This document shows, in pieces, positions 1 to 64,000 of a DNA stretch of 64,000 nucleotides (its first letter is position 1; every line of letters begins with the position of its first letter). The DNA is from Marinibacterium anthonyi. Its GTDB lineage: Bacteria > Pseudomonadota > Alphaproteobacteria > Rhodobacterales > Rhodobacteraceae. Where the stretch lies: assembly GCA_003217735.2 (NCBI GenBank), contig CP031585.1, forward strand, positions 4,265,501-4,329,500. Reading direction: 5' to 3'. The notes under the pieces were generated by a model. It ran no database searches. It worked only from the letters and a program-made list of their open reading frames with translations, and was not told where the DNA came from. A program made the translations under genes and the position numbers.

Positions 1-1322
1 TGGCCGGCTGTACCGTGGGCCCCGATTACCAGCGCCCGCAAGCCGACCTGCAGGCCCGCTTCCTGGACGGTGCGGCAGACAGCGTGGGACGGGTTGCCGC
101 GGATCAATGGTGGCTGGACTACCGTGACAGCACCCTGACCAACCTGGTCAACCGCGGGCTGGCGCAGAACCTTGACGTCATGGCCGCGACCGAGGCGATC
201 CGCCAGGCCCAGGCCGAATTGCGCGCCACCGGGTTCAACGCCCAGGCCAGCGGCAGCGCCGATGCCACCGGCACGGCGTCCGGCGGCACGTCCATGAACG
301 GCACGGCCGACAGTTCCAGCGCACAGCTGGGCGCGGCCTATGTCATCGACCTGTTCGGTGGCTACCGGCGCCAACAGGAGGCGGCGCAGGCCAACGTCGT
401 CGCCGCCCAGGCCGACGTGGAAACCGTGCGCCTGGCCTGGCTGGCCGAGCTGATCGCGGCCTATTCCGACGCGCGTTACTACCAGCAGGCACTGGCGCTG
501 ACGCGCCAGACCATCCAGACCCGCGAAGAGACGGTCAGCATCACCCAGGGCCAGTACGACGCCGGCGCCGCGACCGAATTCGAACTGGCCCAGGCCGAGG
601 CCCTGCTGGCCACCGCCCGGGCCGGCCTGCCCCGTTATGCGGCGCTGTTCGATGCCAATGTCTATGCCATCGCGACGCTGCTGAACGAACCGGCGGGCCC
701 GATCATGTCGGCGATGCAATCCGGCGCGCCGCAGCTGCGCACCCCGTCGGGCGGCCAGACCGGCGTGCCCGCCGACCTGCTGCGCAACCGCCCCGATGTC
801 CGCAGCTCCGAAGCCGACCTGGTCGCCGCCGTCGCCAATGTCGGCGTGGCCGAGGCCGAACTTTACCCGTCGCTGACACTTTCGGGCACCGTCGCGCGCG
901 CCTCCGGCGCATCCACCTGGTCGTTTGGCCCGGCCCTGTCGCTGCCGGTCTTCAACCAGGGCGCCCTGCAGGCAAACCGCGACGCGGCCGCCTCGCAGGC
1001 CCGCCAGGCCGAGATCGCGTGGCGCTCGTCGGTGCTGAGCGCGGTCGAGGACGTGCAGGTCGCCTCGTCGAACCTGTCCCGCTACCGGCAACGGTCGTCG
1101 GCCCTGCAGGCCGCGGCGTCGGAATACGACCGCGCGCTGAGCCTGGCGCAGGAGAATTACCGCAACGGCGCGATCACCCTTCTCGACATGCTGGACACCG
1201 ACCGGTCCACGGCCGAGGCGCGGATTTCGGCCGCATCGGCGGTGAACGACGCGGCCCAGGCCTGGGCCACGCTGAAGATCGCGACCGGCGCGGGCGCCGC
1301 TGCCGCGGCGGGCGGCAGCTGA
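1..1322 (+). CDS. Outer-membrane efflux lipoprotein (NodT/TolC family), 5' end missing
   Basis: Outer-membrane channel of a tripartite efflux system. The frame is open from the window edge and reads A-G-C-T-V-G-P-D-Y, the end of a lipobox (lipidated Cys at bases 9-11) followed by the GPDY mature N-terminus typical of NodT-type factors. The first base(s), start codon and most of the signal peptide lie upstream. The body is alanine/glutamine-rich with two OEP repeats, each ending in a long helical hairpin; the pair DLLRNRPDV near the middle is a family hallmark. The GTG at 15 falls inside the lipoprotein N-terminus and is not the real start. The partner pump and adaptor are probably upstream, because no RND gene follows here. 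Confidence 0.9.
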   Translation, partial: AGCTVGPDYQRPQADLQARFLDGAADSVGRVAADQWWLDYRDSTLTNLVNRGLAQNLDVMAATEAIRQAQAELRATGFNAQASGSADATGTASGGTSMNGTADSSSAQLGAAYVIDLFGGYRRQQEAAQANVVAAQADVETVRLAWLAELIAAYSDARYYQQALALTRQTIQTREETVSITQGQYDAGAATEFELAQAEALLATARAGLPRYAALFDANVYAIATLLNEPAGPIMSAMQSGAPQLRTPSGGQTGVPADLLRNRPDVRSSEADLVAAVANVGVAEAELYPSLTLSGTVARASGASTWSFGPALSLPVFNQGALQANRDAAASQARQAEIAWRSSVLSAVEDVQVASSNLSRYRQRSSALQAAASEYDRALSLAQENYRNGAITLLDMLDTDRSTAEARISAASAVNDAAQAWATLKIATGAGAAAAAGGS

Positions 1323-1335
1323 TCCGCGACGCCGG

Positions 1336-2400
1336 TCAGCCCGGCCGGCGGATGATGGCGTAAATCACGTCGCCGGTATTGCCCTGGACAAGCTGGATCC
1401 GGGCCTGCGTTCCTTCGGTCGCGGCCCGGGCCAGCCCGGCCAGCGCATCGGCGTCGCGCAAGATGGGCGTCCAGGCCGCAAAGACTTCCATGAAGGCGGC
1501 GGGCATGAAGGCGGCGGGAACGCCGCCCGTGCCAAAGGCCGACAGCACCAGATCTCCGCCCGGCCGCACCAGGTCGAACAGGCGCCGCGCCAGGTCCGCC
1601 GCCTGCTCTGCCGGCAGGTCATCCAGCGCCCCGGCGGCGCAGACCAGATCATACGCCCCAAGGTCCCGGCCGTGGGCCAGCAGGCTCCCGGTGCTGGAGA
1701 ACTTCGGCTCCACCACGGATCCGGCCGTCCAGCGGGCGACCTCGGCCAGGTTGGCCTCGTCCCCGTCCAGCGCTGTCCATCGGGTCAGCCGGCCGGCACG
1801 GAACGCCTCGGACAGCCCGGCCTCGCGCAGGTGGGCGCAACCGACCGTCAGCACCTTGGCCCCGGGCCGGCGCGCGGCCGTCGCATCGACCATTCCGGCC
1901 AGGCGCGCGCCCCGATCCCGCAGACCCCACCCGAAGGCGCAGCCCCGGGTGTAGCCGCAAATCTCCCTCCCCGACCGATTGGCCCGGTCAAGCAGACCCC
2001 GGGCGCCGGACTGGCCCAGGAACAGGTCCAGCGTCACCCCGTCAGGCCCGTAACCACGCGGCTTGTCGCGAAGGCGGGCGATGATCGGATCCTGCATCAC
2101 GATCCCCTGTACCCGGTGCGCCCGGGCCAGCGGCATGACGTTCTGCCAGACCGCATCCGGGCAATCGGCGCGAAACTGGTGCAGCTGCAGGGCCAGCCAT
2201 TCGATGATGCGCCCATGGCCGCTGCCCCCGGTCAGGAAGAAACCGGCGGCATCCAGGATCATCGCCAGCTCGTCGCCCTTCTCCTGCAGGATCTCGGCAT
2301 CGACCGACGAAGACGGGGTGATGGTGGACAACCCGGTCCGGACGGACCGGGCACAACAATCGGCATTCAGAATTGCGACATGCGCGTCACGGCGAGGCAT
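1336..2400 (-). CDS. Class I SAM-dependent methyltransferase, PhcB-like
   Basis: Protein of 354 aa from the ATG at 2400 (MPRRDAHV); the open frame runs further upstream, but that stretch looks non-coding. The C-terminal half is a Rossmann methyltransferase: motif I is VLTVGCAHLREAG, the acidic end of strand 2 is TALDGDEANL, and post-I motifs are AYDLVCAAGALDDL and LVRPGGDLVLSAFG. The CxHLREA form of motif I is what I associate with PhcB of Ralstonia and relatives, which make 3-hydroxy fatty acid methyl ester signals. The N-terminal half is helical and has no motif I recognise. Substrate unknown; a methyl-ester product is an inference from family only. It is divergent from the ICMT-family gene at 2606. 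Confidence 0.75.
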   Translation of the reverse strand: MPRRDAHVAILNADCCARSVRTGLSTITPSSSVDAEILQEKGDELAMILDAAGFFLTGGSGHGRIIEWLALQLHQFRADCPDAVWQNVMPLARAHRVQGIVMQDPIIARLRDKPRGYGPDGVTLDLFLGQSGARGLLDRANRSGREICGYTRGCAFGWGLRDRGARLAGMVDATAARRPGAKVLTVGCAHLREAGLSEAFRAGRLTRWTALDGDEANLAEVARWTAGSVVEPKFSSTGSLLAHGRDLGAYDLVCAAGALDDLPAEQAADLARRLFDLVRPGGDLVLSAFGTGGVPAAFMPAAFMEVFAAWTPILRDADALAGLARAATEGTQARIQLVQGNTGDVIYAIIRRPG

Positions 2401-2605
2401 CGCGTTCGTCCTTCCGGCGGATGGTACGGGTTGCAGGCTGCTTTGACGGGCAGGAGTTGGAGCCAGCGTTGTCACAACCGTTGAATTCCGCAGGCGCGCC
2501 GCAGCGTTTGCGTTGAAATTGCACGCCCCGGGCTCGACGCTGGGCGCCCGTCCCCTTAGCTGCCCAGCTGCGCCTGGCGCTATTTTCGACAAGGACTTTT
2601 CCAAG

Positions 2606-3115
2606 ATGATCTGGTTCATCCTCCTGGCCATTGCGGTCCGGCTGGCCACCCTGGCGGTCTCGATCCGCAACGAGGCGCGCATGAAGGCCGAAGGCGCGCA
2701 CGAATACGACGCCGGCACCACCCGGACGCTGGCCGCGGCACATGTGGCCTTCTACCTTGCCGCAATCGCCGAAGGCCTCCTGGGCCAGTCGGGGTTCGAT
2801 ACCGCGACGCTGGCCGGGCTGTGCCTTTATGCCTTTGCAATCGCGGCCCTTTTCTGGGTGATCGCCGTGCTGGGCCGGTTCTGGACGGTCAAGCTGATCC
2901 TGGCGACGGATCATGCGCTGGTGACCAACCGGGTGTTCCGCGGCCTGCGCCACCCGAACTACTTCCTGAACATCATCCCCGAACTGGTCGGCCTGGCGCT
3001 GGTCATGCACGCCTGGATCACCCTGGCGGTGGGACTTCCGGTCTACCTGGTCGTCCTCGCCATCCGGATCCGCCAGGAAGAGGACATCATGCGGTTCCGG
3101 TTCGCCGGCTACTGA
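2606..3115 (+). CDS. Isoprenylcysteine carboxyl methyltransferase (ICMT) family membrane protein
   Basis: Membrane protein of 169 aa with four or five hydrophobic segments. The ICMT/PEMT signature RHPNYFLN lies around residues 113-120, followed by a C-terminal basic/acidic tail (RIRQEEDIM) that forms part of the SAM pocket in this family. The ATG at 2606 follows AAGGACTTTTCCAAG and begins at a membrane segment (MIWFILLAIAV), so it is preferred over upstream starts. Bacterial members such as YpbQ methylate small or lipid substrates that are mostly unknown; prenylated-protein methylation is not implied. It is divergent from a second methyltransferase across about 205 bp. Confidence 0.8.
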   Translation: MIWFILLAIAVRLATLAVSIRNEARMKAEGAHEYDAGTTRTLAAAHVAFYLAAIAEGLLGQSGFDTATLAGLCLYAFAIAALFWVIAVLGRFWTVKLILATDHALVTNRVFRGLRHPNYFLNIIPELVGLALVMHAWITLAVGLPVYLVVLAIRIRQEEDIMRFRFAGY

Positions 3116-3201
3116 CAGGTCCGGGTCCGGACCTGCGGGCTTGTCCGGGCCCGCGCACATGCACTAGGAACGCCGGGGAACCCACGCGGACACGGACGCT
3201 C

Positions 3202-3798
3202 ATGGCCAATTGCCCCAATTGCGGAGACCAGGTCGCCGAGGCGCTTGCCACGGCGCCGATGGCGGTCTGTCCGTCCTGCCTGACGACGGTCTACGTGCTG
3301 GACGGAAGGCTGCTGGCGGCCGGAGACGCCGGCCAGATGCACGACGCCCCCCTGCTGATCGCCCTGGGCGACCGGGTGCGGGTGGACGGGCGCTGGTACG
3401 CGGCGGTGGGCCATGCAAGGTTCGACTATGGCCCCGGCTGGTGGGACGAATTCTGGGCCGAGGACGATCAGGGTGCGGGCCTGTGGATTTCCATCGACGA
3501 GGGCGACGTGGTGGCGCAGGCGGCCCTGGACGACCCGCCCGCCGCACCGGTCCCGCGCCGGGTCGGAGCCATCGTGTCCTGGCGCGACGGCTACCGGGTG
3601 ACCGAGGTGGACAAGGGCCGCTGCATTGCCCTGCGCGGACGCTTCCCCGAACGGCTGGCCGTGGGCGACACCCACGACTACGTCAACTGCATGTCCGAAA
3701 CCGGCGCGCTGCTGTCGGGGGAAACCCATGCCGGACAGACCGAATGGTTCCTGGGCACATGGCTTGATCCCTTCGAGATGGAGATCGCCCGCGCATGA
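3202..3798 (+). CDS. Zinc-ribbon DUF4178 protein, short
   Basis: Protein of 198 aa. The N-terminus has a CxxC...CxxC zinc ribbon (Cys4, Cys7, Cys23, Cys26). A beta-rich DUF4178-like domain follows, with the recurring pattern 'W.A.GHARFDYGPGWWDEFW' around residues 70-90 and a second half ending in the aromatic 'EWFLGTWL'. There is no signal peptide or membrane segment, so it should sit on the cytoplasmic face. It overlaps the next gene by 4 bp (ATGA), which implies translational coupling. Function unknown; DUF4178 proteins often neighbour DUF350 and polyamine-synthase-like genes, as here. Confidence 0.75.
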   Translation: MANCPNCGDQVAEALATAPMAVCPSCLTTVYVLDGRLLAAGDAGQMHDAPLLIALGDRVRVDGRWYAAVGHARFDYGPGWWDEFWAEDDQGAGLWISIDEGDVVAQAALDDPPAAPVPRRVGAIVSWRDGYRVTEVDKGRCIALRGRFPERLAVGDTHDYVNCMSETGALLSGETHAGQTEWFLGTWLDPFEMEIARA

Positions 3799-5072
3799 CA
3801 TCGGACGTGCGGTCCATCAACTGCCCCGCCTGCGGCGCCGGCCAGACGATCCTGGGCGGCGGGCGGGTGGAAACCCATGTCTGCCCCTATTGCGGCAGCG
3901 CGCTGGACGCGCTGCGCGACTTCGCCATCCTCGCCCGCCATGACCGGCGCAAGCGGGCCGATACCCCGCTGCATCTGGGCGCGCAGGGGACGATCCGGGG
4001 CGTGGGATTTACCGTGATCGGCATCGCCGGCTGGCGCGAGGAATATCGCGGTCAGGTCTGGGCCTGGACCGACCACCAGGTCTATTCGCCTACCCATGGG
4101 TATGGCTGGATCACCCGCGAGGACACCGGCCACTGGACCTTTACCCGCAAGCTGCGCAAATACCCCCGGCACTGGGTCACGCCCACCTCGGTCGAGACAT
4201 CCGAAAGCCGCCCCTATCTGTGGATCGACGGCGAACGCCTGGCCTATTACGAAACATCGACCGCCCGGATCGACAGCCTGGAAGGCGCCTTCAACTGGCA
4301 ACCCAAGGTCGGCGAGACCGCGCAGATGGTCACGTTCGTGGGCGAAGGCCGCATGATCACCCTGTCCGGCACAACGGACGAACGCGAGGTCGAGGAGACC
4401 CGCCTGCTGACGCCCGACGAACAGGCCAGCTTCGGGATTGACGCGCGAGCGAACGGGCGCCACCCGCTGGCCATCGAACCCCGCTGGCGGCATCACGAAT
4501 TCGTTGTCGCGGTGTCGGCCATCTTCATCGTGCTGACCCTCTTCGCCAGCATCCTGCAGGGCGGCAGCGGCGGCAAGCAGCTTGCCAACACCGGCGAGAT
4601 GCCCACATCCGCGCTGCCGATCCAGATCGACTTCGACACCGAGCCCTGGATGCGTCTGGCCAAGTTGCAGCTTCGTTCCGATGTCAACGACGGCTGGGCC
4701 TATTTCGACATCGAGCTGGAAAATGACAAGGGCGACACCATCCTTGGCGGCGGGCGCGAGCTGTCGTATTATTCCGGTGTCGACAACGAGGGCGCCTGGA
4801 CCGAAGGGTCCCGAGATGGCAGCCTGGTCTTCCCGGTCGAAGGCCACACGCATTACACGATGACCATCGAGATGCCCGAGTACGGATCGGGCGAGACCGG
4901 AACACTCCAGACCAACCACATCTTCCGGGCCCATGTTGTCGGGCTGAGTTTCAGCTGGCGGCCACTGGCGGCCACTGTCGGGGTCTTTGCGCTGTTCATG
5001 GCGGCAACGCTGGGCTGGGAACTGCGCCGGCGGCGACGGATGCTTGCCGGGTCCGACTGGACGGAGGATTGA
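3795..5072 (+). CDS. Zinc-ribbon DUF4178 membrane protein
   Basis: Protein of 425 aa. An N-terminal zinc ribbon (Cys10, Cys13, Cys30, Cys33) is followed by a DUF4178 domain (about 55-200; WREEYRGQVW, then THGYGWITRE). A transmembrane helix lies near 232-255 (FVVAVSAIFIVLTLF), an exported beta domain at about 270-385, and a second helix near 390-410 before an arginine-rich tail. The architecture suggests a cytoplasmic sensor or ligand domain linked to an outer-face beta domain. It is coupled to the preceding DUF4178 gene and followed 4 bp later by a 51-codon gene. No enzymatic motif is seen. Confidence 0.8.
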   Translation: MTSDVRSINCPACGAGQTILGGGRVETHVCPYCGSALDALRDFAILARHDRRKRADTPLHLGAQGTIRGVGFTVIGIAGWREEYRGQVWAWTDHQVYSPTHGYGWITREDTGHWTFTRKLRKYPRHWVTPTSVETSESRPYLWIDGERLAYYETSTARIDSLEGAFNWQPKVGETAQMVTFVGEGRMITLSGTTDEREVEETRLLTPDEQASFGIDARANGRHPLAIEPRWRHHEFVVAVSAIFIVLTLFASILQGGSGGKQLANTGEMPTSALPIQIDFDTEPWMRLAKLQLRSDVNDGWAYFDIELENDKGDTILGGGRELSYYSGVDNEGAWTEGSRDGSLVFPVEGHTHYTMTIEMPEYGSGETGTLQTNHIFRAHVVGLSFSWRPLAATVGVFALFMAATLGWELRRRRRMLAGSDWTED

Positions 5073-5076
5073 CGCC

Positions 5077-5232
5077 ATGAGCCCCGCCCGCCTGATATTC
5101 ATCCTGCTGTGCTGCGCCATCCTGGGCGGCGGTTTCTACCTGTCGTCCCGAGGTGTCTGGGGGGCCAGCGCCGGGGTGACATCGATCCGCGCGGGCAGCG
5201 CGGGGGCCGCCATCGGCGGCCGTGTCAAATGA
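5077..5232 (+). CDS. Small membrane protein, 51 aa
   Basis: Short reading frame that starts 4 bp after the DUF4178 stop, behind GGAGGATTGACGCC. It encodes one hydrophobic segment (LIFILLCCAILGGGFYL), then a glycine/serine/alanine tail ending in GGRVK. It could be a secreted peptide or a single-pass subunit of the DUF4178/DUF350 complex. Its position, spacing and ribosome site are the evidence; I know of no homologue. Confidence 0.6.
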   Translation: MSPARLIFILLCCAILGGGFYLSSRGVWGASAGVTSIRAGSAGAAIGGRVK

Positions 5233-5247
5233 CGAAAGGAGACCCCG

Positions 5248-5463
5248 ATGGGGACCATCCAGATCGCTGAGATCATCAGCACGATCTTCTACACCTTCCT
5301 GGGCCTTGGCCTGCTGGTGATCTGCTGGCTGGTGATCGAGGCGATAACGCCCCTGTCGCTGCGCAAGGAGCTGGAGGAGGACCAGAACACCGCCATCGCC
5401 ATCGTGATCGGCGCGCTGTTCCTGTCGGTCTCGATCATCATCGCGGCCGTGATCCTGTCTTGA
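5248..5463 (+). CDS. DUF350 family membrane protein
   Basis: Membrane protein of 71 aa with two hydrophobic helices separated by a charged loop (SLRKELEEDQNTA), the pattern of one DUF350 repeat (YjfL/UPF0719-type proteins usually carry two or more). The start at 5248 follows GAAAGGAGACCCCG, a strong ribosome site. Its stop overlaps the TTG start of the next gene. With only one repeat it would have to oligomerise. It sits between DUF4178 and aminopropyltransferase genes, a grouping seen in other bacteria, but the role of the family is unknown. Confidence 0.8.
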   Translation: MGTIQIAEIISTIFYTFLGLGLLVICWLVIEAITPLSLRKELEEDQNTAIAIVIGALFLSVSIIIAAVILS

Positions 5464-6992
5464 CCTCGGACCGCGCCGGGCTGGTCTGGCTGCTGGCGGC
5501 GACCTTCCTGGTCGCCATCGCCGGGCTGGTCTATGAACTGATCGCCGCCACCGCGTCCAGCTACCTGCTGGGCGACAGTGTCAGGCAGTTTTCGCTGGTG
5601 ATCGGGGTGTTCCTCAGTTCCATGGGACTGGGCGCGTGGCTGTCGCGGTACGTGGGCGACCCGGTGACGGGGTTCATCCGGGCGCAGATCGCGCTGGGTC
5701 TGATCGGCGGATTCAGTGCGCCGGTGATCTTTGCCACCTATGCCGGGTATGGCGTCATCGGCCTGCCGCTTTACGGCGCGCTGGTCACCATCGGCGCGTT
5801 GTCGGGGATGGAAATCCCGCTGATCGCCCGCGTCCTGGAAGACATCGGCGCAAGGACCTTCCGCTTTGAAAACGTCCTGACCTTCGATTATCTCGGCGCG
5901 CTCGCCGCCTCCATCGCGTTTCCGCTGCTGATCGTGCCCTACCTTGGTCTGATGAGCGCCTCGCTGGCCTTCGGCTGCCTGAACCTGGTGGTCGCGGGCC
6001 TGTCGCTGTGGATCTTCCGCGACCGCGCCAACCGGGGAACCTGGATCGCCTGGGTGCTGGCCCTGTGCCTCAGCGGCGCGGCGCTGGCGCAATCCGAACG
6101 GCTGGTGTCCGCGCTGGACCGGGCGCTTTACGAAGACGACATCATCTTCGCCGAACACACCCCCTACCAGGCCATCACCGTCACCCGGTTCCGCGACCGC
6201 GTGCGGCTGTTCCTCGACCAGTCGATCCAGTTCGACAGCCGGGACGAGCATCGCTATCACGAGGCGCTGATCCACCCGGTCATGGGCCGCGTCGCGCGGC
6301 CCGCCCATGTGCTGGTGCTGGGCGGCGGCGACGGCATGGCCACGCGCGAGATCCTGCGCCATCCCGAGGTCGAAACCGTCACGCTGGTCGACCTGGACCC
6401 GCGCGTGACCGACCTGTTCCGCGATCACGACGACCTGGCCGCGCTGAACCGCTTTTCGCTGCGCGATCCGCGCGTGAGCATCGTCAACCAGGATGCCTGG
6501 GCCTATCTGTCCGAACCCGGTCCCGCCTACGACGTGATCGTCGCCGACCTGCCCGATCCGCGGAACCTGGCGCTGTCAAAGCTCTATTCGCGGGAATTCT
6601 ACCGCCTGATGGTCCAGCGCCTGGCCTTCGGCGGCGCCTTCGTCACCCAGGCCGGATCGCCGCTGTACGCGCGCGAAGCCTACTGGTCCATTGTCGAAAC
6701 ACTCGAATCCACGCCCAGCCCCGCCGACCCCGGCACGATGCTGCAGGTCACGCCCTACCATGTGCTGGTGCCCAGCTTTGGCGACTGGGGCTTCGCCCTG
6801 GCCCAGCCCGTCGCGCCGGCCGACCGCCCGCTGCCCCTGCCCGACGGCTTGCGGTTCCTGGACCGGCAGGTCTGGGATGCGGCGCAGGTCTTTGACGGCG
6901 ACATCGACCGCGTCGATGTCGCGGTCAATTCGATCCGCACGCACCCGCTGGCGGCCTATTACCAGGCCGGCTGGGATTATTGGTTCGAGTGA
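5460..6992 (+). CDS. Membrane-anchored spermidine-synthase-like aminopropyltransferase
   Basis: Protein of 510 aa. Residues 1-210 hold about six or seven membrane helices; residues 225-510 form a polyamine-synthase fold. The dcSAM/SAM-binding glycine motif is LVLGGGDGMATRE (288-292 GGGDG), followed by the acidic VTLVDLDP. The gatekeeper region reads ADLPDPRNLALSKLYS (362-377) where soluble SpeE has DSTDP. The start is a TTG that overlaps the DUF350 stop (TTGA), so the pair is coupled. The enzyme is probably an aminopropyltransferase acting at the membrane on a diamine or related amine; the acceptor is unknown. The 3' end overlaps the opposite-strand DUF2218 gene by 16 bp. Confidence 0.85.
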   Translation: MTSDRAGLVWLLAATFLVAIAGLVYELIAATASSYLLGDSVRQFSLVIGVFLSSMGLGAWLSRYVGDPVTGFIRAQIALGLIGGFSAPVIFATYAGYGVIGLPLYGALVTIGALSGMEIPLIARVLEDIGARTFRFENVLTFDYLGALAASIAFPLLIVPYLGLMSASLAFGCLNLVVAGLSLWIFRDRANRGTWIAWVLALCLSGAALAQSERLVSALDRALYEDDIIFAEHTPYQAITVTRFRDRVRLFLDQSIQFDSRDEHRYHEALIHPVMGRVARPAHVLVLGGGDGMATREILRHPEVETVTLVDLDPRVTDLFRDHDDLAALNRFSLRDPRVSIVNQDAWAYLSEPGPAYDVIVADLPDPRNLALSKLYSREFYRLMVQRLAFGGAFVTQAGSPLYAREAYWSIVETLESTPSPADPGTMLQVTPYHVLVPSFGDWGFALAQPVAPADRPLPLPDGLRFLDRQVWDAAQVFDGDIDRVDVAVNSIRTHPLAAYYQAGWDYWFE

Positions 6993-7282
6993 TCTTCGCC
7001 CTGCCAGTCCATGCCGGTAAAATCCTCGCGGAAGGCAAAGCGGACCAGGTGGCTGTCAATGATGCCGCGCGCCAGTTCAAGCCCCTCGGCGTCGGCGGCG
7101 GAAATCACGATCTCCAGCCGCTCGGGCGTCGCCGCCATCACCGCCGGCCCGGGCGGCAGCGCCGCCTCGCCTCGGGTGTCGTCAAAGCGGACTTCGACCT
7201 TGTGCGCGAAGTGCTTGCACAGCTGCTGCAGGTACCTGCCGGCCGCCGGGGTGGCGAAAACGCCCTTTTCCTTCAGCACCAT
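6977..7282 (-). CDS. DUF2218 domain protein
   Basis: Protein of 101 aa that looks full length for DUF2218. It has the family-like opening (AAGRYLQQLCKHFAHKVEV), the small-domain core (DDTRGEAALPPGPAVMAA) and the C-terminal IIDSHLVRFAFRE. No catalytic residues are evident and there is no signal peptide. DUF2218 genes are often beside iron-siderophore uptake genes, and this one is divergent from a siderophore-type ABC importer across about 145 bp, so a cytoplasmic role in iron release or sensing is a reasonable guess. Its last 16 bp overlap the 3' end of the convergent aminopropyltransferase gene. Confidence 0.8.
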   Translation of the reverse strand: MVLKEKGVFATPAAGRYLQQLCKHFAHKVEVRFDDTRGEAALPPGPAVMAATPERLEIVISAADAEGLELARGIIDSHLVRFAFREDFTGMDWQGEDHSNQ

Positions 7283-7427
7283 CCCGCTCTTTCATGTATA
7301 ACCGAATGTTTTAGTCAACTTTCCGCTTGTATGCCCCGGGACGAGGTCCTAGGCAAGTCGGGTGTCCGGATCTGGCGCAGTCCGACCCCGGACCTTACAG
7401 TTGTTCACCCGAGGTTCCGGAGCTGAG

Positions 7428-8339
7428 ATGTTCGCAAATTCCATGGCTGGCCTTGCGCTTGGCGTCACCCTGATCGGCGCGGCCGCGCTGGCCGACGACA
7501 TCACCGTCGACACGGCCCAGGGCCAGGTCACGATCCCGCAATCGCCCAGCCCGCTGGCGGTCTTCGACCTGTCGGCCGTCGATACGCTGACGGCACTTGG
7601 CGTGACGGTCGATGGCATGCCCTCGCCCAGCTACCTCGACTACCTCGCCCCGGTGGCGGAAACCGCCGAGCCCGTCGGCACCCTGTTCGAGCCCGACTTC
7701 GAGGCGCTGGCCCGCATGGCGCCCGGCCTGATCATCGTCGGCGCCCGATCGGCCGCGCAGATCGAACCGCTGTCGCAACTGGCGCCGACCATCGACATGA
7801 GCATCTGGGGCGACGACCAGATCGGCCAGGTCCACGCCCGCCTTGCCGCCTATGGCGAAATCTTCGGGCACGAGGCCGAAGCCTCGGCGCTGGCCAATGC
7901 GCTGGACGACAAGATCGCCCAGGCCGCGGCAGCCGCCGACGGCAAGGGCAACGGTCTGATCCTGCTGACCAATGGCGGCAAGATGTCGGCCTATGGCGCG
8001 GACAGCCGGTTCGGCTGGATCCACCACGCCCTGAACCTGCCCGAAGCGCAGCCGGGGCTGTCCAGCGAGACCCACGGCCAGGGCGTGAGCTTTGAATTCC
8101 TGGCCGAGGTCGATCCCGACTGGCTGCTGGTGATCGACCGGGGGGCCGCCATCGGCCAGGCCGGCGAAGCCGCGCAGGCGACCCTGGACAACAAGCTGGT
8201 GGCCGGGACCAAGGCGGCGCGGAACGGCCACATCGTCTATCTGGACGCGGGCCGGATCTATGTCGCCGGCGGTGGCGTGCAGTCGATGATGGGCACGCTG
8301 GATGAACTGATCGCGGCCTTCTCGGACACCGACAGCTAA
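7428..8339 (+). CDS. Siderophore ABC transporter, periplasmic binding protein
   Basis: Protein of 303 aa from the ATG at 7428, chosen because it gives a Sec signal peptide (GLALGVTLIGAAALADD) and follows TTCCGGAGCTGAG. It has the class III binding-protein fold: an N-lobe (FDLSAVDTLTALGV, PSYLDYLAPV), the long backbone helix near 150, and a C-lobe (WLLVIDRGAA, NGHIVYLDAG). It resembles FatB/VctP/YclQ-type proteins that bind catecholate or hydroxamate ferric chelates. It delivers substrate to the two permeases and ATPase encoded just downstream. Confidence 0.88.
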   Translation: MFANSMAGLALGVTLIGAAALADDITVDTAQGQVTIPQSPSPLAVFDLSAVDTLTALGVTVDGMPSPSYLDYLAPVAETAEPVGTLFEPDFEALARMAPGLIIVGARSAAQIEPLSQLAPTIDMSIWGDDQIGQVHARLAAYGEIFGHEAEASALANALDDKIAQAAAAADGKGNGLILLTNGGKMSAYGADSRFGWIHHALNLPEAQPGLSSETHGQGVSFEFLAEVDPDWLLVIDRGAAIGQAGEAAQATLDNKLVAGTKAARNGHIVYLDAGRIYVAGGGVQSMMGTLDELIAAFSDTDS

Positions 8340-8346
8340 TCCGCCC

Positions 8347-9291
8347 ATGAAAGGCCCCGTCTTCACCGGCCTGATCCTGCTGGTCCTGGTCGGACTGAGC
8401 CTGAGCATCGGGGTCGCCTCGGTCACGTCCGGTGACCTGTCGGTCAGCCTGCTGATGTGGGTCAGCCGCGTGCCGCGCACCTGTGCGGCGCTGCTGGCCG
8501 GCGCCGGGCTGGCGCTGGCCGGGGTGGTCGTGCAGCAGGCCGTGCAGAACCGCTTTGTCGAACCGGGGCTGACGGGCACGTCCGAGGCCGCGATGCTGGG
8601 CCTGCTGGGGATCACGCTGCTGGCCCCCGGCGCGGCGGTTGGCTGGAAGATGACCGTCGCCGCCTGTGCCGCCATGGTCGGGACCGGAGGCTTCCTGTGG
8701 CTGGCCCGCCATGTCCCGCGGTCGGACCCGATGCTGCTGCCGCTGGTGGGGCTGATCTATGCCGGGATCCTGGGCGCCGCGCTGATGTGGGTCGCGTGGA
8801 TGACCGACCTGATGCAATACGTCGGCATCTGGCGGCTGGGCGAATTTTCCGGCATCGTGCAGGGCCGCTACGAATTGCTGTGGATCATCGCGGGGCTGGG
8901 CATCCTGCTTTACGTGCTGGCCGACCGGTTCACCCTGCTGGGCCTGGGCGAGGATCAGGCCCGCAGCCTGGGCCTCGACTATGGCCAGACGCGGACGCTG
9001 GGCCTGGTGATGGTCGCCGCGATCACCGCCGTCGTCGTGGTGACTGTCGGCGCGTTTCCCTTTGTCGGCCTTGTCGTGCCCAACATCGTGTCGCGCTGGC
9101 GCGGCGACAACCTGCGCGCCAACCTGCCCCTGATCGCCGCCGGGGGGGCCGGGCTGGTTCTGGCCGCCGATATCCTCGGCCGCCTCATCGTCTTCCCCTA
9201 CGAAATCCCCGCCGCCACGATCTTTGCCGTCTTCGGATCGGCTGTCTTCCTCTGGCTTCTGTTCGCCGCGCCGGAGCGTCGCCGTGGCTGA
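8347..9291 (+). CDS. Iron-chelate ABC transporter permease, first subunit (FecCD family)
   Basis: Protein of 314 aa with about nine membrane helices and FecCD-family motifs: AGAGLALAGVVVQQ near the N-terminus, EPGLTGTSEAA, the ATPase-coupling region LGEDQARSLGLDYGQTR (about 200-216), and FPFVGLVVPNIVSR. The start is 8 bp after the binding-protein stop. Its stop overlaps the GTG start of the second permease. It pairs with that subunit as a heterodimeric channel, the FatDC or VctDG arrangement. Confidence 0.9.
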   Translation: MKGPVFTGLILLVLVGLSLSIGVASVTSGDLSVSLLMWVSRVPRTCAALLAGAGLALAGVVVQQAVQNRFVEPGLTGTSEAAMLGLLGITLLAPGAAVGWKMTVAACAAMVGTGGFLWLARHVPRSDPMLLPLVGLIYAGILGAALMWVAWMTDLMQYVGIWRLGEFSGIVQGRYELLWIIAGLGILLYVLADRFTLLGLGEDQARSLGLDYGQTRTLGLVMVAAITAVVVVTVGAFPFVGLVVPNIVSRWRGDNLRANLPLIAAGGAGLVLAADILGRLIVFPYEIPAATIFAVFGSAVFLWLLFAAPERRRG

Positions 9292-10249
9292 GATTGCGAT
9301 CCCAACCCGCCGCCTGCCCGTCCTGCCCCTGCTGGCCGGTGTCCTGCTAGTGGGCGTGGTGCTGTTCCTGGGCTGGAACCTCAGCGGGCCGGTCGCCTAC
9401 ATCCTGCACCTGCGCGTCGTCAAACTGGCCGCGCTGGTGCTGGTGGGCGCGGCGATCGGCATGGCGACGGTGCTGTTCCAGACCCTGACCGGCAGCCGCC
9501 TGCTGACCCCCGGGATCGTGGGGTTCGACGCGCTGTTCGTGTTCCTTCAGACGCTGCTGGTCGTCGCCCTGGGCGGGCTTGGCTACACCACCCTGCCACC
9601 CATGGCCAAGTTCCTGACCGAAACCGGGATCCTGATCGCCGCGGCGCTGATGCTCTTCGGGCTGCTGTTGAAGAACGGCGCGCGGGACATGACGCGGATG
9701 ATCCTGGCCGGCGTGATCCTGGGCGTCCTGCTGCGCGGGCTGGCCGAACTGGGTCAGCGCACGCTGGATCCTTCGGCCTTTGCCGTGGTGCAGCAGGCCG
9801 TCTTTGCCAGCTTCACCTCGATCCCGAAGGACCAGCTGGCCATCGCCGCCGCCGTTCTGGCCATCGCCGCCGGGCTGGCGGTGCGGCTGGCCAGCCGGAT
9901 GGATGTCGCGGCGCTGGGGGAACAGACGGCGCGCAGCCTCGGGCTGAACTACCGCCGCACCGCCCTGCAGGCGCTGGCGCTGGTCGCGGCGATGACCGCC
10001 GTGTCGACCGCGCTGGTCGGGCCCATCACCTTCCTTGGCCTGCTTGCCGCCTCCCTTGCCCACCAGGTGGCCGGCACCCATCGCCACGCCGTGGTCCTGC
10101 CCGCCGCCGGGCTGATCGGCGCCGCGATCCTGGTCTACGGGCAATTCGTCTTCGAAAGGCTGCTTGCCATGCAATCCTCGCTTGCCCTGCTGGTCGAATT
10201 CGCCGGTGGCCTGCTGTTCCTGGCCCTTGTCCTGAGGCGCCAGCGATGA
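9284..10249 (+). CDS. Iron-chelate ABC transporter permease, second subunit (FecCD family)
   Basis: Protein of 321 aa. The GTG at 9284 (VAEIAIPTRR) overlaps the end of the first permease and lies behind CCGGAGCGTCGCC; the frame opens further upstream, but that would overlap the neighbour by more than 60 bp. It contains the FecCD signature TPGIVGFDALFVFLQ, the coupling helix LGEQTARSLGLNYRRT and GPITFLGLLAASLAHQ. Its stop overlaps the ATPase start by 4 bp (ATGA). Confidence 0.9.
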   Translation: MAEIAIPTRRLPVLPLLAGVLLVGVVLFLGWNLSGPVAYILHLRVVKLAALVLVGAAIGMATVLFQTLTGSRLLTPGIVGFDALFVFLQTLLVVALGGLGYTTLPPMAKFLTETGILIAAALMLFGLLLKNGARDMTRMILAGVILGVLLRGLAELGQRTLDPSAFAVVQQAVFASFTSIPKDQLAIAAAVLAIAAGLAVRLASRMDVAALGEQTARSLGLNYRRTALQALALVAAMTAVSTALVGPITFLGLLAASLAHQVAGTHRHAVVLPAAGLIGAAILVYGQFVFERLLAMQSSLALLVEFAGGLLFLALVLRRQR

Positions 10250-11010
10250 TCCGCATCACCGATCTGTCCCTGTCCATCCACGGCCACGACATCCTGCGCG
10301 ACGTCTCGGCCGATGTCCCCAAGTCCGGCATCACCGCCCTGATCGGCCCCAACGGGGCGGGCAAATCCTCGCTGCTGCATTGCGTCGCGGGCCTGACCCG
10401 GCCCACCGCCGGGACCGTCTGGGTCGATGGGCTGGACATGTCGACCGCCCGCGACCTGGACCGCGCCCGGACGCTGGCCATCCTGACCCAATCGCAGGCG
10501 GTGTCGAGCCGTCTGACGGTCGAGGACCTGGTGGGCTTTGGCCGCTGGCCCCACCACCAGGGCCGCATCACCGACACCGACCGCGCCATCGTCGACGAGG
10601 CGCTGGCCGCCTTCGCGCTGACCGGCCTGCGGACCCGTTACCTGGACACGCTGTCGGGCGGCCAGCGCCAGCGCGCCTTTGTCGCCATGACCCATGCACA
10701 GGCGACCGGCTGGCTGCTGCTGGACGAGCCGCTGAACGCGCTGGATCCGCGCCATGCCCATGACCTGATGTCGCGCCTGTACGCCATGTCCCGGCCCGGG
10801 CCGGACACCCGCGCCGTGGTGATCGTCGTGCATGACCTGAACGCGGCAGCCGCCTGGGCCGACCGGGTGATCGCCATGAAGGACGGGCGCATCGCCGCCG
10901 CCGGTCCGCGTGACGAGGTGCTGACAGAACCGCTGCTGACCAAGCTGTTCGATACGCCCTTCGGCGTCCATTCCCATGCCGATCGGCTGTTTGTCTTTAC
11001 CAACGGCTAG
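10246..11010 (+). CDS. Iron-chelate ABC transporter ATP-binding protein (FecE-like)
   Basis: Protein of 254 aa with a complete ATPase: Walker A GPNGAGKSS (about 32-40), Q-loop LTQSQ, ABC signature LSGGQRQRAF, Walker B WLLLDEP, and a switch His in VIVVHDLNAA. It energises the two permeases. As the fourth gene of the operon it completes the importer. Its last 14 bp overlap the 3' end of the convergent phosphotransferase-kinase gene. Confidence 0.92.
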   Translation: MIRITDLSLSIHGHDILRDVSADVPKSGITALIGPNGAGKSSLLHCVAGLTRPTAGTVWVDGLDMSTARDLDRARTLAILTQSQAVSSRLTVEDLVGFGRWPHHQGRITDTDRAIVDEALAAFALTGLRTRYLDTLSGGQRQRAFVAMTHAQATGWLLLDEPLNALDPRHAHDLMSRLYAMSRPGPDTRAVVIVVHDLNAAAAWADRVIAMKDGRIAAAGPRDEVLTEPLLTKLFDTPFGVHSHADRLFVFTNG

Positions 11011-12544
11011 GATCTGCGCCGTCCAGCATGGCTCTCGCCTTGTCGGCCAGACGATCCATCGCCCCCCCGGCCTGCAGCCGGGTCCAGTCGATTGGCCCCG
11101 GATCATTGGACAGCTGTCGCGCCACAACCCGCGCATCCGCGTCCGACGCATCGCCCTGTCGCGCGCTCACCCGGGCTTCGAGCGTTTCCTGCGGGGCGTC
11201 CAGCCAGAGGCCGGTGAAGGGTACGCCCAGCCGATCGGCCAGCGCCTTTGCCTCGGCGCGGTCCACGCCGGTCAGGTAGGTGGCATCCAGGATGACGGAC
11301 TGGCCGGCCTTCAAAAGCGTTTCGCCGCGTTTCAGCAGCCGGTCATAGACGGCGGCGGTCGCCTGGGGCGTATAGGCCGACGACGGCAGGCGGGTCAGCG
11401 GATCCACCCCGGCCAGCCGCTTGCGTTCCAGGTCGCTGCGCAGGTGCACCGCGCCAGGGGCCGCGCCAAGGCCGGGGGCCAGGCGGCGGGCCAGCGTGGT
11501 CTTGCCGGTGCCCGACGCGCCGCCGACCGCCACCAGCCGGGGCGGCGGCGGGGCCAGGTAGTCCAGCGCCTGCGCCAGGTAGATGCGCGCGTCGGCGTCG
11601 GCTTCGGCCTCGTGATGCGCGGCGCGGCCGGTCTGGACATCGACCATGGCCCGGATCGCCGCGCGGATGCCAAGGAAGAACGGCAGCGCCGCCAGCCCGC
11701 CGTCCTGTTCGCCGTCGGCATCGAAAAGCCAGGCGCCCAGGGTCAGCGTTGCCGCCTGCGTCAGATCGCGGTGCAGCAGGTCCATCACCAGGAAGGCCAG
11801 ATCGTAAAGCACATCACAGGTGCCCAACACTTCGTCGAATTCCAGCGCGTCAAAGGGCACCGGGCGGCCGTCGACCAGCACGAGGTTGCGCAGGTGAAGG
11901 TCTCCGTGACAGCGTTTCAGCTGGCCCGCGTCGGACCGGGCGGTCAGCAAGGGCGCGACCTTGTCGAAGGCGGCGTGGACCTTGGTGTCGAAATCCTGCA
12001 CCGGAGCGACCCCAAGATCCCCGGTCATGTCACAAAAGGCATGGGTCAGTTCGTCGACGATGGCCTTCATCATCGCGGCCCCGTCGCCATCGCGCCCCGG
12101 CGCCTGGCGGTGGTATTGCGCCACCGACCGGCCCAGCTCCTCGGCCAGGGCCTCGGTCAGCCCGCCGCGTTCGGCGACCGCCGACAGCTCGTTCTCCGTC
12201 GGGAAACGGCGCATGCGCAGGACCCATTCGGCGACCTCTCCGTCGCCATCCAGCGCAAAGCCCCCGGCGTCGCGGGTCACCGGCACCACGTCCAGGTAGA
12301 TGTCCGGCGCGGCCGGGCGGTTCAGGTCCAACTCGCGGCGCAACATGGTTTCGCGCAGCTCCAGCGTCGAGAAATCCATGTAGTCGTATTTCACCGCGCG
12401 CTTGATCTTCCACGCCTCATCGCCGGTCAGAAAGACATGGGCGCCGTGGGTTTGCACGTGTTCGGGGGCCGCGCCGCCGTGGGTGGCCGGATCCATCAGC
12501 CAGTCGATCACGGCTTGCTGGTCGCCGGGGACATCATCGGGCAT
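10997..12544 (-). CDS. Aminoglycoside-phosphotransferase-like / P-loop kinase fusion
   Basis: Protein of 515 aa with two kinase-like halves. Residues 40-270 are an APH/choline-kinase fold: KIKRAVKYDY contributes the ATP-site lysine and RCHGDLHLRN (212-220) is the catalytic loop, with FDALEFD providing the metal ligand. Residues 335-515 are a separate AAA_33/adenylylsulfate-kinase-like P-loop domain (GGASGTGKTT, 341-350). The fusion is widespread and uncharacterised; members are often annotated as aminoglycoside phosphotransferase, but resistance is not implied. It lies downstream of the alcohol dehydrogenase gene with a 15 bp gap, so the two probably share a transcript. Confidence 0.85.
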   Translation of the reverse strand: MPDDVPGDQQAVIDWLMDPATHGGAAPEHVQTHGAHVFLTGDEAWKIKRAVKYDYMDFSTLELRETMLRRELDLNRPAAPDIYLDVVPVTRDAGGFALDGDGEVAEWVLRMRRFPTENELSAVAERGGLTEALAEELGRSVAQYHRQAPGRDGDGAAMMKAIVDELTHAFCDMTGDLGVAPVQDFDTKVHAAFDKVAPLLTARSDAGQLKRCHGDLHLRNLVLVDGRPVPFDALEFDEVLGTCDVLYDLAFLVMDLLHRDLTQAATLTLGAWLFDADGEQDGGLAALPFFLGIRAAIRAMVDVQTGRAAHHEAEADADARIYLAQALDYLAPPPPRLVAVGGASGTGKTTLARRLAPGLGAAPGAVHLRSDLERKRLAGVDPLTRLPSSAYTPQATAAVYDRLLKRGETLLKAGQSVILDATYLTGVDRAEAKALADRLGVPFTGLWLDAPQETLEARVSARQGDASDADARVVARQLSNDPGPIDWTRLQAGGAMDRLADKARAMLDGADPSRW

Positions 12545-12559
12545 CGGGATCTCCTTCGC

Positions 12560-13543
12560 TCAGGGCACCAGCACCGCCGCGCCCTGCAACCGGCCGGCGC
12601 GCAGGTCGTCCAGCGCAGTGTTGGCCATTTCCAGCGGATAGGCCACCGTGTGGGTGCGAATACCGGCCCTGAGTGCCAGGGGCAGGAAAGCCTCGCCATC
12701 CGCGCGGGTCAGGTTGGCGACAGACCGGATCACCCGTTCCTCCCACAGATCGGCATAGGGGAACGACGGAATATCGCTCATGTGGATACCGCCCGAAACC
12801 ACGGTGCCGCCCTTGCGCACCGCCTTCAGCGCCTGCGGGATCAGCGCGCCGACAGGGGCAAAGATCAGCGCCGCATCCAGCGGTTCTGGCGGCAGCGCGT
12901 CCGACGGACCGGCCCAGACGGCGCCAAGGTCACGGGCGAAATCCTGCGCGGCGGTCTCGCCGGAACGGGTAAAGGCAAACACCCGCCGGCCCTGCCAGAC
13001 ACACAATTGGCACAGGATATGCGCGGCGGCCCCGAACCCGTAAAGCCCGACGGCATCGGCCTCGCCCGCCAGCGACAGGGTCCGGTAGCCGATCAGCCCG
13101 GCGCACAGCAGCGGGGCCAGGGCAACGGGATCGGCGGCGTCGTCCAGCGGAAAGACGAAATGCGCGTCGGCCACGCAATACTCGGCATAGCCGCCATTGC
13201 GCGTGTAGCCGGTGAATTCCGGCGCATCGCACAGGTTTTCCCGCCCCGCCGCGCACTGGGGGCAATGTCCGCAGGTATGGCCCAGCCAGGGCACCCCGAC
13301 GCGCTGGCCGATCGCCAGACCGCTCACGCCCGGTCCAACGGCATCGACCCGGCCCACGATCTCGTGGCCCGGGACCAGCGGCAGGCGGGGGTCGGTCAGG
13401 TCACCATCCAGGATGTGCAGGTCGGTGCGGCAGACGCCGCAGGCCTCGACCCGGATCGCCACCTGGCCGGGCCCGGGGTCGGCACGGGGCAGATCCTGCA
13501 GAACCAGCGGCGTTCCGGGGCGGGTCAGGACCATGGCACGCAT
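12560..13543 (-). CDS. Zinc-dependent alcohol dehydrogenase
   Basis: Protein of 327 aa from the ATG at 13543 (MRAMVLTRPG), chosen for the GGGAG ribosome site 8 bp upstream; an ATG at 13558 would add five residues. It is a medium-chain dehydrogenase: catalytic zinc ligands in ACGVCRTDLH and GHEIVGR, structural-zinc cysteines in CGHCPQCAAGRENLC, and the cofactor fold at VGLYGFGAAAHI. The glycine motif is GFGAAA instead of GxGxxG, a form found in a subgroup of such enzymes. It is probably an NAD(P)-linked alcohol/aldehyde oxidoreductase. It is the first gene of a two-gene operon with the kinase fusion. Confidence 0.88.
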   Translation of the reverse strand: MRAMVLTRPGTPLVLQDLPRADPGPGQVAIRVEACGVCRTDLHILDGDLTDPRLPLVPGHEIVGRVDAVGPGVSGLAIGQRVGVPWLGHTCGHCPQCAAGRENLCDAPEFTGYTRNGGYAEYCVADAHFVFPLDDAADPVALAPLLCAGLIGYRTLSLAGEADAVGLYGFGAAAHILCQLCVWQGRRVFAFTRSGETAAQDFARDLGAVWAGPSDALPPEPLDAALIFAPVGALIPQALKAVRKGGTVVSGGIHMSDIPSFPYADLWEERVIRSVANLTRADGEAFLPLALRAGIRTHTVAYPLEMANTALDDLRAGRLQGAAVLVP

Positions 13544-13685
13544 GTCTCGCACTCCCATCAGACGATGACCGTAAATTCGGCCATTGCGCCGGACATCGCA
13601 TTGACCAGGATCAAGCGCGCGCCTTCACCATGGATTCCCGCCACGTCGCTCTATATCAACGGGTTCAAAGCATTGCGAAAACGAC

Positions 13686-14342
13686 ATGGCGTTGTTGACC
13701 CCGACCGAAGCATCAGGACCGATCACGGATACCGACGGCGCCGACCTGATCGCGTGCCCGTCCTGCGATGCGCTGTACCGCGAGCAGGTCCCGCCCAAGG
13801 GCGGCCGCGCGGTCTGTTCGCGCTGTGGCACCGTGCTGATCCGGCCACGGGCCAACGCGGGGCTTAGGATCATCGCGCTGACGATATCGGTCAACATCCT
13901 GGTCACCGCCGCCGTGTTCTTCCCGTTCCTGGAAATCCACGCGGCGGGGGTGGGCAACAAGGCGTCGATCCTGGACATCGCCACGTCGTTCCGGTCCGGG
14001 ATCCTGGTTCTGGTGTCGGTCGCGACGGTGTCGATGATCGTGCTGATCCCGCTGTTGCGCACGCTGCTGCTGCTTTACGTGCTGGTCCCCATCGTCTTCG
14101 ACCGCCCGCCCGCGGCCCGCGCCCGCGACGCGTTCCGCCTGTCGCAGCGGATCAAGCCCTGGTCGATGACGGAAATCTTCGCCATCGGCTGCGCCGTCGC
14201 CCTGGTCAAGATATCGGCCCTGGCGCGGCTGGATTTCGGGCCGGCCTTCTGGATGTTCGCCGTACTGGTGGTGATCGTCGTGGTCAACGACGCCTACATG
14301 TGCACCTGGTCCGTCTGGAAAAGCCTGGAGGAGCGCGAATGA
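13686..14342 (+). CDS. pqiA: PqiA-like membrane protein, first half
   Basis: Protein of 218 aa. A zinc ribbon (CPSC...CSRC, about residues 24-48) is followed by about four membrane helices, i.e. one of the two repeats that make up E. coli PqiA. The second repeat is encoded by the next gene, so the protein is split here. PqiA works with the MCE protein PqiB in envelope phospholipid transport and membrane integrity. The stop overlaps the following start (AATGATG). Confidence 0.88.
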   Translation: MALLTPTEASGPITDTDGADLIACPSCDALYREQVPPKGGRAVCSRCGTVLIRPRANAGLRIIALTISVNILVTAAVFFPFLEIHAAGVGNKASILDIATSFRSGILVLVSVATVSMIVLIPLLRTLLLLYVLVPIVFDRPPAARARDAFRLSQRIKPWSMTEIFAIGCAVALVKISALARLDFGPAFWMFAVLVVIVVVNDAYMCTWSVWKSLEERE

Positions 14343-14974
14343 TGACCGCGCGCGACGCCGGGCTGGTGGCCTGCACCACCTGCGCCAAGGTCTGGCCCGA
14401 AGGGACCGGGACCTGCGATCGCTGCGGCAGCGCGTTGCATTCGCGCGACGAACGCAGCCTGCAACGGGTCTGGGCCTGGTGGGCAGCGGGGCTGTTTTGC
14501 TACATCCCGGCCAATGTCACGCCGATGCTGGTGACCACGACGCTGATTTCCAAGCAGGACAACACGATCATCGGCGGCGCGGTGGAAATCGCCCGCCATG
14601 GCGACGTGCTGATCGCGATGATCGTCCTGGTGGCATCGGTCCTGATCCCGGTCAGCAAGTTCATCGCCATCGCCTATCTGGGCCTGACCCTGCGCCGCGG
14701 CACGATCCAGAGCGCACATGGACGGCAGGTCCTGTACGAGGTGATCGACTTCATCGGCCGCTGGTCGATGATCGACGTCTTCGTTGTGGCCATTCTCAGC
14801 TCGCTGGTGCAATTGTCGGTCGTCGCGTCGATCCGGCCGGGGCCGGCGGCGCTTACTTTCGCCCTGTCGGTGATCTTCACGATGCTCTCCGCCCAGTCCT
14901 TTGACAGCCGCCTGATCTGGGACAAGGCACGACCCGACGACACCGCAGAACCCGCCGAGGCTCACCACGCATGA
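14339..14974 (+). CDS. pqiA: PqiA-like membrane protein, second half
   Basis: Protein of 211 aa from 14339 (a second ATG follows directly at 14342). It has the same layout as the preceding gene: zinc ribbon CTTC...CDRC and four helices. It contains the PqiA hallmarks YIPANVTPML and, near the C-terminus, RWSMIDVFVVAIL. Together with the first half it forms the equivalent of full-length PqiA. It overlaps the pqiB start by 4 bp (ATGA). Confidence 0.9.
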   Translation: MMTARDAGLVACTTCAKVWPEGTGTCDRCGSALHSRDERSLQRVWAWWAAGLFCYIPANVTPMLVTTTLISKQDNTIIGGAVEIARHGDVLIAMIVLVASVLIPVSKFIAIAYLGLTLRRGTIQSAHGRQVLYEVIDFIGRWSMIDVFVVAILSSLVQLSVVASIRPGPAALTFALSVIFTMLSAQSFDSRLIWDKARPDDTAEPAEAHHA

Positions 14975-17781
14975 CCGATACCCAAGGCCGCGACGCCCAT
15001 CCGGATGATCTTCCGGTGGAGGGCCCGAAGAAACGCCGCGGCGTCTCGCTTGTCTGGGCGGTGCCGGTGCTGGCGCTGCTGATCGCGCTGGGAGCGACCT
15101 GGCAGAACTTCTCGCAGCGCGGGCCGCTGATCCATGTCTGGTTCTCCAACGGCGCCGGCATCCGTGCCAACGAAACCGAACTGCGGTTCCGCGACATCCC
15201 CGTGGGCGTCGTGGAATCCGTCGATTTCTCGGATGACCTGCGCAAGGTGGTGGCCGCGATCCGGCTGGAAAAGCGCATCGCGCCCTATGTCGACAAGGAC
15301 GCCAGTTTCTGGATCGTCCGCCCCGAGGTCACGACCCAGGGGGTGCGCGGGCTGGATACCGTGCTGTCGGGCGTCTATATTCAGGGCGCCTGGGACGACG
15401 TGCTGGCCGCCCGGGCCGAGGATTTCCAGGGGCTCGACGAAGAACCCCTGCTGACCGCCGGCGAAGAAGGCACGACCTTTACCTTCTATTCCAACACCAG
15501 CCTGCCGTCCGGGGACACACCCATCTACTTCAAGGGGATCGAGGTCGGCCGCGTGGGCGCGGGCGAGATTTCCAAGGACGGCCAGCGGGTCGAAGCCCAG
15601 GCCGTCATCCGTGCGCCCTACGACAAGCTGGTGACCGACGCGACCCGGTTCTGGAACGTGTCGGGCTTCAGCTTCACCCTGGATTCGGCCGGTGCGCGGC
15701 TTGATTTCACCTCGATCGCATCGCTGCTGTCGGGGGGCGTGACCTTTGAAACCATGGCCCAGGGTGGCAAACCGCTGACCAGGGAGATGGAATTCGAACT
15801 GTACAACGACAAGGACAAGGCGCGCGAAGGCTTCTTCCTGGACGGTGACGGGGCGCCTGTCGACCTGATGGTGATCTTCCCGGACAACCCGCCGGGGCTG
15901 GCGGCAGGCGCGCCCGTGGAAATCGGCGGGCTCAAGGTGGGCGAGGTCCAGGGGATATCCGGCCTTGTGGACGAGGAACGCTTTGGCGATTCCGAGGTCC
16001 GGCTGCTTGCGACGATGCGCATCTATCCGGGCCGCGTCGGGCTGGGCAAGGGCGCGGGCAGCGCGGAACTGCTGGACTATCTGGACGAGCAGGTCGCCCA
16101 GGGCATGCGGGCGCAGCTGACCAGCGCGTCTCTCCTGACCGGCGGGCTCAAGATCGACCTTGTCGATGTGCCCAACGCCACCGAGGCGACCATCGACCGC
16201 AATGCCGATCCGTTCCCGTCCCTCCCCAGCGCGCCGTCGAAACTTTCCGACCCGAACGAAACCGGCCAGGGGTTGTTGCAGCGGGCCAGCGAACTGCCGA
16301 TCGAAGACCTGATGTCCTCGGCCATCGGGTTCCTCAACGCGGCGCGCGACCTTGTGGGCAACGACCAGTTGCAGGCCGCGCCGGCCGATCTGCGCGCCGC
16401 GCTGGCCGCGATCCGCGACGTGGCGACCAGCGATGCGATCCGTGGCCTGCCCGACCAGGTGGCCGCCATCGGCGACGACATCCGCAGCGTGGTGGCCCGG
16501 GTTGACGACCTGCTGACACAGCTGGACGACCAGGGCCTGTCCGAAAAGGTCATCGCCGCCGTCGAAAGCATCACCACCGCCTCGGACAGCGTACCGGGCC
16601 TGGTGGACGACGCCCGGGGCCTGCTGAAGAACGCCTCGGATCTGCCGCTGCAGGATCTGACCGACCGCGCCGGCGCCCTGCTGGCATCGGCCGAGAAGGT
16701 CATCGACCAGGACAGCACCCGTGCCATTCCCGCCGAGGTCAATTCCGCGCTGGACGAGCTGCGCCAGACCCTGGCGTCGGTCCGCGCGATCACCGAAGGC
16801 GACCAGGTCCGGACGCTGGCCGGCGAGCTGGCCGATGCCTCGCAACGGCTGAACGCCATCCTCGCCCGGGTGCAGGACGACGACGTGGTGGGCAACGTGA
16901 ACACGACGCTGGGCAGCATCGACAAGGCCGCCGCGTCGTTGCCGCCGCTGACCGAAGACGCCCGCGCGCTGATCGCCAAGGCCCAGGAACTGCCGCTGGA
17001 CGAATTGTCGGCCCAGATCTCGGGCCTGATCGACGCCGCGCAGCAGATCCTCGACCAGGACGCCACCCGCGCGATCCCGGCCGACGTCACCGCCGCGCTG
17101 GACCAAATGCGCCAGACGCTGGCCGCCGTGCGCACCATCGCGCAGGGCGAGGATCTGAATTCGATCCCCACCCGCGTGGTGCAGCTGACCGATCAGTTGC
17201 AGGCGGCGACCGTGAAGGTGAACGAATTCGTATCCGCCTTCGATGCCGACCGGACCGCGTCCAAGATCACCCTGGCCATCGGCAACGTGACCCAGGCGGC
17301 CGACGGCCTGCCCGGCCTTGTCGACCAGGCGCAATCGATCCTGACCGACGCGCAGAACCTGAACCTGGGCGAACTGTCCGACCGCGCTTCGGCGCTGCTG
17401 GACACGGCCGACCAGATCCTGAACCAGCCCTCCACCCGCGAGGTGCCCGAACAGCTGAACGGCACCCTGGCCTCGCTGCGCGAGACACTGGACGAGCTGC
17501 GCGAAGGCGGCGCGGTCGAAAACACCAACGCGGCCCTGGCCTCGGCCCGGCGGGCGGCAGATGCGGTGGCGCAGGCGTCTCAGAACCTGCCGGCCCTGTC
17601 GGAGCGGATCAGCCGGCTGGCCGACCAGGCGTCCACGACGCTGGCGGGCTATGACCGGACCAGCGAATTCTCGCGCGATCTGCTTACCGCCATCCGCACC
17701 GTCAGCGCCGCCGCCGACAGCATCTATCGCCTGTCGCGGCAGATCGAACGCAACCCCAATTCCCTCATCTTCGGGAGGTAA
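14971..17781 (+). CDS. pqiB: PqiB-type MCE protein with a repeat-extended C-terminus
   Basis: Protein of 936 aa; E. coli PqiB is about 546. A single membrane anchor lies at about 25-43, then three MCE domains (about 52-145, 165-265 and 296-400). Residues 439-936 consist of four tandem helical repeats starting at 439, 555, 671 and 794, with period 116, 116 and 123. Each opens A-[SQ]-x-L-x-[LI]-x-[DE]-L and continues with D-x-[ST]-T-R-x-[IV]-P and L-R-x-T-L (the first repeat is more diverged). MCE proteins form hexameric tunnels for lipids, and the PqiB C-terminal helices build a syringe-like needle across the periplasm. The extra repeats should make that needle longer or jointed. It is coupled to pqiA and 3 bp from pqiC. 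Confidence 0.9.
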   Translation: MTDTQGRDAHPDDLPVEGPKKRRGVSLVWAVPVLALLIALGATWQNFSQRGPLIHVWFSNGAGIRANETELRFRDIPVGVVESVDFSDDLRKVVAAIRLEKRIAPYVDKDASFWIVRPEVTTQGVRGLDTVLSGVYIQGAWDDVLAARAEDFQGLDEEPLLTAGEEGTTFTFYSNTSLPSGDTPIYFKGIEVGRVGAGEISKDGQRVEAQAVIRAPYDKLVTDATRFWNVSGFSFTLDSAGARLDFTSIASLLSGGVTFETMAQGGKPLTREMEFELYNDKDKAREGFFLDGDGAPVDLMVIFPDNPPGLAAGAPVEIGGLKVGEVQGISGLVDEERFGDSEVRLLATMRIYPGRVGLGKGAGSAELLDYLDEQVAQGMRAQLTSASLLTGGLKIDLVDVPNATEATIDRNADPFPSLPSAPSKLSDPNETGQGLLQRASELPIEDLMSSAIGFLNAARDLVGNDQLQAAPADLRAALAAIRDVATSDAIRGLPDQVAAIGDDIRSVVARVDDLLTQLDDQGLSEKVIAAVESITTASDSVPGLVDDARGLLKNASDLPLQDLTDRAGALLASAEKVIDQDSTRAIPAEVNSALDELRQTLASVRAITEGDQVRTLAGELADASQRLNAILARVQDDDVVGNVNTTLGSIDKAAASLPPLTEDARALIAKAQELPLDELSAQISGLIDAAQQILDQDATRAIPADVTAALDQMRQTLAAVRTIAQGEDLNSIPTRVVQLTDQLQAATVKVNEFVSAFDADRTASKITLAIGNVTQAADGLPGLVDQAQSILTDAQNLNLGELSDRASALLDTADQILNQPSTREVPEQLNGTLASLRETLDELREGGAVENTNAALASARRAADAVAQASQNLPALSERISRLADQASTTLAGYDRTSEFSRDLLTAIRTVSAAADSIYRLSRQIERNPNSLIFGR

Positions 17782-17784
17782 CCC

Positions 17785-18345
17785 ATGCGCCTTTCCCTGC
17801 TCCTCCTGCCCCTCCTGATCACCGCGGCCCTGGCCGCCTGTTCGTCCGAACCCCGGTTCGGATCGCGCACGCCGGTGCCCGACACGCGGATCGGGATCAG
17901 CTACAACGCGATCGAGGTCGTGCAGGCCACACTGCCCACCTATGGCGCGGAAGAGCTGATCTATGTCCGGGGCGAAGACGGGGCGATCAAGGCGCTTGGC
18001 CCGCTGTGGGCCGACGATCCGTCGCGCGCGGTGACATTGCAGCTGGCCCGCGACCTGGGCCAGATCACCGGATCCATCGCCGCCCCCGCACCCTGGCCGT
18101 TCCGCGACCTGCCCGACGTGCGCGTCGATGTCCGGATCGAGGATTTCCTGGCCACCGCCGAAGGCACCTTCCTGCTGTCGGGCCAGTATTACGTTGCGCC
18201 AGAACACGGCGGCCGGTCCCGCGCGCGGCGGTTCGAATATACCGTGCCGGTGTCGGACCCGAAATCGGCCGCGGCCATCGTCGCCGCGCGCGGCAACGCG
18301 GTCAGCCAACTGTCGCTGGAAATCGCCCGCAACGGGCTGCGCTGA
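17785..18345 (+). CDS. pqiC: PqiC-like lipoprotein (ABC-type transport auxiliary family)
   Basis: Protein of 186 aa with a lipoprotein signal (LLLLPLLITAALAAC, lipidated Cys19). Its body matches the PqiC/YmbA family: conserved IGISYNAIEVVQATLP, then the 'WADDPSRAVTLQLARDL' segment and a C-terminal beta domain (EGTFLLSGQYYV). PqiC is an outer-membrane lipoprotein that docks the PqiB needle. The start follows GGGAGGTAACCC. It is the last gene of the pqi operon; a hairpin follows 46 bp after the stop. Confidence 0.88.
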   Translation: MRLSLLLLPLLITAALAACSSEPRFGSRTPVPDTRIGISYNAIEVVQATLPTYGAEELIYVRGEDGAIKALGPLWADDPSRAVTLQLARDLGQITGSIAAPAPWPFRDLPDVRVDVRIEDFLATAEGTFLLSGQYYVAPEHGGRSRARRFEYTVPVSDPKSAAAIVAARGNAVSQLSLEIARNGLR

Positions 18346-18391
18346 CTCCCCAGCGGCCGGACGGCGTCCAAAAATCAGGCCATGTCCCCTC

Positions 18392-18415
18392 ACGGCGCCG
18401 CTCACCCGGCGCCGT
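18392..18415 (+). terminator. Hairpin after pqiC, possible terminator
   Basis: Perfect 9-bp GC-rich stem (ACGGCGCCG / CGGCGCCGT) with a 6-nt loop, followed by TCCTGTTCC and no U-run. It sits between pqiC and the amine oxidase gene. Confidence 0.45.
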
Positions 18416-18487
18416 TCCTGTTCCGGCGGTTCCGCGACGCCGCCCCTGCCCCTAGGCTGTCCCTGACCCACCGACAGGAGAGAGCCG

Positions 18488-20407
18488 ATGAACGTCGCCA
18501 ACAGCACCGCCTTCGACACCAGGATCTTCCACCCGCTGGACCCGCTGTCGGCGGCCGAACTCGAGGCGGCGGCGGATATCGTGCGCAAGCACATGGGCGG
18601 CGCGGACCTGCGGTTCGAGACGATCGAGCTGAAGGAACCGGCCAAGGCTGCCGTCCGCGCCTTTGCCAACGACGGCACCAAGCCCCGGCGCGAGGCGCGG
18701 GTGAACGTGTTTCGCCCCGGAAAGATCGGCGTCTGGCGGTTCGTCGTGTCGCTGAGCGACCGCACCGTATCGCGCGAGGAACATCTGCCCGAGGCGCGGC
18801 CGATGATCATGCTGGAAGAATTCATGTCCATCGAGGACACGGTCAAGGCCGACCCCGGCTTCATCGCCGCCTGCGCCAAGCGCGGGATCACGGACATGGA
18901 CCTGGTCTGCGTCGATCCCTGGTCGGCGGGCAACTTCGACGTGGAAGGCGAAGAGGGCAAGCACCTGGCGCACACCTTCTGCTGGGTGCGGATGCGGCCC
19001 GACGACAACCTTTATGCCCACCCGATCGAAGGCCTGAACCCGGTGGTCGACATCAAGACCATGACGGTCGTGCGCGTCGACGATTACGGCGCCGTCCCGG
19101 TGCCGGAGATGGAGGTCAATTACGACGCCCAGTTCATCGACGAAACGCGCGAGGACCTGCGCCCCATCGACGTGATCCAGCCCGACGGCGTAACCTTCTG
19201 GATGGAGGGACGGACGATCAAGTGGCACGACTGGGCGATCCTGATCGGCTTCAACGGTCGCGAGGGCCTGACCCTGCACGACATCCGCTACGCCGACCGC
19301 CCGATCCTGTATCGCGCGTCGATTGCCGAAATGGTCGTGCCCTATGGGTCCCCCGACAGCCAGCATGCCCGCAAGAACGTCTTCGACATCGGCGAATACG
19401 GGCTGGGCAAACTGGCCAATTCGCTTGAGCTTGGGTGCGATTGCCTGGGCGTGATCCATTACCTGGATGCGGATATCTCGGGCATCGAGGGCAAGGCCGA
19501 GACGATCAAGAACGCCATCTGCATCCACGAGGAAGACACCGGCATCCTTTGGAAACACTGGGACTTCCGCACCGACAAGACCGAGGTCCGGCGCGGAAGG
19601 CGGCTGGTGATCTCGTCGATTTCGACCGTGGGGAATTATGAATACGCGTCCTACTGGTACTTCTACCTGGACGGAAAGATCGAGTTCGAGATGAAGGCCA
19701 CCGGCATCATCAACACCGTCGGCAAGACGCCCGAGACCGACATGCGTTTCGGCACCGAGGTCGCGCCGGGCGTGATCGGCCAGATCCACCAGCACCTGTT
19801 CGTGGCGCGCCTGGACCTGTCCGTGGATGGCGACAGGAACTGCGTGATGGAATGCAACACGAAGGCGCTGCCGATGGGACCCGAGAACCCCTATGGCAAC
19901 GCGTTCTTCGTCGAGGAAACCAGGCTGGACAAGGAATGCGGCCGGACGATTGCGCCGGAAACCCAGCGCTACTGGAAGTTCGCCAGCGCCGAAAAGACCA
20001 ACTACATGGGCCAGCCCACGGCCTACAAGCTGGAACCGACCCACGCGGTGACGCCGTTCAACCACCCCGAAGGGCCGTCGGGCCAGCGGATGCCGTTCAT
20101 CTACAACCACCTGTGGCTGACCGAATTCCACCCCGAGGAACGCTATCCGGCCGGCGATTTCATGAACCATTCGGACGGGTCCGAAGGTGTGCACAAGGCG
20201 GCCGAACGCGGCCATTCCATCGACGGGGCCGACGTGGTGGCCTGGCATGTCTTCGGGCTGCACCACAATGTCCGGCTTGAGGATTTTCCGGTGCAGCCGG
20301 TGATCTCGACCGGGTTCATGCTGATGCCGAACGGGTTCTTCGACGGCAACCCCTGCCTGGATCTGCCGGCTGAAAGGAACGTGGCCAGCTGCTGCGCGGC
20401 GGGGTGA
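18488..20407 (+). CDS. Primary-amine oxidase (copper/TPQ)
   Basis: Protein of 639 aa, the usual size for bacterial copper amine oxidases, and without a signal peptide. The cofactor motif VGNYEYAS puts the topaquinone-forming Tyr at residue 384. The catalytic base Asp300 lies in FDIGEYGLG. Copper ligands are His434 and His436 (QIHQH) and one of His592/593 (GLHHNVR). It oxidises primary amines to aldehydes plus ammonia and peroxide; histamine, tyramine and phenethylamine are typical substrates for close relatives. GACAGGAGAGAGCCG precedes the start. The next gene is a SoxYZ-like carrier 382 bp away, an uncommon partner. Confidence 0.93.
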   Translation: MNVANSTAFDTRIFHPLDPLSAAELEAAADIVRKHMGGADLRFETIELKEPAKAAVRAFANDGTKPRREARVNVFRPGKIGVWRFVVSLSDRTVSREEHLPEARPMIMLEEFMSIEDTVKADPGFIAACAKRGITDMDLVCVDPWSAGNFDVEGEEGKHLAHTFCWVRMRPDDNLYAHPIEGLNPVVDIKTMTVVRVDDYGAVPVPEMEVNYDAQFIDETREDLRPIDVIQPDGVTFWMEGRTIKWHDWAILIGFNGREGLTLHDIRYADRPILYRASIAEMVVPYGSPDSQHARKNVFDIGEYGLGKLANSLELGCDCLGVIHYLDADISGIEGKAETIKNAICIHEEDTGILWKHWDFRTDKTEVRRGRRLVISSISTVGNYEYASYWYFYLDGKIEFEMKATGIINTVGKTPETDMRFGTEVAPGVIGQIHQHLFVARLDLSVDGDRNCVMECNTKALPMGPENPYGNAFFVEETRLDKECGRTIAPETQRYWKFASAEKTNYMGQPTAYKLEPTHAVTPFNHPEGPSGQRMPFIYNHLWLTEFHPEERYPAGDFMNHSDGSEGVHKAAERGHSIDGADVVAWHVFGLHHNVRLEDFPVQPVISTGFMLMPNGFFDGNPCLDLPAERNVASCCAAG

Positions 20408-20789
20408 GCAACGCGCGGGCTGATCGGCGCCGGTTAACCCCCGGCGCCTAGACCTGCCCGCGATCGATCCTTCGGCGGGCCAAAACCCGTCGTCGCAACA
20501 GGAGACCGGGAGCCCCTGGCAAGGGCCTCCCCCGACGACGTCCGAGGGGGCGGGGTGACGCCCGTTCCATCCTCCGATCCGGCGGCGCCGCCTCTTCTTC
20601 TTCCCCATGCACGACCGTCCCCACACCGCCCGGAGCACGCTCCGCGGCGGCCCTTCGGCGTGGCGGGACGCCTACCGGGGGCACCATCGCCCAACCCGAT
20701 CCAAGACCATGGGCCTATACGCGGACCCGCGACTTTCGTGTTAGACCGTCCGGACCGGTCGGAGGAGGCCGGGCCGGAGGAGTGACACG
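20408..20789. other. Intergenic region between amine oxidase and SoxYZ-like gene
   Basis: 382 bp with no convincing gene. Short open frames here are arginine/proline-rich and lack ribosome sites. It contains the hairpin at 20426-20448 and a self-complementary GGCGGCGCCGCC at 20581-20592. The promoter for the SoxYZ-like gene must lie here, but I see no clear -35/-10 pair. Confidence 0.5.
20426..20448 (+). terminator. Hairpin after the amine oxidase gene
   Basis: Perfect 8-bp stem (GGCGCCGG / CCGGCGCC) with loop TTAACCC, 18 bp after the stop codon. There is no T-run; the stem sequence resembles that of the hairpin after pqiC. Confidence 0.4.
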
Positions 20790-21590
20790 ATGCGACAAGC
20801 CGTCCTGGCAGCGCTGATCAGCGCCCTGCCCCTTTCCGCCTTTGCCGGCGAAAGCTGGGACTATATCCGCGACGAGCTGTACGCCGACCGCCCGCTGCGC
20901 GATGGCGCGCCGTTCATCGCGCTCGACGCCCCCGCCCGGACCGAAAATGACGCCCGGACCGTGATCGCCGCCCATGTGGTCGCGCCGAAGGGGCTGCGGC
21001 TGGGCAAGGTGACGCTGGTGCTGGATGAAAACCCGATGCCGGTCTCGGCGGTCTTCGACCTTGAGACCCCGCAGGAAAGCTTCTTTTTCGACACCACAAT
21101 GCGCGTGAACGGCCCGACGCCGCTGCACGTGGTGGCGGAAACGACGGACGGACAATTGTGGATGGCGGAGGGGTTCGTGAAGACCTCGGGCCAGGGCGCC
21201 TGCGCCGCGCCGCCGGTGGGCGATGCGGACCTGGCGCTGGCGACGCTGGGGCAGATGGCCTTGGAGGTCGAGGATCTGCCGGGTGCAGCCGGGGCGCTGG
21301 CGCAGCTGACAGCGCGCCAGAGGAAGCTGGACGTGGACATCTCGCACCCGTCGCATTCGGGGATGCAGATGGACCAGATTTCGTTGCTGTACATCCCGAT
21401 GCGCTATGTCGAGGACGTGCAGGTCGACCTGGACGGCGCCGGGTATGTCGGCGTTGCGGGGTCGATTTCCCTGTCGGAAAACCCGCGCCTGGGGGTGTCG
21501 GTGCCGGGCCGGACGCAGTCGGTCGACGTGACGATGACCGACACCGACGGCACGGTCACGCGCGCCCACAAACGCCTCGCAGGGTTCTGA
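20790..21590 (+). CDS. Quinoprotein-associated SoxYZ-like carrier protein
   Basis: Protein of 266 aa with a Sec signal peptide (VLAALISALPLSAFA). It fuses a SoxY-like domain (about 22-142) to a SoxZ-like domain (about 165-266, opening HPSHSGMQMD). The SoxY swinging-arm cysteine is probably Cys138 in GQGACAAPP, internal rather than in the C-terminal GGCGG of true SoxY. Such fused carriers are known beside PQQ/quinoprotein dehydrogenases, not in thiosulfate oxidation, and their cargo is unknown. Here the nearest quinoprotein is the TPQ amine oxidase upstream. The ribosome site is GGAGGAGTGACACG. Confidence 0.82.
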   Translation: MRQAVLAALISALPLSAFAGESWDYIRDELYADRPLRDGAPFIALDAPARTENDARTVIAAHVVAPKGLRLGKVTLVLDENPMPVSAVFDLETPQESFFFDTTMRVNGPTPLHVVAETTDGQLWMAEGFVKTSGQGACAAPPVGDADLALATLGQMALEVEDLPGAAGALAQLTARQRKLDVDISHPSHSGMQMDQISLLYIPMRYVEDVQVDLDGAGYVGVAGSISLSENPRLGVSVPGRTQSVDVTMTDTDGTVTRAHKRLAGF

Positions 21591-21597
21591 TCCGGCG

Positions 21598-21624
21598 GTA
21601 GGATGGGTCAATGACCCATCCTAC
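21598..21624. terminator. Perfect palindrome between convergent genes
   Basis: Perfect 13-bp stem, GTAGGATGGGTCA paired with TGACCCATCCTAC, around a single A. It lies 7 bp past the SoxYZ-like stop and 15 bp before the end of the opposite-strand dehydratase gene, so it probably terminates both. GTAGG-TGGG palindromes also occur as dispersed intergenic repeats in proteobacteria, and this may be one copy. Confidence 0.65.
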
Positions 21625-21639
21625 GCGGTTGCGACAATC

Positions 21640-22914
21640 TCAGCCGGCGAAGGTGAAGCCCGCGCGGGTCTCCGGCTTGATCTCGATCGAGAAGCCGGGC
21701 GCGGTGGGGGCCAGGTAGGCGCCGTTTTCCACCCGGCAGGGATCGGTGAAATGCTCGTGCAGGTGGTCGACGAATTCGGTCACGCGGCCCTCCTTCGTCC
21801 CGGCCACGGCGACATAGTCGATCATCGACAGGTGCTGCACGTATTCGCACAGACCCACGCCCCCCGCATGGGGCCAGACCGGCAACCCGGCCTTGGCCGC
21901 CATCAGCTGCACGGCCAGCACCTCGTTCAGCCCGCCCAGCCGGCACGCGTCGATCTGCACCACGTCGATCGCTCCGGCGGCGATGAACTGCTTGAACATC
22001 ACCCGGTTCTGGCACATCTCGCCCGTCGCCACCTTGATCGGCAGGACCGCGTCGCGGATCGCCTTGTGGCCCAGCACGTCGTCGGGGCTGGTCGGTTCCT
22101 CGATGAACCAGGGCTTGGCGAAGGCCAGCTGTTTCACCCAGTCGATGGCCTGCCCGACTTCCCACACCTGGTTGGCGTCGATCATCATCGTGACGTCCGC
22201 ACCCAGTTCCTCGCGGGCGATGGTCAGGCGGCGGATGTCGTCGTCCAGGTCCCGGCCGACCTTCATCTTCACGTGGGTAAAGCCCTGCCCCTTCGCCTCG
22301 CGGCACAGACGCCGCAGCTTGTCGTCCGGGTAGCCCAGCCAGCCGGCCGAGGTCGTGTAGCAGGGATAGCCCTCGGCCAGCAGCGTTTCGATCCGCGCCG
22401 CCTTGCCTTTGGCCGATTCCTGCAGGATCTCCAGCGCCTCGCCCGGATCCAGGTAATCCGTCATGTACCGGAAATCGGGGATCTTCACGAGCTGCTCAGG
22501 GCTCATCTCGCCCACGAACCGCCAGACCGGTTGGCCCGCCTGCCGCGCCATCAGGTCCCAGACCGCGTTGATCACCGCGCCGGCGGCCAGGTGGATCACC
22601 CCTTTCTCCGGCCCCACCCAGCGCAGCTGGCTGTCGCCGGTCACCGCGCGCCAGAAGGCGCCCGGATCGGCCAGGATGTCATCGGTATCGCGCCCCACCA
22701 CCTGCGGCGCCAGCGCCTCGATCGCCGCCACGCACAGCTCGTTGCCGCGCCCGATGGTGAAGGTCAGCCCGTGACCCTCGTGGCCCCCGTCGGTCTCCAG
22801 CGCCACGTAGGCGGCGGAATAGACCGGATCGGGGTTCATCGCGTCGGACCCGTCCAGCCCTCCTTCGGAAGGGAACCGCAGGTCCCAGGTCCGAAGGCCC
22901 GTGATCCGGCTCAT
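21640..22914 (-). CDS. fucD: L-fuconate dehydratase
   Basis: Protein of 424 aa of the enolase superfamily (mandelate racemase subgroup). The active site is complete: KMK with Lys216/Lys218, metal ligands Asp246 (MIDANQ), Glu272 (IEEPT) and Glu299 (ATGEM), and His349 (WPHAGG). From memory of the characterised Xanthomonas enzyme (Lys220, Asp248, Glu274, Glu301, His351), every residue is in register with an offset of two. It converts L-fuconate to 2-keto-3-deoxy-L-fuconate. It is the last gene of the 11-gene operon and overlaps the FAH-family gene by 4 bp. Confidence 0.9.
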   Translation of the reverse strand: MSRITGLRTWDLRFPSEGGLDGSDAMNPDPVYSAAYVALETDGGHEGHGLTFTIGRGNELCVAAIEALAPQVVGRDTDDILADPGAFWRAVTGDSQLRWVGPEKGVIHLAAGAVINAVWDLMARQAGQPVWRFVGEMSPEQLVKIPDFRYMTDYLDPGEALEILQESAKGKAARIETLLAEGYPCYTTSAGWLGYPDDKLRRLCREAKGQGFTHVKMKVGRDLDDDIRRLTIAREELGADVTMMIDANQVWEVGQAIDWVKQLAFAKPWFIEEPTSPDDVLGHKAIRDAVLPIKVATGEMCQNRVMFKQFIAAGAIDVVQIDACRLGGLNEVLAVQLMAAKAGLPVWPHAGGVGLCEYVQHLSMIDYVAVAGTKEGRVTEFVDHLHEHFTDPCRVENGAYLAPTAPGFSIEIKPETRAGFTFAG

Positions 22915-23753
22915 GCGTCCGCCACCACGTCCTGGCGCTGCGCGCCCAGCCCCTGGATGCCCAGCTCGACCACGTCACCCGGTTTCAGATAGCGCGGCGG
23001 CTTCATCCCCAGCCCGACACCCGGAGGCGTGCCGGTCGAGATCACGTCACCGGCCCGCAGCGACATGAACTGCGACAGGTAGCTGACAAGGAACTTTACC
23101 CCGTAAACCATGGTCTTGGTGGATCCGTCCTGCATCTTCTCGCCGTTGACGGTCAGCCACATGCCCAGGTCCTGCACGTCCGCCACCTCGTCCGGGGTGA
23201 CCAGCCAGGGGCCGATCTGGCCGAAGTTGTCGCAGCTCTTGCCCTTGGTCCACTGGCCTTCGCGTTCGATCTGAAAGCCGCGTTCGCTGACGTCGTTGGT
23301 CACCGCAAAGCCCGCGACGTGGTCCATTGCGTCGGCCTCGTCGATGTACTTGCCCGGCTTGCCGATGATCACGGCCAGTTCGACCTCCCAGTCGGTCTTT
23401 TCCGACTTGCGGGGGATCACGATCGGGTCGTTGGGGCCGCAGATGGCGGATGTCGCCTTCATGAAGATGATGGGTTCGGGCGGGACCGTCGCGCCGGTTT
23501 CGGCGGCGTGGTCGGAATAGTTGAGCCCGATGCAGATGAACTTGCCGGTGCCGGCGACGCAGGGGCCAAGGCGCGGGTCGCCGTCGACCAGCGGCAGCGA
23601 AGCGGGGTCGATGGCGGCGATCTTCGCGATACCCTCGGGGGAGATCGCGGCGCCGGCGACATCGGGGATGATGCCCGACAGGTCACGGATCGCGCCGTCA
23701 TGCAGCAGGCCGGGTTTCTCGGCGCCGGGCGCGCCATAGCGGAGAAGTTTCAT
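22911..23753 (-). CDS. Fumarylacetoacetate hydrolase family protein, probable 2,4-diketo-3-deoxy-L-fuconate hydrolase
   Basis: Protein of 280 aa with the FAH fold: N-terminal RYGAPGAEKPGLL, the catalytic core CIGLNYSDHAAE, metal-binding ExE in DWEVELAVII, then DVSERGFQ and the closing STGTPPGVGLGMKPP. Members act on acylpyruvates. Next to fuconate dehydratase and a 2-keto-3-deoxyfuconate dehydrogenase-like SDR, the expected reaction is cleavage of the diketo acid to pyruvate and L-lactate. Close homologues are often labelled ureidoglycolate lyase, which this context does not support. Confidence 0.82.
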   Translation of the reverse strand: MKLLRYGAPGAEKPGLLHDGAIRDLSGIIPDVAGAAISPEGIAKIAAIDPASLPLVDGDPRLGPCVAGTGKFICIGLNYSDHAAETGATVPPEPIIFMKATSAICGPNDPIVIPRKSEKTDWEVELAVIIGKPGKYIDEADAMDHVAGFAVTNDVSERGFQIEREGQWTKGKSCDNFGQIGPWLVTPDEVADVQDLGMWLTVNGEKMQDGSTKTMVYGVKFLVSYLSQFMSLRAGDVISTGTPPGVGLGMKPPRYLKPGDVVELGIQGLGAQRQDVVADA

Positions 23754-23766
23754 GGGTCAGGTTCCC

Positions 23767-24486
23767 TCAGATGGTCCAGCCGCCGTCGATGCAGACAGCC
23801 TGGCCGGTGGTGTAGGTTGCGCCGGCCAGTTGCACGGCGAGATCGGCGATTTCTTCCGGCTCGCCGATGCGGCCCATGGGCTGGCGGGCGATGAAATCGG
23901 TGCGGGCCTTGTCATAGTCGCCCGTGGCCGCCAGACGCTGGTCCAGTGACGGCGACTGAACGGTGCCCGGGCAGATCGCGTTGCAGCGGATGCCCTGCGT
24001 GACGTAGTCGGCGGCGACGGATTTCGTCAGGCCCAGCACGGCGGCCTTGGTGGCGGAATAGACAAAGCGGTTGGGCACGCCCTTGATGGACGACGCGACC
24101 GAGCTCATGTTGATGATGGCGCCGCTCTGACGTTCCAGCATGCCCGGCAGCACGGCCTTGATCGTGCGCACCATGGCCTTGACGTTCAGATCGAAAGCAA
24201 AGTCCAGGTCGGCCTCGGGCGCGTCCAGGATGGACCCGCCATGGACGATCCCCGCGCAGTTGAACAGCACGTCGACCGCGCCGATCCCGGCGATCAGGTC
24301 AGTGACGGCATCCGCGTCCAAAACGTTCAGCTTCGCGGTCTTGCAATCGAGCCCCGCCAGAGCATCGGCGTTGATATCCGTGGCCCAGACGGTGCAGCCG
24401 GCGGCGATGAACGCCTCGGCCGAGGCGCGGCCGATCCCTTGGGCGGCGGCGGTGATCAGGACGGTCTGGCCGGCGATTTTGCTCAT
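23767..24486 (-). CDS. SDR oxidoreductase, probable 2-keto-3-deoxy-L-fuconate dehydrogenase
   Basis: Protein of 239 aa, a classical short-chain dehydrogenase. The cofactor motif is [10 protein letters not shown], the NAD-preferring acidic residue is in ATDINADAL, and NCAG follows. The catalytic Ser is in NMSSVAS and the Tyr-Lys pair in YSATKAA; the C-terminal IDGGWTI is also typical. Phrases such as [12 protein letters not shown] and IKGVPNRF match the characterised fuconate-pathway dehydrogenase and its relative BDH2. It makes the diketo acid for the FAH-family hydrolase. It could instead be the first-step sugar dehydrogenase, but the BDH2-like features argue against that. Confidence 0.8.
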
Positions 24487-24935
24487 GCCATCACCTCTTT
24501 CTTTTCAACGATGTAGATATGTTCACAGGCCAGCACGACCTGGTCGCGCTGGTTCAGCACCTCGACCTTTTCGAACAGCTTGCCGGAGTTGGGCCGCTTG
24601 GGGTCGTCCTCTTTCCGGGCCGCCGTCACCCGCGTGCGGATCGTGTCGCCGATCATCACCGGACGGACGAACCGCAGCCGGTCGTAGCCGTAGGAAAACG
24701 CCAGCGGGTTGATCTCGGTCGCCGTGAGCCCCACGCCGATGGCGAAGATCATCGTGCCATGGGCGATGCGGCCGCCGAATTCGGATTTCGCCATGAATTC
24801 GGCATCCATGTGGTGCGGGAAGAAATCGCCGGTGTGGCCGGCGTGGACGACGAAATCGGTTTCCGTGATCGTGCGGCCGTAGGTCTCGCGGCTTTCGCCG
24901 ATCTCGTAATCTTCCAGGTAGCGGGGGCGTTCCAT
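24483..24935 (-). CDS. MaoC-family hot-dog dehydratase
   Basis: Protein of 150 aa with a single hot-dog domain. The hydratase motif is present: [24 protein letters not shown], with the catalytic Asp/His pair near residues 37-42. MaoC proteins normally hydrate enoyl-CoA esters, and no step of the fucose pathway needs this. With the CoA-transferase at 34658 under the same operator type, it hints at a CoA-ester branch. It overlaps the SDR gene by 4 bp and the next upstream gene by 1 bp. Confidence 0.85.
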
Positions 24936-25981
24936 CAGGGCCTCTTCTCGATTGGGGTCATGGGCGCGGCGGACGACGCATAGGCCGCCTCGACCAGGGC
25001 CATGGTGCGCCAGCCGTCCGAGACGGGGGCGATCAGGGTGTCTTCGCCAGCGGCGGCGCGTTGCAGGTTGTGCATGCGGGCGGTGAAGCTTTCGGTGAAC
25101 CAGGATCCGCGCAGGGGGATGTCGTGCCATTCCCCGCCGGTGTGGATCTGCAGGATGTCCGGTTCGCCCCTGGGATAATCCAGGTTCACGCCCAGCTTCA
25201 TGTAGGCGGCGCCTTTGGTCCCGGCGATGCGCATCTCGCAGGCCTGGTGGGGGCGGCCGTAATCCCAGTCGTGGTTGACCGACAGCACACAGCGGACCTC
25301 GTCGCCGTAATCCAGGATCGCGGCGGTGCGGGTCTGGGCGACCTTGTGGGACGGGTGGCCGATGGTTTTCGCGTGGATGCCGGCCGGGTCGCCCAGCAGG
25401 TGGCGGATAAGGTCAAGGTAGTGGATCGAATGCATGGTGATCTCGATCCGGGGCAGCCCTTCGAGGAATTCCCACAGCCCCCAGGGCGTGGCCAGCACGC
25501 CGTGCATCTCGATATCCACGACCCGGCCCAGCATTCCCTTGTCGATGGCGTCCTTCAGGGCAACGGCCATGGGGGCAAACCGCAGCTGGAAGTTCATCGC
25601 CGCCTGCAGGCCGCGCGCCTCGCAGATGTCCAGCACGTCCGAGGCGCCCTTCAGATCCGCGCCCATGGGTTTTTGCACCAGGCAGGGTGCGCCTTCGGGC
25701 AGGGTCTTCAGGATCGTGGCATGGGCGGCGGGCGGCGTGGCCAGGTCGAAAACGGCATTCTCGACGGCCAGCGCTTCGTCCACGGTCAGGGCGCGGGTGC
25801 CATGGGCTTCGGCCAGTGCCTTTGCCTTGGCGTAGTCCGGATCGGTGATCCCGGCGACGACATAGCCGCCCGACATCCAGGCCGGCAGGTGGGCATCGCG
25901 CACGATGGAACCGGCGCCGAAGATGACGATGGGGCGGCGGACGGACGGCACATCCCATTCCTGTTTCAGGTCAATCGACAT
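24935..25981 (-). CDS. Gfo/Idh/MocA family oxidoreductase
   Basis: Protein of 348 aa from the ATG at 25981 (MSIDLKQEW). A Rossmann domain ([18 protein letters not shown]) is followed by the hallmark lysine motif QKPMG (EKP in most members) and a C-terminal sheet domain with [14 protein letters not shown]. It oxidises a sugar or sugar derivative with NAD(P). No other obvious sugar-1-dehydrogenase lies in the island, so it is the best candidate for the first step (L-fucose to lactone), though known L-fucose dehydrogenases belong to other families. It overlaps the mutarotase gene by 11 bp. Confidence 0.82.
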
Positions 25982-26300
25982 GAAACACCTCCTCCATCTC
26001 GGCCCACCAGTCGCCATCGCCCCGCGTCTCCAGAGGCACCTGGCAGGGCATGCAGACGGCCCACCAGCGCTGGGTTTCCGCGTCGGCGGCCATTTTCGCG
26101 GCGTCGGCGGCCCAGTCGTCCCCATGATATTCGAAGGACGCGAACAGCAGGTTCTCCGGCTCGCGCAGGAAGATCGTGTAGTTGCGGATGTTGCATTCGG
26201 CGATCTTCGCCAGCACGCCGGGCCAGACGGCGGCGTGCAATTCCTTGTATTCGGCGATCTTTTCGGGGCTCACCCCGATCACCTGTCCCATGCGGACCAT
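25971..26300 (-). CDS. L-rhamnose mutarotase family protein
   Basis: Protein of 109 aa, full length for the RhaM family: a small dimeric alpha/beta barrel with conserved YKELHAAVWPGVL (catalytic His22), NYTIFL, FASFEYHGDD and the C-terminal MEEVFHVD. It interconverts anomers of a 6-deoxyhexose. In this operon the sugar is more likely L-fucose than L-rhamnose, because the downstream acid dehydratase is fuconate-type. Its stop and the next start share bases on both sides. Confidence 0.88.
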   Translation of the reverse strand: MVRMGQVIGVSPEKIAEYKELHAAVWPGVLAKIAECNIRNYTIFLREPENLLFASFEYHGDDWAADAAKMAADAETQRWWAVCMPCQVPLETRGDGDWWAEMEEVFHVD

Positions 26301-27418
26301 CAGACCCCCTCCCCGAGGCTCATGGTGAATTCTCCGACCGCGCGACGGTCGATCTCGGCTATGTCCCAGTCGATACCGATGCCCGGTGCTTCGGGCGCTT
26401 GCGCCATGCCGTTTTCGATGACCAGCCCCTGGCCGGTGATCTCGTCCAGCTGGGGGATGTATTCGACCCATTTTCCGTTGCGGATGGCGCAGACGAGCGA
26501 GACGTGAAGCTCCATCAGGAAATGAGGTGCCACGGCGAGGCCATGGCATTCGGCCATATGCGCGACCTTCAGCCAGGGGGTGATGCCGCCGATCCGGCCC
26601 GCGTCCACCTGGATCACGCTGGCCGCGCCGCGCGCGACGTAATCGGCGAAATGGCGGATCGAATAAAGGCTTTCGCCCACCGCCACAGGCATCGGCGCGA
26701 TCCTGGCCAGTTCGGCGTGCCCTTCGACGTCATCGGCGGCCAGCGGTTCTTCCAGCCAGCCCAGGTCGAAATCCGCCAAAGCGCGGGCACGGCGGCGGGC
26801 GGTGTCACGCAGGAAGCCCTGGTTGGCGTCGACCATGATCTCTTGGCTTGACCCCACGGCATCGCGGATGGCCCCGATGCGGGCGGCGTCCTCGGCCGCC
26901 GAAGGCTTGCCGATCTTGACCTTCGATCCCTTGAACCCGGCCTCTTTGGCGGCGATGGCGTCGTCCACCAGCGCCTGCGTCGGGATATGCAGCCAGCCGC
27001 CTTCGGTGGTGTAACAGGGCGCCTGTGCCTTCGCGCCACCGGCCAGCCGCCAGAGCGGCAACCCAGCGCGTTTGCAGCGCAGATCCCACAGCGCGGAGTC
27101 CACGGCGGCCAGCGCGATGGAGGTCAGCGCCCCCACCGTCGTCGCATGGGTGTGGAATTCAAGGTCGGTCCAGATCGCCTCGACCTCCTCGGCCTCGCGC
27201 CCGATCAGGCGGGGGGCAAGGTGGTCTGACAGCAGGCGCATCACGGACGATCCGCCCGTGCCGATCGTGTAGGAATAGCCCATGCCCACCGCGCCGTCGG
27301 TATCGGTAATGGTGACGATGGGGGTTTCCTGGCTCACGAAGGACTGGATGGCATCGGTGCGTTTCACCTTGGGCGCCAGGTCCACCATCTGCAGCGTGAT
27401 ATGCGCGATCCTGGCCAT
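26300..27418 (-). CDS. Enolase-superfamily sugar-acid dehydratase or racemase (mandelate racemase subgroup)
   Basis: Protein of 372 aa, ATG at 27418 overlapping the ATPase stop by 1 bp. All subgroup residues are present: Lys166/Lys168 (KVKIG), Asp197 (VDANQ), Glu223 (LEEPL), Glu249 (GES), and the Asp272/His299 dyad (VDAGR, APHF). From memory, mandelate racemase has 164/166, 195, 221, 247, 270 and 297, a constant offset of two. It is clearly distinct from the fuconate dehydratase in the same operon. The substrate cannot be read from sequence; another aldonate carried by the importer is likely. Confidence 0.82.
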   Translation of the reverse strand: MARIAHITLQMVDLAPKVKRTDAIQSFVSQETPIVTITDTDGAVGMGYSYTIGTGGSSVMRLLSDHLAPRLIGREAEEVEAIWTDLEFHTHATTVGALTSIALAAVDSALWDLRCKRAGLPLWRLAGGAKAQAPCYTTEGGWLHIPTQALVDDAIAAKEAGFKGSKVKIGKPSAAEDAARIGAIRDAVGSSQEIMVDANQGFLRDTARRRARALADFDLGWLEEPLAADDVEGHAELARIAPMPVAVGESLYSIRHFADYVARGAASVIQVDAGRIGGITPWLKVAHMAECHGLAVAPHFLMELHVSLVCAIRNGKWVEYIPQLDEITGQGLVIENGMAQAPEAPGIGIDWDIAEIDRRAVGEFTMSLGEGV

Positions 27419-28512
27419 CACTCGACCCGCAGCGACCGACCCGTGTCGGCGTCGAAAAGATGCGCGTTCGACAGGTCCATGTGAAAGGTCATGACCTCGC
27501 GCGTGCCGACCCGCCGGGGGTTCAGCATCCGCCCCGTGAAACGCTTGCCGGCAAGATCGACGAACAGCAGCGTCTCGTTGCCCAGCGGTTCGGACAGGTC
27601 GACCGTCAGCTCCATGGTGGTGACCGCATGGCCGCCTTCGGAATGGATGCCGTGGCCTTCCGGGTACAGGTCATCGGGGCGCAGGCCGAAGATCACCTTG
27701 CGACCCTCGGCGATGTTGAACCCCGGCGGCATGGGCAGCTCAAGCCCGGTCGGAAACCGCAGCCCGGTGGCGGTGATCACGGCTTCGGCCATGTTCATCG
27801 GCGGCGAGCCGATGAAGCCCGCGACGAACTGGCTGTTGGGGCGGTTGAAGACCTGATCCGGCGTGCCGACCTGCTCGATATTGCCGTCCTTCATGATCAC
27901 GATCCGGTCGGCCAGCGTCATCGCCTCGACCTGGTCGTGGGTCACGTAGACGACGGTGGATTTCAGCCGCGCGTGCAGCTGCTTGATCTCGGTCCGCATC
28001 TGGCCGCGCAGCTTGGCGTCGAGGTTCGACAGCGGTTCATCGAACAGGAACACGTCAGGGTCGCGCACGATGGCGCGGCCCATGGCGACGCGCTGGCGTT
28101 GGCCGCCCGAAAGCTGCGCCGGGCGGCGATCGAGCAACGCGGTGATCTCCAGCGCGCGGGCGGCCTCGGCCACGGCGGCGTCGATCTCGGGCTTGGGCTT
28201 GCCGGCGATCTTCAGCGTGAAGCCCATGTTTTCGCCCACCGTCATGTGCGGGTACAAGGCGTAGGACTGGAACACCATCGAGATGTTGCGCGCCCGCGGC
28301 GCCAGGTCGTTGACCACCCGGTCGCCGATGCGGATGTCGCCGCCGGTGATATCCTCCAGCCCCGCGATCATCCGCAGGGTGGTGGACTTGCCGCAGCCCG
28401 AAGGCCCGACCAGCGCCACGAATTCGCCGTCCGCGACATCCAGGTCGATGCCCTTCACCGCGTGGAAGGCGCCATAATTCTTGTCGAGCTTGGAAAGTGT
28501 GAGCGTCGCCAT
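27418..28512 (-). CDS. Sugar ABC transporter ATP-binding protein (UgpC/MsmK-type)
   Basis: Protein of 364 aa: Walker A GPSGCGKST (about 37-45), Q-loop VFQSYALYPHM, signature LSGGQRQRV, Walker B FLFDEP, switch YVTHDQVEA, and a C-terminal TOBE/MalK-type regulatory domain from about 240. It powers the two permeases at 28516-30278. It is the fourth gene of the operon and is 3 bp from the permease upstream. Confidence 0.93.
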   Translation of the reverse strand: MATLTLSKLDKNYGAFHAVKGIDLDVADGEFVALVGPSGCGKSTTLRMIAGLEDITGGDIRIGDRVVNDLAPRARNISMVFQSYALYPHMTVGENMGFTLKIAGKPKPEIDAAVAEAARALEITALLDRRPAQLSGGQRQRVAMGRAIVRDPDVFLFDEPLSNLDAKLRGQMRTEIKQLHARLKSTVVYVTHDQVEAMTLADRIVIMKDGNIEQVGTPDQVFNRPNSQFVAGFIGSPPMNMAEAVITATGLRFPTGLELPMPPGFNIAEGRKVIFGLRPDDLYPEGHGIHSEGGHAVTTMELTVDLSEPLGNETLLFVDLAGKRFTGRMLNPRRVGTREVMTFHMDLSNAHLFDADTGRSLRVE

Positions 28513-28515
28513 GTC

Positions 28516-29382
28516 TTACCCCTTGATCGCGCCGGTGGTCAGGCCGGACACCAGGTGTTTCTGCACCGCGTAGGTGAGGATGAGCGCGGGAATGATCATC
28601 ACGACCGCCAGCGCGCACATGCCGCGCCAGTCGATGGTGAATTCCGCTGTATAGTCGAGAAGCCCGACGGGCAGCGTCTTGCTGTCGGTCGAGCGGGTGA
28701 GCTGCGAGGCCAGCGCGAATTCGTTCCAGGACGTGAGGAAGGCGAAGATGCCGGCGCTGGCGATGCCGGGGCGGGCCAGCGGGAATTCGACCTGCCAGAA
28801 GGCCTGCCAGCGGGTGCAGCCGTCGATCTGCGCCGCCTCGGCCAGGTCACGGGGCACCTGCCGGAAGAAGCCGTCGATCAGCCAGATGGTGAAGGGCACG
28901 TTCAGCGCGGTGTAGGCCAGGATCATGCCGATATGGGTGTCGATCAGCCCGACCTTGGCAAAGACGAAGAACAGGGGCAGCGACAGGGCGATGCCGGGCA
29001 CCGTGCGGGTCAGCATCAACCCCAGGAACCAGCCGTTCTTGCCCCGGAACCGGTAGCGGGCAAAGGCGTAGCCGCCCGACATGCCGATCGCCAGCGATAT
29101 GATCGTCGAGGTCACGGCGATGATGACCGAGTTGCGGAAGTAGCTGATCACCGGGATGCCGCCCTCGCCCACGCCCGAGAACATCGCGACATAGGCGTCA
29201 AAGGACAGGCTTTGCGGGATCCAGATCGGCGGCTTTGCCATGATCTCGACCGTGGGGCGCAGCGAATTCAGCACGATCCACAGACCGGGCAGGCAGATGA
29301 TCGCCATCGCCACGAAAAGCGCCACGTTCAGCGTCCAGTTCGAGGCGGTCTTCTTCAGGCGGGCTGTTGCGTTCTCGTCCAT
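28516..29382 (-). CDS. Carbohydrate ABC transporter permease (MalG-type)
   Basis: Protein of 288 aa from the ATG at 29382 (MDENATARLKK), which shares bases with the stop of the preceding permease (TAATG). Six membrane helices and the EAA loop EAAQIDGCTRWQAFWQVEFPL are present. It forms a heterodimer with the product of 29382-30278. Confidence 0.9.
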   Translation of the reverse strand: MDENATARLKKTASNWTLNVALFVAMAIICLPGLWIVLNSLRPTVEIMAKPPIWIPQSLSFDAYVAMFSGVGEGGIPVISYFRNSVIIAVTSTIISLAIGMSGGYAFARYRFRGKNGWFLGLMLTRTVPGIALSLPLFFVFAKVGLIDTHIGMILAYTALNVPFTIWLIDGFFRQVPRDLAEAAQIDGCTRWQAFWQVEFPLARPGIASAGIFAFLTSWNEFALASQLTRSTDSKTLPVGLLDYTAEFTIDWRGMCALAVVMIIPALILTYAVQKHLVSGLTTGAIKG

Positions 29383-30278
29383 TACCAATCCGCCCCGACC
29401 TGGGCCCGGGCCTTGCCGAGCTGTGAGAAGAAATATGCCGTGAAGGCGATGGAGAGCAGGATCGCCACGTAGGCCATCGCGTTCGCCATCCCCATGCGGG
29501 CGTCCGAATAGGCGGTGCGCGCGATCAGGGTCCAAAGGACCTCGGTGCGCCCGGCGGGGCCGCCATCGGTCATGATCTTGATGATGTCATAGGCCCGCGC
29601 CACGTCCAGCGACCGGATCGTCATGGCGATGAAGGCAAAGGGCATCAGGAACGGCCAGGTCACGTATTTGAACGTTTGCCAGGGGGTGCAGCCATCGACG
29701 CGGGCGGCCTCCAGCGGATCGCGGGGCATGGCCATGAGACCCGCCAGGATGAAGATCGCGAAGACCGATGTCGACGACCAGATCTCGGCCGCGCAAATGG
29801 CGATGAAGGCCAGCGTGCCGTCGATCAGCCAGGGGATCGCGGTATCGGTCAGCCCCAGCGATTGCAGGGCGTTGTTCACCAGGCCGATGTTGTCGTTGAA
29901 CATGAACTTGAACTGGAAGCCCACGAGGATCGGCGAGAACATCATCGGGAACATCAGGATCGTGCGCAGCACGCGCTGCCCGCGCGAGAACCGTTCGACC
30001 AGCATCGCCAGGCCCAGACCCAGCAGCATTTCCAGGTTCAGCGCCACGGTCAGCAGCAGAACGGTGCGTCCGAAGGCGATCCAGAAGTCGACGTCGGAAA
30101 AGATGCGCTGATAGTTCCGGGTGCCGATCCATTGATAGATCGTCTCGGGTTTTGTCAGCCGGAACGGCGTGAAGCTGGAATAGAGGGACAGCAGCAAGGG
30201 CAGGAGCACGATGGCGGCCAGCACGATGACGGCAGGCAGCAATAGCAACACCGGCGGAGGCAGACGCCAGGACTTCAT
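29382..30278 (-). CDS. Sugar ABC transporter permease (MalF-type)
   Basis: Protein of 298 aa with six membrane helices. It opens with a short cytoplasmic MKSWRLPPP, and the EAA loop EAARVDGCTPWQTFKYVTWP lies in the C-terminal half. It is second in the operon, separated from the binding-protein gene by a strong intercistronic hairpin. Confidence 0.9.
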   Translation of the reverse strand: MKSWRLPPPVLLLLPAVIVLAAIVLLPLLLSLYSSFTPFRLTKPETIYQWIGTRNYQRIFSDVDFWIAFGRTVLLLTVALNLEMLLGLGLAMLVERFSRGQRVLRTILMFPMMFSPILVGFQFKFMFNDNIGLVNNALQSLGLTDTAIPWLIDGTLAFIAICAAEIWSSTSVFAIFILAGLMAMPRDPLEAARVDGCTPWQTFKYVTWPFLMPFAFIAMTIRSLDVARAYDIIKIMTDGGPAGRTEVLWTLIARTAYSDARMGMANAMAYVAILLSIAFTAYFFSQLGKARAQVGADW

Positions 30279-30307
30279 GGTCTTCTCCAGTGGGGATTGG
30301 ATTGGGT

Positions 30308-30333
30308 CGGGGGCCGCGAGGGAGCGGCCCCCG
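30308..30333 (-). other. Intercistronic hairpin between sugar-binding protein and permease genes
   Basis: Perfect 10-bp stem (CGGGGGCCGC / GCGGCCCCCG) with a 6-nt loop, between the stop of the binding-protein gene and the permease start. Such hairpins commonly stabilise the binding-protein message or attenuate read-through so that it is made in excess. Confidence 0.6.
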
Positions 30334-30344
30334 GACGGGCGCGC

Positions 30345-31652
30345 CTAGAGCTCGCCCGCGTCTTCGAGGATATACGTCGCCTCCTTGGCGGCGTCGTTCA
30401 GGGCGTCCTGCGGGGTCTTGTCACCCAGGATGGCGGCCTGCAGTTCGGGGTAAAGGACGTTGGTGATCTCGATCCAGGACGGGGTCTGCGGGACCGGGAA
30501 AGCAGTGGCGGCGGCGGTCTGGAAGGCCTGCAGCACCTGGGTGCGGTACGGGTCGTCCTTGGCCTGTTCGATCACGTATTCCCAGACGCTGTCGCGCGTG
30601 GGCAGCGGGCCCGCGGCGCTTTCCAGCTTCTGGCTGTCCGCGTTGGTCAGGAACCACACCAGCGACGCGGCCGCTTCGGGGTTTTCGCAATCGTTGGTGA
30701 CCGAGAAGCCGTGAAAGCCCGACCAGCCGGTCCGCTTGCCGCCCGAGCCCATCGGCGGGGGCGCGACACCCACATCGCCGGCCACGCGGCTGGCATCGGG
30801 GTCATTGAAGAACGACGCCCAGCCCGGCCAGTCCAGGTTCAGCGCGACGGTGCCGGACGCGAACCCCTGACCCAGGTCGTCCCACAGGTAGTTCGGCACG
30901 CCCACCGGCACGGCCTTGGCGTTGTAAAGATCCACGAACCAGTTCAGCGCCTCGACGCCCGCGTCCGAGTTGAAGGCGGGTTCGCCATCGGCATTCAGGA
31001 ACTCGCCGCCATCGGCCACCAGCATCTCGTAGAACCGGCCCGCGATGGCCTCTTCCTTGCCGGCGTATTGGGTGCCGTAGAAGTTCGGCGCATCGGCAAA
31101 GAACTTGGCCTGGTCCGACACCTGGTCCCAGGTTTCCGGCACCGCCAGCGGATAGCCGTATTCGGCTTCGAACGCGGCCTTCTTGTCGTCGTCCTCGTAG
31201 AGGTCCTTCTTGTAATACAGGGCGGATACGTCGAATTGCGCGCGCGGCAGCATCACCAGCTTGCCGTCCAGCGTGGCCGCGGCCATGTTCGCGTCGACGA
31301 AATCGTCCAGCGCCTCGGCCGGCAGCAATGTCGCCAGATCGGCGTAGATCCCCGGGTACTGCGGCGCAAACGACGAATGGTTCGACCCCACGCACCAGCT
31401 CAGCTGGCCGGTCGCGATGTCCGACTTGATCTCGCGGTCCAGTTCGAAGTGGTTTTTCTTCGAAATGACGTTCACCTTGGCGCCCGTCGCGGTCTCCCAA
31501 TCGGCGATGCGATTGTAAAGCGCCTCGTACTGCTGGCCGCCGATCAGCTTGGCGTCGATGGTGACGCCCTCGAAATGGCCCGGCAGATCCTGTGCCGATG
31601 CCGCCGTCGCCAATGCGATCACGGCGCACAGCGGGGTTGCGATGTATCTCAT
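30345..31652 (-). CDS. Sugar ABC transporter substrate-binding protein
   Basis: Protein of 435 aa from the ATG at 31652, which follows a strong GGGAGGACAGAC site and gives a Sec signal (MRYIATPLCAVIALATAASA). It belongs to family 1 extracellular solute-binding proteins (MalE/UgpB fold): VTIDAKLIGGQQY, ALYYKKDLYED, PETWDQVSDQAKFF and GWSGFHGFSVTN. The ligand is probably L-fucose or a fucoside/related 6-deoxysugar, from operon context. It is the first gene of the operon and is preceded by two IclR-type operator candidates. Confidence 0.9.
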   Translation of the reverse strand: MRYIATPLCAVIALATAASAQDLPGHFEGVTIDAKLIGGQQYEALYNRIADWETATGAKVNVISKKNHFELDREIKSDIATGQLSWCVGSNHSSFAPQYPGIYADLATLLPAEALDDFVDANMAAATLDGKLVMLPRAQFDVSALYYKKDLYEDDDKKAAFEAEYGYPLAVPETWDQVSDQAKFFADAPNFYGTQYAGKEEAIAGRFYEMLVADGGEFLNADGEPAFNSDAGVEALNWFVDLYNAKAVPVGVPNYLWDDLGQGFASGTVALNLDWPGWASFFNDPDASRVAGDVGVAPPPMGSGGKRTGWSGFHGFSVTNDCENPEAAASLVWFLTNADSQKLESAAGPLPTRDSVWEYVIEQAKDDPYRTQVLQAFQTAAATAFPVPQTPSWIEITNVLYPELQAAILGDKTPQDALNDAAKEATYILEDAGEL

Positions 31653-31691
31653 GTCTGTCCTCCCTGACACCCGTGAGCCCCTCCTCAGGAT

Positions 31692-31724
31692 CCTCACTTA
31701 TGGATAATCTATTCATATGCAAAT
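31692..31724 (-). promoter_or_regulatory. Paired operator candidates before the sugar operon
   Basis: Two 14-bp sites with starts 19 bp apart: CCTCACTTATGGAT (31692) and ATTCATATGCAAAT (31711). The second is one base from ATTC-N6-GAAT; the first matches the site at 35872 at 12 of 14 positions. They lie 40-73 bp upstream of the binding-protein start. Confidence 0.6.
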
Positions 31725-31753
31725 CTTGTGACTGGCCAGATGTCAAGGATTTC

Positions 31754-31786
31754 TGCTAGATATGAGCACACTATTCGCATATGAAT
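31754..31786 (+). promoter_or_regulatory. Paired operator candidates before iclR
   Basis: ATTCGCATATGAAT (31773) is a perfect ATTC-N6-GAAT and, read on the other strand, nearly equals the site at 31711. A weaker half-match (TGCTAGATATGAGC) starts 19 bp earlier. The sites end 22 bp before the regulator's start codon, fitting autoregulation. Confidence 0.6.
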
Positions 31787-31808
31787 TCCGGACTTCACTG
31801 GAGATCCC

Positions 31809-32606
31809 ATGAGCGACGACAACGACCGTTACCGCGCCCCGGCGCTGGACAAGGGGCTGGATATTCTGGAACTCCTGTCGGGCATCGACGGCGGCATGAC
31901 CCAGGCCGAGATCGCCAAGGCGCTTGGTCGAAGCCCCAATGAATTCTACCGGATGCTGGATCGGCTGGCCCGGCGCGGCTATGTCGCGCGGGTCGACGGG
32001 GACCGTTATGCGCTGACGCTGAAGCTGTTCGGCCTGGCGCATCTGCACACACCCGTCCGGCGACTGGCGTCCCTGGCAACACCCCTTCTGCGCGAACTGG
32101 CCAAGCGCACCTGGCAGGCCAACCAGCTGGTGGTGCTGGACCGGGGCAACCCGGTCGTCGTCGCCCAGCAGGAAGCCCCGGGCTACTGGGGCATATCGAT
32201 TCGCGTCGGATCGCACATCGGGCTTTTCGACACCGGGTCGGGCCACGTGCTGCTGGCTTTCGCCACCCCTCAGCGGCGGCGCGAGATCGTGGCCGAAAAC
32301 CAGGACACCGGCGCCCCCGCGCGCGAGATCCCGCCCGAGCTGGAAGCCCGGTTCGAAAAGATCCGCGCCGATGCCTACGAGGCGATGCCCTCGGCCCAGA
32401 CGGTGGGCGTCACCAACCTCTCGGCCCCCGTGCTGGCCCCGAACGGCGAGGTCGTGGCCGCCGTCACCATCCCCTACCTGCCGCTCAAGACCGCCGACGC
32501 GCCGGCGATGGAAGACGCGGTGCTGGCGCTGCTGGACACCACGCGGACGCTGTCGGCGCTGGTCGGGCGGACGGACGGACAGGGGGAGACATTCGCATCT
32601 GAATGA
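31809..32606 (+). CDS. IclR-family transcriptional regulator
   Basis: Protein of 265 aa. It has an N-terminal winged helix (about 10-70; ALDKGLDILELLSG, MTQAEIAKALGRSPNEFYRMLDRL) and a C-terminal IclR effector domain (LRELAKRTWQANQLVVLD, DTGSGHVLLAF, PSAQTVGVTNLSAPVL). IclR proteins bind small organic acids or sugars. It sits between the 11-gene sugar operon and the lactonase gene, flanked by the paired palindromes described here, so it is the probable regulator of the island. The start follows CTGGAGATCCC. Confidence 0.9.
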   Translation: MSDDNDRYRAPALDKGLDILELLSGIDGGMTQAEIAKALGRSPNEFYRMLDRLARRGYVARVDGDRYALTLKLFGLAHLHTPVRRLASLATPLLRELAKRTWQANQLVVLDRGNPVVVAQQEAPGYWGISIRVGSHIGLFDTGSGHVLLAFATPQRRREIVAENQDTGAPAREIPPELEARFEKIRADAYEAMPSAQTVGVTNLSAPVLAPNGEVVAAVTIPYLPLKTADAPAMEDAVLALLDTTRTLSALVGRTDGQGETFASE

Positions 32607-32623
32607 TCTATTCTTGGGTGAAT
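32591..32623 (+). promoter_or_regulatory. Tandem ATTC-N6-GAAT operators before the lactonase gene
   Basis: Two perfect ATTC-N6-GAAT sites with starts 19 bp apart: ATTCGCATCTGAAT (32591-32604, overlapping the iclR stop codon) and ATTCTTGGGTGAAT (32610-32623). They end 21 bp before the lactonase start. Confidence 0.65.
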
Positions 32624-32644
32624 GACACTGCCGGGGAGGACACC

Positions 32645-33490
32645 ATGCAGGCCGACACGATTCTGGACACCCATCTTCACCTGGTCGACCGGTCCCGGCT
32701 CGACTACCCATGGCTGAAATCCGCCCTGCCCCTGCGCCGCGACTGGCTGCTGGAGGAGTATGCGAAAGAGGCCCGGCGCGTTGGCATCGGGTCGGCGCTG
32801 TTCATGGAGGTCGACGTCGCCGATCCCCGCATCGAGGACGAGATCACATGGGTCGAGGAACTGGCCGCCGGCGGCGGCTTCCCGATCCGCGGCATCCTGG
32901 CCTCGGGCCGCCCCGAATCCGATGATTTCCCCGCCTACCTCGACCGACTGGCCGACCGTCCGCTGGTGAAGGGCGTCCGCCGCGTGCTGCATGTGATGCC
33001 GGACGAGCTGTCGCAGACCGCCACCTTCCGCGCCAACATCGCCCGCATGGCCGGCCCCGACCTGCCCTTCGACATCTGCGTGCTGGCGCGGCAATTGCCG
33101 CTGGCCGTGGACCTGGCCGATGCCGCGCCCAACGTGCGCTTCGTGCTGGATCATTGCGGCGTGCCGGACATCGCGGGCGACGCCTGGGACGACTGGGCCC
33201 GCGACATCCGCGATCTGTCGCGCCGTCCGAACGTCTGGTGCAAGGTCTCGGGCGTCGTCGCCTATGGCGGCGACGGCTGGACCCTGGACGGCCTGTCACG
33301 CTGGATCACCCACATCGCCGAATGCTTCGGACCCCGGCGGCTTTGCTGGGGCGGCGACTGGCCGGTCTGCACGCTGGGCGGGGGCCTGTCCACCTGGGTT
33401 GCCGCCAGCCGCGCCATGGTCGCGGACTGGAGCGCCGGGGACCGCGCGCGCCTGTTCTCCGGCACGGCGGAGGAGATCTGGCGGGTGTAA
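32645..33490 (+). CDS. Amidohydrolase-family lactonase, probable L-fuconolactonase
   Basis: Protein of 281 aa from the ATG at 32645, behind GGGGAGGACACC; an upstream start at 32603 would overlap iclR and the operator. Amidohydrolase-2 (COG3618) features are DTHLHLVD (9-16), the barrel strand FVLDHCGVPD and RLCWGGDWPV with the metal-binding Asp. Characterised members hydrolyse L-fucono-1,5-lactone. It supplies fuconate to the dehydratase at 21640. Confidence 0.85.
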   Translation: MQADTILDTHLHLVDRSRLDYPWLKSALPLRRDWLLEEYAKEARRVGIGSALFMEVDVADPRIEDEITWVEELAAGGGFPIRGILASGRPESDDFPAYLDRLADRPLVKGVRRVLHVMPDELSQTATFRANIARMAGPDLPFDICVLARQLPLAVDLADAAPNVRFVLDHCGVPDIAGDAWDDWARDIRDLSRRPNVWCKVSGVVAYGGDGWTLDGLSRWITHIAECFGPRRLCWGGDWPVCTLGGGLSTWVAASRAMVADWSAGDRARLFSGTAEEIWRV

Positions 33491-33498
33491 GGCATCAA

Positions 33499-33547
33499 GG
33501 GCAGCCCGGGACCGCGGGTGGGTGGGCGGAGCGGTCCCGGGCTGCCC
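33499..33547. terminator. Strong bidirectional terminator hairpin
   Basis: Perfect 16-bp stem, GGGCAGCCCGGGACCG paired with CGGTCCCGGGCTGCCC, around a 17-nt GT-rich loop. It sits between the convergent ends of the lactonase gene (33490) and the binding-fold gene (33561). The loop GGGTGGGTGGGC could also pair with the GCCCACCC just downstream. Confidence 0.75.
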
Positions 33548-33560
33548 GGCCCACCCGTCA

Positions 33561-34661
33561 TCACCCGAAGCTTTTCACGAACATCGCGTCCAGATCATCC
33601 AGCGCCGCCTCGATCCGTCCGTCCTTCAGCGCCTGGTTCACCCGTTCGGCCGCCAACTGCTGGAACGGCATATAGCCGTCATGCCGGGGCCGCATCCACG
33701 CCCCGTCCAGCGTCGCCAGCGTCCCCGAATAGAACCCGCCCGCCGCCGCATCCGCCGCCGGACTGGTCCAGCCGGCCCGATGCCCGGCCTGCCCTCCTGC
33801 CTCGACGTAAAGCGCCGCCTGCGCCTCCGGCCCCGCGATATGGCGGGCAAAGGCCACCGCCGCCTCGGGCGCCCCGGAAAACGCCGACACCGCGATCCCC
33901 GTGCCACCCAGCGCCGACCCGGCCACCCCCGACCCGGTCGACGGGATGTCATGAAAGGTCACCCGCTTGGGCCGCATCCCCGGAATCGCGTAGGAGATAT
34001 AGCCGTAGATCAACGGCGCGCAGGCGATGTCATTGCCGTCCGTCATCCGGTCCAGCACGGCAATCGGATCCAGTTCGAAACACGCCGGATCCACCACGTC
34101 GGCCAACGCCTTCAGCATCGACAGCGCCTCTCCCGCGCCATCCCGGTCACAAAACGCCTCGCCCCGCCCGGTCCGGCACGGATGGCCGAGGTTCGCCGTC
34201 AGGGTGAAGAAGCTCATCAACCCGTGCGGTGGCCTCAGCGGGATCGCCACGCGTCCCTCACGCGCCAGGGCCATCACGTCGTCCCAGCCGGTCAGCGGGC
34301 CGGTCAGATCCGGCCGCACCGCCTGCACCTGGGCCGCCGCATCGATCGGCCAGGCCCATTGGTGGCCCTGCCAGGTATAGCTTTCGAACGACCCGCCGAC
34401 CGATCCTTCGGCGATCTCGGGCGCCTCGGGCAGGGGCAGCAGGCACCCTTCGCCGGTCACCTGCCCCACATGCGGATGGTCCATCACGATCAGGTCGAAG
34501 CGCCTTGCCAGGTCCTCCACCGGGTAGCTCTCGAAATCCTGCAGGGACCGCTTTTCCCAGATGACCTCCACCCCGTGCTGCGCGTGCCAGACCCGCGACA
34601 GGGCCAGCAACGGGTCGATCCCCCGGGGATGATCCCAGGTCATGCCACGCAGTTGCGTCAT
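33561..34661 (-). CDS. Solute-binding-fold protein without signal peptide
   Basis: Protein of 366 aa that looks like a family 1 solute-binding protein (WDHPRGIDPLLALS, DLIVMDHPHVGQ, WPIDAAAQVQAV, TLATLDGAWMRP). It begins directly at what would be the mature N-terminus: MTQLRGMTWDHPRG has no hydrophobic stretch. The ATG at 34661 overlaps the CoA-transferase stop (ATGA), leaving no room for a missed signal sequence unless translation starts inside that gene. It is therefore probably cytoplasmic. I recall similar signal-less members beside CaiB-type genes in other alphaproteobacteria. Function unknown; a cytosolic ligand sensor or substrate carrier is possible. Confidence 0.8.
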   Translation of the reverse strand: MTQLRGMTWDHPRGIDPLLALSRVWHAQHGVEVIWEKRSLQDFESYPVEDLARRFDLIVMDHPHVGQVTGEGCLLPLPEAPEIAEGSVGGSFESYTWQGHQWAWPIDAAAQVQAVRPDLTGPLTGWDDVMALAREGRVAIPLRPPHGLMSFFTLTANLGHPCRTGRGEAFCDRDGAGEALSMLKALADVVDPACFELDPIAVLDRMTDGNDIACAPLIYGYISYAIPGMRPKRVTFHDIPSTGSGVAGSALGGTGIAVSAFSGAPEAAVAFARHIAGPEAQAALYVEAGGQAGHRAGWTSPAADAAAGGFYSGTLATLDGAWMRPRHDGYMPFQQLAAERVNQALKDGRIEAALDDLDAMFVKSFG

Positions 34662-35848
34662 AGTCCGAACTCCTTGCGGATCGCGTCGCTGTGTTCGCCC
34701 ACCTTCGGCGCCGCGCGGCGTCCCTGCGGGCGGATGCCGTCGAAGGTCATCGGCGTGCAGGTCGTGTCGATCGACACACCGTCATCCCGCGTCACGGTTT
34801 GCAACAGGCCCAGCCGGCGGAACGCGTCCTCTTCGACCAGTTGGCCCCAGTCCAGCACCTCGGCGCACCAGATGTCGGCCGGTTGCAGCACCGACAGCCA
34901 GTCGGCCACCGACCGTTCCGCCACCCGTTCGGCGATCATCGCCTTGATCCGATCCCGCTGGCGGAACACCGCGTCGGACGGCAGCCCGACGATTCCCGGC
35001 AGGTCCAGCAGCCCGCCCAGCTTGTCCAGCGGCGTCATCGCGATCGCCAGGTGCCCGTCGGCGGCGCCATAGACCCCATAGGGCGCGCCCAGGTAGGCAT
35101 GGGCGGAATTGACCTCGGACCGCGACGGCATGCGCCGCCCGTCGTTCAGCCAGGTGGTCAGCACCTCGAACTGCAGATCGACCAGCGCCTCCAGCAGCGA
35201 CGTCTCGACATGCCGCCCCTTGCCGTCGATCCCCCGCCGCACCAGCGCCGCCAGGATCCCCTGGGACAGCGCCACGCCGGCGAACATGTCCCCCACGGCC
35301 AGCCCCATCGGCACCGGCCCCTGGCCCGCATCGCCGGTCAGCCACATCAGCCCCGACCGCGCCTGCGCCAGCAGGTCCTGCCCCGGCAGACCCACCCAGG
35401 GCCCATCCGTGCCGTAGCCGGACACCGAGCCCATCACCAGCCGCGGGTTCAGCGCATGCACCGCCTCCCAGCCGATGCCGATCCGGTCGGCCACGCCGGG
35501 GCGGAAGTTCTGGATCATCACGTCGGCCCGCATCAGCAGCGTCTTCAGCGCCGCCAGGTCGGTCGGATCCTTCAGGTCCAGGGCCAGGCTTTCCTTGCCC
35601 CGGTTGATGGCGTGGAAAATCGTCGAATCCCCGCCCAGTTCGGTGTCCGACAGGTACAATTGGCGCGAAAGGTCCCCCTGCCCCGCACGCTCGATCTTGA
35701 TCACCCGCGCGCCCAGGTCCGACAGGCGCAGCGAACAATAGGGCCCCGACAGGAACTGGCTCAGGTCCACGACCAGCAATCCCTCAAGCGGCCGCTCGGG
35801 CGCGGCGTCTGTCTGGACCGCCGGGGCGGTCGTCTCCAATTCGGTCAT
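34658..35848 (-). CDS. CaiB/BaiF family CoA-transferase
   Basis: Protein of 396 aa from the ATG at 35848. It has the class III CoA-transferase fold: LLVVDLSQFLSGPYCS, VIKIERAGQGDLSR, LDLKDP, MIQNFRPGVADRIGIG, the catalytic Asp in MGLAVGDMFAGV, and GRHVETSLLEAL. It transfers CoA between carboxylic acids; donor and acceptor are unknown. The operator pair at 35853-35885 places it in the same regulon as the fucose genes. It is translationally coupled to the signal-less binding protein. Confidence 0.9.
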   Translation of the reverse strand: MTELETTAPAVQTDAAPERPLEGLLVVDLSQFLSGPYCSLRLSDLGARVIKIERAGQGDLSRQLYLSDTELGGDSTIFHAINRGKESLALDLKDPTDLAALKTLLMRADVMIQNFRPGVADRIGIGWEAVHALNPRLVMGSVSGYGTDGPWVGLPGQDLLAQARSGLMWLTGDAGQGPVPMGLAVGDMFAGVALSQGILAALVRRGIDGKGRHVETSLLEALVDLQFEVLTTWLNDGRRMPSRSEVNSAHAYLGAPYGVYGAADGHLAIAMTPLDKLGGLLDLPGIVGLPSDAVFRQRDRIKAMIAERVAERSVADWLSVLQPADIWCAEVLDWGQLVEEDAFRRLGLLQTVTRDDGVSIDTTCTPMTFDGIRPQGRRAAPKVGEHSDAIRKEFGL

Positions 35849-35852
35849 AGCA

Positions 35853-35885
35853 ATTCTTCTGTGAATGTCTCCCTCACATATGAAT
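35853..35885 (-). promoter_or_regulatory. Paired operator candidates before the CoA-transferase gene
   Basis: ATTCTTCTGTGAAT (35853-35866, perfect ATTC-N6-GAAT) and CCTCACATATGAAT (35872-35885), again 19 bp apart. The first begins 5 bp upstream of the CoA-transferase start codon, a position suited to repression. Confidence 0.6.
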
Positions 35886-35976
35886 GATGCATCCGGACGG
35901 GGCTCGTCAAGGGCGGTGGCGCAAACAGGCGAAACCGCCCGCCAGGGCGGGTGAGCGTCGTCGCCGTCGGGAAAGG

Positions 35977-36648
35977 TTACTCGGCCGCCGGTTTCAGGCT
36001 GGCCATCAGGTGGTGGAACTTCTCGCCCTGCACGGCCACGTGCGACCGGATCGCCTCGGCCGCGCCGGCCTCGTCCCCCGCCGCCAGCGCATCGACCACC
36101 GCCTGGTGTTCCGCCATGGATTGCCGCAGCCGCCCGCGCAGGCGCAGCTGCACCCGGCGATAGGGTTTCAGCCGCCGATGCAGGCGCAGGCATTCGTGTT
36201 CCAGGAACCCGTTGCCGGACTGCCGGTACAGCATGTGATGAAACGTCTCGTTCTCGCGGTAATAAAGATCCGCATCCCCTGCCGCCACCGCCTGCAGGCA
36301 GCGTGCGTTCAGCGCCCGCATCTCTTCCAGCGCCTTGTCCGAAATGCGGCGCGCGGCCAGCCGCGCGCAGGCGGCTTCCATCTCGGCCATGACTTCGAAC
36401 ATCTCGATCAGCTCCACCGGGCCGGGCTGGCGCACAAAGACACCACGGCGTGGGATCTGTTCGACCAGGCCCGACAGCGCCAGCCGCTGGAACGCCTCGC
36501 GGATCGGCGTGCGCGACACGTTGAACCGGGCCGCCAGCTGCACCTCGTCCAGCCGCGCGCCATTGGAAAACTGACCTTCAAGGATCATCCCTTCAAGGAG
36601 TTCTGCAATCAGTTCGGCGCGCTTGGGTTCCATGTCCCTGCGTATCAT
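35977..36648 (-). CDS. matR: GntR-family (FCD) regulator of malonate use, MatR
   Basis: Protein of 223 aa (start 36648, or Met6 at 36633). It has an N-terminal GntR winged helix (LDEVQLAARFNVSRTPIREAFQRL, about 32-57) and a C-terminal FCD helical effector domain with metal/ligand histidines (ENETFHHMLY, AEHQAVVDAL, AIRSHVAVQGEKFHH). It is divergent from the malonate TRAP operon, and the shared promoter has the palindrome TTGTATACAA. By analogy with MatR of rhizobia it should repress matPQMAB until malonate binds. Confidence 0.88.
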   Translation of the reverse strand: MIRRDMEPKRAELIAELLEGMILEGQFSNGARLDEVQLAARFNVSRTPIREAFQRLALSGLVEQIPRRGVFVRQPGPVELIEMFEVMAEMEAACARLAARRISDKALEEMRALNARCLQAVAAGDADLYYRENETFHHMLYRQSGNGFLEHECLRLHRRLKPYRRVQLRLRGRLRQSMAEHQAVVDALAAGDEAGAAEAIRSHVAVQGEKFHHLMASLKPAAE

Positions 36649-36675
36649 GCTTCGGCTTTTGCGCGCAACAGATCA

Positions 36676-36689
36676 CGTCTTGTATACAA
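36676..36689. promoter_or_regulatory. MatR operator
   Basis: TCTTGTATACAAAA, containing the perfect 10-bp palindrome TTGTATACAA (36678-36687), lies in the 120-bp divergent region between matR and matP. It fits the FadR/FCD-type GntR pattern and, from memory, the rhizobial MatR site TCTTGTA/TACACGA. Confidence 0.75.
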
Positions 36690-36768
36690 AAACGTTGACC
36701 GAAAGAACACGAAGTGAGACCCATGGGCATGTCCGGCCAACGAATCGGACACCATAGGGAGGAACACC

Positions 36769-37755
36769 ATGCACCTGAAATTCACGGGGGCCGCGGCGGC
36801 GCTTGCCCTGTTCGCAGGCACTCTGACGGCCGATGCCACCGAACTGCGCCTGTCCCATCAATGGTCGGACAAGGACATCCGCCACCAGGTCGCCCAGATC
36901 GTCGCCGACGAGGTCGCGGCGGCGGACGTGGACCTTGAGATCAAGATTTTCCCCACCCAGTCGCTGTTCAAGGCGCGCGAACAGTACAAGCCGCTGTCGC
37001 GCGGCCAGCTTGACATGACGGTGCTGCCGCTGTCCTACGCGGGCGGCCAGCAACCGGCCTACAACCTCACGCTGATGCCCGGGCTGATCAAGAACCACGA
37101 CCACGCCGCGCGGATGAACGACAGCGCCTTCATGGCCGAGATCGAGAAGATCCTGGAAAGCGACGACGTGATCACTCTGGTGCCGGGCTACCTGGCGGGC
37201 GGGTTCGCCGGCAAGGACACGTGCATCACCGCGCCCGCGGACATGTCCGGCCTGCAGGCCCGCGCCGCCGGCAAGGCGTTCGAACAGATGCTCGTGGGCG
37301 CAGGCGCCTCGATCGCCTCGATGGCCTCGTCCGAGGTCTACAACGCCATGCAGACCGGCGTTCTGGACGCGGTCAACACCTCGTCCTCGTCCTTTGTCAG
37401 CTACCGGATCTACGAACAGGTCGCCTGCTATACGCCGGCCGGCGAATACGCTCTGTGGTTCATGTACCAGCCCCTGCTGATGAACAAATCCACCTTCGAC
37501 GGCCTGACCGAGGACCAGCAGGCCGCTTTGCTGGCCGCGTCGGAAAAGGCGACCGCCTTCTACCTGGAGGAAGCCAAGAAGGAAGACGCCGCCAGCCGCG
37601 AGGTCTTTGAAGGGGCCGGCGTCGAGATCGCAGAGATGACCGAGGAACAGTTCAACGCCTGGCGCGACCTGGCGAAGGAGACGTCCTACAAGATGTTCAT
37701 CGAACAGACCCCCGGCGGCGACAAGCTGCTGGACATGGCCCTGTCGGTCGACTGA
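36769..37755 (+). CDS. matP: TRAP transporter substrate-binding protein, malonate type
   Basis: Protein of 328 aa with a Sec signal (AAAALALFAGTLTADA) and the DctP fold: LRLSHQWSDKDIRHQ, the substrate-clamping region MSGLQARAAGKAFEQML with its carboxylate-binding Arg, SSEVYNAMQTGVLDAV, and the C-terminal ASEKATAFYLEEAKKE helix. It is first in the operon with matQ, matM, matA and matB, which sets malonate as the probable ligand. The ribosome site is ATAGGGAGGAACACC. Confidence 0.9.
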   Translation: MHLKFTGAAAALALFAGTLTADATELRLSHQWSDKDIRHQVAQIVADEVAAADVDLEIKIFPTQSLFKAREQYKPLSRGQLDMTVLPLSYAGGQQPAYNLTLMPGLIKNHDHAARMNDSAFMAEIEKILESDDVITLVPGYLAGGFAGKDTCITAPADMSGLQARAAGKAFEQMLVGAGASIASMASSEVYNAMQTGVLDAVNTSSSSFVSYRIYEQVACYTPAGEYALWFMYQPLLMNKSTFDGLTEDQQAALLAASEKATAFYLEEAKKEDAASREVFEGAGVEIAEMTEEQFNAWRDLAKETSYKMFIEQTPGGDKLLDMALSVD

Positions 37756-37768
37756 ACCCTGAATGCGC

Positions 37769-37791
37769 GGGCGGCGCCATTCGGGCCGCCC
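37769..37791 (+). other. Intercistronic hairpin between matP and matQ
   Basis: 7-bp stem GGGCGGC / GCCGCCC with a 9-nt loop, between the binding-protein stop and the small permease start. It may stabilise the matP message; the same arrangement occurs in the sugar ABC operon at 30308. Confidence 0.5.
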
Positions 37792-37817
37792 CGCCCCCCT
37801 GCAAGACGGAGTGACCC

Positions 37818-38375
37818 ATGACGGGGCACAATACGGGCCAAGGCCCGGCGGCGGTTCCAGGCACCGCCCATCCCTTTCTGCGCGGCGTGGCTGCGCTTTC
37901 GACCCTGGCGGGCTGGTGTTCGGCCGGCATGATCGTGGCGTCGGTCGGCATCACCTGCCAGATGATCTGGATCCGCTTCGTGATGAACGGGTCGACCGTG
38001 TGGCAGACCGAGGCCGTGATCTACCTGATGATCGCCGCGACGCTTGTCGGCCTGCCCTATGTCCAGCGCCTGCGCGGCCATGTGAACGTGGATCTTCTGC
38101 CGCTGTCCCTGCCGCCGCGCGGCCGGTTCGTGCTGGCCGTGATCACCTCGGGCCTGTCGATCGCCGTGGTCGCCGTGATGCTCTGGTACGGCTACGAATA
38201 CTGGCATTTCGCCTGGGACCGCGGCTGGCGGTCCGACACGGTCTGGGGCGTGCGGCTGTGGATCCCCTACCTGTGCATCCCGGTCGGCTTTGCCCTGCTG
38301 CTGCTGCAGCTGATCGCCGACCTGGTCGCCCTTCTCACCGGCGTTGATGCGCCCTTCGGACTAAAGGACGCCTGA
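37818..38375 (+). CDS. matQ: TRAP transporter small permease (DctQ type)
   Basis: Protein of 185 aa with four membrane helices and the DctQ-type WQTEAVIYLMIAATLVGLPYVQRLRGHVNVDLL segment. Its stop overlaps the matM start by 1 bp (TGATG). It pairs with the large permease. Confidence 0.9.
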   Translation: MTGHNTGQGPAAVPGTAHPFLRGVAALSTLAGWCSAGMIVASVGITCQMIWIRFVMNGSTVWQTEAVIYLMIAATLVGLPYVQRLRGHVNVDLLPLSLPPRGRFVLAVITSGLSIAVVAVMLWYGYEYWHFAWDRGWRSDTVWGVRLWIPYLCIPVGFALLLLQLIADLVALLTGVDAPFGLKDA

Positions 38376-39691
38376 TGGATCCCCTTATCCTTGGCGCCAT
38401 TGTCGCCATCGTCACCATTGCGGTGCTGTTTTCCGGCGTGTCGGTCGCGCTTGGCCTGCTGATCGTGTCGGGCGGTTTCCTGATCGCCTTCGACGGCATG
38501 CGCTCGCTTGAACTGATGCCCGAGATCTTCTTTGGCAAGCTCGACAATTTCGCGCTGCTCTCGATCCCGATGTTCATCATCATGGGCGCCTCCATCGCCT
38601 CGACCCGGGCCGGCGCCGACCTGTACGAGGCGCTGGAACGCTGGCTGACGCGCATACCCGGGGGGCTGGTGATCTCCAACCTCGGCGCCTGCGCCCTGTT
38701 CGCCGCGATGAGCGGGTCCAGCCCCGCCACCTGCGCCGCCATCGGCAAGATGGGCATCCCCGAGATGCGCAAGCGCGGCTATCCCGACGGCGTCGCGGCG
38801 GGGTCCATCGCGGCGGGCGGCACGCTGGGCATCCTGATCCCGCCGTCCGTCACCATGATCGTCTACGGCATCGCCACCGAAAGCTCGATCGGGCGGCTGT
38901 TCCTGGCGGGGGTCGTTCCGGGGCTGATGCTGGTCGGGCTGTTCATGGCCTGGTCGATCTATTCCACGTGGTCGTCCGGGCGGGCCTCGGTCCTGTCGGC
39001 GGGCAGCTACACGTGGCGCGAACGGTTCGAGATCCTGCCGCGCGTCCTGCCCTTCCTCGCGATCATCCTTGGCGTGCTTTACGCCATGTACGGCGGCATC
39101 GCGACGCCGTCGGAAACCGCGGCGGTGGGCGCGCTGCTGTGCCTGGTGATCGCCATGGTGATCTACAAGCTGTGGAGCCCGAAGGCGATCTGGGTCGTCC
39201 TGCGCGACAGCACCAAGGAATCGGTGATGATCCTCTTCATCATCGCCGCCGCCGGCGTGTTTTCCTTCATGCTGTCGTCGCTTTTCATCACCCAGTCCAT
39301 CGCCGAATGGATCGGCACGCTGGATGCCAACCGCTGGGTCATCATGGGGGTGATCAACGTCTTCCTGCTGATCGCCGGCTTCTTCCTGCCCCCCGTTGCC
39401 GTGATCCTGATGGCCGCGCCGATCCTGCTGCCGATCATCACCAGCGCCGGGTTCGATCCGATCTGGTTCGCCGTGGTCCTGACCATCAACATGGAAATCG
39501 GCCTGATCTCGCCGCCTGTCGGTCTGAACCTCTACGTGATCAACGGCATAGCACCCGATATCTCGCTCAAGACGATCCTCATGGGGTCTCTCCCCTTCGT
39601 GGCTTGCATGATCCTGGCCATCGTGTTGCTGTGTATGTTCCCGGGGCTGGCCACCTGGCTGCCCGATTACGTGATGGGACCTGCCTCGTGA
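38375..39691 (+). CDS. matM: TRAP transporter large permease (DctM type)
   Basis: Protein of 438 aa with about twelve membrane segments. DctM signatures include MSGSSPATCAAIGKMGIPEM, GTLGILIPPSVTMIVYGIA, ATPSETAAVGALL and LTINMEIGLISPPVGLNLYVI. It carries sodium-coupled dicarboxylate import. The last four bases overlap the GTG start of matA. Confidence 0.92.
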   Translation: MDPLILGAIVAIVTIAVLFSGVSVALGLLIVSGGFLIAFDGMRSLELMPEIFFGKLDNFALLSIPMFIIMGASIASTRAGADLYEALERWLTRIPGGLVISNLGACALFAAMSGSSPATCAAIGKMGIPEMRKRGYPDGVAAGSIAAGGTLGILIPPSVTMIVYGIATESSIGRLFLAGVVPGLMLVGLFMAWSIYSTWSSGRASVLSAGSYTWRERFEILPRVLPFLAIILGVLYAMYGGIATPSETAAVGALLCLVIAMVIYKLWSPKAIWVVLRDSTKESVMILFIIAAAGVFSFMLSSLFITQSIAEWIGTLDANRWVIMGVINVFLLIAGFFLPPVAVILMAAPILLPIITSAGFDPIWFAVVLTINMEIGLISPPVGLNLYVINGIAPDISLKTILMGSLPFVACMILAIVLLCMFPGLATWLPDYVMGPAS

Positions 39692-40983
39692 CCCTTCTCG
39701 CCGACCTTCTGACCACCGTCTTCGACCGCCGCGACAGGTTTTCCTGGCGGTCCAAACCGGGCGACCGCCCGCTGACCGACCTTGCCGCCGACCTGATCGA
39801 AGCCGAGGGCGAGGTGACCGGCCTGACCCTGGCCCAGCAATTGCTGGCCGGCTACCGAGTCGCCGACGACGACACCAAGCTGGCCTTCTTCCGGCATCTG
39901 GCGCACGAAATGACGATTTCGCCCGCCGCGATCCGGGCGGCGCTGGACGCCTATGAACAGGGCCAGTCCAAGGCCACCTACCGCGCCTACATGGAGGTCT
40001 CCGAAGCGCCCAGGCAGGAACTGATCCGCCGCCTGAACCGGGTGCCGGGCGCGACGCGCACGCTGGTGCGGATGCGCACCGACCTGCTGCGGCTGGGGGG
40101 TGAGGATGACGAGATGCAGGCGCTGGACCTGGATTTCCGCCACCTGTTTGCCAGCTGGTTCAACCGGGGCTTCCTGGTGCTGCGCCCGATTTCCTGGGAA
40201 AGCCCCGCGCATATCCTGGAAAAGATCATCGCCTACGAAGCGGTGCATGCGATCAATTCCTGGGACGACCTGCGCGACCGGCTTGAACCGGCGGACCGGC
40301 GCTGCTTTGCCTTCTTCCACCCGGCCATGCCGGACGAGCCGCTGATCTTCGTCGAGGTCGCCCTGACGCGCGGCATCCCCGTCGCCATCCACGACGTGCT
40401 GACCGACAAGCGCCCGCGCATCTTCCCCGAGGATGCGGATACGGCCGTCTTCTATTCGATTTCGAACTGCCAGAAGGGGCTGGCGGGCATTTCCTTCGGC
40501 AATTCCCTGATCAAGCAGGTGGCATCGGACCTGTCCCATGAACTGCCCGGGCTGAAGACCTTCGTGACGCTGTCGCCGATCCCCGGCCTGGTGCGCTGGC
40601 TGACCTCGCAGGGGGCGAAACCGGCCAAGGGCGACGCGCTGCGCGAACAGGCCGCGCGCTACCTCATGCAGGCCAAGCACCCCAGCGGCCAGCCGCTGGA
40701 CCCGGTGGCGCGCTTTCACCTGGGCAATGGCGCGCGGATCCTGCACCTGCATGCCGATGCCGACCGGTCCGACAATGGCCTGGCGCAATCCGGCGGGGCG
40801 ATGGTGAATTACCTCTACGATTTCGACACGATCACCCAGAACCACGAACGATATGCCGCCAAGCACGAAATCGCGGCTTCGTCCGAGATCCGGGGATTGG
40901 CCGCCGCGGCGGAAAAGGCCGAGAAGGCCACCGAAAAGGCTGCGAAACCGGCCAAGAAAAAAGACGACAAGACAACCGCATGA
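39688..40983 (+). CDS. matA: Malonyl-CoA decarboxylase
   Basis: Protein of 431 aa starting at a GTG that overlaps the matM stop (GTGA). An N-terminal helical domain (about 1-130) is followed by a GNAT-like catalytic domain. Conserved blocks are FHPAMPDEPLIFVEVAL, FYSISNCQKGLAGISFGN with the proposed catalytic Ser, and RFHLGNGARILHLHADAD with the catalytic His. The extreme C-terminus is a lysine/alanine tail (KAEKATEKAAKPAKKK). It converts malonyl-CoA to acetyl-CoA and CO2. Confidence 0.93.
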   Translation: MTLLADLLTTVFDRRDRFSWRSKPGDRPLTDLAADLIEAEGEVTGLTLAQQLLAGYRVADDDTKLAFFRHLAHEMTISPAAIRAALDAYEQGQSKATYRAYMEVSEAPRQELIRRLNRVPGATRTLVRMRTDLLRLGGEDDEMQALDLDFRHLFASWFNRGFLVLRPISWESPAHILEKIIAYEAVHAINSWDDLRDRLEPADRRCFAFFHPAMPDEPLIFVEVALTRGIPVAIHDVLTDKRPRIFPEDADTAVFYSISNCQKGLAGISFGNSLIKQVASDLSHELPGLKTFVTLSPIPGLVRWLTSQGAKPAKGDALREQAARYLMQAKHPSGQPLDPVARFHLGNGARILHLHADADRSDNGLAQSGGAMVNYLYDFDTITQNHERYAAKHEIAASSEIRGLAAAAEKAEKATEKAAKPAKKKDDKTTA

Positions 40984-40995
40984 GGATCCCCTTCG

Positions 40996-42510
40996 ATGGC
41001 GAACCCGCTTTATGACCGTCTCTTCGGCACCCACGCCGGCAAGGCGACGCCCTTCCTGATCCTGCCCGACGGCACGACGATCACGCATGACGCCTTCCTG
41101 AAGCGCGCAGCCCAGATCGCCCATGTGCTGAACGACCTGGGCCTGACCGCCGGCGACCGCCTGGCCGCCCAGGTCGAAAAGTCGCCCGAGGCGCTGGCGC
41201 TTTACGCGGCCTGCGCGCAGACCGGCGTGGTCTTCCTGCCGCTCAACACCGCCTACACGGTGGATGAACTGACCTATTTCATCGACAATTCCGGCGCCAG
41301 TCTGGTGGTCTGCGACGGCGCCAAGCTGGATGGCCTGGCACCCGTGGCCGACCGCCTGGGCGCCAAGATCGAGACGCTGAATGCCGATGGCAGCGGTTCC
41401 CTGATGGCGCGGGCCGATGCCAGGCCGACCACCTACGACACGGTCGACCGGGATGGCGGGGACCTGGCGGCGTTCCTTTACACCTCCGGCACGACGGGGC
41501 GGTCGAAGGGCGCGATGCTGACGCAGGACAACCTGCTGTCGAATGCGCAGACCCTGGCCGAGCTGTGGCACTTCACCGACAAGGACGTGCTGCTGCACGC
41601 CCTGCCGATCTTTCACACTCATGGGCTGTTCGTCGCCACCAACATCACGCTGTTCGCCGGCGGCGCGATGATCTTCATGGCCAGGTTCGATGCGGGCGAG
41701 ATCCTGCGCCTGATGCCGCAGGCCACCGCGATGATGGGCGTGCCCACCTTCTACACCCGCCTGCTGGACGATCCGGCCTTCACCCGGGACCTGGCCTCGG
41801 GGATGCGGCTTTTCGTGTCCGGTTCCGCGCCGCTGCTGGCCGAGACGCACGTGCGGTTCGAGGACCGCACCGGCCACCGCATCCTGGAACGCTACGGGAT
41901 GACGGAAACCAACATGAACACCTCGAACCCCTATGACGGCGAACGCCGGGCGGGCACCGTGGGCTTCCCCCTGCCGGGGGTCGAGCTGAAGATCACCGGA
42001 TCCGAGGGCGAGGACCTGCCCCAGGGCGAGGTCGGGCTGATCGAGGTGCGGGGCCCGAATGTCTTCAAGGGGTACTGGCAGATGCCGGAAAAGACGAAGG
42101 AAGAACTGCGCGACAGCGGGTTCTTCATCACCGGCGACCTGGGGATGATCGACGAAGACGGCTATGTCCACATCGTCGGCCGCAACAAGGACCTGATCAT
42201 ATCGGGCGGCTACAACATCTATCCCAAGGAAATCGAACTTGTGCTGGACGACCAGCCCGGCGTGATGGAAAGCGCGGTGATCGGCGTGCCCCATGCGGAT
42301 TTCGGCGAAACCGTCCTGGGCGTGATCGTGCCCGAAGCCGGTGCCACGCCGGATCTCGACGCCATCGCGGCGGCGGCGGGCGAAAAGCTGGCCCGGTTCA
42401 AGCATCCCCGCAAGCTGATCGTCATCGACGCCCTGCCCCGCAACACCATGGGCAAGGTCCAGAAGAACATCCTGCGCGACGCCTACAAGGACACGTTCGC
42501 CCCGGCCTGA
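40996..42510 (+). CDS. matB: Malonyl-CoA synthetase
   Basis: Protein of 504 aa of the acyl-adenylate superfamily: P-loop YTSGTTGRSKGA, LPIFHTHGLFVATN, YGMTETNM, GDLGMIDEDGYV, hinge GRNKDLIISGGYNIYP, and the C-terminal catalytic Lys in RNTMGKVQKN. The Arg in MARFD near 230 and the His in IFHTHG match the malonate-specific MatB subgroup, from memory. It activates imported malonate for the decarboxylase upstream. It ends 33 bp from a convergent gene. Confidence 0.93.
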   Translation: MANPLYDRLFGTHAGKATPFLILPDGTTITHDAFLKRAAQIAHVLNDLGLTAGDRLAAQVEKSPEALALYAACAQTGVVFLPLNTAYTVDELTYFIDNSGASLVVCDGAKLDGLAPVADRLGAKIETLNADGSGSLMARADARPTTYDTVDRDGGDLAAFLYTSGTTGRSKGAMLTQDNLLSNAQTLAELWHFTDKDVLLHALPIFHTHGLFVATNITLFAGGAMIFMARFDAGEILRLMPQATAMMGVPTFYTRLLDDPAFTRDLASGMRLFVSGSAPLLAETHVRFEDRTGHRILERYGMTETNMNTSNPYDGERRAGTVGFPLPGVELKITGSEGEDLPQGEVGLIEVRGPNVFKGYWQMPEKTKEELRDSGFFITGDLGMIDEDGYVHIVGRNKDLIISGGYNIYPKEIELVLDDQPGVMESAVIGVPHADFGETVLGVIVPEAGATPDLDAIAAAAGEKLARFKHPRKLIVIDALPRNTMGKVQKNILRDAYKDTFAPA

Positions 42511-42543
42511 CACGCAAGGGGCAGTCCGTGATCATGGGCTGTC

Positions 42544-43056
42544 CTACCGATAGGGTTCGATCCGGTCGGCCGAGAGCGCGTAGCCGATCTCGGCCAGCTG
42601 GGTGGAGGTATGGGCGGTACCGAACATGCCGGTGACATAGACCGGTTCGAACAGGGACTCGTTCTGGTAGGGGCGGTCCGTCGTCACCAGAACCAGCTGG
42701 TTGGGCGGCGGTGGCGGCACGTGGATGCAGGCGCCCACATAGGGCACCAGGATGAACGCCGTCACCCCGCCCCCCGAATAGTCGATCGGCACCATGAACC
42801 CCGCCAGCTTCACGGTCTCGCCATTCCAGTCCGTGCGCACCCCGGTCGATGCGGTCTGCGTCGCGGGCGCGGCGGTCTCGTCATGGGGCTGCACCTTCTG
42901 CAACTCCGGCGGCAGCGCGTCATCGCTTTCGGGCAGCAGATCCTCCCAGCTCAGCTCTCTCACTCTGGACGCCAAGGCGGGCGAGACCAGCGCCGGCAGG
43001 GCCAGCGTGCCCAGCACAAGGCTGCGGCGGGAAAGCGATGTCCGTCTGTCTGGCAT
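42544..43056 (-). CDS. DUF3299 protein, second copy, in a zrg-like zinc operon
   Basis: Protein of 170 aa with a twin-arginine-like signal (SRRSLVLGTLALPALVSPALA). The DUF3299 core carries AGFMVPIDY, the conserved VPYVGACIHVPPPPPNQLV and a C-terminal TGMFGTAHTSTQLAEIGY. The Cys-x-His in ACIH is a probable metal ligand. It is paralogous to the next gene upstream (43081-43587), with the same 19-residue core. It is the last gene of the operon. Confidence 0.82.
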   Translation of the reverse strand: MPDRRTSLSRRSLVLGTLALPALVSPALASRVRELSWEDLLPESDDALPPELQKVQPHDETAAPATQTASTGVRTDWNGETVKLAGFMVPIDYSGGGVTAFILVPYVGACIHVPPPPPNQLVLVTTDRPYQNESLFEPVYVTGMFGTAHTSTQLAEIGYALSADRIEPYR

Positions 43057-43080
43057 CGGTCGGGTCCTCTGGATCGGGGG

Positions 43081-43587
43081 TCAGTCGTAGGGTTCGATCA
43101 GGTCGGCGGTCATGCTGTAGCCGGCATCGGCGATGTCGGTCGTCCGTATCCTGGCCCGCATGGCGCCGGTGACCCAGACCGCATCGAACAGGTCGGTCGA
43201 TGGCCAGGGCTTGGCGGTCTCGACCACCACCAGCTGGTTGGGCGGCGGTGGCGGCACGTGGATGCAGGCGCCCACGTAGGGCACCAGCAGGAACATCGTC
43301 ACCCCCTTCAGCCCGGCTTCGAGTGGCACGATGTAGCCCGGCAATTTCACCAGCGCGCCATCCAGTTCCGGGTTCAGGCGCAGGGCATTGGCGTCGTAGA
43401 CCGGCTTCCAGGTGTCGTTGACCGGGTCCATCTCTCCGTCGCCGATGATCTCGGCATAGGCGACGCCGGGCGGGATCAGGTCGTCCCATTCGATCCGGCG
43501 CGCGTCCTGGGCGCGGCCACGCACGGGCAGCAACGCCGCCGCCCCTGCCGCCAGAACCGCGCGCCGTGTGGGCGATGGGCCCGCCAT
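43081..43587 (-). CDS. DUF3299 protein, first copy, in a zrg-like zinc operon
   Basis: Protein of 168 aa with a Tat-like signal (TRRAVLAAGAAALLPVRGRA). It contains the same core VPYVGACIHVPPPPPNQLV as its neighbour and otherwise differs, so the two probably arose by an old duplication. It shares bases with the permease stop (TGATG). A periplasmic metal-handling role is likely, because the operon starts at a Zur-type site. Confidence 0.82.
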   Translation of the reverse strand: MAGPSPTRRAVLAAGAAALLPVRGRAQDARRIEWDDLIPPGVAYAEIIGDGEMDPVNDTWKPVYDANALRLNPELDGALVKLPGYIVPLEAGLKGVTMFLLVPYVGACIHVPPPPPNQLVVVETAKPWPSTDLFDAVWVTGAMRARIRTTDIADAGYSMTADLIEPYD

Positions 43588-44834
43588 CAGATGCGCACCA
43601 TCATGCCGTCGGCCAGCGACAGCCGATAGGCCCGCAGCGCGGGCAAAAGGCTGGCCAGCGCGGCGGCACCGATCACCACCAGCAGCACGCGCGTCTCCTG
43701 CACACTGGGCGCCTCGATCGGCAGCCAGAGGCCGAAGGCCTGGTCGACGAAGGGCCGCCCGACGGCCAGCGCCGCGTACAGCAGCAGGGTCCCCAGCACG
43801 GCGCCAAGCGCGGCCATGCAGGCGGCCTCGGCCACCAGCAGGCCCAGGATCGTCGCCGGGCGCGCGCCCATGGCCCGCCAGATCGCCATCTCGCGCCGGC
43901 GTTCGTTGAGGCTGGAAAAGATCATCGCCATCATGCCCAGCAATGCTGTCACCACCACCATGCCCGACACGCCGATCAGCGCGGTTTCCGCAAGGCCGAC
44001 GATCTGCCACAGCTCCTGCAGGGCGACGCCGGGCAGCACGGCCAGCAGCGGTTCTTCGGGGTATTCGTTGATCCAGCGCTGCAGGCGGAAGACCTGCAGC
44101 GGGGATTTGACGCCCACCAGCGCGGCGGTGATCGCCGTCGGGGTAAGGTCCATCGTGCGGATGACATCGGTGGGCGTGACGGTGCCCGTCTTGGCGCCGC
44201 TGCGCCAGTCGACGTGGATCGCCTCGATCGCGTCCAGGCCCACGATCACCGTGCGGTCCACCGGCGTGCCGGTCTTGGCCAGGATCCCCGACACCCGGAA
44301 CGGCTGGTCGTCGTGTTCGGTAAAGGATGCAAGCCCATGCGCCACCACGATCGGATCGCCGACCTTGTAGCCCAGCGTCTTCGCCACGTCGGCGCCGATG
44401 ACCGTGTCGTAAAGATCGCCGATCGTCCGCCCCTGGGCAAAGTCCAGGTCCCGGTCGCCGCGATACTTGTAGCGTTTGAAAAATTCCGGCGTCGTGCCCA
44501 TGACACGGAACTGCTTGTGGCTGTCGCCCAGCGAGATCGGGACGATCCAGTCCACCGCGTCCTGGGCCGCGATGTCCTGGTAGCTTTGCCAGGTGACGTT
44601 GTTCGTCGCGTTGCCGATGCGGAACACGGAATACAGCAGCAATTGCACCGACCCCGACCGCGCGCCCACGATCAGGTCGGTGCCCGATATCGTGTCGGCA
44701 AAGCTGGCCCGCGCCCCGGTGCGCACCTTCTCGACGCCCAGGAACAGGGTTACCGACAGCGCGATGGACAGGATCGTCATGCCCACAGTCAGTGCGCGGG
44801 CCCTCAGCGACCCCAGGACAAGGCGCAAGATCAT
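43587..44834 (-). CDS. ABC transporter permease (FtsX/MacB type)
   Basis: Protein of 415 aa with the MacB-type layout: one N-terminal helix (LTVGMTILSIALSVTLFLGV), a large periplasmic domain (about 45-275) and three C-terminal helices with the FtsX motif SSLNERRREMAIWRAMGARP. It pairs with the LolD-like ATPase. This type drives mechanotransmission on periplasmic or lipoprotein substrates more than simple ion import. In Vibrio zrg operons a comparable pair serves zinc acquisition. Confidence 0.87.
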   Translation of the reverse strand: MILRLVLGSLRARALTVGMTILSIALSVTLFLGVEKVRTGARASFADTISGTDLIVGARSGSVQLLLYSVFRIGNATNNVTWQSYQDIAAQDAVDWIVPISLGDSHKQFRVMGTTPEFFKRYKYRGDRDLDFAQGRTIGDLYDTVIGADVAKTLGYKVGDPIVVAHGLASFTEHDDQPFRVSGILAKTGTPVDRTVIVGLDAIEAIHVDWRSGAKTGTVTPTDVIRTMDLTPTAITAALVGVKSPLQVFRLQRWINEYPEEPLLAVLPGVALQELWQIVGLAETALIGVSGMVVVTALLGMMAMIFSSLNERRREMAIWRAMGARPATILGLLVAEAACMAALGAVLGTLLLYAALAVGRPFVDQAFGLWLPIEAPSVQETRVLLVVIGAAALASLLPALRAYRLSLADGMMVRI

Positions 44835-45532
44835 GCTGCGGCCCTTTCGGTTCCGGCGATATCCTCAAGCCGCAGGACCCGGTCGAACCGTTTGCCCAGC
44901 CGGTCATCGTGGCTGACCATCAAAAGCGCGCTGCCTGCGGCGTGCAACTGGCCGAAAAGCAGCGCGAGAAAGGCGTCCTGCGTGCGGGCATCCAGCGCCG
45001 AGGTCGGTTCGTCCGCGATGATCAGGGGCGGCTGGCCGATCAGGGCGCGGGCCACGGCGACGCGTTGCTGCTGGCCGACCGACAACCGGCCCGCCGGGAC
45101 CTGCATCAGGCCCGCATCAAGACCCAGCGCGGTGCAGAGCCGTTCGGTTTCGGCCACCGCATCGCCGGCACGGCGGCGCCGCTCGGGGGCAAATCGCAGC
45201 GGTAGACGGACGTTGTCCAGCACGGTGGCATAGGGCAGCAGGTTGAATTGCTGAAAGATCACGCCGATCCGTTCGGCGCGGAACCGGTCCCGCGCGCCGG
45301 GGCGCAGCGACGCGATATCGGCGCCATCCACCGCCACCCGCCCGCGATCCGGCGTGACGATGCCGCAGATCAGCGACAGCAGGGTCGATTTCCCCGATCC
45401 GCTTTCCCCGACCAGCAGCACCGATTCCCCCGGCGCCATCGCGAAAGCCGGCACGTCAAGGCGCAGCGCGCCCCGCCCCGGCCAGCCAAAGCGCAGGGCG
45501 TCGATGGTCACGGGGGCCGCCACGTCCGACAT
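44831..45532 (-). CDS. ABC transporter ATP-binding protein (LolD/MacB type)
   Basis: Protein of 233 aa: Walker A GESGSGKST, Q-loop IFQQFNLLPYATV, signature LSVGQQQRV (serine-valine form), Walker B LIIADEP, and the switch His in MVSHDDR. It overlaps the permease by 4 bp and follows the DUF2796 gene after 3 bp. Confidence 0.9.
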   Translation of the reverse strand: MSDVAAPVTIDALRFGWPGRGALRLDVPAFAMAPGESVLLVGESGSGKSTLLSLICGIVTPDRGRVAVDGADIASLRPGARDRFRAERIGVIFQQFNLLPYATVLDNVRLPLRFAPERRRRAGDAVAETERLCTALGLDAGLMQVPAGRLSVGQQQRVAVARALIGQPPLIIADEPTSALDARTQDAFLALLFGQLHAAGSALLMVSHDDRLGKRFDRVLRLEDIAGTERAAA

Positions 45533-45535
45533 GGC

Positions 45536-46123
45536 CTACAGACGTCCGCCAAGCGGCAGGGACGGCCGGTCGCGTGTGACCTTGGCCTGCATCGCGCCGG
45601 TGTTTGTGGCCAGCTGGATCTGCAGGGCCTGCGCCCCCGGGAAGGCATCGAAATAGGCGAATTCCATGCGGTCGGCCGCCTTGATGTCGGCGCAGGTCAG
45701 CAGGTATTCGACGTCGAACTCGGTGTGGCCGCCTTCGTCGTCATGGGCATCGCTTTCGTCATGTGCGTCGTCGTCGTGATGCGCCCCGGTCTCAAGCTCG
45801 GCCCGGGCCTCGATCACCGTACAGCCGGCATCGTCGGGCAGCACGAAAAGCGTCAGCGGCGAGTCCAGCGTGGCCAGCGCGGCGGCCAGCTGTTCGCGTT
45901 CGGCGTCGGTGCCCGGTGCGTGTTCAAACCCCACGATGTCCATCCCCGGCACGTGCAGATCCATCGCGATCTGCGACCCGTCGATGCCGATGTCCAGGTG
46001 CCCGACACCGTGTTCATGCGCACCCAGCTCGCGGTGCTCCTGCGCCCGGGCGCCCGGACCGCCCGGGGCGACCGTCAAAGCGGCGGCGCAGGCACCGAGC
46101 GCGGCAATTGCCTTCAACGTCAT
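45536..46123 (-). CDS. DUF2796/ZrgA-like histidine-rich periplasmic protein
   Basis: Protein of 195 aa with a signal peptide (ending near APGGPGARA). It has the family opening HEHGVGHLDIGIDG and LHVPGMDIVGFEHAP, and a His/Asp-rich insert (HHDDDAHDESDAHDDEGGH, about 115-133) suited to zinc binding. The C-terminus has the conserved YFDAFPGAQALQIQ. It corresponds to ZrgA of Vibrio zinc-uptake operons. It is the first gene of a five-gene operon whose upstream region carries a perfect Zur-type palindrome. Confidence 0.87.
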   Translation of the reverse strand: MTLKAIAALGACAAALTVAPGGPGARAQEHRELGAHEHGVGHLDIGIDGSQIAMDLHVPGMDIVGFEHAPGTDAEREQLAAALATLDSPLTLFVLPDDAGCTVIEARAELETGAHHDDDAHDESDAHDDEGGHTEFDVEYLLTCADIKAADRMEFAYFDAFPGAQALQIQLATNTGAMQAKVTRDRPSLPLGGRL

Positions 46124-46218
46124 GGGAATGTCCTTCCTGTCGTCCAGGACGCCATCCGGATCCGGACCGCATCCATCGCACCTGATCCCGCCGGCATGAC
46201 GAGTCGCCGCTAACAGTA

Positions 46219-46230
46219 ATGTTATAACAT
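46219..46230 (-). promoter_or_regulatory. Zur box
   Basis: Perfect 12-bp palindrome ATGTTATAACAT in the context GTAATGTTATAACATGAAC, the core of proteobacterial Zur operators. It lies 96 bp upstream of the DUF2796 start. It predicts derepression of the operon when zinc is scarce. Confidence 0.75.
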
Positions 46231-46305
46231 GAACACATCAACGGTTCTTGTGCGCCCGTGTGTCCCCTTTGCCAGTCCAGAACTTTTCGACAACGGGCCG
46301 ATTGA

Positions 46306-46329
46306 AAAGTAAACCAACCAGTTTACTTT
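46306..46329 (+). promoter_or_regulatory. TetR-type operator before the RND operon
   Basis: Perfect 9-bp inverted repeat AAAGTAAAC / GTTTACTTT around CAACCA. The core TAAACCAACCAGTTTA is typical of TetR/AcrR-family operators at RND promoters. No TetR gene lies in the window, so the regulator must be encoded elsewhere. Confidence 0.65.
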
Positions 46330-46368
46330 CCCGAAACGATCCACGACATAAAGTCGTACCCAGAATGC

Positions 46369-47526
46369 ATGATCGGCTATCATGTTACCGTGACAGCAAA
46401 AGGACCGCTGCCCTTGTCCAGACTGCCCCGATTGCCCGCCCTGCCCGCGCTTGGCATCGCGCTGCTTGCCATGACCGGGCCCGGCGCGGCCGAAAACGTC
46501 CCGACGAATGCCGCGACGAATGCCCCGGAAAACGCTTTGGCCGTGCGCGCGATCACCGCCGAATTCACCACGCCCATCTCTCAGCACGTGCTGGTGGGCG
46601 AGATCACGGCGCCCGAAACGGTGCAGGCGTCGTTCGCGGTCGGTGGCCGGGTGACCGAGGTCGAGGTGCAGGTCGGCGACAAGGTCAAGAAGGGGCAGGT
46701 CCTGGCCCGAATCGAACAGGTGCAACAGGTGCAGGCCCAACGCGCCGCCGAGGCGGAGCTTTCGGCGGCCGAAGCCGAATACACCGCCGCCAAAAGCCAG
46801 TCCGACCGCCAGTCCGAGCTGTTTGAACGCGGCGCCACCACCCGGTCGGATCGCGACAGCGCCGCCGACCGCCTTGCCGCCGCCGAGGCGATGAAGGCCC
46901 AGGCGCAGGCATCTCTCGACCAGGCGCGGCAGGCGCTTGACGACACCGTTCTCCAAGCACCGGCGGACGCCACGATCACCGACCGCTTCGGCGAACCCGG
47001 CCAGGTCGTGGGCGCCGCGCAACCGGTGCTTGAACTGGCGGTGGGCCCTGGATACGAGGCCAAGTTCGACGTGCCCGAAACCATCCTGACCACCATCGGT
47101 CAGGTGCCGCCCCTGGTCACGCTCAGTTCGATCGACCGCCCCAAATTGACCGTGACGGGCCAGGTCAAGGAGGTCTCTCCGCTGGTCGATCCGGCCCGTG
47201 GCACGGTCGAGGTCACGGTGACGCTGGACGATCCGGTCCCGGGTCTGACCTATGGCGATGCGGTGCGCGGATCGACCGTGTCCAACGACACGGCCCGCAT
47301 CGTGGTGCCCTGGTCGTCGATCTCGTCCGGCACCTCGGGCCCGACGGTCTGGGTGGTGTCGCCAACGGACCAGACGGTTTCGGAACGCCCCATCACGGTG
47401 GCCCGCTACATCGAACACGAGATCCTGGTCGAAGACGGGCTGGTGGCCGGCGAGATCGTGGTCACGCGGGGCGCGCAGCTTCTGTATCCCGGCCGCGAAG
47501 TCCACATCCTGGAGCCCGGTGAATGA
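46369..47526 (+). CDS. RND efflux periplasmic adaptor, first subunit
   Basis: Protein of up to 385 aa. The start is uncertain: the ATG at 46369 gives an odd polar leader, while a TTG at 46417 (MSRLPRLPALPALGIALL) lies behind AAAGGACCGCTGCCC and gives a clean signal peptide. The adaptor features are the lipoyl halves SFAVGGRVTEVEVQVGDKVKKGQVLARIE and VLQAPADATITDR, a coiled coil between them (about 110-185), and a beta-barrel plus membrane-proximal domain. With the second adaptor next door it resembles TriA/TriB of Pseudomonas TriABC. Confidence 0.88.
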   Translation: MIGYHVTVTAKGPLPLSRLPRLPALPALGIALLAMTGPGAAENVPTNAATNAPENALAVRAITAEFTTPISQHVLVGEITAPETVQASFAVGGRVTEVEVQVGDKVKKGQVLARIEQVQQVQAQRAAEAELSAAEAEYTAAKSQSDRQSELFERGATTRSDRDSAADRLAAAEAMKAQAQASLDQARQALDDTVLQAPADATITDRFGEPGQVVGAAQPVLELAVGPGYEAKFDVPETILTTIGQVPPLVTLSSIDRPKLTVTGQVKEVSPLVDPARGTVEVTVTLDDPVPGLTYGDAVRGSTVSNDTARIVVPWSSISSGTSGPTVWVVSPTDQTVSERPITVARYIEHEILVEDGLVAGEIVVTRGAQLLYPGREVHILEPGE

Positions 47527-48629
47527 ACCGCCCCCTTTCCGCGATCGCGATCGCCCTGATGCTTGCGGCCTCTTCGACGGCCGCCTCTGACACCGAAACG
47601 GACCCGACCGTCGTTGCCGACGCGGACGTGCCCCGCCCGGTGGTGTCCGAAGTCCTGCAATCCCAGGCCGGCATTGCCCGGTCCTGGGTCGGTTCGGTCG
47701 AGGCCGAGCACGAGATTTCGCTGGGCTTCCTGGTGCTTGGCACGCTGGCACAGCGGCCCGCCGATCTGGGCAACGTGGTGTCCAAGGGCGATGTCCTGGC
47801 CCGGCTGGACGCCGCCGACCTCGAGGCCGGCGTGCGCGCGGCCCAGGCCGGGGTCACCATCGCCCAGGCCCAGCGGGGCACCGCCAAGGACGCCAACGAC
47901 CGCGCCGCCGAACTGCTGGCGCGCGGCGTCGGCAACCAGTCCGCGGTGGAAGAGGCGCGCAATTCCCTGGCCGCCGCCGAAGCCGCCCTGCGCCAGGCCG
48001 ACGCGGAGCTGGAACAGGCCCGCGAACAACGCTCCTACGCCGATCTGAAGGCGCCGCGCGACGGGATCATCACCGCCGTCCACGCCGAGGCCGGCGCGAT
48101 CCTGGATGCCGGCGATCCGGTCTTCGACATGGCCGCCGGGGGCGCGCGCGAGGTCATCCTGAGCATGACGCAGGACATCGCCAACGCCATGCAGATGGGC
48201 ACGATCTTCGACATCTCCCTGATCTCGAACCCGACGATCCGGGGCAAGGCCACGCTTGATCGGATCGACCCGGTCAGCGAACGCACATCGCGCACCCGCG
48301 CCGCCCACCTGAAGATGGCCGATGACAGCCACCCGGCCTTTCGCCTGGGCGCGCTGGTCAGCGCGCGGCTGGCGGCCACCAACGCCCGCATCGTGACCCT
48401 GTCGGATGGCGCGATCATCGAAGACAGCAATCCGCCCGCCGTCTGGGTGGTGACCCAGCCGGATCGCACCCTGGCCCGCACCGACATACAGATCGGCGCG
48501 CGCGCGGCCGGACGGGTCTTGGTCGAAGGCGGCCTGCAGGAGGGTGACGAAGTCCTGATCCGTGGCGTGAATTCCGTGAAAGAAGGCCAGAAGGTTGGCC
48601 GCCGTACCGCGCCGGAGGCGATCCAATGA
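47523..48629 (+). CDS. RND efflux periplasmic adaptor, second subunit
   Basis: Protein of 368 aa with a signal peptide (LSAIAIALMLAASSTA). It has the lipoyl half-motifs SLGFLVLGTLAQRPADLGNVVSKGDVLARLD and DLKAPRDGIITAVHAEAG, with a coiled coil at about 105-170. It overlaps the first adaptor and the pump gene by 4 bp each. Two distinct adaptors for one pump suggest an alternating hexamer. Confidence 0.9.
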   Translation: MNRPLSAIAIALMLAASSTAASDTETDPTVVADADVPRPVVSEVLQSQAGIARSWVGSVEAEHEISLGFLVLGTLAQRPADLGNVVSKGDVLARLDAADLEAGVRAAQAGVTIAQAQRGTAKDANDRAAELLARGVGNQSAVEEARNSLAAAEAALRQADAELEQAREQRSYADLKAPRDGIITAVHAEAGAILDAGDPVFDMAAGGAREVILSMTQDIANAMQMGTIFDISLISNPTIRGKATLDRIDPVSERTSRTRAAHLKMADDSHPAFRLGALVSARLAATNARIVTLSDGAIIEDSNPPAVWVVTQPDRTLARTDIQIGARAAGRVLVEGGLQEGDEVLIRGVNSVKEGQKVGRRTAPEAIQ

Positions 48630-51600
48630 AAAGCTTCAACCTCTCGGACTGGGCGCTTAACCACCGCTCTTTCGTCTGGTTCCTGATGATCGTCAGCCTG
48701 CTGGCCGGCGCGATCGCCTACATGCAGATCGGCCGCGAGGAAGACCCGAACTTTGCCATCAAGACGATGGTGATCTCGGCCACGCTGCCCGGCGCCTCGG
48801 TCGAAGAGACGCTGAACCAGGTCACCGACCGGATCGAAAAGAAGCTTGAGGATCTGGACGAGCTGGACAAGACCCGGTCGCTGACGCGTCCGGGCGTGTC
48901 GGTCGTCTATGTCGATGTTCTGGACACCACCCGCGCGCGGGACCTGCCCCGGATCTGGCAGGACGTGCGCAACATGATGGCCGACATACGGGGCGATTTC
49001 CCGGATGAATTCGGCGGTTTCCAGTTCAACACCGATTTCGGCGACGTGTTCGGCAATATCTACGCCTTTACTTCCGATGGCTTTACCCCGCGCGAGATGC
49101 GCGATTACGTCGAACAGGTGCGCCGCGCCGTGCAGGGCCTGGACGATGCCGGCAAGGTCGAAATCTTCGGCACGCGCGAGGAACGGGTCTATGTCGAATT
49201 CTCGACCGAACGGCTGGCCGCGCTGGGTCTGAACCAGGACGAGGTCGAACAGGTCCTGGCCGCACAGAACGCCATCCTGCCCTCGGGAGAGATCGACGCG
49301 GGGCCCGAACGGGTGCTGGTGCGCACGGGCGGCGAATTCACCGGGGCGGAAAGCGTCGGCGACGTGAACCTGCGGGTGGGCGACCATTTCTTCCGCCTGA
49401 CCGACGTGGCGACGGTGACCCGCGCCTACGAGGATCCGCCGGACGAGATGTTCCGCTATCGCGGGCAGGACGCCATCGGCCTGGCCATCGGCATGCGCGA
49501 AGGCGCCAACATCCTGGACTTCGGCAAGGAATTGTCGGCGCTGATGGCCGATCTGTCCCTGCGGCTGCCCATCGGGATCGAGGTGCACCACGTGGCCGAT
49601 CAGCCGCATGCGGTGGACGAGGCCGTGAGCCATTTCATCCGCGCCCTGATCGAGGCGGTGGTGATCGTTCTGGCGGTCAGTTTCATCAGCCTGGGCGCGC
49701 GCGCCGGGCTGGTGGTTTCGCTGTCGATCCCGCTGGTCCTGGCGATCACCTTCGTCATCATGCACACGCTGGGTTTCACGCTGCAGCGGATCTCGCTTGG
49801 GGCGCTGATCATCGCGCTGGGGCTGCTGGTCGACGACGCCATGATCGCCATCGAAACGATGATCTCGCGGCTGGAAAGGGGCGAATCCCGGACCAAGGCG
49901 GCATCCTTCGCCTGGACCTCGATCGCGTTCCCGATGTTGTCGGGTACTCTGGTGACCGTGGCCGGGTTCATTCCCATCGGGCTGAACAACTCGGCCGCGG
50001 GCGAATTCACCTTCTCGCTTTTCGTGGTCATCGCCGTGTCGCTGGTGATCTCGTGGATCGTCGCGGTGCTGTTCGCACCGCTGCTGGGCGCCACGCTGCT
50101 GCCCAAGAACTGGGACCATCACGACAGCGCGCCGGGCCGGATCCGGCGGAGCTTTCATCGCGTCCTGCGCGGTGCGATGCGGTTCCGCTGGGTGACGATC
50201 GCCGTTACCGTCGGCGCCTTCGCCGTGTCGATCTGGGGCATGCAGTTCGTCGAAAACCAGTTCTTCCCCAGTTCGGACCGGCCCGAGCTGATCATCGACG
50301 TCACCCTGCCCCGCAATTCCTCGATCGAGGCGACGCGGGCCGAGATGGACAGGCTGGAAGACCACCTGAGGGACAATGACGACGTGGTCTTCTGGAGCTC
50401 GTACGTCGGGCGTGGCGCGCCGCGCTTCATCCTCAGTTTCGATTCGGGCACGGCATCGGTCAACATGGGCCAGATCGTGATCCAGACCCCCGGCATCGAG
50501 GCGCGCAATCGCCTGCGTGCCCAGATGGAGGACGTTGCGGCCAAGGAATTCCCCGGCACCGACGTCTTTGTGAAACTGCTGGAAATCGGCCCCCCCGTGG
50601 GCCGCCCCGTGCAGTACCGCATCACCGGTTTCGACGTGGACGCGCTGCGCGAAATCGCGCGCAACTTCGCATCGCTGCTGGCGTCGGATCCGCGGACCGG
50701 CAACGTGGTGCTGGACTGGAACGAACCGTCGCGCCTGGTGCGGGTCGACATCATCCAGGACCGGCTGCGGCTTCTGGGCCTGACCTCGCGCGATATCGCG
50801 GGGGCGCTGAACACGATCTACGACGGCGCCACCATCACCGAACTGCGCGACAGCACCTACCTGATCGACGTGGTTGCGCGGGGATCGGATGACGCGCGGT
50901 CCAGCATCGAGGGGCTGACCAACCTGCAGCTGTCGACGTCGGACGGCGACGCGATCCCGCTGTCGTCGCTGGCGGTCTTCCACTACGACACCGAACAGCC
51001 GGTGATCCGGCAGGAAAACCGCATTCCCACGATCACCGTCGCCTCGGCCATCGTCACCGACGACCAGCCCGACACGATCGTCAACGACCTGGCCGGCCAG
51101 GTCGAGGAATTCCGCGCCACCCTGCCCCCCGGCTACAAGGTCGAAATCGGCGGCAGCGTCGAAAGTTCGGCCGACAGCCAGGCGCCCATTGCCGCCGTCG
51201 TGCCGCTGATGCTGCTGATCATGGCCTTCCTGGTGATGATCCAGATGCAGGGATTCCGGCGGGCCTTCGTGGTCTTTGCCGCGGCGCCGCTGGGAATGAT
51301 CGGCGTGGTGATCGCGCTGGTGTCCTCGGGCGCGCCGCTGGGCTTCGTGGCGATCCTGGGGGTGCTGGCGCTGGTCGGTATCCTGATCCGGAACTCGATC
51401 ATCCTGGTGCACGAGATCCAGATCCAGCGCGAGGAACACGGTCTGTCGCCCTGGGACGCGGTGTTCACCGCATCGGACAGCCGGGCGCGTCCGATCCTGC
51501 TGACGGCGGCGGCGGCGAGCCTCGCGCTTATCCCGATCTCGCGGCAGATCTTCTGGGGGCCGATGGCCTATGCGATGATGGGCGGCATCATCGCCGGTAC

Positions 51601-51667
51601 GCTGATCACCCTGCTCTTCGTGCCGGCGCTGTACCTGGCCGTGTTCCGGGTGAAACGGCCGAAATGA
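48626..51667 (+). CDS. RND efflux pump (HAE1-type, TriC-like)
   Basis: Protein of 1013 aa with twelve membrane helices in two halves and two large periplasmic loops. Pump motifs include GREEDPNFAIKTMVI in the first porter domain, the TM4 proton-relay pair LGLLVDDAMIAIE, and the TM10-11 segment GVLALVGILIRNSIILVHEI. The RxxDP opening of the porter domain is the form common in marine alphaproteobacterial two-adaptor pumps. No outer-membrane factor gene follows; a strong terminator ends the operon. Confidence 0.93.
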   Translation: MKSFNLSDWALNHRSFVWFLMIVSLLAGAIAYMQIGREEDPNFAIKTMVISATLPGASVEETLNQVTDRIEKKLEDLDELDKTRSLTRPGVSVVYVDVLDTTRARDLPRIWQDVRNMMADIRGDFPDEFGGFQFNTDFGDVFGNIYAFTSDGFTPREMRDYVEQVRRAVQGLDDAGKVEIFGTREERVYVEFSTERLAALGLNQDEVEQVLAAQNAILPSGEIDAGPERVLVRTGGEFTGAESVGDVNLRVGDHFFRLTDVATVTRAYEDPPDEMFRYRGQDAIGLAIGMREGANILDFGKELSALMADLSLRLPIGIEVHHVADQPHAVDEAVSHFIRALIEAVVIVLAVSFISLGARAGLVVSLSIPLVLAITFVIMHTLGFTLQRISLGALIIALGLLVDDAMIAIETMISRLERGESRTKAASFAWTSIAFPMLSGTLVTVAGFIPIGLNNSAAGEFTFSLFVVIAVSLVISWIVAVLFAPLLGATLLPKNWDHHDSAPGRIRRSFHRVLRGAMRFRWVTIAVTVGAFAVSIWGMQFVENQFFPSSDRPELIIDVTLPRNSSIEATRAEMDRLEDHLRDNDDVVFWSSYVGRGAPRFILSFDSGTASVNMGQIVIQTPGIEARNRLRAQMEDVAAKEFPGTDVFVKLLEIGPPVGRPVQYRITGFDVDALREIARNFASLLASDPRTGNVVLDWNEPSRLVRVDIIQDRLRLLGLTSRDIAGALNTIYDGATITELRDSTYLIDVVARGSDDARSSIEGLTNLQLSTSDGDAIPLSSLAVFHYDTEQPVIRQENRIPTITVASAIVTDDQPDTIVNDLAGQVEEFRATLPPGYKVEIGGSVESSADSQAPIAAVVPLMLLIMAFLVMIQMQGFRRAFVVFAAAPLGMIGVVIALVSSGAPLGFVAILGVLALVGILIRNSIILVHEIQIQREEHGLSPWDAVFTASDSRARPILLTAAAASLALIPISRQIFWGPMAYAMMGGIIAGTLITLLFVPALYLAVFRVKRPK

Positions 51668-51672
51668 ATGCG

Positions 51673-51704
51673 GGCCGGGGCGCGCGGGCGCCCCGGCCTT
51701 TCCT
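51673..51704. terminator. Terminator hairpin after the RND operon
   Basis: Perfect 11-bp stem GGCCGGGGCGC / GCGCCCCGGCC with loop GCGG, followed by TTTCCTT. It lies between the pump gene and the convergent hss gene and probably serves both. Confidence 0.8.
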
Positions 51705-53123
51705 TCAGCTGGCCAGCACGTTGCGGAACAGCCAGGGATCGCTTTCGTCGATGTCTTCGGGGAACTGGGTCCAGCGGTCCTGCAGCGGGGTCCAGTCGGT
51801 GTAATGCGCCTCGACCGGGCCCAGGTAGGGACGCTGCACTTCCAGGCACCGCACATGGTCCATCTCGTCGGTCTCGACGATCCCGGCCTGCGGGTTTTCC
51901 AGCGCCCAGACCATCCCCGCCAGAACGGCCGACGTCACCTGCAGCCCGGTCGCGTTCTGATAGGGCACCAGGTCGCGCGCCTCTTCGTTGGACAGGCGCG
52001 ATCCGTACCACATCGCGTTCTTCTCGTGCCCGAACAGCAACACGCCCAGTTCGTCGATGCCCTCGACGATCTCGTCCTCGGTCAGGATGTGGTGTTTCGT
52101 CTGCTGGCGGCCGGATCCGAACATCTCGTGCAGGGACAGCACCGCGTCGTCGCAGGGGTGATAGGCGTAGTGGCAGGTGGGGCGGAACTCGGGGGCTGCC
52201 GCGTCGCCCACGGTGAAGTAATCCGAGATCGAGATCGCCTCGTTATGGGTCACCAGGAAGCCGAATTGCGGGCCCGGGGTCGGGCACCAGGTGTGCACGC
52301 GGGTGATCGCGCCGGGACGGTCCAGCCAGATGCCGGCACGGCAGCCGGTATCGTGGGAATGGCCGTTCTCGGGGAACCAGGTCTCGTGCGTGCCCCAGCC
52401 CAGTTCGGCCGGCTGGAACCCTTCGGAAATGAACCCTTCGACCGACCAGGTGTTCACGAAGACATCGCGCGGACGCGGCACGCGCCGCGCCTGGGTGTCG
52501 CGTTCGGCGATATGCACGCCCTTGACGCCCAGCGACTGCATCAGCCGACCCCAGCCGTCGCGGTCGGCGGGCATGTCCACGTCGCGGCCAAGCCCCTTGG
52601 CCAGTTCCATCAGCCCTTCCTTGACGAACCAGCTGACCATGCCCGGATTCGCCCCGCAGCAGCTGACCGCCGTGGTTCCGCCCGGGTTCGCCGCCTTCTC
52701 GTCGCGCACCTTCTGGCGCAGGGCATAGTTGGTCCGCGCGGCATTGTCGGTTTCGCCAAAGTAATAGCCGGCCCAGGGTTCGACCACGGTGTCGATGTAA
52801 AGCACGCCGATCTCGCGGCAGAACTTCATGATGTCCAGCGACGAGGTATCCACCGACAGGTTCACGCAGAACCCGCCATCGGCGAACAACTCGCCCAGCA
52901 CCTCGCGGTAATTGTCGGGGGTCAGCGCCGTGGTGACGTGGTTCAGCTTGTGCTGGCGCAGGAAGGTGGCGTGCCCGGCGTCCGGTTCGATCACGGTCAG
53001 CTTGTCCGCGTCATATTCGAAATGCCGTTCGATCAGCGGCCAGACGCCCTTGCCGATGGATCCGAAGCCGATGATGACGATATGGCCTTCGATGCGGCCA
53101 TAGACGGGATGTTCTTCTGTCAT
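51705..53123 (-). CDS. hss: Homospermidine synthase
   Basis: Protein of 472 aa, the usual length for bacterial Hss. It has an N-terminal NAD-binding fold (IVIIGFGSIGKG), the family blocks NLSVDTSSLDIMKFC, YIDTVVEPWAGYY and SCCGANPGMVSWFVKEGL, and the C-terminal KHHILTEDEIVEGIDELGVLL. It joins two putrescine molecules (or spermidine plus putrescine) with release of ammonia to give homospermidine, a typical alphaproteobacterial polyamine. The start follows CAGGAGGCTCCCC. Confidence 0.95.
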   Translation of the reverse strand: MTEEHPVYGRIEGHIVIIGFGSIGKGVWPLIERHFEYDADKLTVIEPDAGHATFLRQHKLNHVTTALTPDNYREVLGELFADGGFCVNLSVDTSSLDIMKFCREIGVLYIDTVVEPWAGYYFGETDNAARTNYALRQKVRDEKAANPGGTTAVSCCGANPGMVSWFVKEGLMELAKGLGRDVDMPADRDGWGRLMQSLGVKGVHIAERDTQARRVPRPRDVFVNTWSVEGFISEGFQPAELGWGTHETWFPENGHSHDTGCRAGIWLDRPGAITRVHTWCPTPGPQFGFLVTHNEAISISDYFTVGDAAAPEFRPTCHYAYHPCDDAVLSLHEMFGSGRQQTKHHILTEDEIVEGIDELGVLLFGHEKNAMWYGSRLSNEEARDLVPYQNATGLQVTSAVLAGMVWALENPQAGIVETDEMDHVRCLEVQRPYLGPVEAHYTDWTPLQDRWTQFPEDIDESDPWLFRNVLAS

Positions 53124-53229
53124 GGGGAGCCTCCTGACGGTTCCTGACCGCTATAGGGTCCGGGGGACCCCATGGCAAATCCGGCAGGACGCCGCGCCAC
53201 AATACCGCCGGAACACGATATCGCGCCGT

Positions 53230-54102
53230 TCAGTTTCGCGACACCAGCCAGTCGCGGAACACCTGCGCGCGCGCGGACGCACGGGGATGGGTGCGCAGGT
53301 AGAAGACCTGCGGCGAGGGCACGCGATCCGGCACCAGCTGCACCAGTTCGCCGCTGTCCAGCAACGGCCCGATCAGGCCGGTCCAGCCCAGCACCGCCCC
53401 CGCCCCGTCCCGCGCCAGCTGCAGGGCGATCATGTGGCTGTTGACGGCAATGCGCCGCCCCGTGGGCACCGGACGGTTCAGGGCGGCGAACCATTCCGGC
53501 CAGCCGGTCCAGTCGGTGCCTTCGGCGACCATGTGGATCAGCGGGGCGGCCAGCAGGTCATCGACCGATGTCACCCCCGCAGCCAAGGTCGGTGGGCCCA
53601 CCGCGATGATGTCGTCGTGAAACAGCAACCGGCAGCTTTCGTCCTCGTCCGGCATCGTCCCGTAATGGATGCTCAGATCCGCCCGCCCCCCGGGCAGCGC
53701 GATATCGCTGACCACCTGCGACACGGCGATGTCCGGCCGGGCCCGCCAGAAGGCCGCGATCTGCGGGGTCAGCCAGAAGGCGCTGACCGCGGTGGTCGCC
53801 TGGATCACCACGTCCTCGGCCTCGGCCGGGCCGCGGATCTCGCCGATGGCGTCGGACATGCCCTCGAACCCGCGTTGAAGCGCCACGAACAGGTACGCCC
53901 CCGTCGCCGTCAGATCCACGCCCCGGTGCTGGCGGCGGAACAGCGACACGCCCAGTTCGTCCTCCAACCCCTTGATCTGGTGACTGACCGCGGCGGGGGT
54001 CACGTTCAGTTCTGCGGCCGCGTCCTTGAAGCTCAATTTACGGGCAGCGGCCTCGAAACAGACAAGCGAGGTCATGCTGGGAAGGTCATAAGGCCGGGCC
54101 AT
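53230..54102 (-). CDS. LysR-family regulator, GcvA-like
   Basis: Protein of 290 aa from the ATG at 54102 (MARPYDLPSMTSLVCF); a TTG at 54162 would add 20 residues but has a poor ribosome site. It has an N-terminal HTH (RKLSFKDAAAELNVTPAAVSHQIKGLEDELG) and a two-lobe effector domain. The GcvA hallmark HPRASARAQVFRDWL is at the C-terminus. It is divergent from the glycine-betaine demethylase genes and probably regulates them. Confidence 0.88.
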   Translation of the reverse strand: MARPYDLPSMTSLVCFEAAARKLSFKDAAAELNVTPAAVSHQIKGLEDELGVSLFRRQHRGVDLTATGAYLFVALQRGFEGMSDAIGEIRGPAEAEDVVIQATTAVSAFWLTPQIAAFWRARPDIAVSQVVSDIALPGGRADLSIHYGTMPDEDESCRLLFHDDIIAVGPPTLAAGVTSVDDLLAAPLIHMVAEGTDWTGWPEWFAALNRPVPTGRRIAVNSHMIALQLARDGAGAVLGWTGLIGPLLDSGELVQLVPDRVPSPQVFYLRTHPRASARAQVFRDWLVSRN

Positions 54103-54157
54103 CGAGTCGCTTTCGTCGCCTGGGATGTCGAAAACCGGAATAGGTGAAATCAGATAA

Positions 54158-54168
54158 CTCAAGTTGAG
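54158..54168. promoter_or_regulatory. Possible LysR site before gbcA
   Basis: CTCAAGTTGAG, a 5-bp inverted repeat with one spacer base, is embedded in the only AT-rich patch of the 147-bp divergent region. The size and position fit a LysR-type recognition site; the assignment is tentative. Confidence 0.35.
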
Positions 54169-54222
54169 AATAATTGCGATTGAAACATGGGGATTTCCGC
54201 CACAATGGGCCAGATCAGTTAA

Positions 54223-55485
<1,263 letters not shown>

Positions 55486-55495
55486 GGCAATACCA

Positions 55496-56560
55496 ATGAC
55501 AGCAATGACCCCGACCCTCGCCTTCTGGAACGACGACGAACCGCTGGAATGCGTGTCCTACCTGCCCGAAACGCCGAACGTGGCGACCTTCACCTTCCAG
55601 GCGCCTTCGGGGGCCATGTTCCGCTATAAACCCGGGCAGTTCGTGACGCTTGAACTGCCCGTGGCCGGCGGGCCGCTGCACCGGACCTATACGGTGTCGT
55701 CCTCGCCCTCGCGGCCGACGTCGCTGTCGATCACGGTCAAGGCGCAGGACAGTTCGCTGGGCACCCGCTGGATGCTGGAAAACCTGCGCCCCGGCGTGCG
55801 GCTGAAGGCGATCGGCCCGGGCGGCACGTTTTCGCACCTGAACCACCCGTCGTCCAAGTACCTGTTCATCTCGGCCGGCTCGGGCATCACGCCGATGATG
55901 TCGATGACCACCGACATGTACGACGGCGGCCGCGACACGGACATTGTCTTCATCAACTGCGCCCGCCGTCCGTCGGAGATCATCTTCCGCGAGCGGCTGG
56001 AACACATGGCCAGCCGCATTTCCGGGATCGAGATCGCCTGGGTGGTCGAACAGACCGACCCGTTCCGCCCCTGGACCGGCTATCGCGGCCAGCTCAACCA
56101 GCTTCTGCTGGGCCTGGCCGCGCCCGACTACCTGGAACGCGAAGTCTTCTGCTGCGGCCCCGAACCCTTCATGACCGCCGTGCGCGAAGCGCTGGCCGGG
56201 CTGGGCTATGACATGGACCGTTATCACCAGGAAAGCTTCAGCGCGCCGGTCGGGTCGACCGAGGAGGTTCCGGAGGGGATCGAGCTGGACGACGACGTGA
56301 AGGCGCAGGTGGAATTCACCACCTCGGGCGTGACCATCGAATGCGCCGAGACGGAAACCCTTCTGGCGGTGGCGAAATCGGCGGGGCTGGCGATTCCGTC
56401 GGGCTGTACCTTCGGGGTCTGCGGGACCTGCAAGGTGAAGAAGACCGAAGGCCAGGTGCACATGGTCCACAACGGCGGCATCACCGACGACGACATCGCC
56501 GACGGCTACATCCTGGCCTGCTGTTCCAACCCGATCGGCAAGGTCAGCATCGAAGCGTGA
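55496..56560 (+). CDS. gbcB: Glycine-betaine demethylase, flavin/ferredoxin reductase subunit
   Basis: Protein of 354 aa. The FAD domain has RTYTVSSSPS, the NAD domain has FISAGSGITPMMSM and FCCGPEPFM, and the C-terminal plant-type 2Fe-2S domain has the ligands CTFGVCGTCKVKK plus CCSNP. It passes electrons from NADH to GbcA. It ends before a hairpin shared with the convergent depolymerase gene. Confidence 0.92.
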   Translation: MTAMTPTLAFWNDDEPLECVSYLPETPNVATFTFQAPSGAMFRYKPGQFVTLELPVAGGPLHRTYTVSSSPSRPTSLSITVKAQDSSLGTRWMLENLRPGVRLKAIGPGGTFSHLNHPSSKYLFISAGSGITPMMSMTTDMYDGGRDTDIVFINCARRPSEIIFRERLEHMASRISGIEIAWVVEQTDPFRPWTGYRGQLNQLLLGLAAPDYLEREVFCCGPEPFMTAVREALAGLGYDMDRYHQESFSAPVGSTEEVPEGIELDDDVKAQVEFTTSGVTIECAETETLLAVAKSAGLAIPSGCTFGVCGTCKVKKTEGQVHMVHNGGITDDDIADGYILACCSNPIGKVSIEA

Positions 56561-56568
56561 AAACAGCG

Positions 56569-56606
56569 ACACGGGCCGGTCCCCCGGCCCGGGGAGCCGG
56601 CCGTGT
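56569..56606. terminator. Terminator hairpin between gbcB and phaZ
   Basis: Stem ACACGG(G)CCGG / CCGGCCGTGT with one bulged G and an inner CCCCGG-type pairing, then TTATT. It lies between convergent genes and its right arm touches the phaZ stop codon. Confidence 0.6.
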
Positions 56607-57817
56607 TATTCCATCGCCAGGATCATGTTGCGCACGACCGGATAGATCTCGCGTTCCCAGCGGCGCCCGTTGAAGACGCCGTAATGGCCGACATTGGCCT
56701 GCAGATGGTGCCGCTTCAGATGCGGACGCAGCGACCGGCAAAGATCATGCGCCGCCGCCGTCTGGCCCAGCGAACAGATGTCGTCCCGCCCGCCCTCGAC
56801 CGTCAGCAATGCGGTCTGGCGGATGGCGCCGGGGTCCACCAGTTCTCCGCGATAGGTGAATTCACCCTTGGCCAGTTCGGCGCGCTGAAAGATCCGGTCG
56901 ATGGTTTCCAGGTAGAATTCGGCGGTCAGGTCCAGCACGGCGAAATATTCGTCGTAGAATTCCTTGATCCGCCTGGCCTCGGCGAATTCGCCCCGCGCCA
57001 GGTGCTTGTACAGCTTCTTGTGCTGGTCCCGGTGCCTGTCCATGTTCATCGCCATGAACGCCGTCAGCTGCACGAAGCCCGGATAGACCTTGCGCCCGGC
57101 GCCCTTGTAGCGGTTCGGCACGGTGGCGATCACGTTTTTCTCGAACCATGCGTAGGGCTTGTCGAAGGCCAGTTCGTTGACCATCGTCGGGCTTTCGCGC
57201 ACGTCGATGGGCCCGGCCATCAGCGTCATCGTCCTGGGCGTCGCCGGGTTGTTCTGCTGCGACATGACCGACACGGCGATCAGCGCCTGCACACAGGGCT
57301 GGCACACGGCCAGAACGTTGCTGCCCGGCCCGATCGCCTCAAGAAAGCGGATCACGTAGTCGACGTAATCCTCGACCCCGAATTCGCCTTCGGCCAGGGG
57401 CACGTCGCGGGCGTTCTTCCAGTCGGTGATATAGACGTCATGGTCGCGCAGCAGCACCTCGACCGTGCCGCGCAGCAGGGTCGCGAAATGGCCCGAAAGG
57501 GGCGCGACCACCAGAATGGGCGGCTGCGGCGTGTCGATGTCCTTGACGAAATGGCGCAGCTCGCCAAAGGGCAGGTCCAAGGCCACTTCCTCGCGCACCG
57601 CGACCTCGCGGTTGCCGACCATGACCGACGGGATGTGGAAGCCGGGGCTGTGATGGGTCAGCCGGAAGCGCGCGATCATTTCCAGCCAGGCATCCGTTTG
57701 CGGGACAACCGGGTTCCAGGCATTCAACCCGGGCCAACCGTCCAGCCGCATGGTCTTGGCGAAAGCGCGAACCGGGGCGATCAGGTCGTCATGGAACTGA
57801 TACATCCCGTAGAGCAT
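56606..57817 (-). CDS. phaZ: Intracellular poly(3-hydroxybutyrate) depolymerase
   Basis: Protein of 403 aa, the usual length for PhaZa1-type enzymes, with no signal peptide. The nucleophile is a cysteine in the lipase-box-like VCQPC (Cys172), as in the Ralstonia intracellular enzyme. Other conserved blocks are APLSGHFATLLRGTV, ITDWKNARDVPL, LMAGPIDVRESPT and the final His in VGHYGVFNG. It mobilises stored PHB granules. It is divergent from the GST gene across 116 bp containing CTGCAACGCAG, a possible PhaR site. Confidence 0.93.
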   Translation of the reverse strand: MLYGMYQFHDDLIAPVRAFAKTMRLDGWPGLNAWNPVVPQTDAWLEMIARFRLTHHSPGFHIPSVMVGNREVAVREEVALDLPFGELRHFVKDIDTPQPPILVVAPLSGHFATLLRGTVEVLLRDHDVYITDWKNARDVPLAEGEFGVEDYVDYVIRFLEAIGPGSNVLAVCQPCVQALIAVSVMSQQNNPATPRTMTLMAGPIDVRESPTMVNELAFDKPYAWFEKNVIATVPNRYKGAGRKVYPGFVQLTAFMAMNMDRHRDQHKKLYKHLARGEFAEARRIKEFYDEYFAVLDLTAEFYLETIDRIFQRAELAKGEFTYRGELVDPGAIRQTALLTVEGGRDDICSLGQTAAAHDLCRSLRPHLKRHHLQANVGHYGVFNGRRWEREIYPVVRNMILAME

Positions 57818-57900
57818 TGACGATTCCTTTCAGGCGGAGCGCTGAATTGGCGCTTGGCAAAAAGCCTAGTCCGTTTCATGCTGCACTGCGACAGAATTAT

Positions 57901-57911
57901 CTGCAACGCAG
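57901..57911. promoter_or_regulatory. Possible PhaR operator upstream of phaZ
   Basis: CTGCAACGCAG, i.e. CTGC-N3-GCAG, in the divergent phaZ/GST promoter region. A similar CTGCACTGCG lies 20 bp away at 57881. From memory, PhaR of Paracoccus binds TGC-rich repeats of this form. Confidence 0.4.
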
Positions 57912-57933
57912 AAAGCCAGCGGGGAAATGTGAC

Positions 57934-58587
57934 ATGGGTCGGGCGGCGCTGACAATATCTTCCAAGAATTATTCGTCCTGGTCCCTGCGCGGTTGGTTGC
58001 TGTGCAAGATGGCCGGAATCGAGTTCGACGAAAAACCTGTCGATGTCGATGATCCCGAGACGCGACAGGAACTTCTGCTGCTTTCGCCGTCGGTCCGGGT
58101 GCCGCGCCTGACCCACAGCGACGTCGAGGTCTGGGACACCCTGGCCATCGCCGAATACCTGCACGAGATCACGCCCAAGGCCGGCCTGCTGCCCAAGGAC
58201 AACAAGGCCCGGTCCCATTGCCGCTCGATCTCCGGAGAGATCCATTCGGGCTTCTACAACCTGCGCTCGGCCCTGCCGATGAACATCAAGGCCCGTCACA
58301 AAAGCTTCAAGATCTTCTCGGGCGCGCGCCCCGACGTGGCCCGCGTCAAGGAGATCTGGACCGAATGCCTGGACACCTACGGCGGCCCGTTCCTGTTCGG
58401 CGCCCCCACGATCGCCGATGCCATGTACGCCCCCGTCTGCACCCGTTTCCGCACCTACGCGGTGGACCTGGAGCCCGCGCTAGACGCCTATTGCCAGACG
58501 ATCTTCGACTGGGCGCCGATGGTCGAATGGTCCGAAGCGGCGCTGAAGGAACCCGACGAGGTGATCGAACTGGAAGTCGAATTCTGA
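57934..58587 (+). CDS. Glutathione S-transferase family protein
   Basis: Protein of 217 aa from the ATG at 57934, behind CGGGGAAATGTGAC. It has an N-terminal thioredoxin-like domain (ISSKNYSSWSLRGWLLCKMAG; catalytic Ser/Tyr region near residue 11-15; VRVPRLTHSDVEVWDTLAIAEYL) and a C-terminal helical domain (GAPTIADAMYAPVCTRF). Substrate unknown. It resembles GSTs often found near PHA or aromatic-degradation genes. Confidence 0.87.
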   Translation: MGRAALTISSKNYSSWSLRGWLLCKMAGIEFDEKPVDVDDPETRQELLLLSPSVRVPRLTHSDVEVWDTLAIAEYLHEITPKAGLLPKDNKARSHCRSISGEIHSGFYNLRSALPMNIKARHKSFKIFSGARPDVARVKEIWTECLDTYGGPFLFGAPTIADAMYAPVCTRFRTYAVDLEPALDAYCQTIFDWAPMVEWSEAALKEPDEVIELEVEF

Positions 58588-58650
58588 TCCACCGCTGATC
58601 CCTTCCCGCCACCGGCCGGGATCCGGGCCGGCGCGATCCGGAAACGCCGG

Positions 58651-58710
58651 GGCCAGACTTGCGCGGGCCAGACTTGCCGGGGCCAGACTTGCCAAGGCCA
58701 GACTTGCCAG
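58651..58710. repeat. 15-bp tandem repeat, four copies
   Basis: Four consecutive 15-bp units (58651, 58666, 58681, 58696), each beginning GGCCAGACTTG and differing only in the last four bases (CGCG, CCGG, CCAA, CCAG). It lies in the 231-bp gap between the GST and FkbM genes. No reading frame through it joins either gene. Confidence 0.9.
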
Positions 58711-58818
58711 AGCCGACGCCGCGACTTTCGCTTGACCACCACCCCGCCGCCGTAGTCTCATGCCGCCGGGGCTTGCCGCCCGTTCTCCGGCCACTCGCGG
58801 CCCAACCCTGCGAGCGAC

Positions 58819-59706
58819 ATGTTTTCGAGCCTCCGGTTCCTCAAGTGGCGCATCGGCCATCCGCAACGTGACCGGTTGCGGCGCGATGTCATCAGCTGGA
58901 TCGCCACCCGCCCCGACGATCCGGAACTGCAGGAAGTCGCCGCTTTCCTTGAGAAAAACGCGCCGACCTACCTGCCCTACGACTTCGCCTGCGCCCAGCA
59001 GGACAACCCCGTCCATGTCGAGCTGGACCGCGCCACCGGCCTGCCGGTGATCGACCACGGCGGCAAACGGCTTTTCTGGCGCGAGGGGCGCAAGACCAAA
59101 CGCATCCCCCGCGACTACAACGCGCTGCTCGCCGAACAGGACCCGCGGTCGCCCCATCGCTACCTGACCGGCGATTTCGATATCGCGCCCGGCGACGTGC
59201 TGGTCGACGCGGGATCGGCCGAAGGCATCCTGACGCTGGACGTGATCGACCGCGTCGGCCATGCCTACCTGTTCGAAGCCGATCCCCGCTGGACGCGCGC
59301 CCTGGAAGCCACCTTTGCGCCCTGGAAGGACAAGGTGACGATCGTGCCCAAGTACGTGGGCGACGAGACGCGCGACGACATGGTCCGGCTGGACGATTAC
59401 TTTGGCCCCGAGCGGCGCATCGATTTCCTCAAGCTCGACGTCGAAGGCTGGGAATCCCGCGTGCTGGAAGGCGCGCGCGAGATGCTGACATCGGGCCGCG
59501 TCGCCCGCGCCGCCGTCTGCGCCTATCATTACCCCCAGGACGAAGAACAGCTGTCCGCCCTGCTGCGGGACATGGGCTTTGACGTCGAAACCTCGGACCG
59601 CTACATGCTGCTTTACCGCGACGAAGGCCTTGCGCCGCCCTACCTGCGCCGCGGGCTGCTGCGGGCCACTCGACCCGAACGGGCCGAACGGGCCGAACGG
59701 GCCTGA
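58819..59706 (+). CDS. FkbM-family methyltransferase
   Basis: Protein of 295 aa. A helical N-terminal part (1-105) is followed by a Rossmann methyltransferase: motif I VLVDAGSAEGILTLDV (about 131-146), the acidic YLFEADPRW, and the FkbM signature IDFLKLDVEGWESRVLEGA. It probably O-methylates a glycan or lipid-linked sugar. The C-terminus ends in a three-fold ERA repeat encoded by a 9-bp tandem repeat (59677-59703). No neighbours hint at the substrate. The start has a weak ribosome site (GCGAGCGAC). Confidence 0.8.
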   Translation: MFSSLRFLKWRIGHPQRDRLRRDVISWIATRPDDPELQEVAAFLEKNAPTYLPYDFACAQQDNPVHVELDRATGLPVIDHGGKRLFWREGRKTKRIPRDYNALLAEQDPRSPHRYLTGDFDIAPGDVLVDAGSAEGILTLDVIDRVGHAYLFEADPRWTRALEATFAPWKDKVTIVPKYVGDETRDDMVRLDDYFGPERRIDFLKLDVEGWESRVLEGAREMLTSGRVARAAVCAYHYPQDEEQLSALLRDMGFDVETSDRYMLLYRDEGLAPPYLRRGLLRATRPERAERAERA

Positions 59707-59737
59707 TCCCCAAGCGAAGGCCCTGGGCGTCGCACTC

Positions 59738-59756
59738 CTGTCAAGAAACTGAAACA
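59738..59756 (+). promoter_or_regulatory. Pho box before the ABC importer
   Basis: CTGTCAAGAAACTGAAACA: two units (CTGTCA, CTGAAA) 11 bp apart with an A-rich spacer, as in PhoB-binding sites. It lies 71 bp upstream of the binding-protein start, in the same orientation as the gene. Confidence 0.6.
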
Positions 59757-59826
59757 CAGCGCTGTTAGGTCCGCCCAAGTCCTGCCCCTGCCTCATCGGG
59801 GCGCAACCGACTTGGGGATCCAACTC

Positions 59827-60804
59827 ATGAAAAAGACGCTTCTTCTCGCCGCGCTGTTTGCGGGCTGCGCCACGCTGGCTGTGGCCGATCCGTCGGGCAA
59901 GCTGGTGCTTTACACCTCGCAGCCCAATGCCGACGCCCAGCAGACCGTCGACGCCTTCACCGCGAAATACCCCGATGTCCAGGTCGACTGGTTCCGCGAT
60001 GGCACCACCAAGGTCATGGGCAAGCTGTACGCCGAATTCGAAGCCGGCCAGCCGCAACCCGACCTGCTGCTGATCGCCGACATGGTCACCATGGAAGGGC
60101 TGGAAGCCGAAGGCCGCCTGATGGCCTACCCCGACGCCGACACCTCGGCCTATGACGCGCGGCTGATGGACCCCGAAGGGCATTATTTCTCGACCAAGCT
60201 GATCACCACCGGCATCGTCTACAACACTTCCGCCACGATGGTTCCGACGTCGTGGAAGGACCTGCTGAAGCCCGAGGCCAGGGGCCAGATCGCCATGCCC
60301 TCGCCGCTGACCTCCGGCGCGGCCACGATCCACATGGATGCGCTGACCTCGGATCCGGACCTGGGCTGGGATTACTACAAGGGCCTGGCTGACCAGGGCG
60401 CCAACCCGCAGGGCGGCAACGGCGGCGTCTACAAGGCGGTTGCCGGGGGCGAAAAGCTGTACGGTTTCGTGGTCGACTACCTGCCGATCCGCAGCAAGGC
60501 GGATGGCGCGCCGGTCGAATTCGTCTTTCCCGAGGAAGGCGTGTCGGCCGTGACCGAACCTGTGGCGATCCTGTCCACCGCCAAGAACCCCGAAGCCGCC
60601 AAGGCCTTTGTCGACTTCCTTCTGTCGACCGAAGGCCAGGAACTGGCGGCCAGGATGGGCTATCTGCCGGCCAACCCCGAGGTGGCCGCGCCCGAAGGTT
60701 TCCCGCCGCTCTCCAAGATCAAGCTGATCGACTTCGACCCCGCCAAGGCGCTGGCCGAAGACACCGAGAACAAGGAGAAATTCCTGGACATCTTCGGCGG
60801 CTGA
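59827..60804 (+). CDS. ABC transporter substrate-binding protein (ferric/phosphonate AfuA-type)
   Basis: Protein of 325 aa from the ATG at 59827 (MKKTLLLAALFAG...AVA), with a Sec signal. It has the type 2 periplasmic fold of the Fe3+/2-aminoethylphosphonate/hexose-phosphate group: GKLVLYTSQPNADAQQ, DLLLIADMVTMEGL, GIVYNTSATMVPTSWKDLL, MPSPLTSGAATIHMDAL and LSTEGQELAARMGYLPA. The tyrosine pair that binds bare Fe3+ in FbpA-type proteins is not obvious. With the Pho box upstream, a phosphonate or phosphate ester is a likelier ligand than iron. Confidence 0.85.
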   Translation: MKKTLLLAALFAGCATLAVADPSGKLVLYTSQPNADAQQTVDAFTAKYPDVQVDWFRDGTTKVMGKLYAEFEAGQPQPDLLLIADMVTMEGLEAEGRLMAYPDADTSAYDARLMDPEGHYFSTKLITTGIVYNTSATMVPTSWKDLLKPEARGQIAMPSPLTSGAATIHMDALTSDPDLGWDYYKGLADQGANPQGGNGGVYKAVAGGEKLYGFVVDYLPIRSKADGAPVEFVFPEEGVSAVTEPVAILSTAKNPEAAKAFVDFLLSTEGQELAARMGYLPANPEVAAPEGFPPLSKIKLIDFDPAKALAEDTENKEKFLDIFGG

Positions 60805-60808
60805 CCTG

Positions 60809-62512
60809 GTGCTGAAAGACCTGTCGCGCGGCGAGGCCCTGTCCCTTGCCGCGCTTGTGCTGTTCTTCGGGGTGCTGTTCGCGATGCCCCTTGGCCTGCT
60901 GGCCAAGGTGGGGCTGACCGATGGCGGCGTGCCGTCGCTGGCCCCGCTGCTGGAGGCGCTGCAAAGCGGTTCGGTGCGCCGCGCCGCCTGGCAGTCGTTC
61001 GAAAGCGCCGCCGTTTCGGGGCTGGCCGCGCTGGTTCTGGGCACCGGGCTGGCGCTGGTCCTGGGGCTGACCGATGTGCGGCTGAAGGGGGCGGTGATCT
61101 TCCTGCTGCTGCTGCCGATGATGATCCCGCCGCAGGTCACCGCGATCGCCTGGATCCAGGCGCTTGGCCCCGGCAGCCCGGTGCTGAACTGGCTCGGGGT
61201 CGCGCCGCCGCCCGGTTCGCCCCATCCGCTTTATTCCGCCTTCGGGGTGATGCTGCTGCTGACGTTCCAGCACACGCCGCTGGTGATCCTCGTGGTGCTG
61301 GCCGCCCTGCGCGCCATCCCGCGCGAGATGTCCGAGGCCGCCCGGATCTCCGGCGCCGGGCCTGTCTACCTGCTGCGCCGCATCCTGCTGCCCCTGCTGG
61401 CGCCGACCCTGCTGGCGGGGTTCATGCTGGCCTTCGTCTCGGCGCTCGGCAATTTCGGGATCCAGTCCATCCTGGGCATCCCGGCGCGCTATACCACCCT
61501 GCCGGTGCTGATCTGGCGCAGGTTGTCGAGCTTCGGGCCGTCCGTTCTGACCGACGTCGCGGTGATCTCGATCCTTCTGGCCGTGGTCGCGGTGCTGGCC
61601 ATCGTCCTGCAGCTTGCCCTGCAGCGCCGCTTTCGCGCCCGGGTCATCGGCCCGCCGCAACCGCCCCTGCGCATCGTCCTGGGCCGCTGGCGCTCCCTGG
61701 CCGAGGCCGGGCTGGCCGTCTACATCCTTGCCACGCTGGTCCTGCCCCTGACGGCACTGCTGGCCACGGCGCTGGTGCGCACCTATGGCCTGCCGCTGAA
61801 TGCCGACACGGTGACATTCGATAACTTCGCCGAGATCCTCTTTCGCCAGCCCGCCACGGCGCGCGCCTTCCTGAATTCATCGCTGACCGCCGGGGCGGCG
61901 GCGGTTCTGCTGGCCGGGATATCCATCCTGGTGGGGTTCTTCCTGACCCGGCCCGGCGCCACGGGCCGACGGGTGGGCGGGCTGGTGTCGGGCGGCGCCG
62001 ATGTCAGCTATGCGATCCCGGGGCTGGTGATCTCCATCGCCTTCATCCTGGCGTTCATCCGGCCGCTGCCGCTGGTCGGCGTGTCGCTGTACAACACGCT
62101 GGGGATCATCTTCCTGGCCTACCTGACGGCCTTCCTGTCGATCGGCCTGAAGCCGGTGATCGCCGCCTATGCCCAGCTGGACCCGTCGCTGGACGACGCG
62201 GCCCGGGTGTCGGGCGCCGGGTTCGGCCTGCGGCTGCGCCGGGTCTTTGCCCCGCTCGTCGCACCGGCCGCGGCGTCGGGCGCGATCCTGGTGTTCCTGA
62301 CGGCCTATAACGAAGTCACGGTGTCGGCGCTGCTGTGGTCGACGGGCAACGAGACGATCGGCACATCGATCTTCAACTACGAGGACGGGGGCTATACGAC
62401 GCTGGCCGCCGCGATGTCCTGCATCACGGTCGTGGCCACCGTGGCGCTGATGGCGGGGCTGGACCGGGCCGGGCGAAGGCTGCCGCCCGGCGTGGTGCCC
62501 TGGCGGATGTGA
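60809..62512 (+). CDS. ABC transporter permease, double-domain FbpB/PhnU type
   Basis: Protein of 567 aa from a GTG 4 bp after the binding-protein stop. Two fused permease domains of about six helices each carry their own EAA loops: EAARISGAGPVYLLRRILLP (first half) and DAARVSGAGFGLRLRRVFAP (second half). This fused form is typical of ferric, thiamine and 2-aminoethylphosphonate importers. It is convergent with the matching ATPase gene, so the ATPase is on its own transcript. Confidence 0.9.
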   Translation: MLKDLSRGEALSLAALVLFFGVLFAMPLGLLAKVGLTDGGVPSLAPLLEALQSGSVRRAAWQSFESAAVSGLAALVLGTGLALVLGLTDVRLKGAVIFLLLLPMMIPPQVTAIAWIQALGPGSPVLNWLGVAPPPGSPHPLYSAFGVMLLLTFQHTPLVILVVLAALRAIPREMSEAARISGAGPVYLLRRILLPLLAPTLLAGFMLAFVSALGNFGIQSILGIPARYTTLPVLIWRRLSSFGPSVLTDVAVISILLAVVAVLAIVLQLALQRRFRARVIGPPQPPLRIVLGRWRSLAEAGLAVYILATLVLPLTALLATALVRTYGLPLNADTVTFDNFAEILFRQPATARAFLNSSLTAGAAAVLLAGISILVGFFLTRPGATGRRVGGLVSGGADVSYAIPGLVISIAFILAFIRPLPLVGVSLYNTLGIIFLAYLTAFLSIGLKPVIAAYAQLDPSLDDAARVSGAGFGLRLRRVFAPLVAPAAASGAILVFLTAYNEVTVSALLWSTGNETIGTSIFNYEDGGYTTLAAAMSCITVVATVALMAGLDRAGRRLPPGVVPWRM

Positions 62513-62519
62513 CCGGACC

Positions 62520-62569
62520 AGATTTTTCGCGGAAAAATCTCGACTCCCAGAATTTTCCGCGAAAATTCT
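62520..62569. terminator. Twin palindromic hairpins between convergent genes
   Basis: Two perfect 9-bp stems with 3-nt loops: AGATTTTTC-GCG-GAAAAATCT (62520-62540) and AGAATTTTC-CGC-GAAAATTCT (62549-62569). The second, reverse-complemented, differs from the first by two bases. The right one reaches the stop codon of the ATPase gene. They probably act as back-to-back terminators for the two strands. Confidence 0.75.
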
Positions 62570-63611
62570 ACCCCGCAGGCAACGCCCAGGCCCGCACCAG
62601 GTCCACCGCGACACTCTCTCCGGTCCGCACCCGTTGCGCCGAGGCTACGGGCAACGCCTCCGCCAGCCCCTCGACCCGCGCCAGCGCCTCCCATCCGCCA
62701 CCGCGATAGACGGCGTCCTCTATCCGGGCCGGCACGCCCCGCCCCGGCACCACATCCCCCAGCACCACATCCCCCAGCACCACATCCCCCGGCCGCACCA
62801 CCAGCCGCACCGGCCCCAGCCGCCCGGAACAGGCCACCGAAAACGGGCCCGCCACCGCGTGCCCATCACCCGCGGTTGCGTCCAGAATACCCGCGCGTCC
62901 GATGAACCGGGCGACCTCCTCGGTCGCGGGCCGGTCGTGGATCTCCTGCGGGGGGGCCACCTGCAGGAAACGCCCCTGCCACATCACCGCGATCCTGTCG
63001 GCCAGCGCCATCGCCTCGCGCTGGGAATGGGTGACATAGATCGTCGTGCCGCCGGCCTCGCGGTGAAAGCGGGTGATCTCTCCCTCCATGCGGCCACGCA
63101 GGTGGGGGTCGAGATTGGCCAGCGGTTCGTCCATCAGCACCGTCCGCGCCCCGCCCGCCAGGCACCGCGCCAGCGCCACGCGCTGCCGTTGCCCGCCCGA
63201 CAGCTCTGCCGGAACGCGATCCGCGTAGTCGCCCAGGTCCACCGTCTCAAGATGCGCGCGCGCGCCGTCGCGCGCCGCCTTGCGCCCCAGGCCCGACGCC
63301 TCGGCCGGAAAGGCAACGTTGCCCAGCACATCCATATGCGGCCACAGCGCGTAGGACTGGAACACCACGCCCACCGCCCTGGCCTCGGGCGGCACATGCA
63401 CGCCCGGCGCGGACACCTTCCGCCCCTCCAGCCGGATTTCGCCTTGATCCAGCGTCTCAAGCCCCGCCACCAGCCGCAGAAGCGTCGACTTCCCGCACCC
63501 CGATGGCCCCAGCACCACAAAGAATTCGCCGGGGTCCAGCGCCACGTCGATCCCGTCGATCACCCGGTTGCCCCGGATGCTCTTGCCCAGCCCAGACATC
63601 TCGACCGACAT
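62568..63611 (-). CDS. ABC transporter ATP-binding protein (FbpC/PhnT-type)
   Basis: Protein of 347 aa from the ATG at 63611 (MSVEMSGLG), behind GGGGATTGGCG; a GTG at 63638 would add nine residues. It has Walker A GPSGCGKST, Q-loop VFQSYALWPHM, signature LSGGQRQRV, Walker B VLMDEP, and switch YVTHSQREA. The C-terminal TOBE part contains a three-fold GDVV[LP] repeat encoded by a 15-bp tandem repeat at 62748-62792. It serves the convergent permease and binding protein. Confidence 0.9.
   Translation of the reverse strand: MSVEMSGLGKSIRGNRVIDGIDVALDPGEFFVVLGPSGCGKSTLLRLVAGLETLDQGEIRLEGRKVSAPGVHVPPEARAVGVVFQSYALWPHMDVLGNVAFPAEASGLGRKAARDGARAHLETVDLGDYADRVPAELSGGQRQRVALARCLAGGARTVLMDEPLANLDPHLRGRMEGEITRFHREAGGTTIYVTHSQREAMALADRIAVMWQGRFLQVAPPQEIHDRPATEEVARFIGRAGILDATAGDGHAVAGPFSVACSGRLGPVRLVVRPGDVVLGDVVLGDVVPGRGVPARIEDAVYRGGGWEALARVEGLAEALPVASAQRVRTGESVAVDLVRAWALPAG
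62748..62792. repeat. 15-bp tandem repeat inside the ATPase gene, three copies
   Basis: CACCACATCCCCCAG at 62748 and 62763, and the same with one change (CGG end) at 62778. In frame it encodes GDVVL-GDVVL-GDVVP in the C-terminal regulatory domain. Length changes by slippage would stay in frame. Confidence 0.85.
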
Positions 63612-64000
63612 CGCCAATCCCCGCTTGCAGATCCTCACGCGCCCGTAGCCCCACGCCGGTCCCCGCGCAAGGAGGGGTCATGAAACTGTCATGTTTCCAA
63701 CCCGTTGACCGCAAGCGCGCATATCGATCGCGTGTCCTGACCGCCCGCGTCCCGGCCTGCAGCAGGGGCCAACGGCATCGACGGTGGGGATCTTCGTTGC
63801 CGCGCACCACAGGCAGGCGGCTGCCCGTTCCGCGGGCTGGCGCGGTGGGGGAACAGGGTGAGCCGCAGGCGATCCTGACGGCGCGGCCCTGTCAGCGATC
63901 GCGGCTGGAAGCCGCCCGGGGTCCGCCGGGCGTCACGGGTCGTCCGGGCGGATCAGCGGCGCCCGGCTAAGCGCATTGCCGGAATCTGCCAACCGTTTGA
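63612..64000. other. Intergenic region at the window end, with a Pho-box-like element
   Basis: About 389 bp with no convincing gene. A Pho-box-like direct repeat (GGGTCATGAAACTGTCATG, GTCAT units 11 bp apart, 63675-63693) lies 64 bp upstream of the ATPase start but is oriented to the right. An arginine-rich frame of 96 codons from an ATG at 63680 follows AGGAGGGGTC, but it looks non-coding and its start lies within the Pho-like repeat. A right-hand gene beyond the window may own this promoter. Confidence 0.5.
63675..63693 (+). promoter_or_regulatory. Second Pho-box-like direct repeat
   Basis: GGGTCAT-GAAA-CTGTCAT-G: the right unit is a perfect CTGTCAT, the left unit shares GTCAT, and the spacing is 11 bp. 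It reads rightward, opposite to the ATPase gene. It could serve either direction or a gene beyond the window. Confidence 0.5.

Follow-up and report, generated by a model that had tools for sequence, protein, structure and literature searches.

A five-gene operon of Marinibacterium anthonyi pairs a membrane aminopropyltransferase with a candidate acceptor protein ending in lysine

The operon and its proteins

Positions 3202–6992 of the window (the 64,000-nucleotide stretch of contig CP031585.1 analysed here) hold a tight operon of five genes, encoding two DUF4178 proteins (A and B), a 51-aa protein with a single helix (here the Lys-tail protein), a DUF350 protein, and an aminopropyltransferase that carries a membrane domain at its N terminus, here termed tmAPT. 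The five closely packed genes in 3.8 kb described by the initial annotation were all found, at the following positions, downstream of an ICMT-type gene:

2513–3115: ICMT-type gene, upstream of the operon
3202–3798, + strand: DUF4178-A, 198 aa, N-terminal zinc ribbon (CxxC pairs by eye); Pfam PF13785, 3.1e-16
3795–5072, + strand: DUF4178-B, 425 aa, overlapping DUF4178-A by 4 bp; AF2 model pLDDT 94.8
5077–5232, + strand: 51-aa Lys-tail protein; a single membrane helix leads into a Gly/Ser/Arg tail, last residue Lys
5248–5463, + strand: DUF350 protein, 71 aa, single repeat; Pfam PF03994, 3.5e-12
5460–6992, + strand: tmAPT, TTG start, 4-bp overlap with the DUF350 gene
5460–6104, + strand: tmAPT membrane domain, residues 1–215, seven hydrophobic segments; AF2 pLDDT 95.2
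6105–6992, + strand: tmAPT aminopropyltransferase domain, residues 216–510; PF01564, 1.9e-33

The Lys-tail gene lies 4 bp after that for DUF4178-B and 15 bp before that for DUF350. The gene order is repeated in three close relatives and widely elsewhere. No PspA gene was found in the operon: in a Pfam scan, the five operon genes and three flanking proteins belong to other families.

Two zinc-ribbon DUF4178 proteins had been proposed, and both assignments hold, by different routes. DUF4178-A matches PF13785 directly (60.2 bits, cut-off 25). DUF4178-B itself has no DUF4178 match in the Pfam scan; its counterparts in three relatives (G001, G002 and G027) do match PF13785, the Novosphingobium counterpart is named DUF4178 in RefSeq, and C10, C13, C30 and C33, i.e. 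both CxxC pairs, are invariant across 61 aligned homologues. In its AF2 model a zinc ribbon and beta domain are followed by a helix (234–256), a second beta domain (261–384), a further helix (388–416) and an Arg-rich end; since it lies between two helices, the 261–384 domain is predicted to be periplasmic. TM-scores (by query) were at most 0.24 among the 50 Foldseek matches listed for DUF4178-B, so no function was read from its fold, and the toxins and capsids among them were taken for chance matches of beta-rich folds. The DUF350 protein, likewise, is of the single-repeat type first suggested, with one PF03994 stretch covering about half of the profile (47 bits, cut-off 26).

The whole tmAPT protein matches the NCBIfam polyamine aminopropyltransferase family PRK03612/NF002956 (602.5 bits, cut-off 472) and its catalytic domain, a Spermine_synth domain in Pfam, resembles known synthases in fold (VIA-align Z 34.8 to 1uir; Foldseek 2.3e-15 to 6bq2). 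The residues Q257, D262, G288, G289, G290, D291, G292, D313 and D345, which we take to be those contacting decarboxylated SAM (dcSAM), are kept in at least 99 of 101 tmAPTs, except G289 (96/101). The sequence thus identifies tmAPT as an aminopropyltransferase with an intact dcSAM site. The ADLPDP motif, noted initially as replacing the usual gatekeeper, is present and is a family feature: all 101 tmAPTs have D-(L/F)-P-D-P and lack the G-P pair, whereas most soluble SpeE compared have D-S-T-D-P-x-G-P (S in 33/38, T in 30/38, G in 37/38 and P in 34/38), a pattern that the window tmAPT does not show. Residue 374 of the gatekeeper loop is Lys or Arg in 100/101 tmAPTs and might hold a C-terminal carboxylate; its standing as a special clamp is weakened by plant thermospermine synthase, which has K-L-Y at the same position, and residue 374 is therefore not diagnostic. 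The family is widespread, with at least 585 related places in one scan. In the present genome speD lies at C1:2903927, with a soluble SpeE gene beside it; speD was found within 48 of 108 tmAPT loci.

A lysine-ended partner across phyla

The comparison set comprised 108 tmAPT loci and covers at least seven phyla, not including Actinobacteria; it derives from 110 annotated loci (90 + 20), of which L102 and L122 were dropped for want of a tmAPT match. In L102 the tmAPT lies at the end of a contig, and a Lys tail is present. The 33 genomes of the phylum sample consist of 20 annotated at length, two already included (G000 and G048), six strong and two weak members viewed in their flanks only, and three weak ones offering no locus to inspect.

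In 103 of the 108 cases, the locus or its genome encodes a tail ending exactly in Lys, Gly/Ser/Arg-rich and either anchored, exported or fused to DUF4178; for those beyond the 74 picked blind (see below), the search was by eye or used a Lys end as a condition. Seven of the 103 lie outside the tmAPT locus, beside a DUF4178 gene elsewhere in the genome. DUF4178 is present in 78, and DUF350 in 74, of 90 tmAPT loci. Conservation is therefore not limited to single genes, which the initial annotation had named as grounds for giving up its reading. Among 61 relatives DUF4178 occurs in five, all of which have tmAPT; another tmAPT genome (G038) has no DUF4178 match and retains a Lys-tailed lipoprotein. 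No tail was found in four loci (L115, L128, L130 and L186), in two of which (L128 and L130) DUF4178 is absent too; in L141 the only candidate, a Lys-ended ORF adjoining DUF350, was left out of the count. About a third of tmAPT loci also encode a flavin oxidoreductase whose start resembles an export signal.

Slot ORFs were also chosen blind to their last residue. Such an ORF was obtained from 80 of the 108 loci, the other 28 having no slot or no passing ORF; 74 of the 80 end in Lys and none in Arg (52 of 58 distinct ORFs end in Lys), against a background of 130/2196 for membrane ORFs of the same size in the same loci. Five of the six non-Lys picks (L106, L108, L111, L147 and L181) share their position with a Lys-ended ORF read in a different frame; for the sixth, L186, no such overlap was found. 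Plasmid records examined after the rule was formed fit it in 12/12 cases, the search pattern itself requiring a Lys or Arg end. The six strong phylum-sample loci, viewed only in flanks of about 1.5 kb after the rule was formed, have a Lys tail in 6/6 cases, some appearing identical to named loci; the weaker members L177 and L178 have none within about 1.5 kb. At the level of sequence, tmAPT has as its genomic partner, in one phylum after another, a tail that is anchored or exported and ends in Lys, never in Arg in the blind test.

The Lys-tail protein matched no Pfam or NCBIfam family. Its description as an unannotated micro-protein needs qualifying, in that the Novosphingobium counterpart is listed in RefSeq as a hypothetical protein. 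Changes in the ORF are mostly synonymous, the median pN/pS being 0.27 over 19 pairs that were selected by pN < 0.25 and include one or more with an undefined ratio; for the window against L028, L029 and L030 the values are 0.40, 0.30 and 0.57. The tail occurs as a micro-protein, as a lipoprotein and, in nine loci, as a DUF4178 fusion. Inside 102 tails Arg greatly outnumbers Lys (240 vs 28), so it seems that the amine rather than the charge is under selection at the end. The protein, a conserved partner of tmAPT, looks like a substrate (or tethered ligand) rather than the mere subunit initially proposed.

A parallel is provided by operons with ATP-grasp peptide-spermidine ligases. By a blind rule applied to 30 loci (the best-scoring from 59 matching genomes), the longest ORF upstream of the ligase has a Gly end 23 times and a Lys end in no case; the other seven picks end in Y (2), A (2), F, S and L, some being plainly other genes. 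A pattern that itself requires Gly gives 25/30, the blind 23/30 being the fair figure. Enzyme type and tail end thus go together, tmAPT with Lys and ATP-grasp ligase with Gly. The window tail, ending in Lys, lacks the Gly end of YjfC/YgiC-type ligase systems, and genome G000 has no match to PF03738 (ATP-grasp GSP_synth) at E 1e-20.

Compartment, proposed chemistry and alternatives

Loop charges alternate in the tmAPT membrane domain (charge and hydropathy profile, 101 homologues), with K/R-rich loops at residues 61–75, 121–135 and 185–195. The catalytic domains are poor in cysteine (0.20 per 100 residues vs 1.10 in soluble SpeE), 61/101 having none vs 0/38 for soluble SpeE, a control taken from a single class and relatives thereof, the tmAPTs coming from many phyla; within alphaproteobacteria 39/40 tmAPT domains are cysteine-free. 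Because of the loop charges and the lack of cysteine, the catalytic domain and tail are both predicted to lie outside the cytoplasm, the small Lys-tail proteins being predicted, by charge, to be N-in, C-out. The AF2 model draws residues 136–185 as one helix; a single span there would lower the count to six and put the catalytic domain in the cytoplasm, against this reading.

The Lys end suggests that the aminopropyl group goes onto a protein end and not, or not only, onto a free small molecule. We give a probability of about one half to the proposal that tmAPT aminopropylates the side-chain amine of the tail's C-terminal Lys, as a putrescine mimic. The operon would then be a dedicated machine for aminopropylating the end of a tail anchored in the membrane. 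SpeD would make dcSAM in the cytoplasm (here from the speD noted above) and the dcSAM would reach a catalytic domain on the periplasmic face of the inner membrane via tmAPT's own membrane domain; alternatively, the catalytic domain may meet the tail before or during export. Against this, we know of no dcSAM outside the cytoplasm. The Lys side chain, which resembles putrescine as a 4-carbon primary amine, would enter the pocket and be extended by at least one aminopropyl unit to yield a polyamine tethered to the membrane, while DUF350 and the two DUF4178 proteins may hold or regulate the enzyme–tail pair and the flavin oxidoreductase of some loci may act on the product. The channel role first suggested for DUF350 and the sensor role first suggested for DUF4178 are putative. 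Of the acceptors first envisaged, a membrane-linked amine or a phospholipid, the former fits well, with the dcSAM site kept; the best candidate is the C-terminal Lys, a phospholipid seeming less likely, and no recurring lipid-chemistry gene was noted among the tmAPT neighbourhoods inspected by eye.

The enzyme might instead be a membrane-located source of an ordinary free polyamine such as spermidine or thermospermine. The Lys tail would then be structural or regulatory, occupying the active site or its surroundings as a tethered mimic of substrate or product. The family name and above-cut-off score agree with this, as do the catalytic residues compared, mostly the same as in SpeE, and a gatekeeper resembling those of plant thermospermine synthase and the Pyrobaculum aminopropyltransferase; a regulatory tail, moreover, could likewise need an exact C terminus. 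We nonetheless regard it as rather unlikely, since this genome already has its soluble SpeE beside SpeD, and a regulatory tail leaves the Gly-Gly end beside peptide-spermidine ligases unexplained.

Braun's lipoprotein is exported and ends in an invariant Lys, and the window tail has the C-terminal Lys and, as predicted by charge, the export in common with it; an L,D-transpeptidase could join the Lys to peptidoglycan, the tail tying a membrane complex to the wall. YkuD-domain genes are present in 24 of 26 tail genomes tested, the two with no match (L138 and L146) being MAGs and perhaps incomplete. However, a regular expression for a YkuD-like catalytic motif found none in the 108 loci, the tails, measured from the end of the helix in 91 short proteins, have a median length of only 33 residues, and wall anchoring, which we judge improbable, leaves the tie to tmAPT and the ligase-type Gly-Gly ends unexplained. 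That the His-, Arg- and Gly-rich tail binds metal or anions, its terminal Lys being inherited from a common ancestor and without a chemical role, is more improbable still: many tails contain His (89 in 2550 residues), but the last residue is kept in all 72 tails differing at >40% of the last 25 positions (for those outside the slot, a Lys end was part of the search), and the tail recurs in its three distinct forms.

A wider proposal, tentative and held with some doubt, is that periplasm-facing tmAPTs in many phyla build polyamine onto the C-terminal Lys of a dedicated membrane-tethered protein, with dcSAM as extracytoplasmic donor and the membrane domain as its way in, sister ATP-grasp ligases attaching spermidine to a C-terminal Gly-Gly and so arriving at a like product. 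If true, this would add a protein modification and an extracytoplasmic use of dcSAM, and give the tmAPT and ligase operon families a common logic, polyamine on a membrane-tethered C terminus. For enzymes annotated by default as makers of free polyamines, the C-terminal-Lys rule supplies a concrete candidate substrate; it also offers a testable role for the small hypothetical proteins next to tmAPTs.

Relation to known systems

The open-access literature searched yielded no report of the Lys rule and no function assigned to this operon. The operon type is partly in print: as far as the account was available to us, a PspA/CesT-linked operon with a 7TM-spermine synthase, DUF350, the Ctha_1186 lipoprotein and DUF4178 has been described, the aminopropylation of other substrates raised as a possibility, and the tmAPT and ligase operon families tied to envelope stress (mSystems 2024, PMC11237479). 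It shares with the window operon a tmAPT, DUF350, DUF4178 and one extra small or lipoprotein gene. The window operon differs, by description, in having a 51-aa tail protein in place of Ctha_1186, two DUF4178 genes and no PspA/CesT noted alongside (PspA occurs in 9/108 tmAPT loci); the parts of that account available to us mention neither a C-terminal Lys nor a named substrate. The Pfam scans brought up no model for Ctha_1186.

The E. coli yjfIJKLMC and ygiBC operons, like that of the window, set a membrane or lipoprotein tail protein beside an enzyme, theirs joining polyamine and peptide; the yjf operon also has PspA and DUF350. YjfM and YgiB end in Gly-Gly and adjoin YjfC and YgiC (peptide--spermidine ligases in RefSeq), so an ATP-grasp ligase faces a Gly-Gly carboxylate where the window pairs an aminopropyltransferase with a Lys amine. 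Work by Pederick et al. from 2023 is reportedly linked to YjfC and YgiC.

The soluble spermidine and thermospermine synthases (PDB 1uir, 6bq2 and 6qmm) have their fold and dcSAM site in common with tmAPT; unlike it, they have no membrane domain, act on free amines, and contain cysteine in all 38 SpeE compared. Deoxyhypusine synthase, acting on eIF5A, also places part of a polyamine onto one lysine of one dedicated protein, but the group is an aminobutyl from spermidine, the lysine is internal, the reaction is cytosolic, and the enzyme is unrelated to tmAPT. In SUMO–spermidine conjugation, as far as the available part of its description goes, a polyamine is likewise placed on the extreme C terminus of a protein, by eukaryotic E1/E2 chemistry on a Gly-Gly carboxylate rather than by the aminopropyl transfer to Lys proposed here (Mol Cell Proteomics 2025, PMC12270671).

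The operon and the distribution of its relatives

The five-gene layout described in the initial annotation was borne out at its noted positions, with junction overlaps or gaps of 4, 4, 15 and 4 bp. The operon and its surroundings are as follows:

2513-3115 (+), ICMT-type membrane protein of the isoprenylcysteine carboxyl methyltransferase family, encoded 86 bp before the operon starts
3202-6992, operon encoding DUF4178-A, DUF4178-B, a 51-residue protein, DUF350 and an aminopropyltransferase with an N-terminal membrane domain (tmAPT)
7362-11010 (+), putative iron-siderophore ABC transporter (binding protein, two permeases, ATPase), judged by eye from ORF translations

Scans against Pfam and NCBIfam confirmed the fourth gene as DUF350 and assigned the fifth to PRK03612, polyamine aminopropyltransferase. 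The proposal of two DUF4178 proteins holds directly for gene A, by Pfam; gene B itself is not matched to DUF4178 by Pfam, and is counted in the family because the corresponding proteins of relatives belong there. The small protein of the window has no family match in Pfam or NCBIfam, and none of ten counterparts scanned exceeded the Pfam cut-off. In the 6.8 Mb, 13-contig Marinibacterium anthonyi genome, speD adjoins the gene for a soluble SpeE at a site remote from the window.

Full-length tmAPT occurs sporadically: within the class, a match over the family cut-off was obtained in 7 of 385 genomes, and within the phylum a membrane-domain profile at E 1e-10 matched 33 of 398, a few weakly. Among 61 relatives, DUF4178 occurs in five (G000, the genome of the window, G001, G002, G027 and G048), all of which have tmAPT, and a sixth tmAPT genome, G038, has a Lys-ended lipoprotein and no DUF4178 match. 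A public-genome scan with the membrane-domain alignment yielded at least 585 relatives, the best 80 of which, taken together with the window and nine other loci, gave 90 annotated loci; of these 88 have tmAPT, 78 DUF4178 and 74 DUF350. The phylum sample added 20 loci, bringing the tmAPT loci counted to 108.

The lysine end of the small protein

In most loci the slot between DUF4178-B and DUF350/tmAPT holds a protein that has one helix and a Gly/Ser/Arg/His tail ending exactly in Lys. The alphaproteobacterial tails often end in GRVK or GRIK; among the loci listed, with phyla taken from record titles, those of Bacteroidota and Verrucomicrobia end in HK, and those of Campylobacterota and Acidobacteria in GK. 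When the slot ORF was picked on hydropathy alone, ignoring the last residue, one was obtained in 80 of 108 loci, with a Lys end in 74 and an Arg end in none (Lys in 52 of 58 distinct ORFs), against a background of 130 Lys ends in 2196 similarly sized membrane ORFs elsewhere in the same loci. Of the six picks without a Lys end, five overlap an ORF in a different frame that does end in Lys.

The tail is not confined to the slot. It is fused to the C terminus of DUF4178 in nine loci (L183, L184, L189, L191, L192, L197, L198, L135 and L231), which ties tail and DUF4178 together; by eye, it is borne by a lipoprotein or secreted protein at loci L032 and L195; it lies apart from the slot, within the same locus, in five loci, and beside DUF4178 elsewhere in the genome for seven of the 103 tail-positive loci. 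In total a Lys tail was found for 102 of 108 loci, or 103 counting L131, the Lys end being itself a search criterion for tails beyond the slot. L141 has a candidate tail only, and for L115, L128, L130 and L186 none was found.

In a later check, a plasmid search returned 13 records, of which the 12 covering most of the query, examined once the rule was formed, all carry a tail ending in Lys next to DUF4178, DUF350 or tmAPT, though with a pattern that required a Lys or Arg end, and the 12 represent fewer independent cases (Tritonibacter 2, Burkholderia 3, Novosphingobium 3, Alteromonas 2). A Gemmatirosa record extends the tail to the phylum Gemmatimonadota; the thirteenth, from Rhodovulum (L266:5007-5711), carries only the last half of tmAPT, annotated as a hypothetical protein. 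In an Alteromonas plasmid operon, a "toxic anion resistance protein" gene (L265:8527-9633) is flanked by speD and DUF4178. All six strong phylum-sample loci outside the 20 fetched at length have the tail; two weak ones have none within about 1.5 kb.

A requirement for positive charge alone would allow Arg as the last residue. In the 25 residues preceding the end, 102 tails together contain 240 Arg against 28 Lys, and still finish in Lys; that such Arg-rich tails gave no Arg-ended blind pick argues for the amine, rather than charge alone, as the feature retained. The operon, its conservation, the Lys end and the difference from the ligase type described below are thus established by sequence, and from them tmAPT is inferred to aminopropylate the side chain of the C-terminal Lys.

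The enzyme and its compartment

Structure comparison identifies the catalytic domain of tmAPT as a clear aminopropyltransferase, in which conserved residues, which we take to be those of the site for decarboxylated SAM (dcSAM), are kept. Its gatekeeper, D-(L/F)-P-D-P followed by K/R-L-(Y/F), differs from that of most soluble SpeE and partly resembles that of thermospermine synthase. speD lies within 48 of the 108 tmAPT loci. In L189, L191 and L198 a long TonB-dependent-receptor-like ORF, recognised by eye, separates DUF350 from tmAPT.

The tmAPT loops 61-75, 121-135 and 185-195 carry about 2.4, 2.9 and 2.3 Lys/Arg per protein, and the intervening loops 0.4 to 0.6 (n = 101 for both); with seven hydrophobic segments, this charge pattern points to an N-in arrangement with the catalytic domain outside. 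In 74 small proteins, charge places the N terminus inside and the C terminus outside, and some tails are borne by lipoproteins, so that catalytic domain and tail are both predicted to lie outside the cytoplasm, where dcSAM would also be supplied. The catalytic domain of tmAPT has 0.20 cysteines per 100 residues versus 1.10 in soluble SpeE, and is cysteine-free in 61 of 101 cases (39 of 40 alphaproteobacterial) versus 0 of 38. Against an outside location, AlphaFold shows residues 136-185 as one helix; P160 and G163 are, however, conserved in mid-segment and, with the charge pattern, make it likely that this region breaks into a turn.

A flavin oxidoreductase is encoded close to tmAPT in 38 of the 108 loci (e.g. 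L031, L065 and L264); in 31 of the 38 its N-terminal part fits a loose twin-arginine pattern, and one of two scanned against Pfam matched Amino_oxidase. It could oxidise an aminopropyl product. DUF350 and DUF4178 may hold or regulate the pair of enzyme and tail.

Comparison with known polyamine-handling systems

DUF4178 is mentioned in one paper of the open-access literature searched, and the accessible parts of a JBC 2024 survey of bacterial aminopropyltransferases do not treat membrane-fused forms. An mSystems 2024 paper (PMC11237479), in the parts available, describes a PspA-type operon and notes that other substrates might be aminopropylated.

ATP-grasp GSP_synth enzymes, matched in 59 of 299 genomes, offer a contrast. 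In the best 30 of these loci, the longest ORF directly upstream of the enzyme ends in Gly in 23 and in Lys in none; a Gly-(Phe/Tyr/Trp)-Gly...Gly end occurs in 25 of 30 by a pattern search that itself requires Gly. The proteins upstream of the ligases in these loci (L234-L263) share an R-G-G-F-G...G-type end, likely the acceptor tail of peptide-spermidine ligases. In E. coli, YjfM ends in GHWGG beside YjfC, and YgiB in SRSMGG beside YgiC, both enzymes being named peptide--spermidine ligases in RefSeq, a name that reportedly goes back to Pederick et al. 2023. Attachment of spermidine to the C-terminal Gly-Gly carboxylate of SUMO is described in the accessible part of a 2025 report (Mol Cell Proteomics, PMC12270671). 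The ligase type thus has Gly-ended neighbours, whereas tmAPT has Lys-ended partners, two types of polyamine-handling enzyme pairing with two kinds of tail; judged from sequence, a free Gly carboxylate would go with the ligase and a free Lys amine with the aminopropyltransferase.
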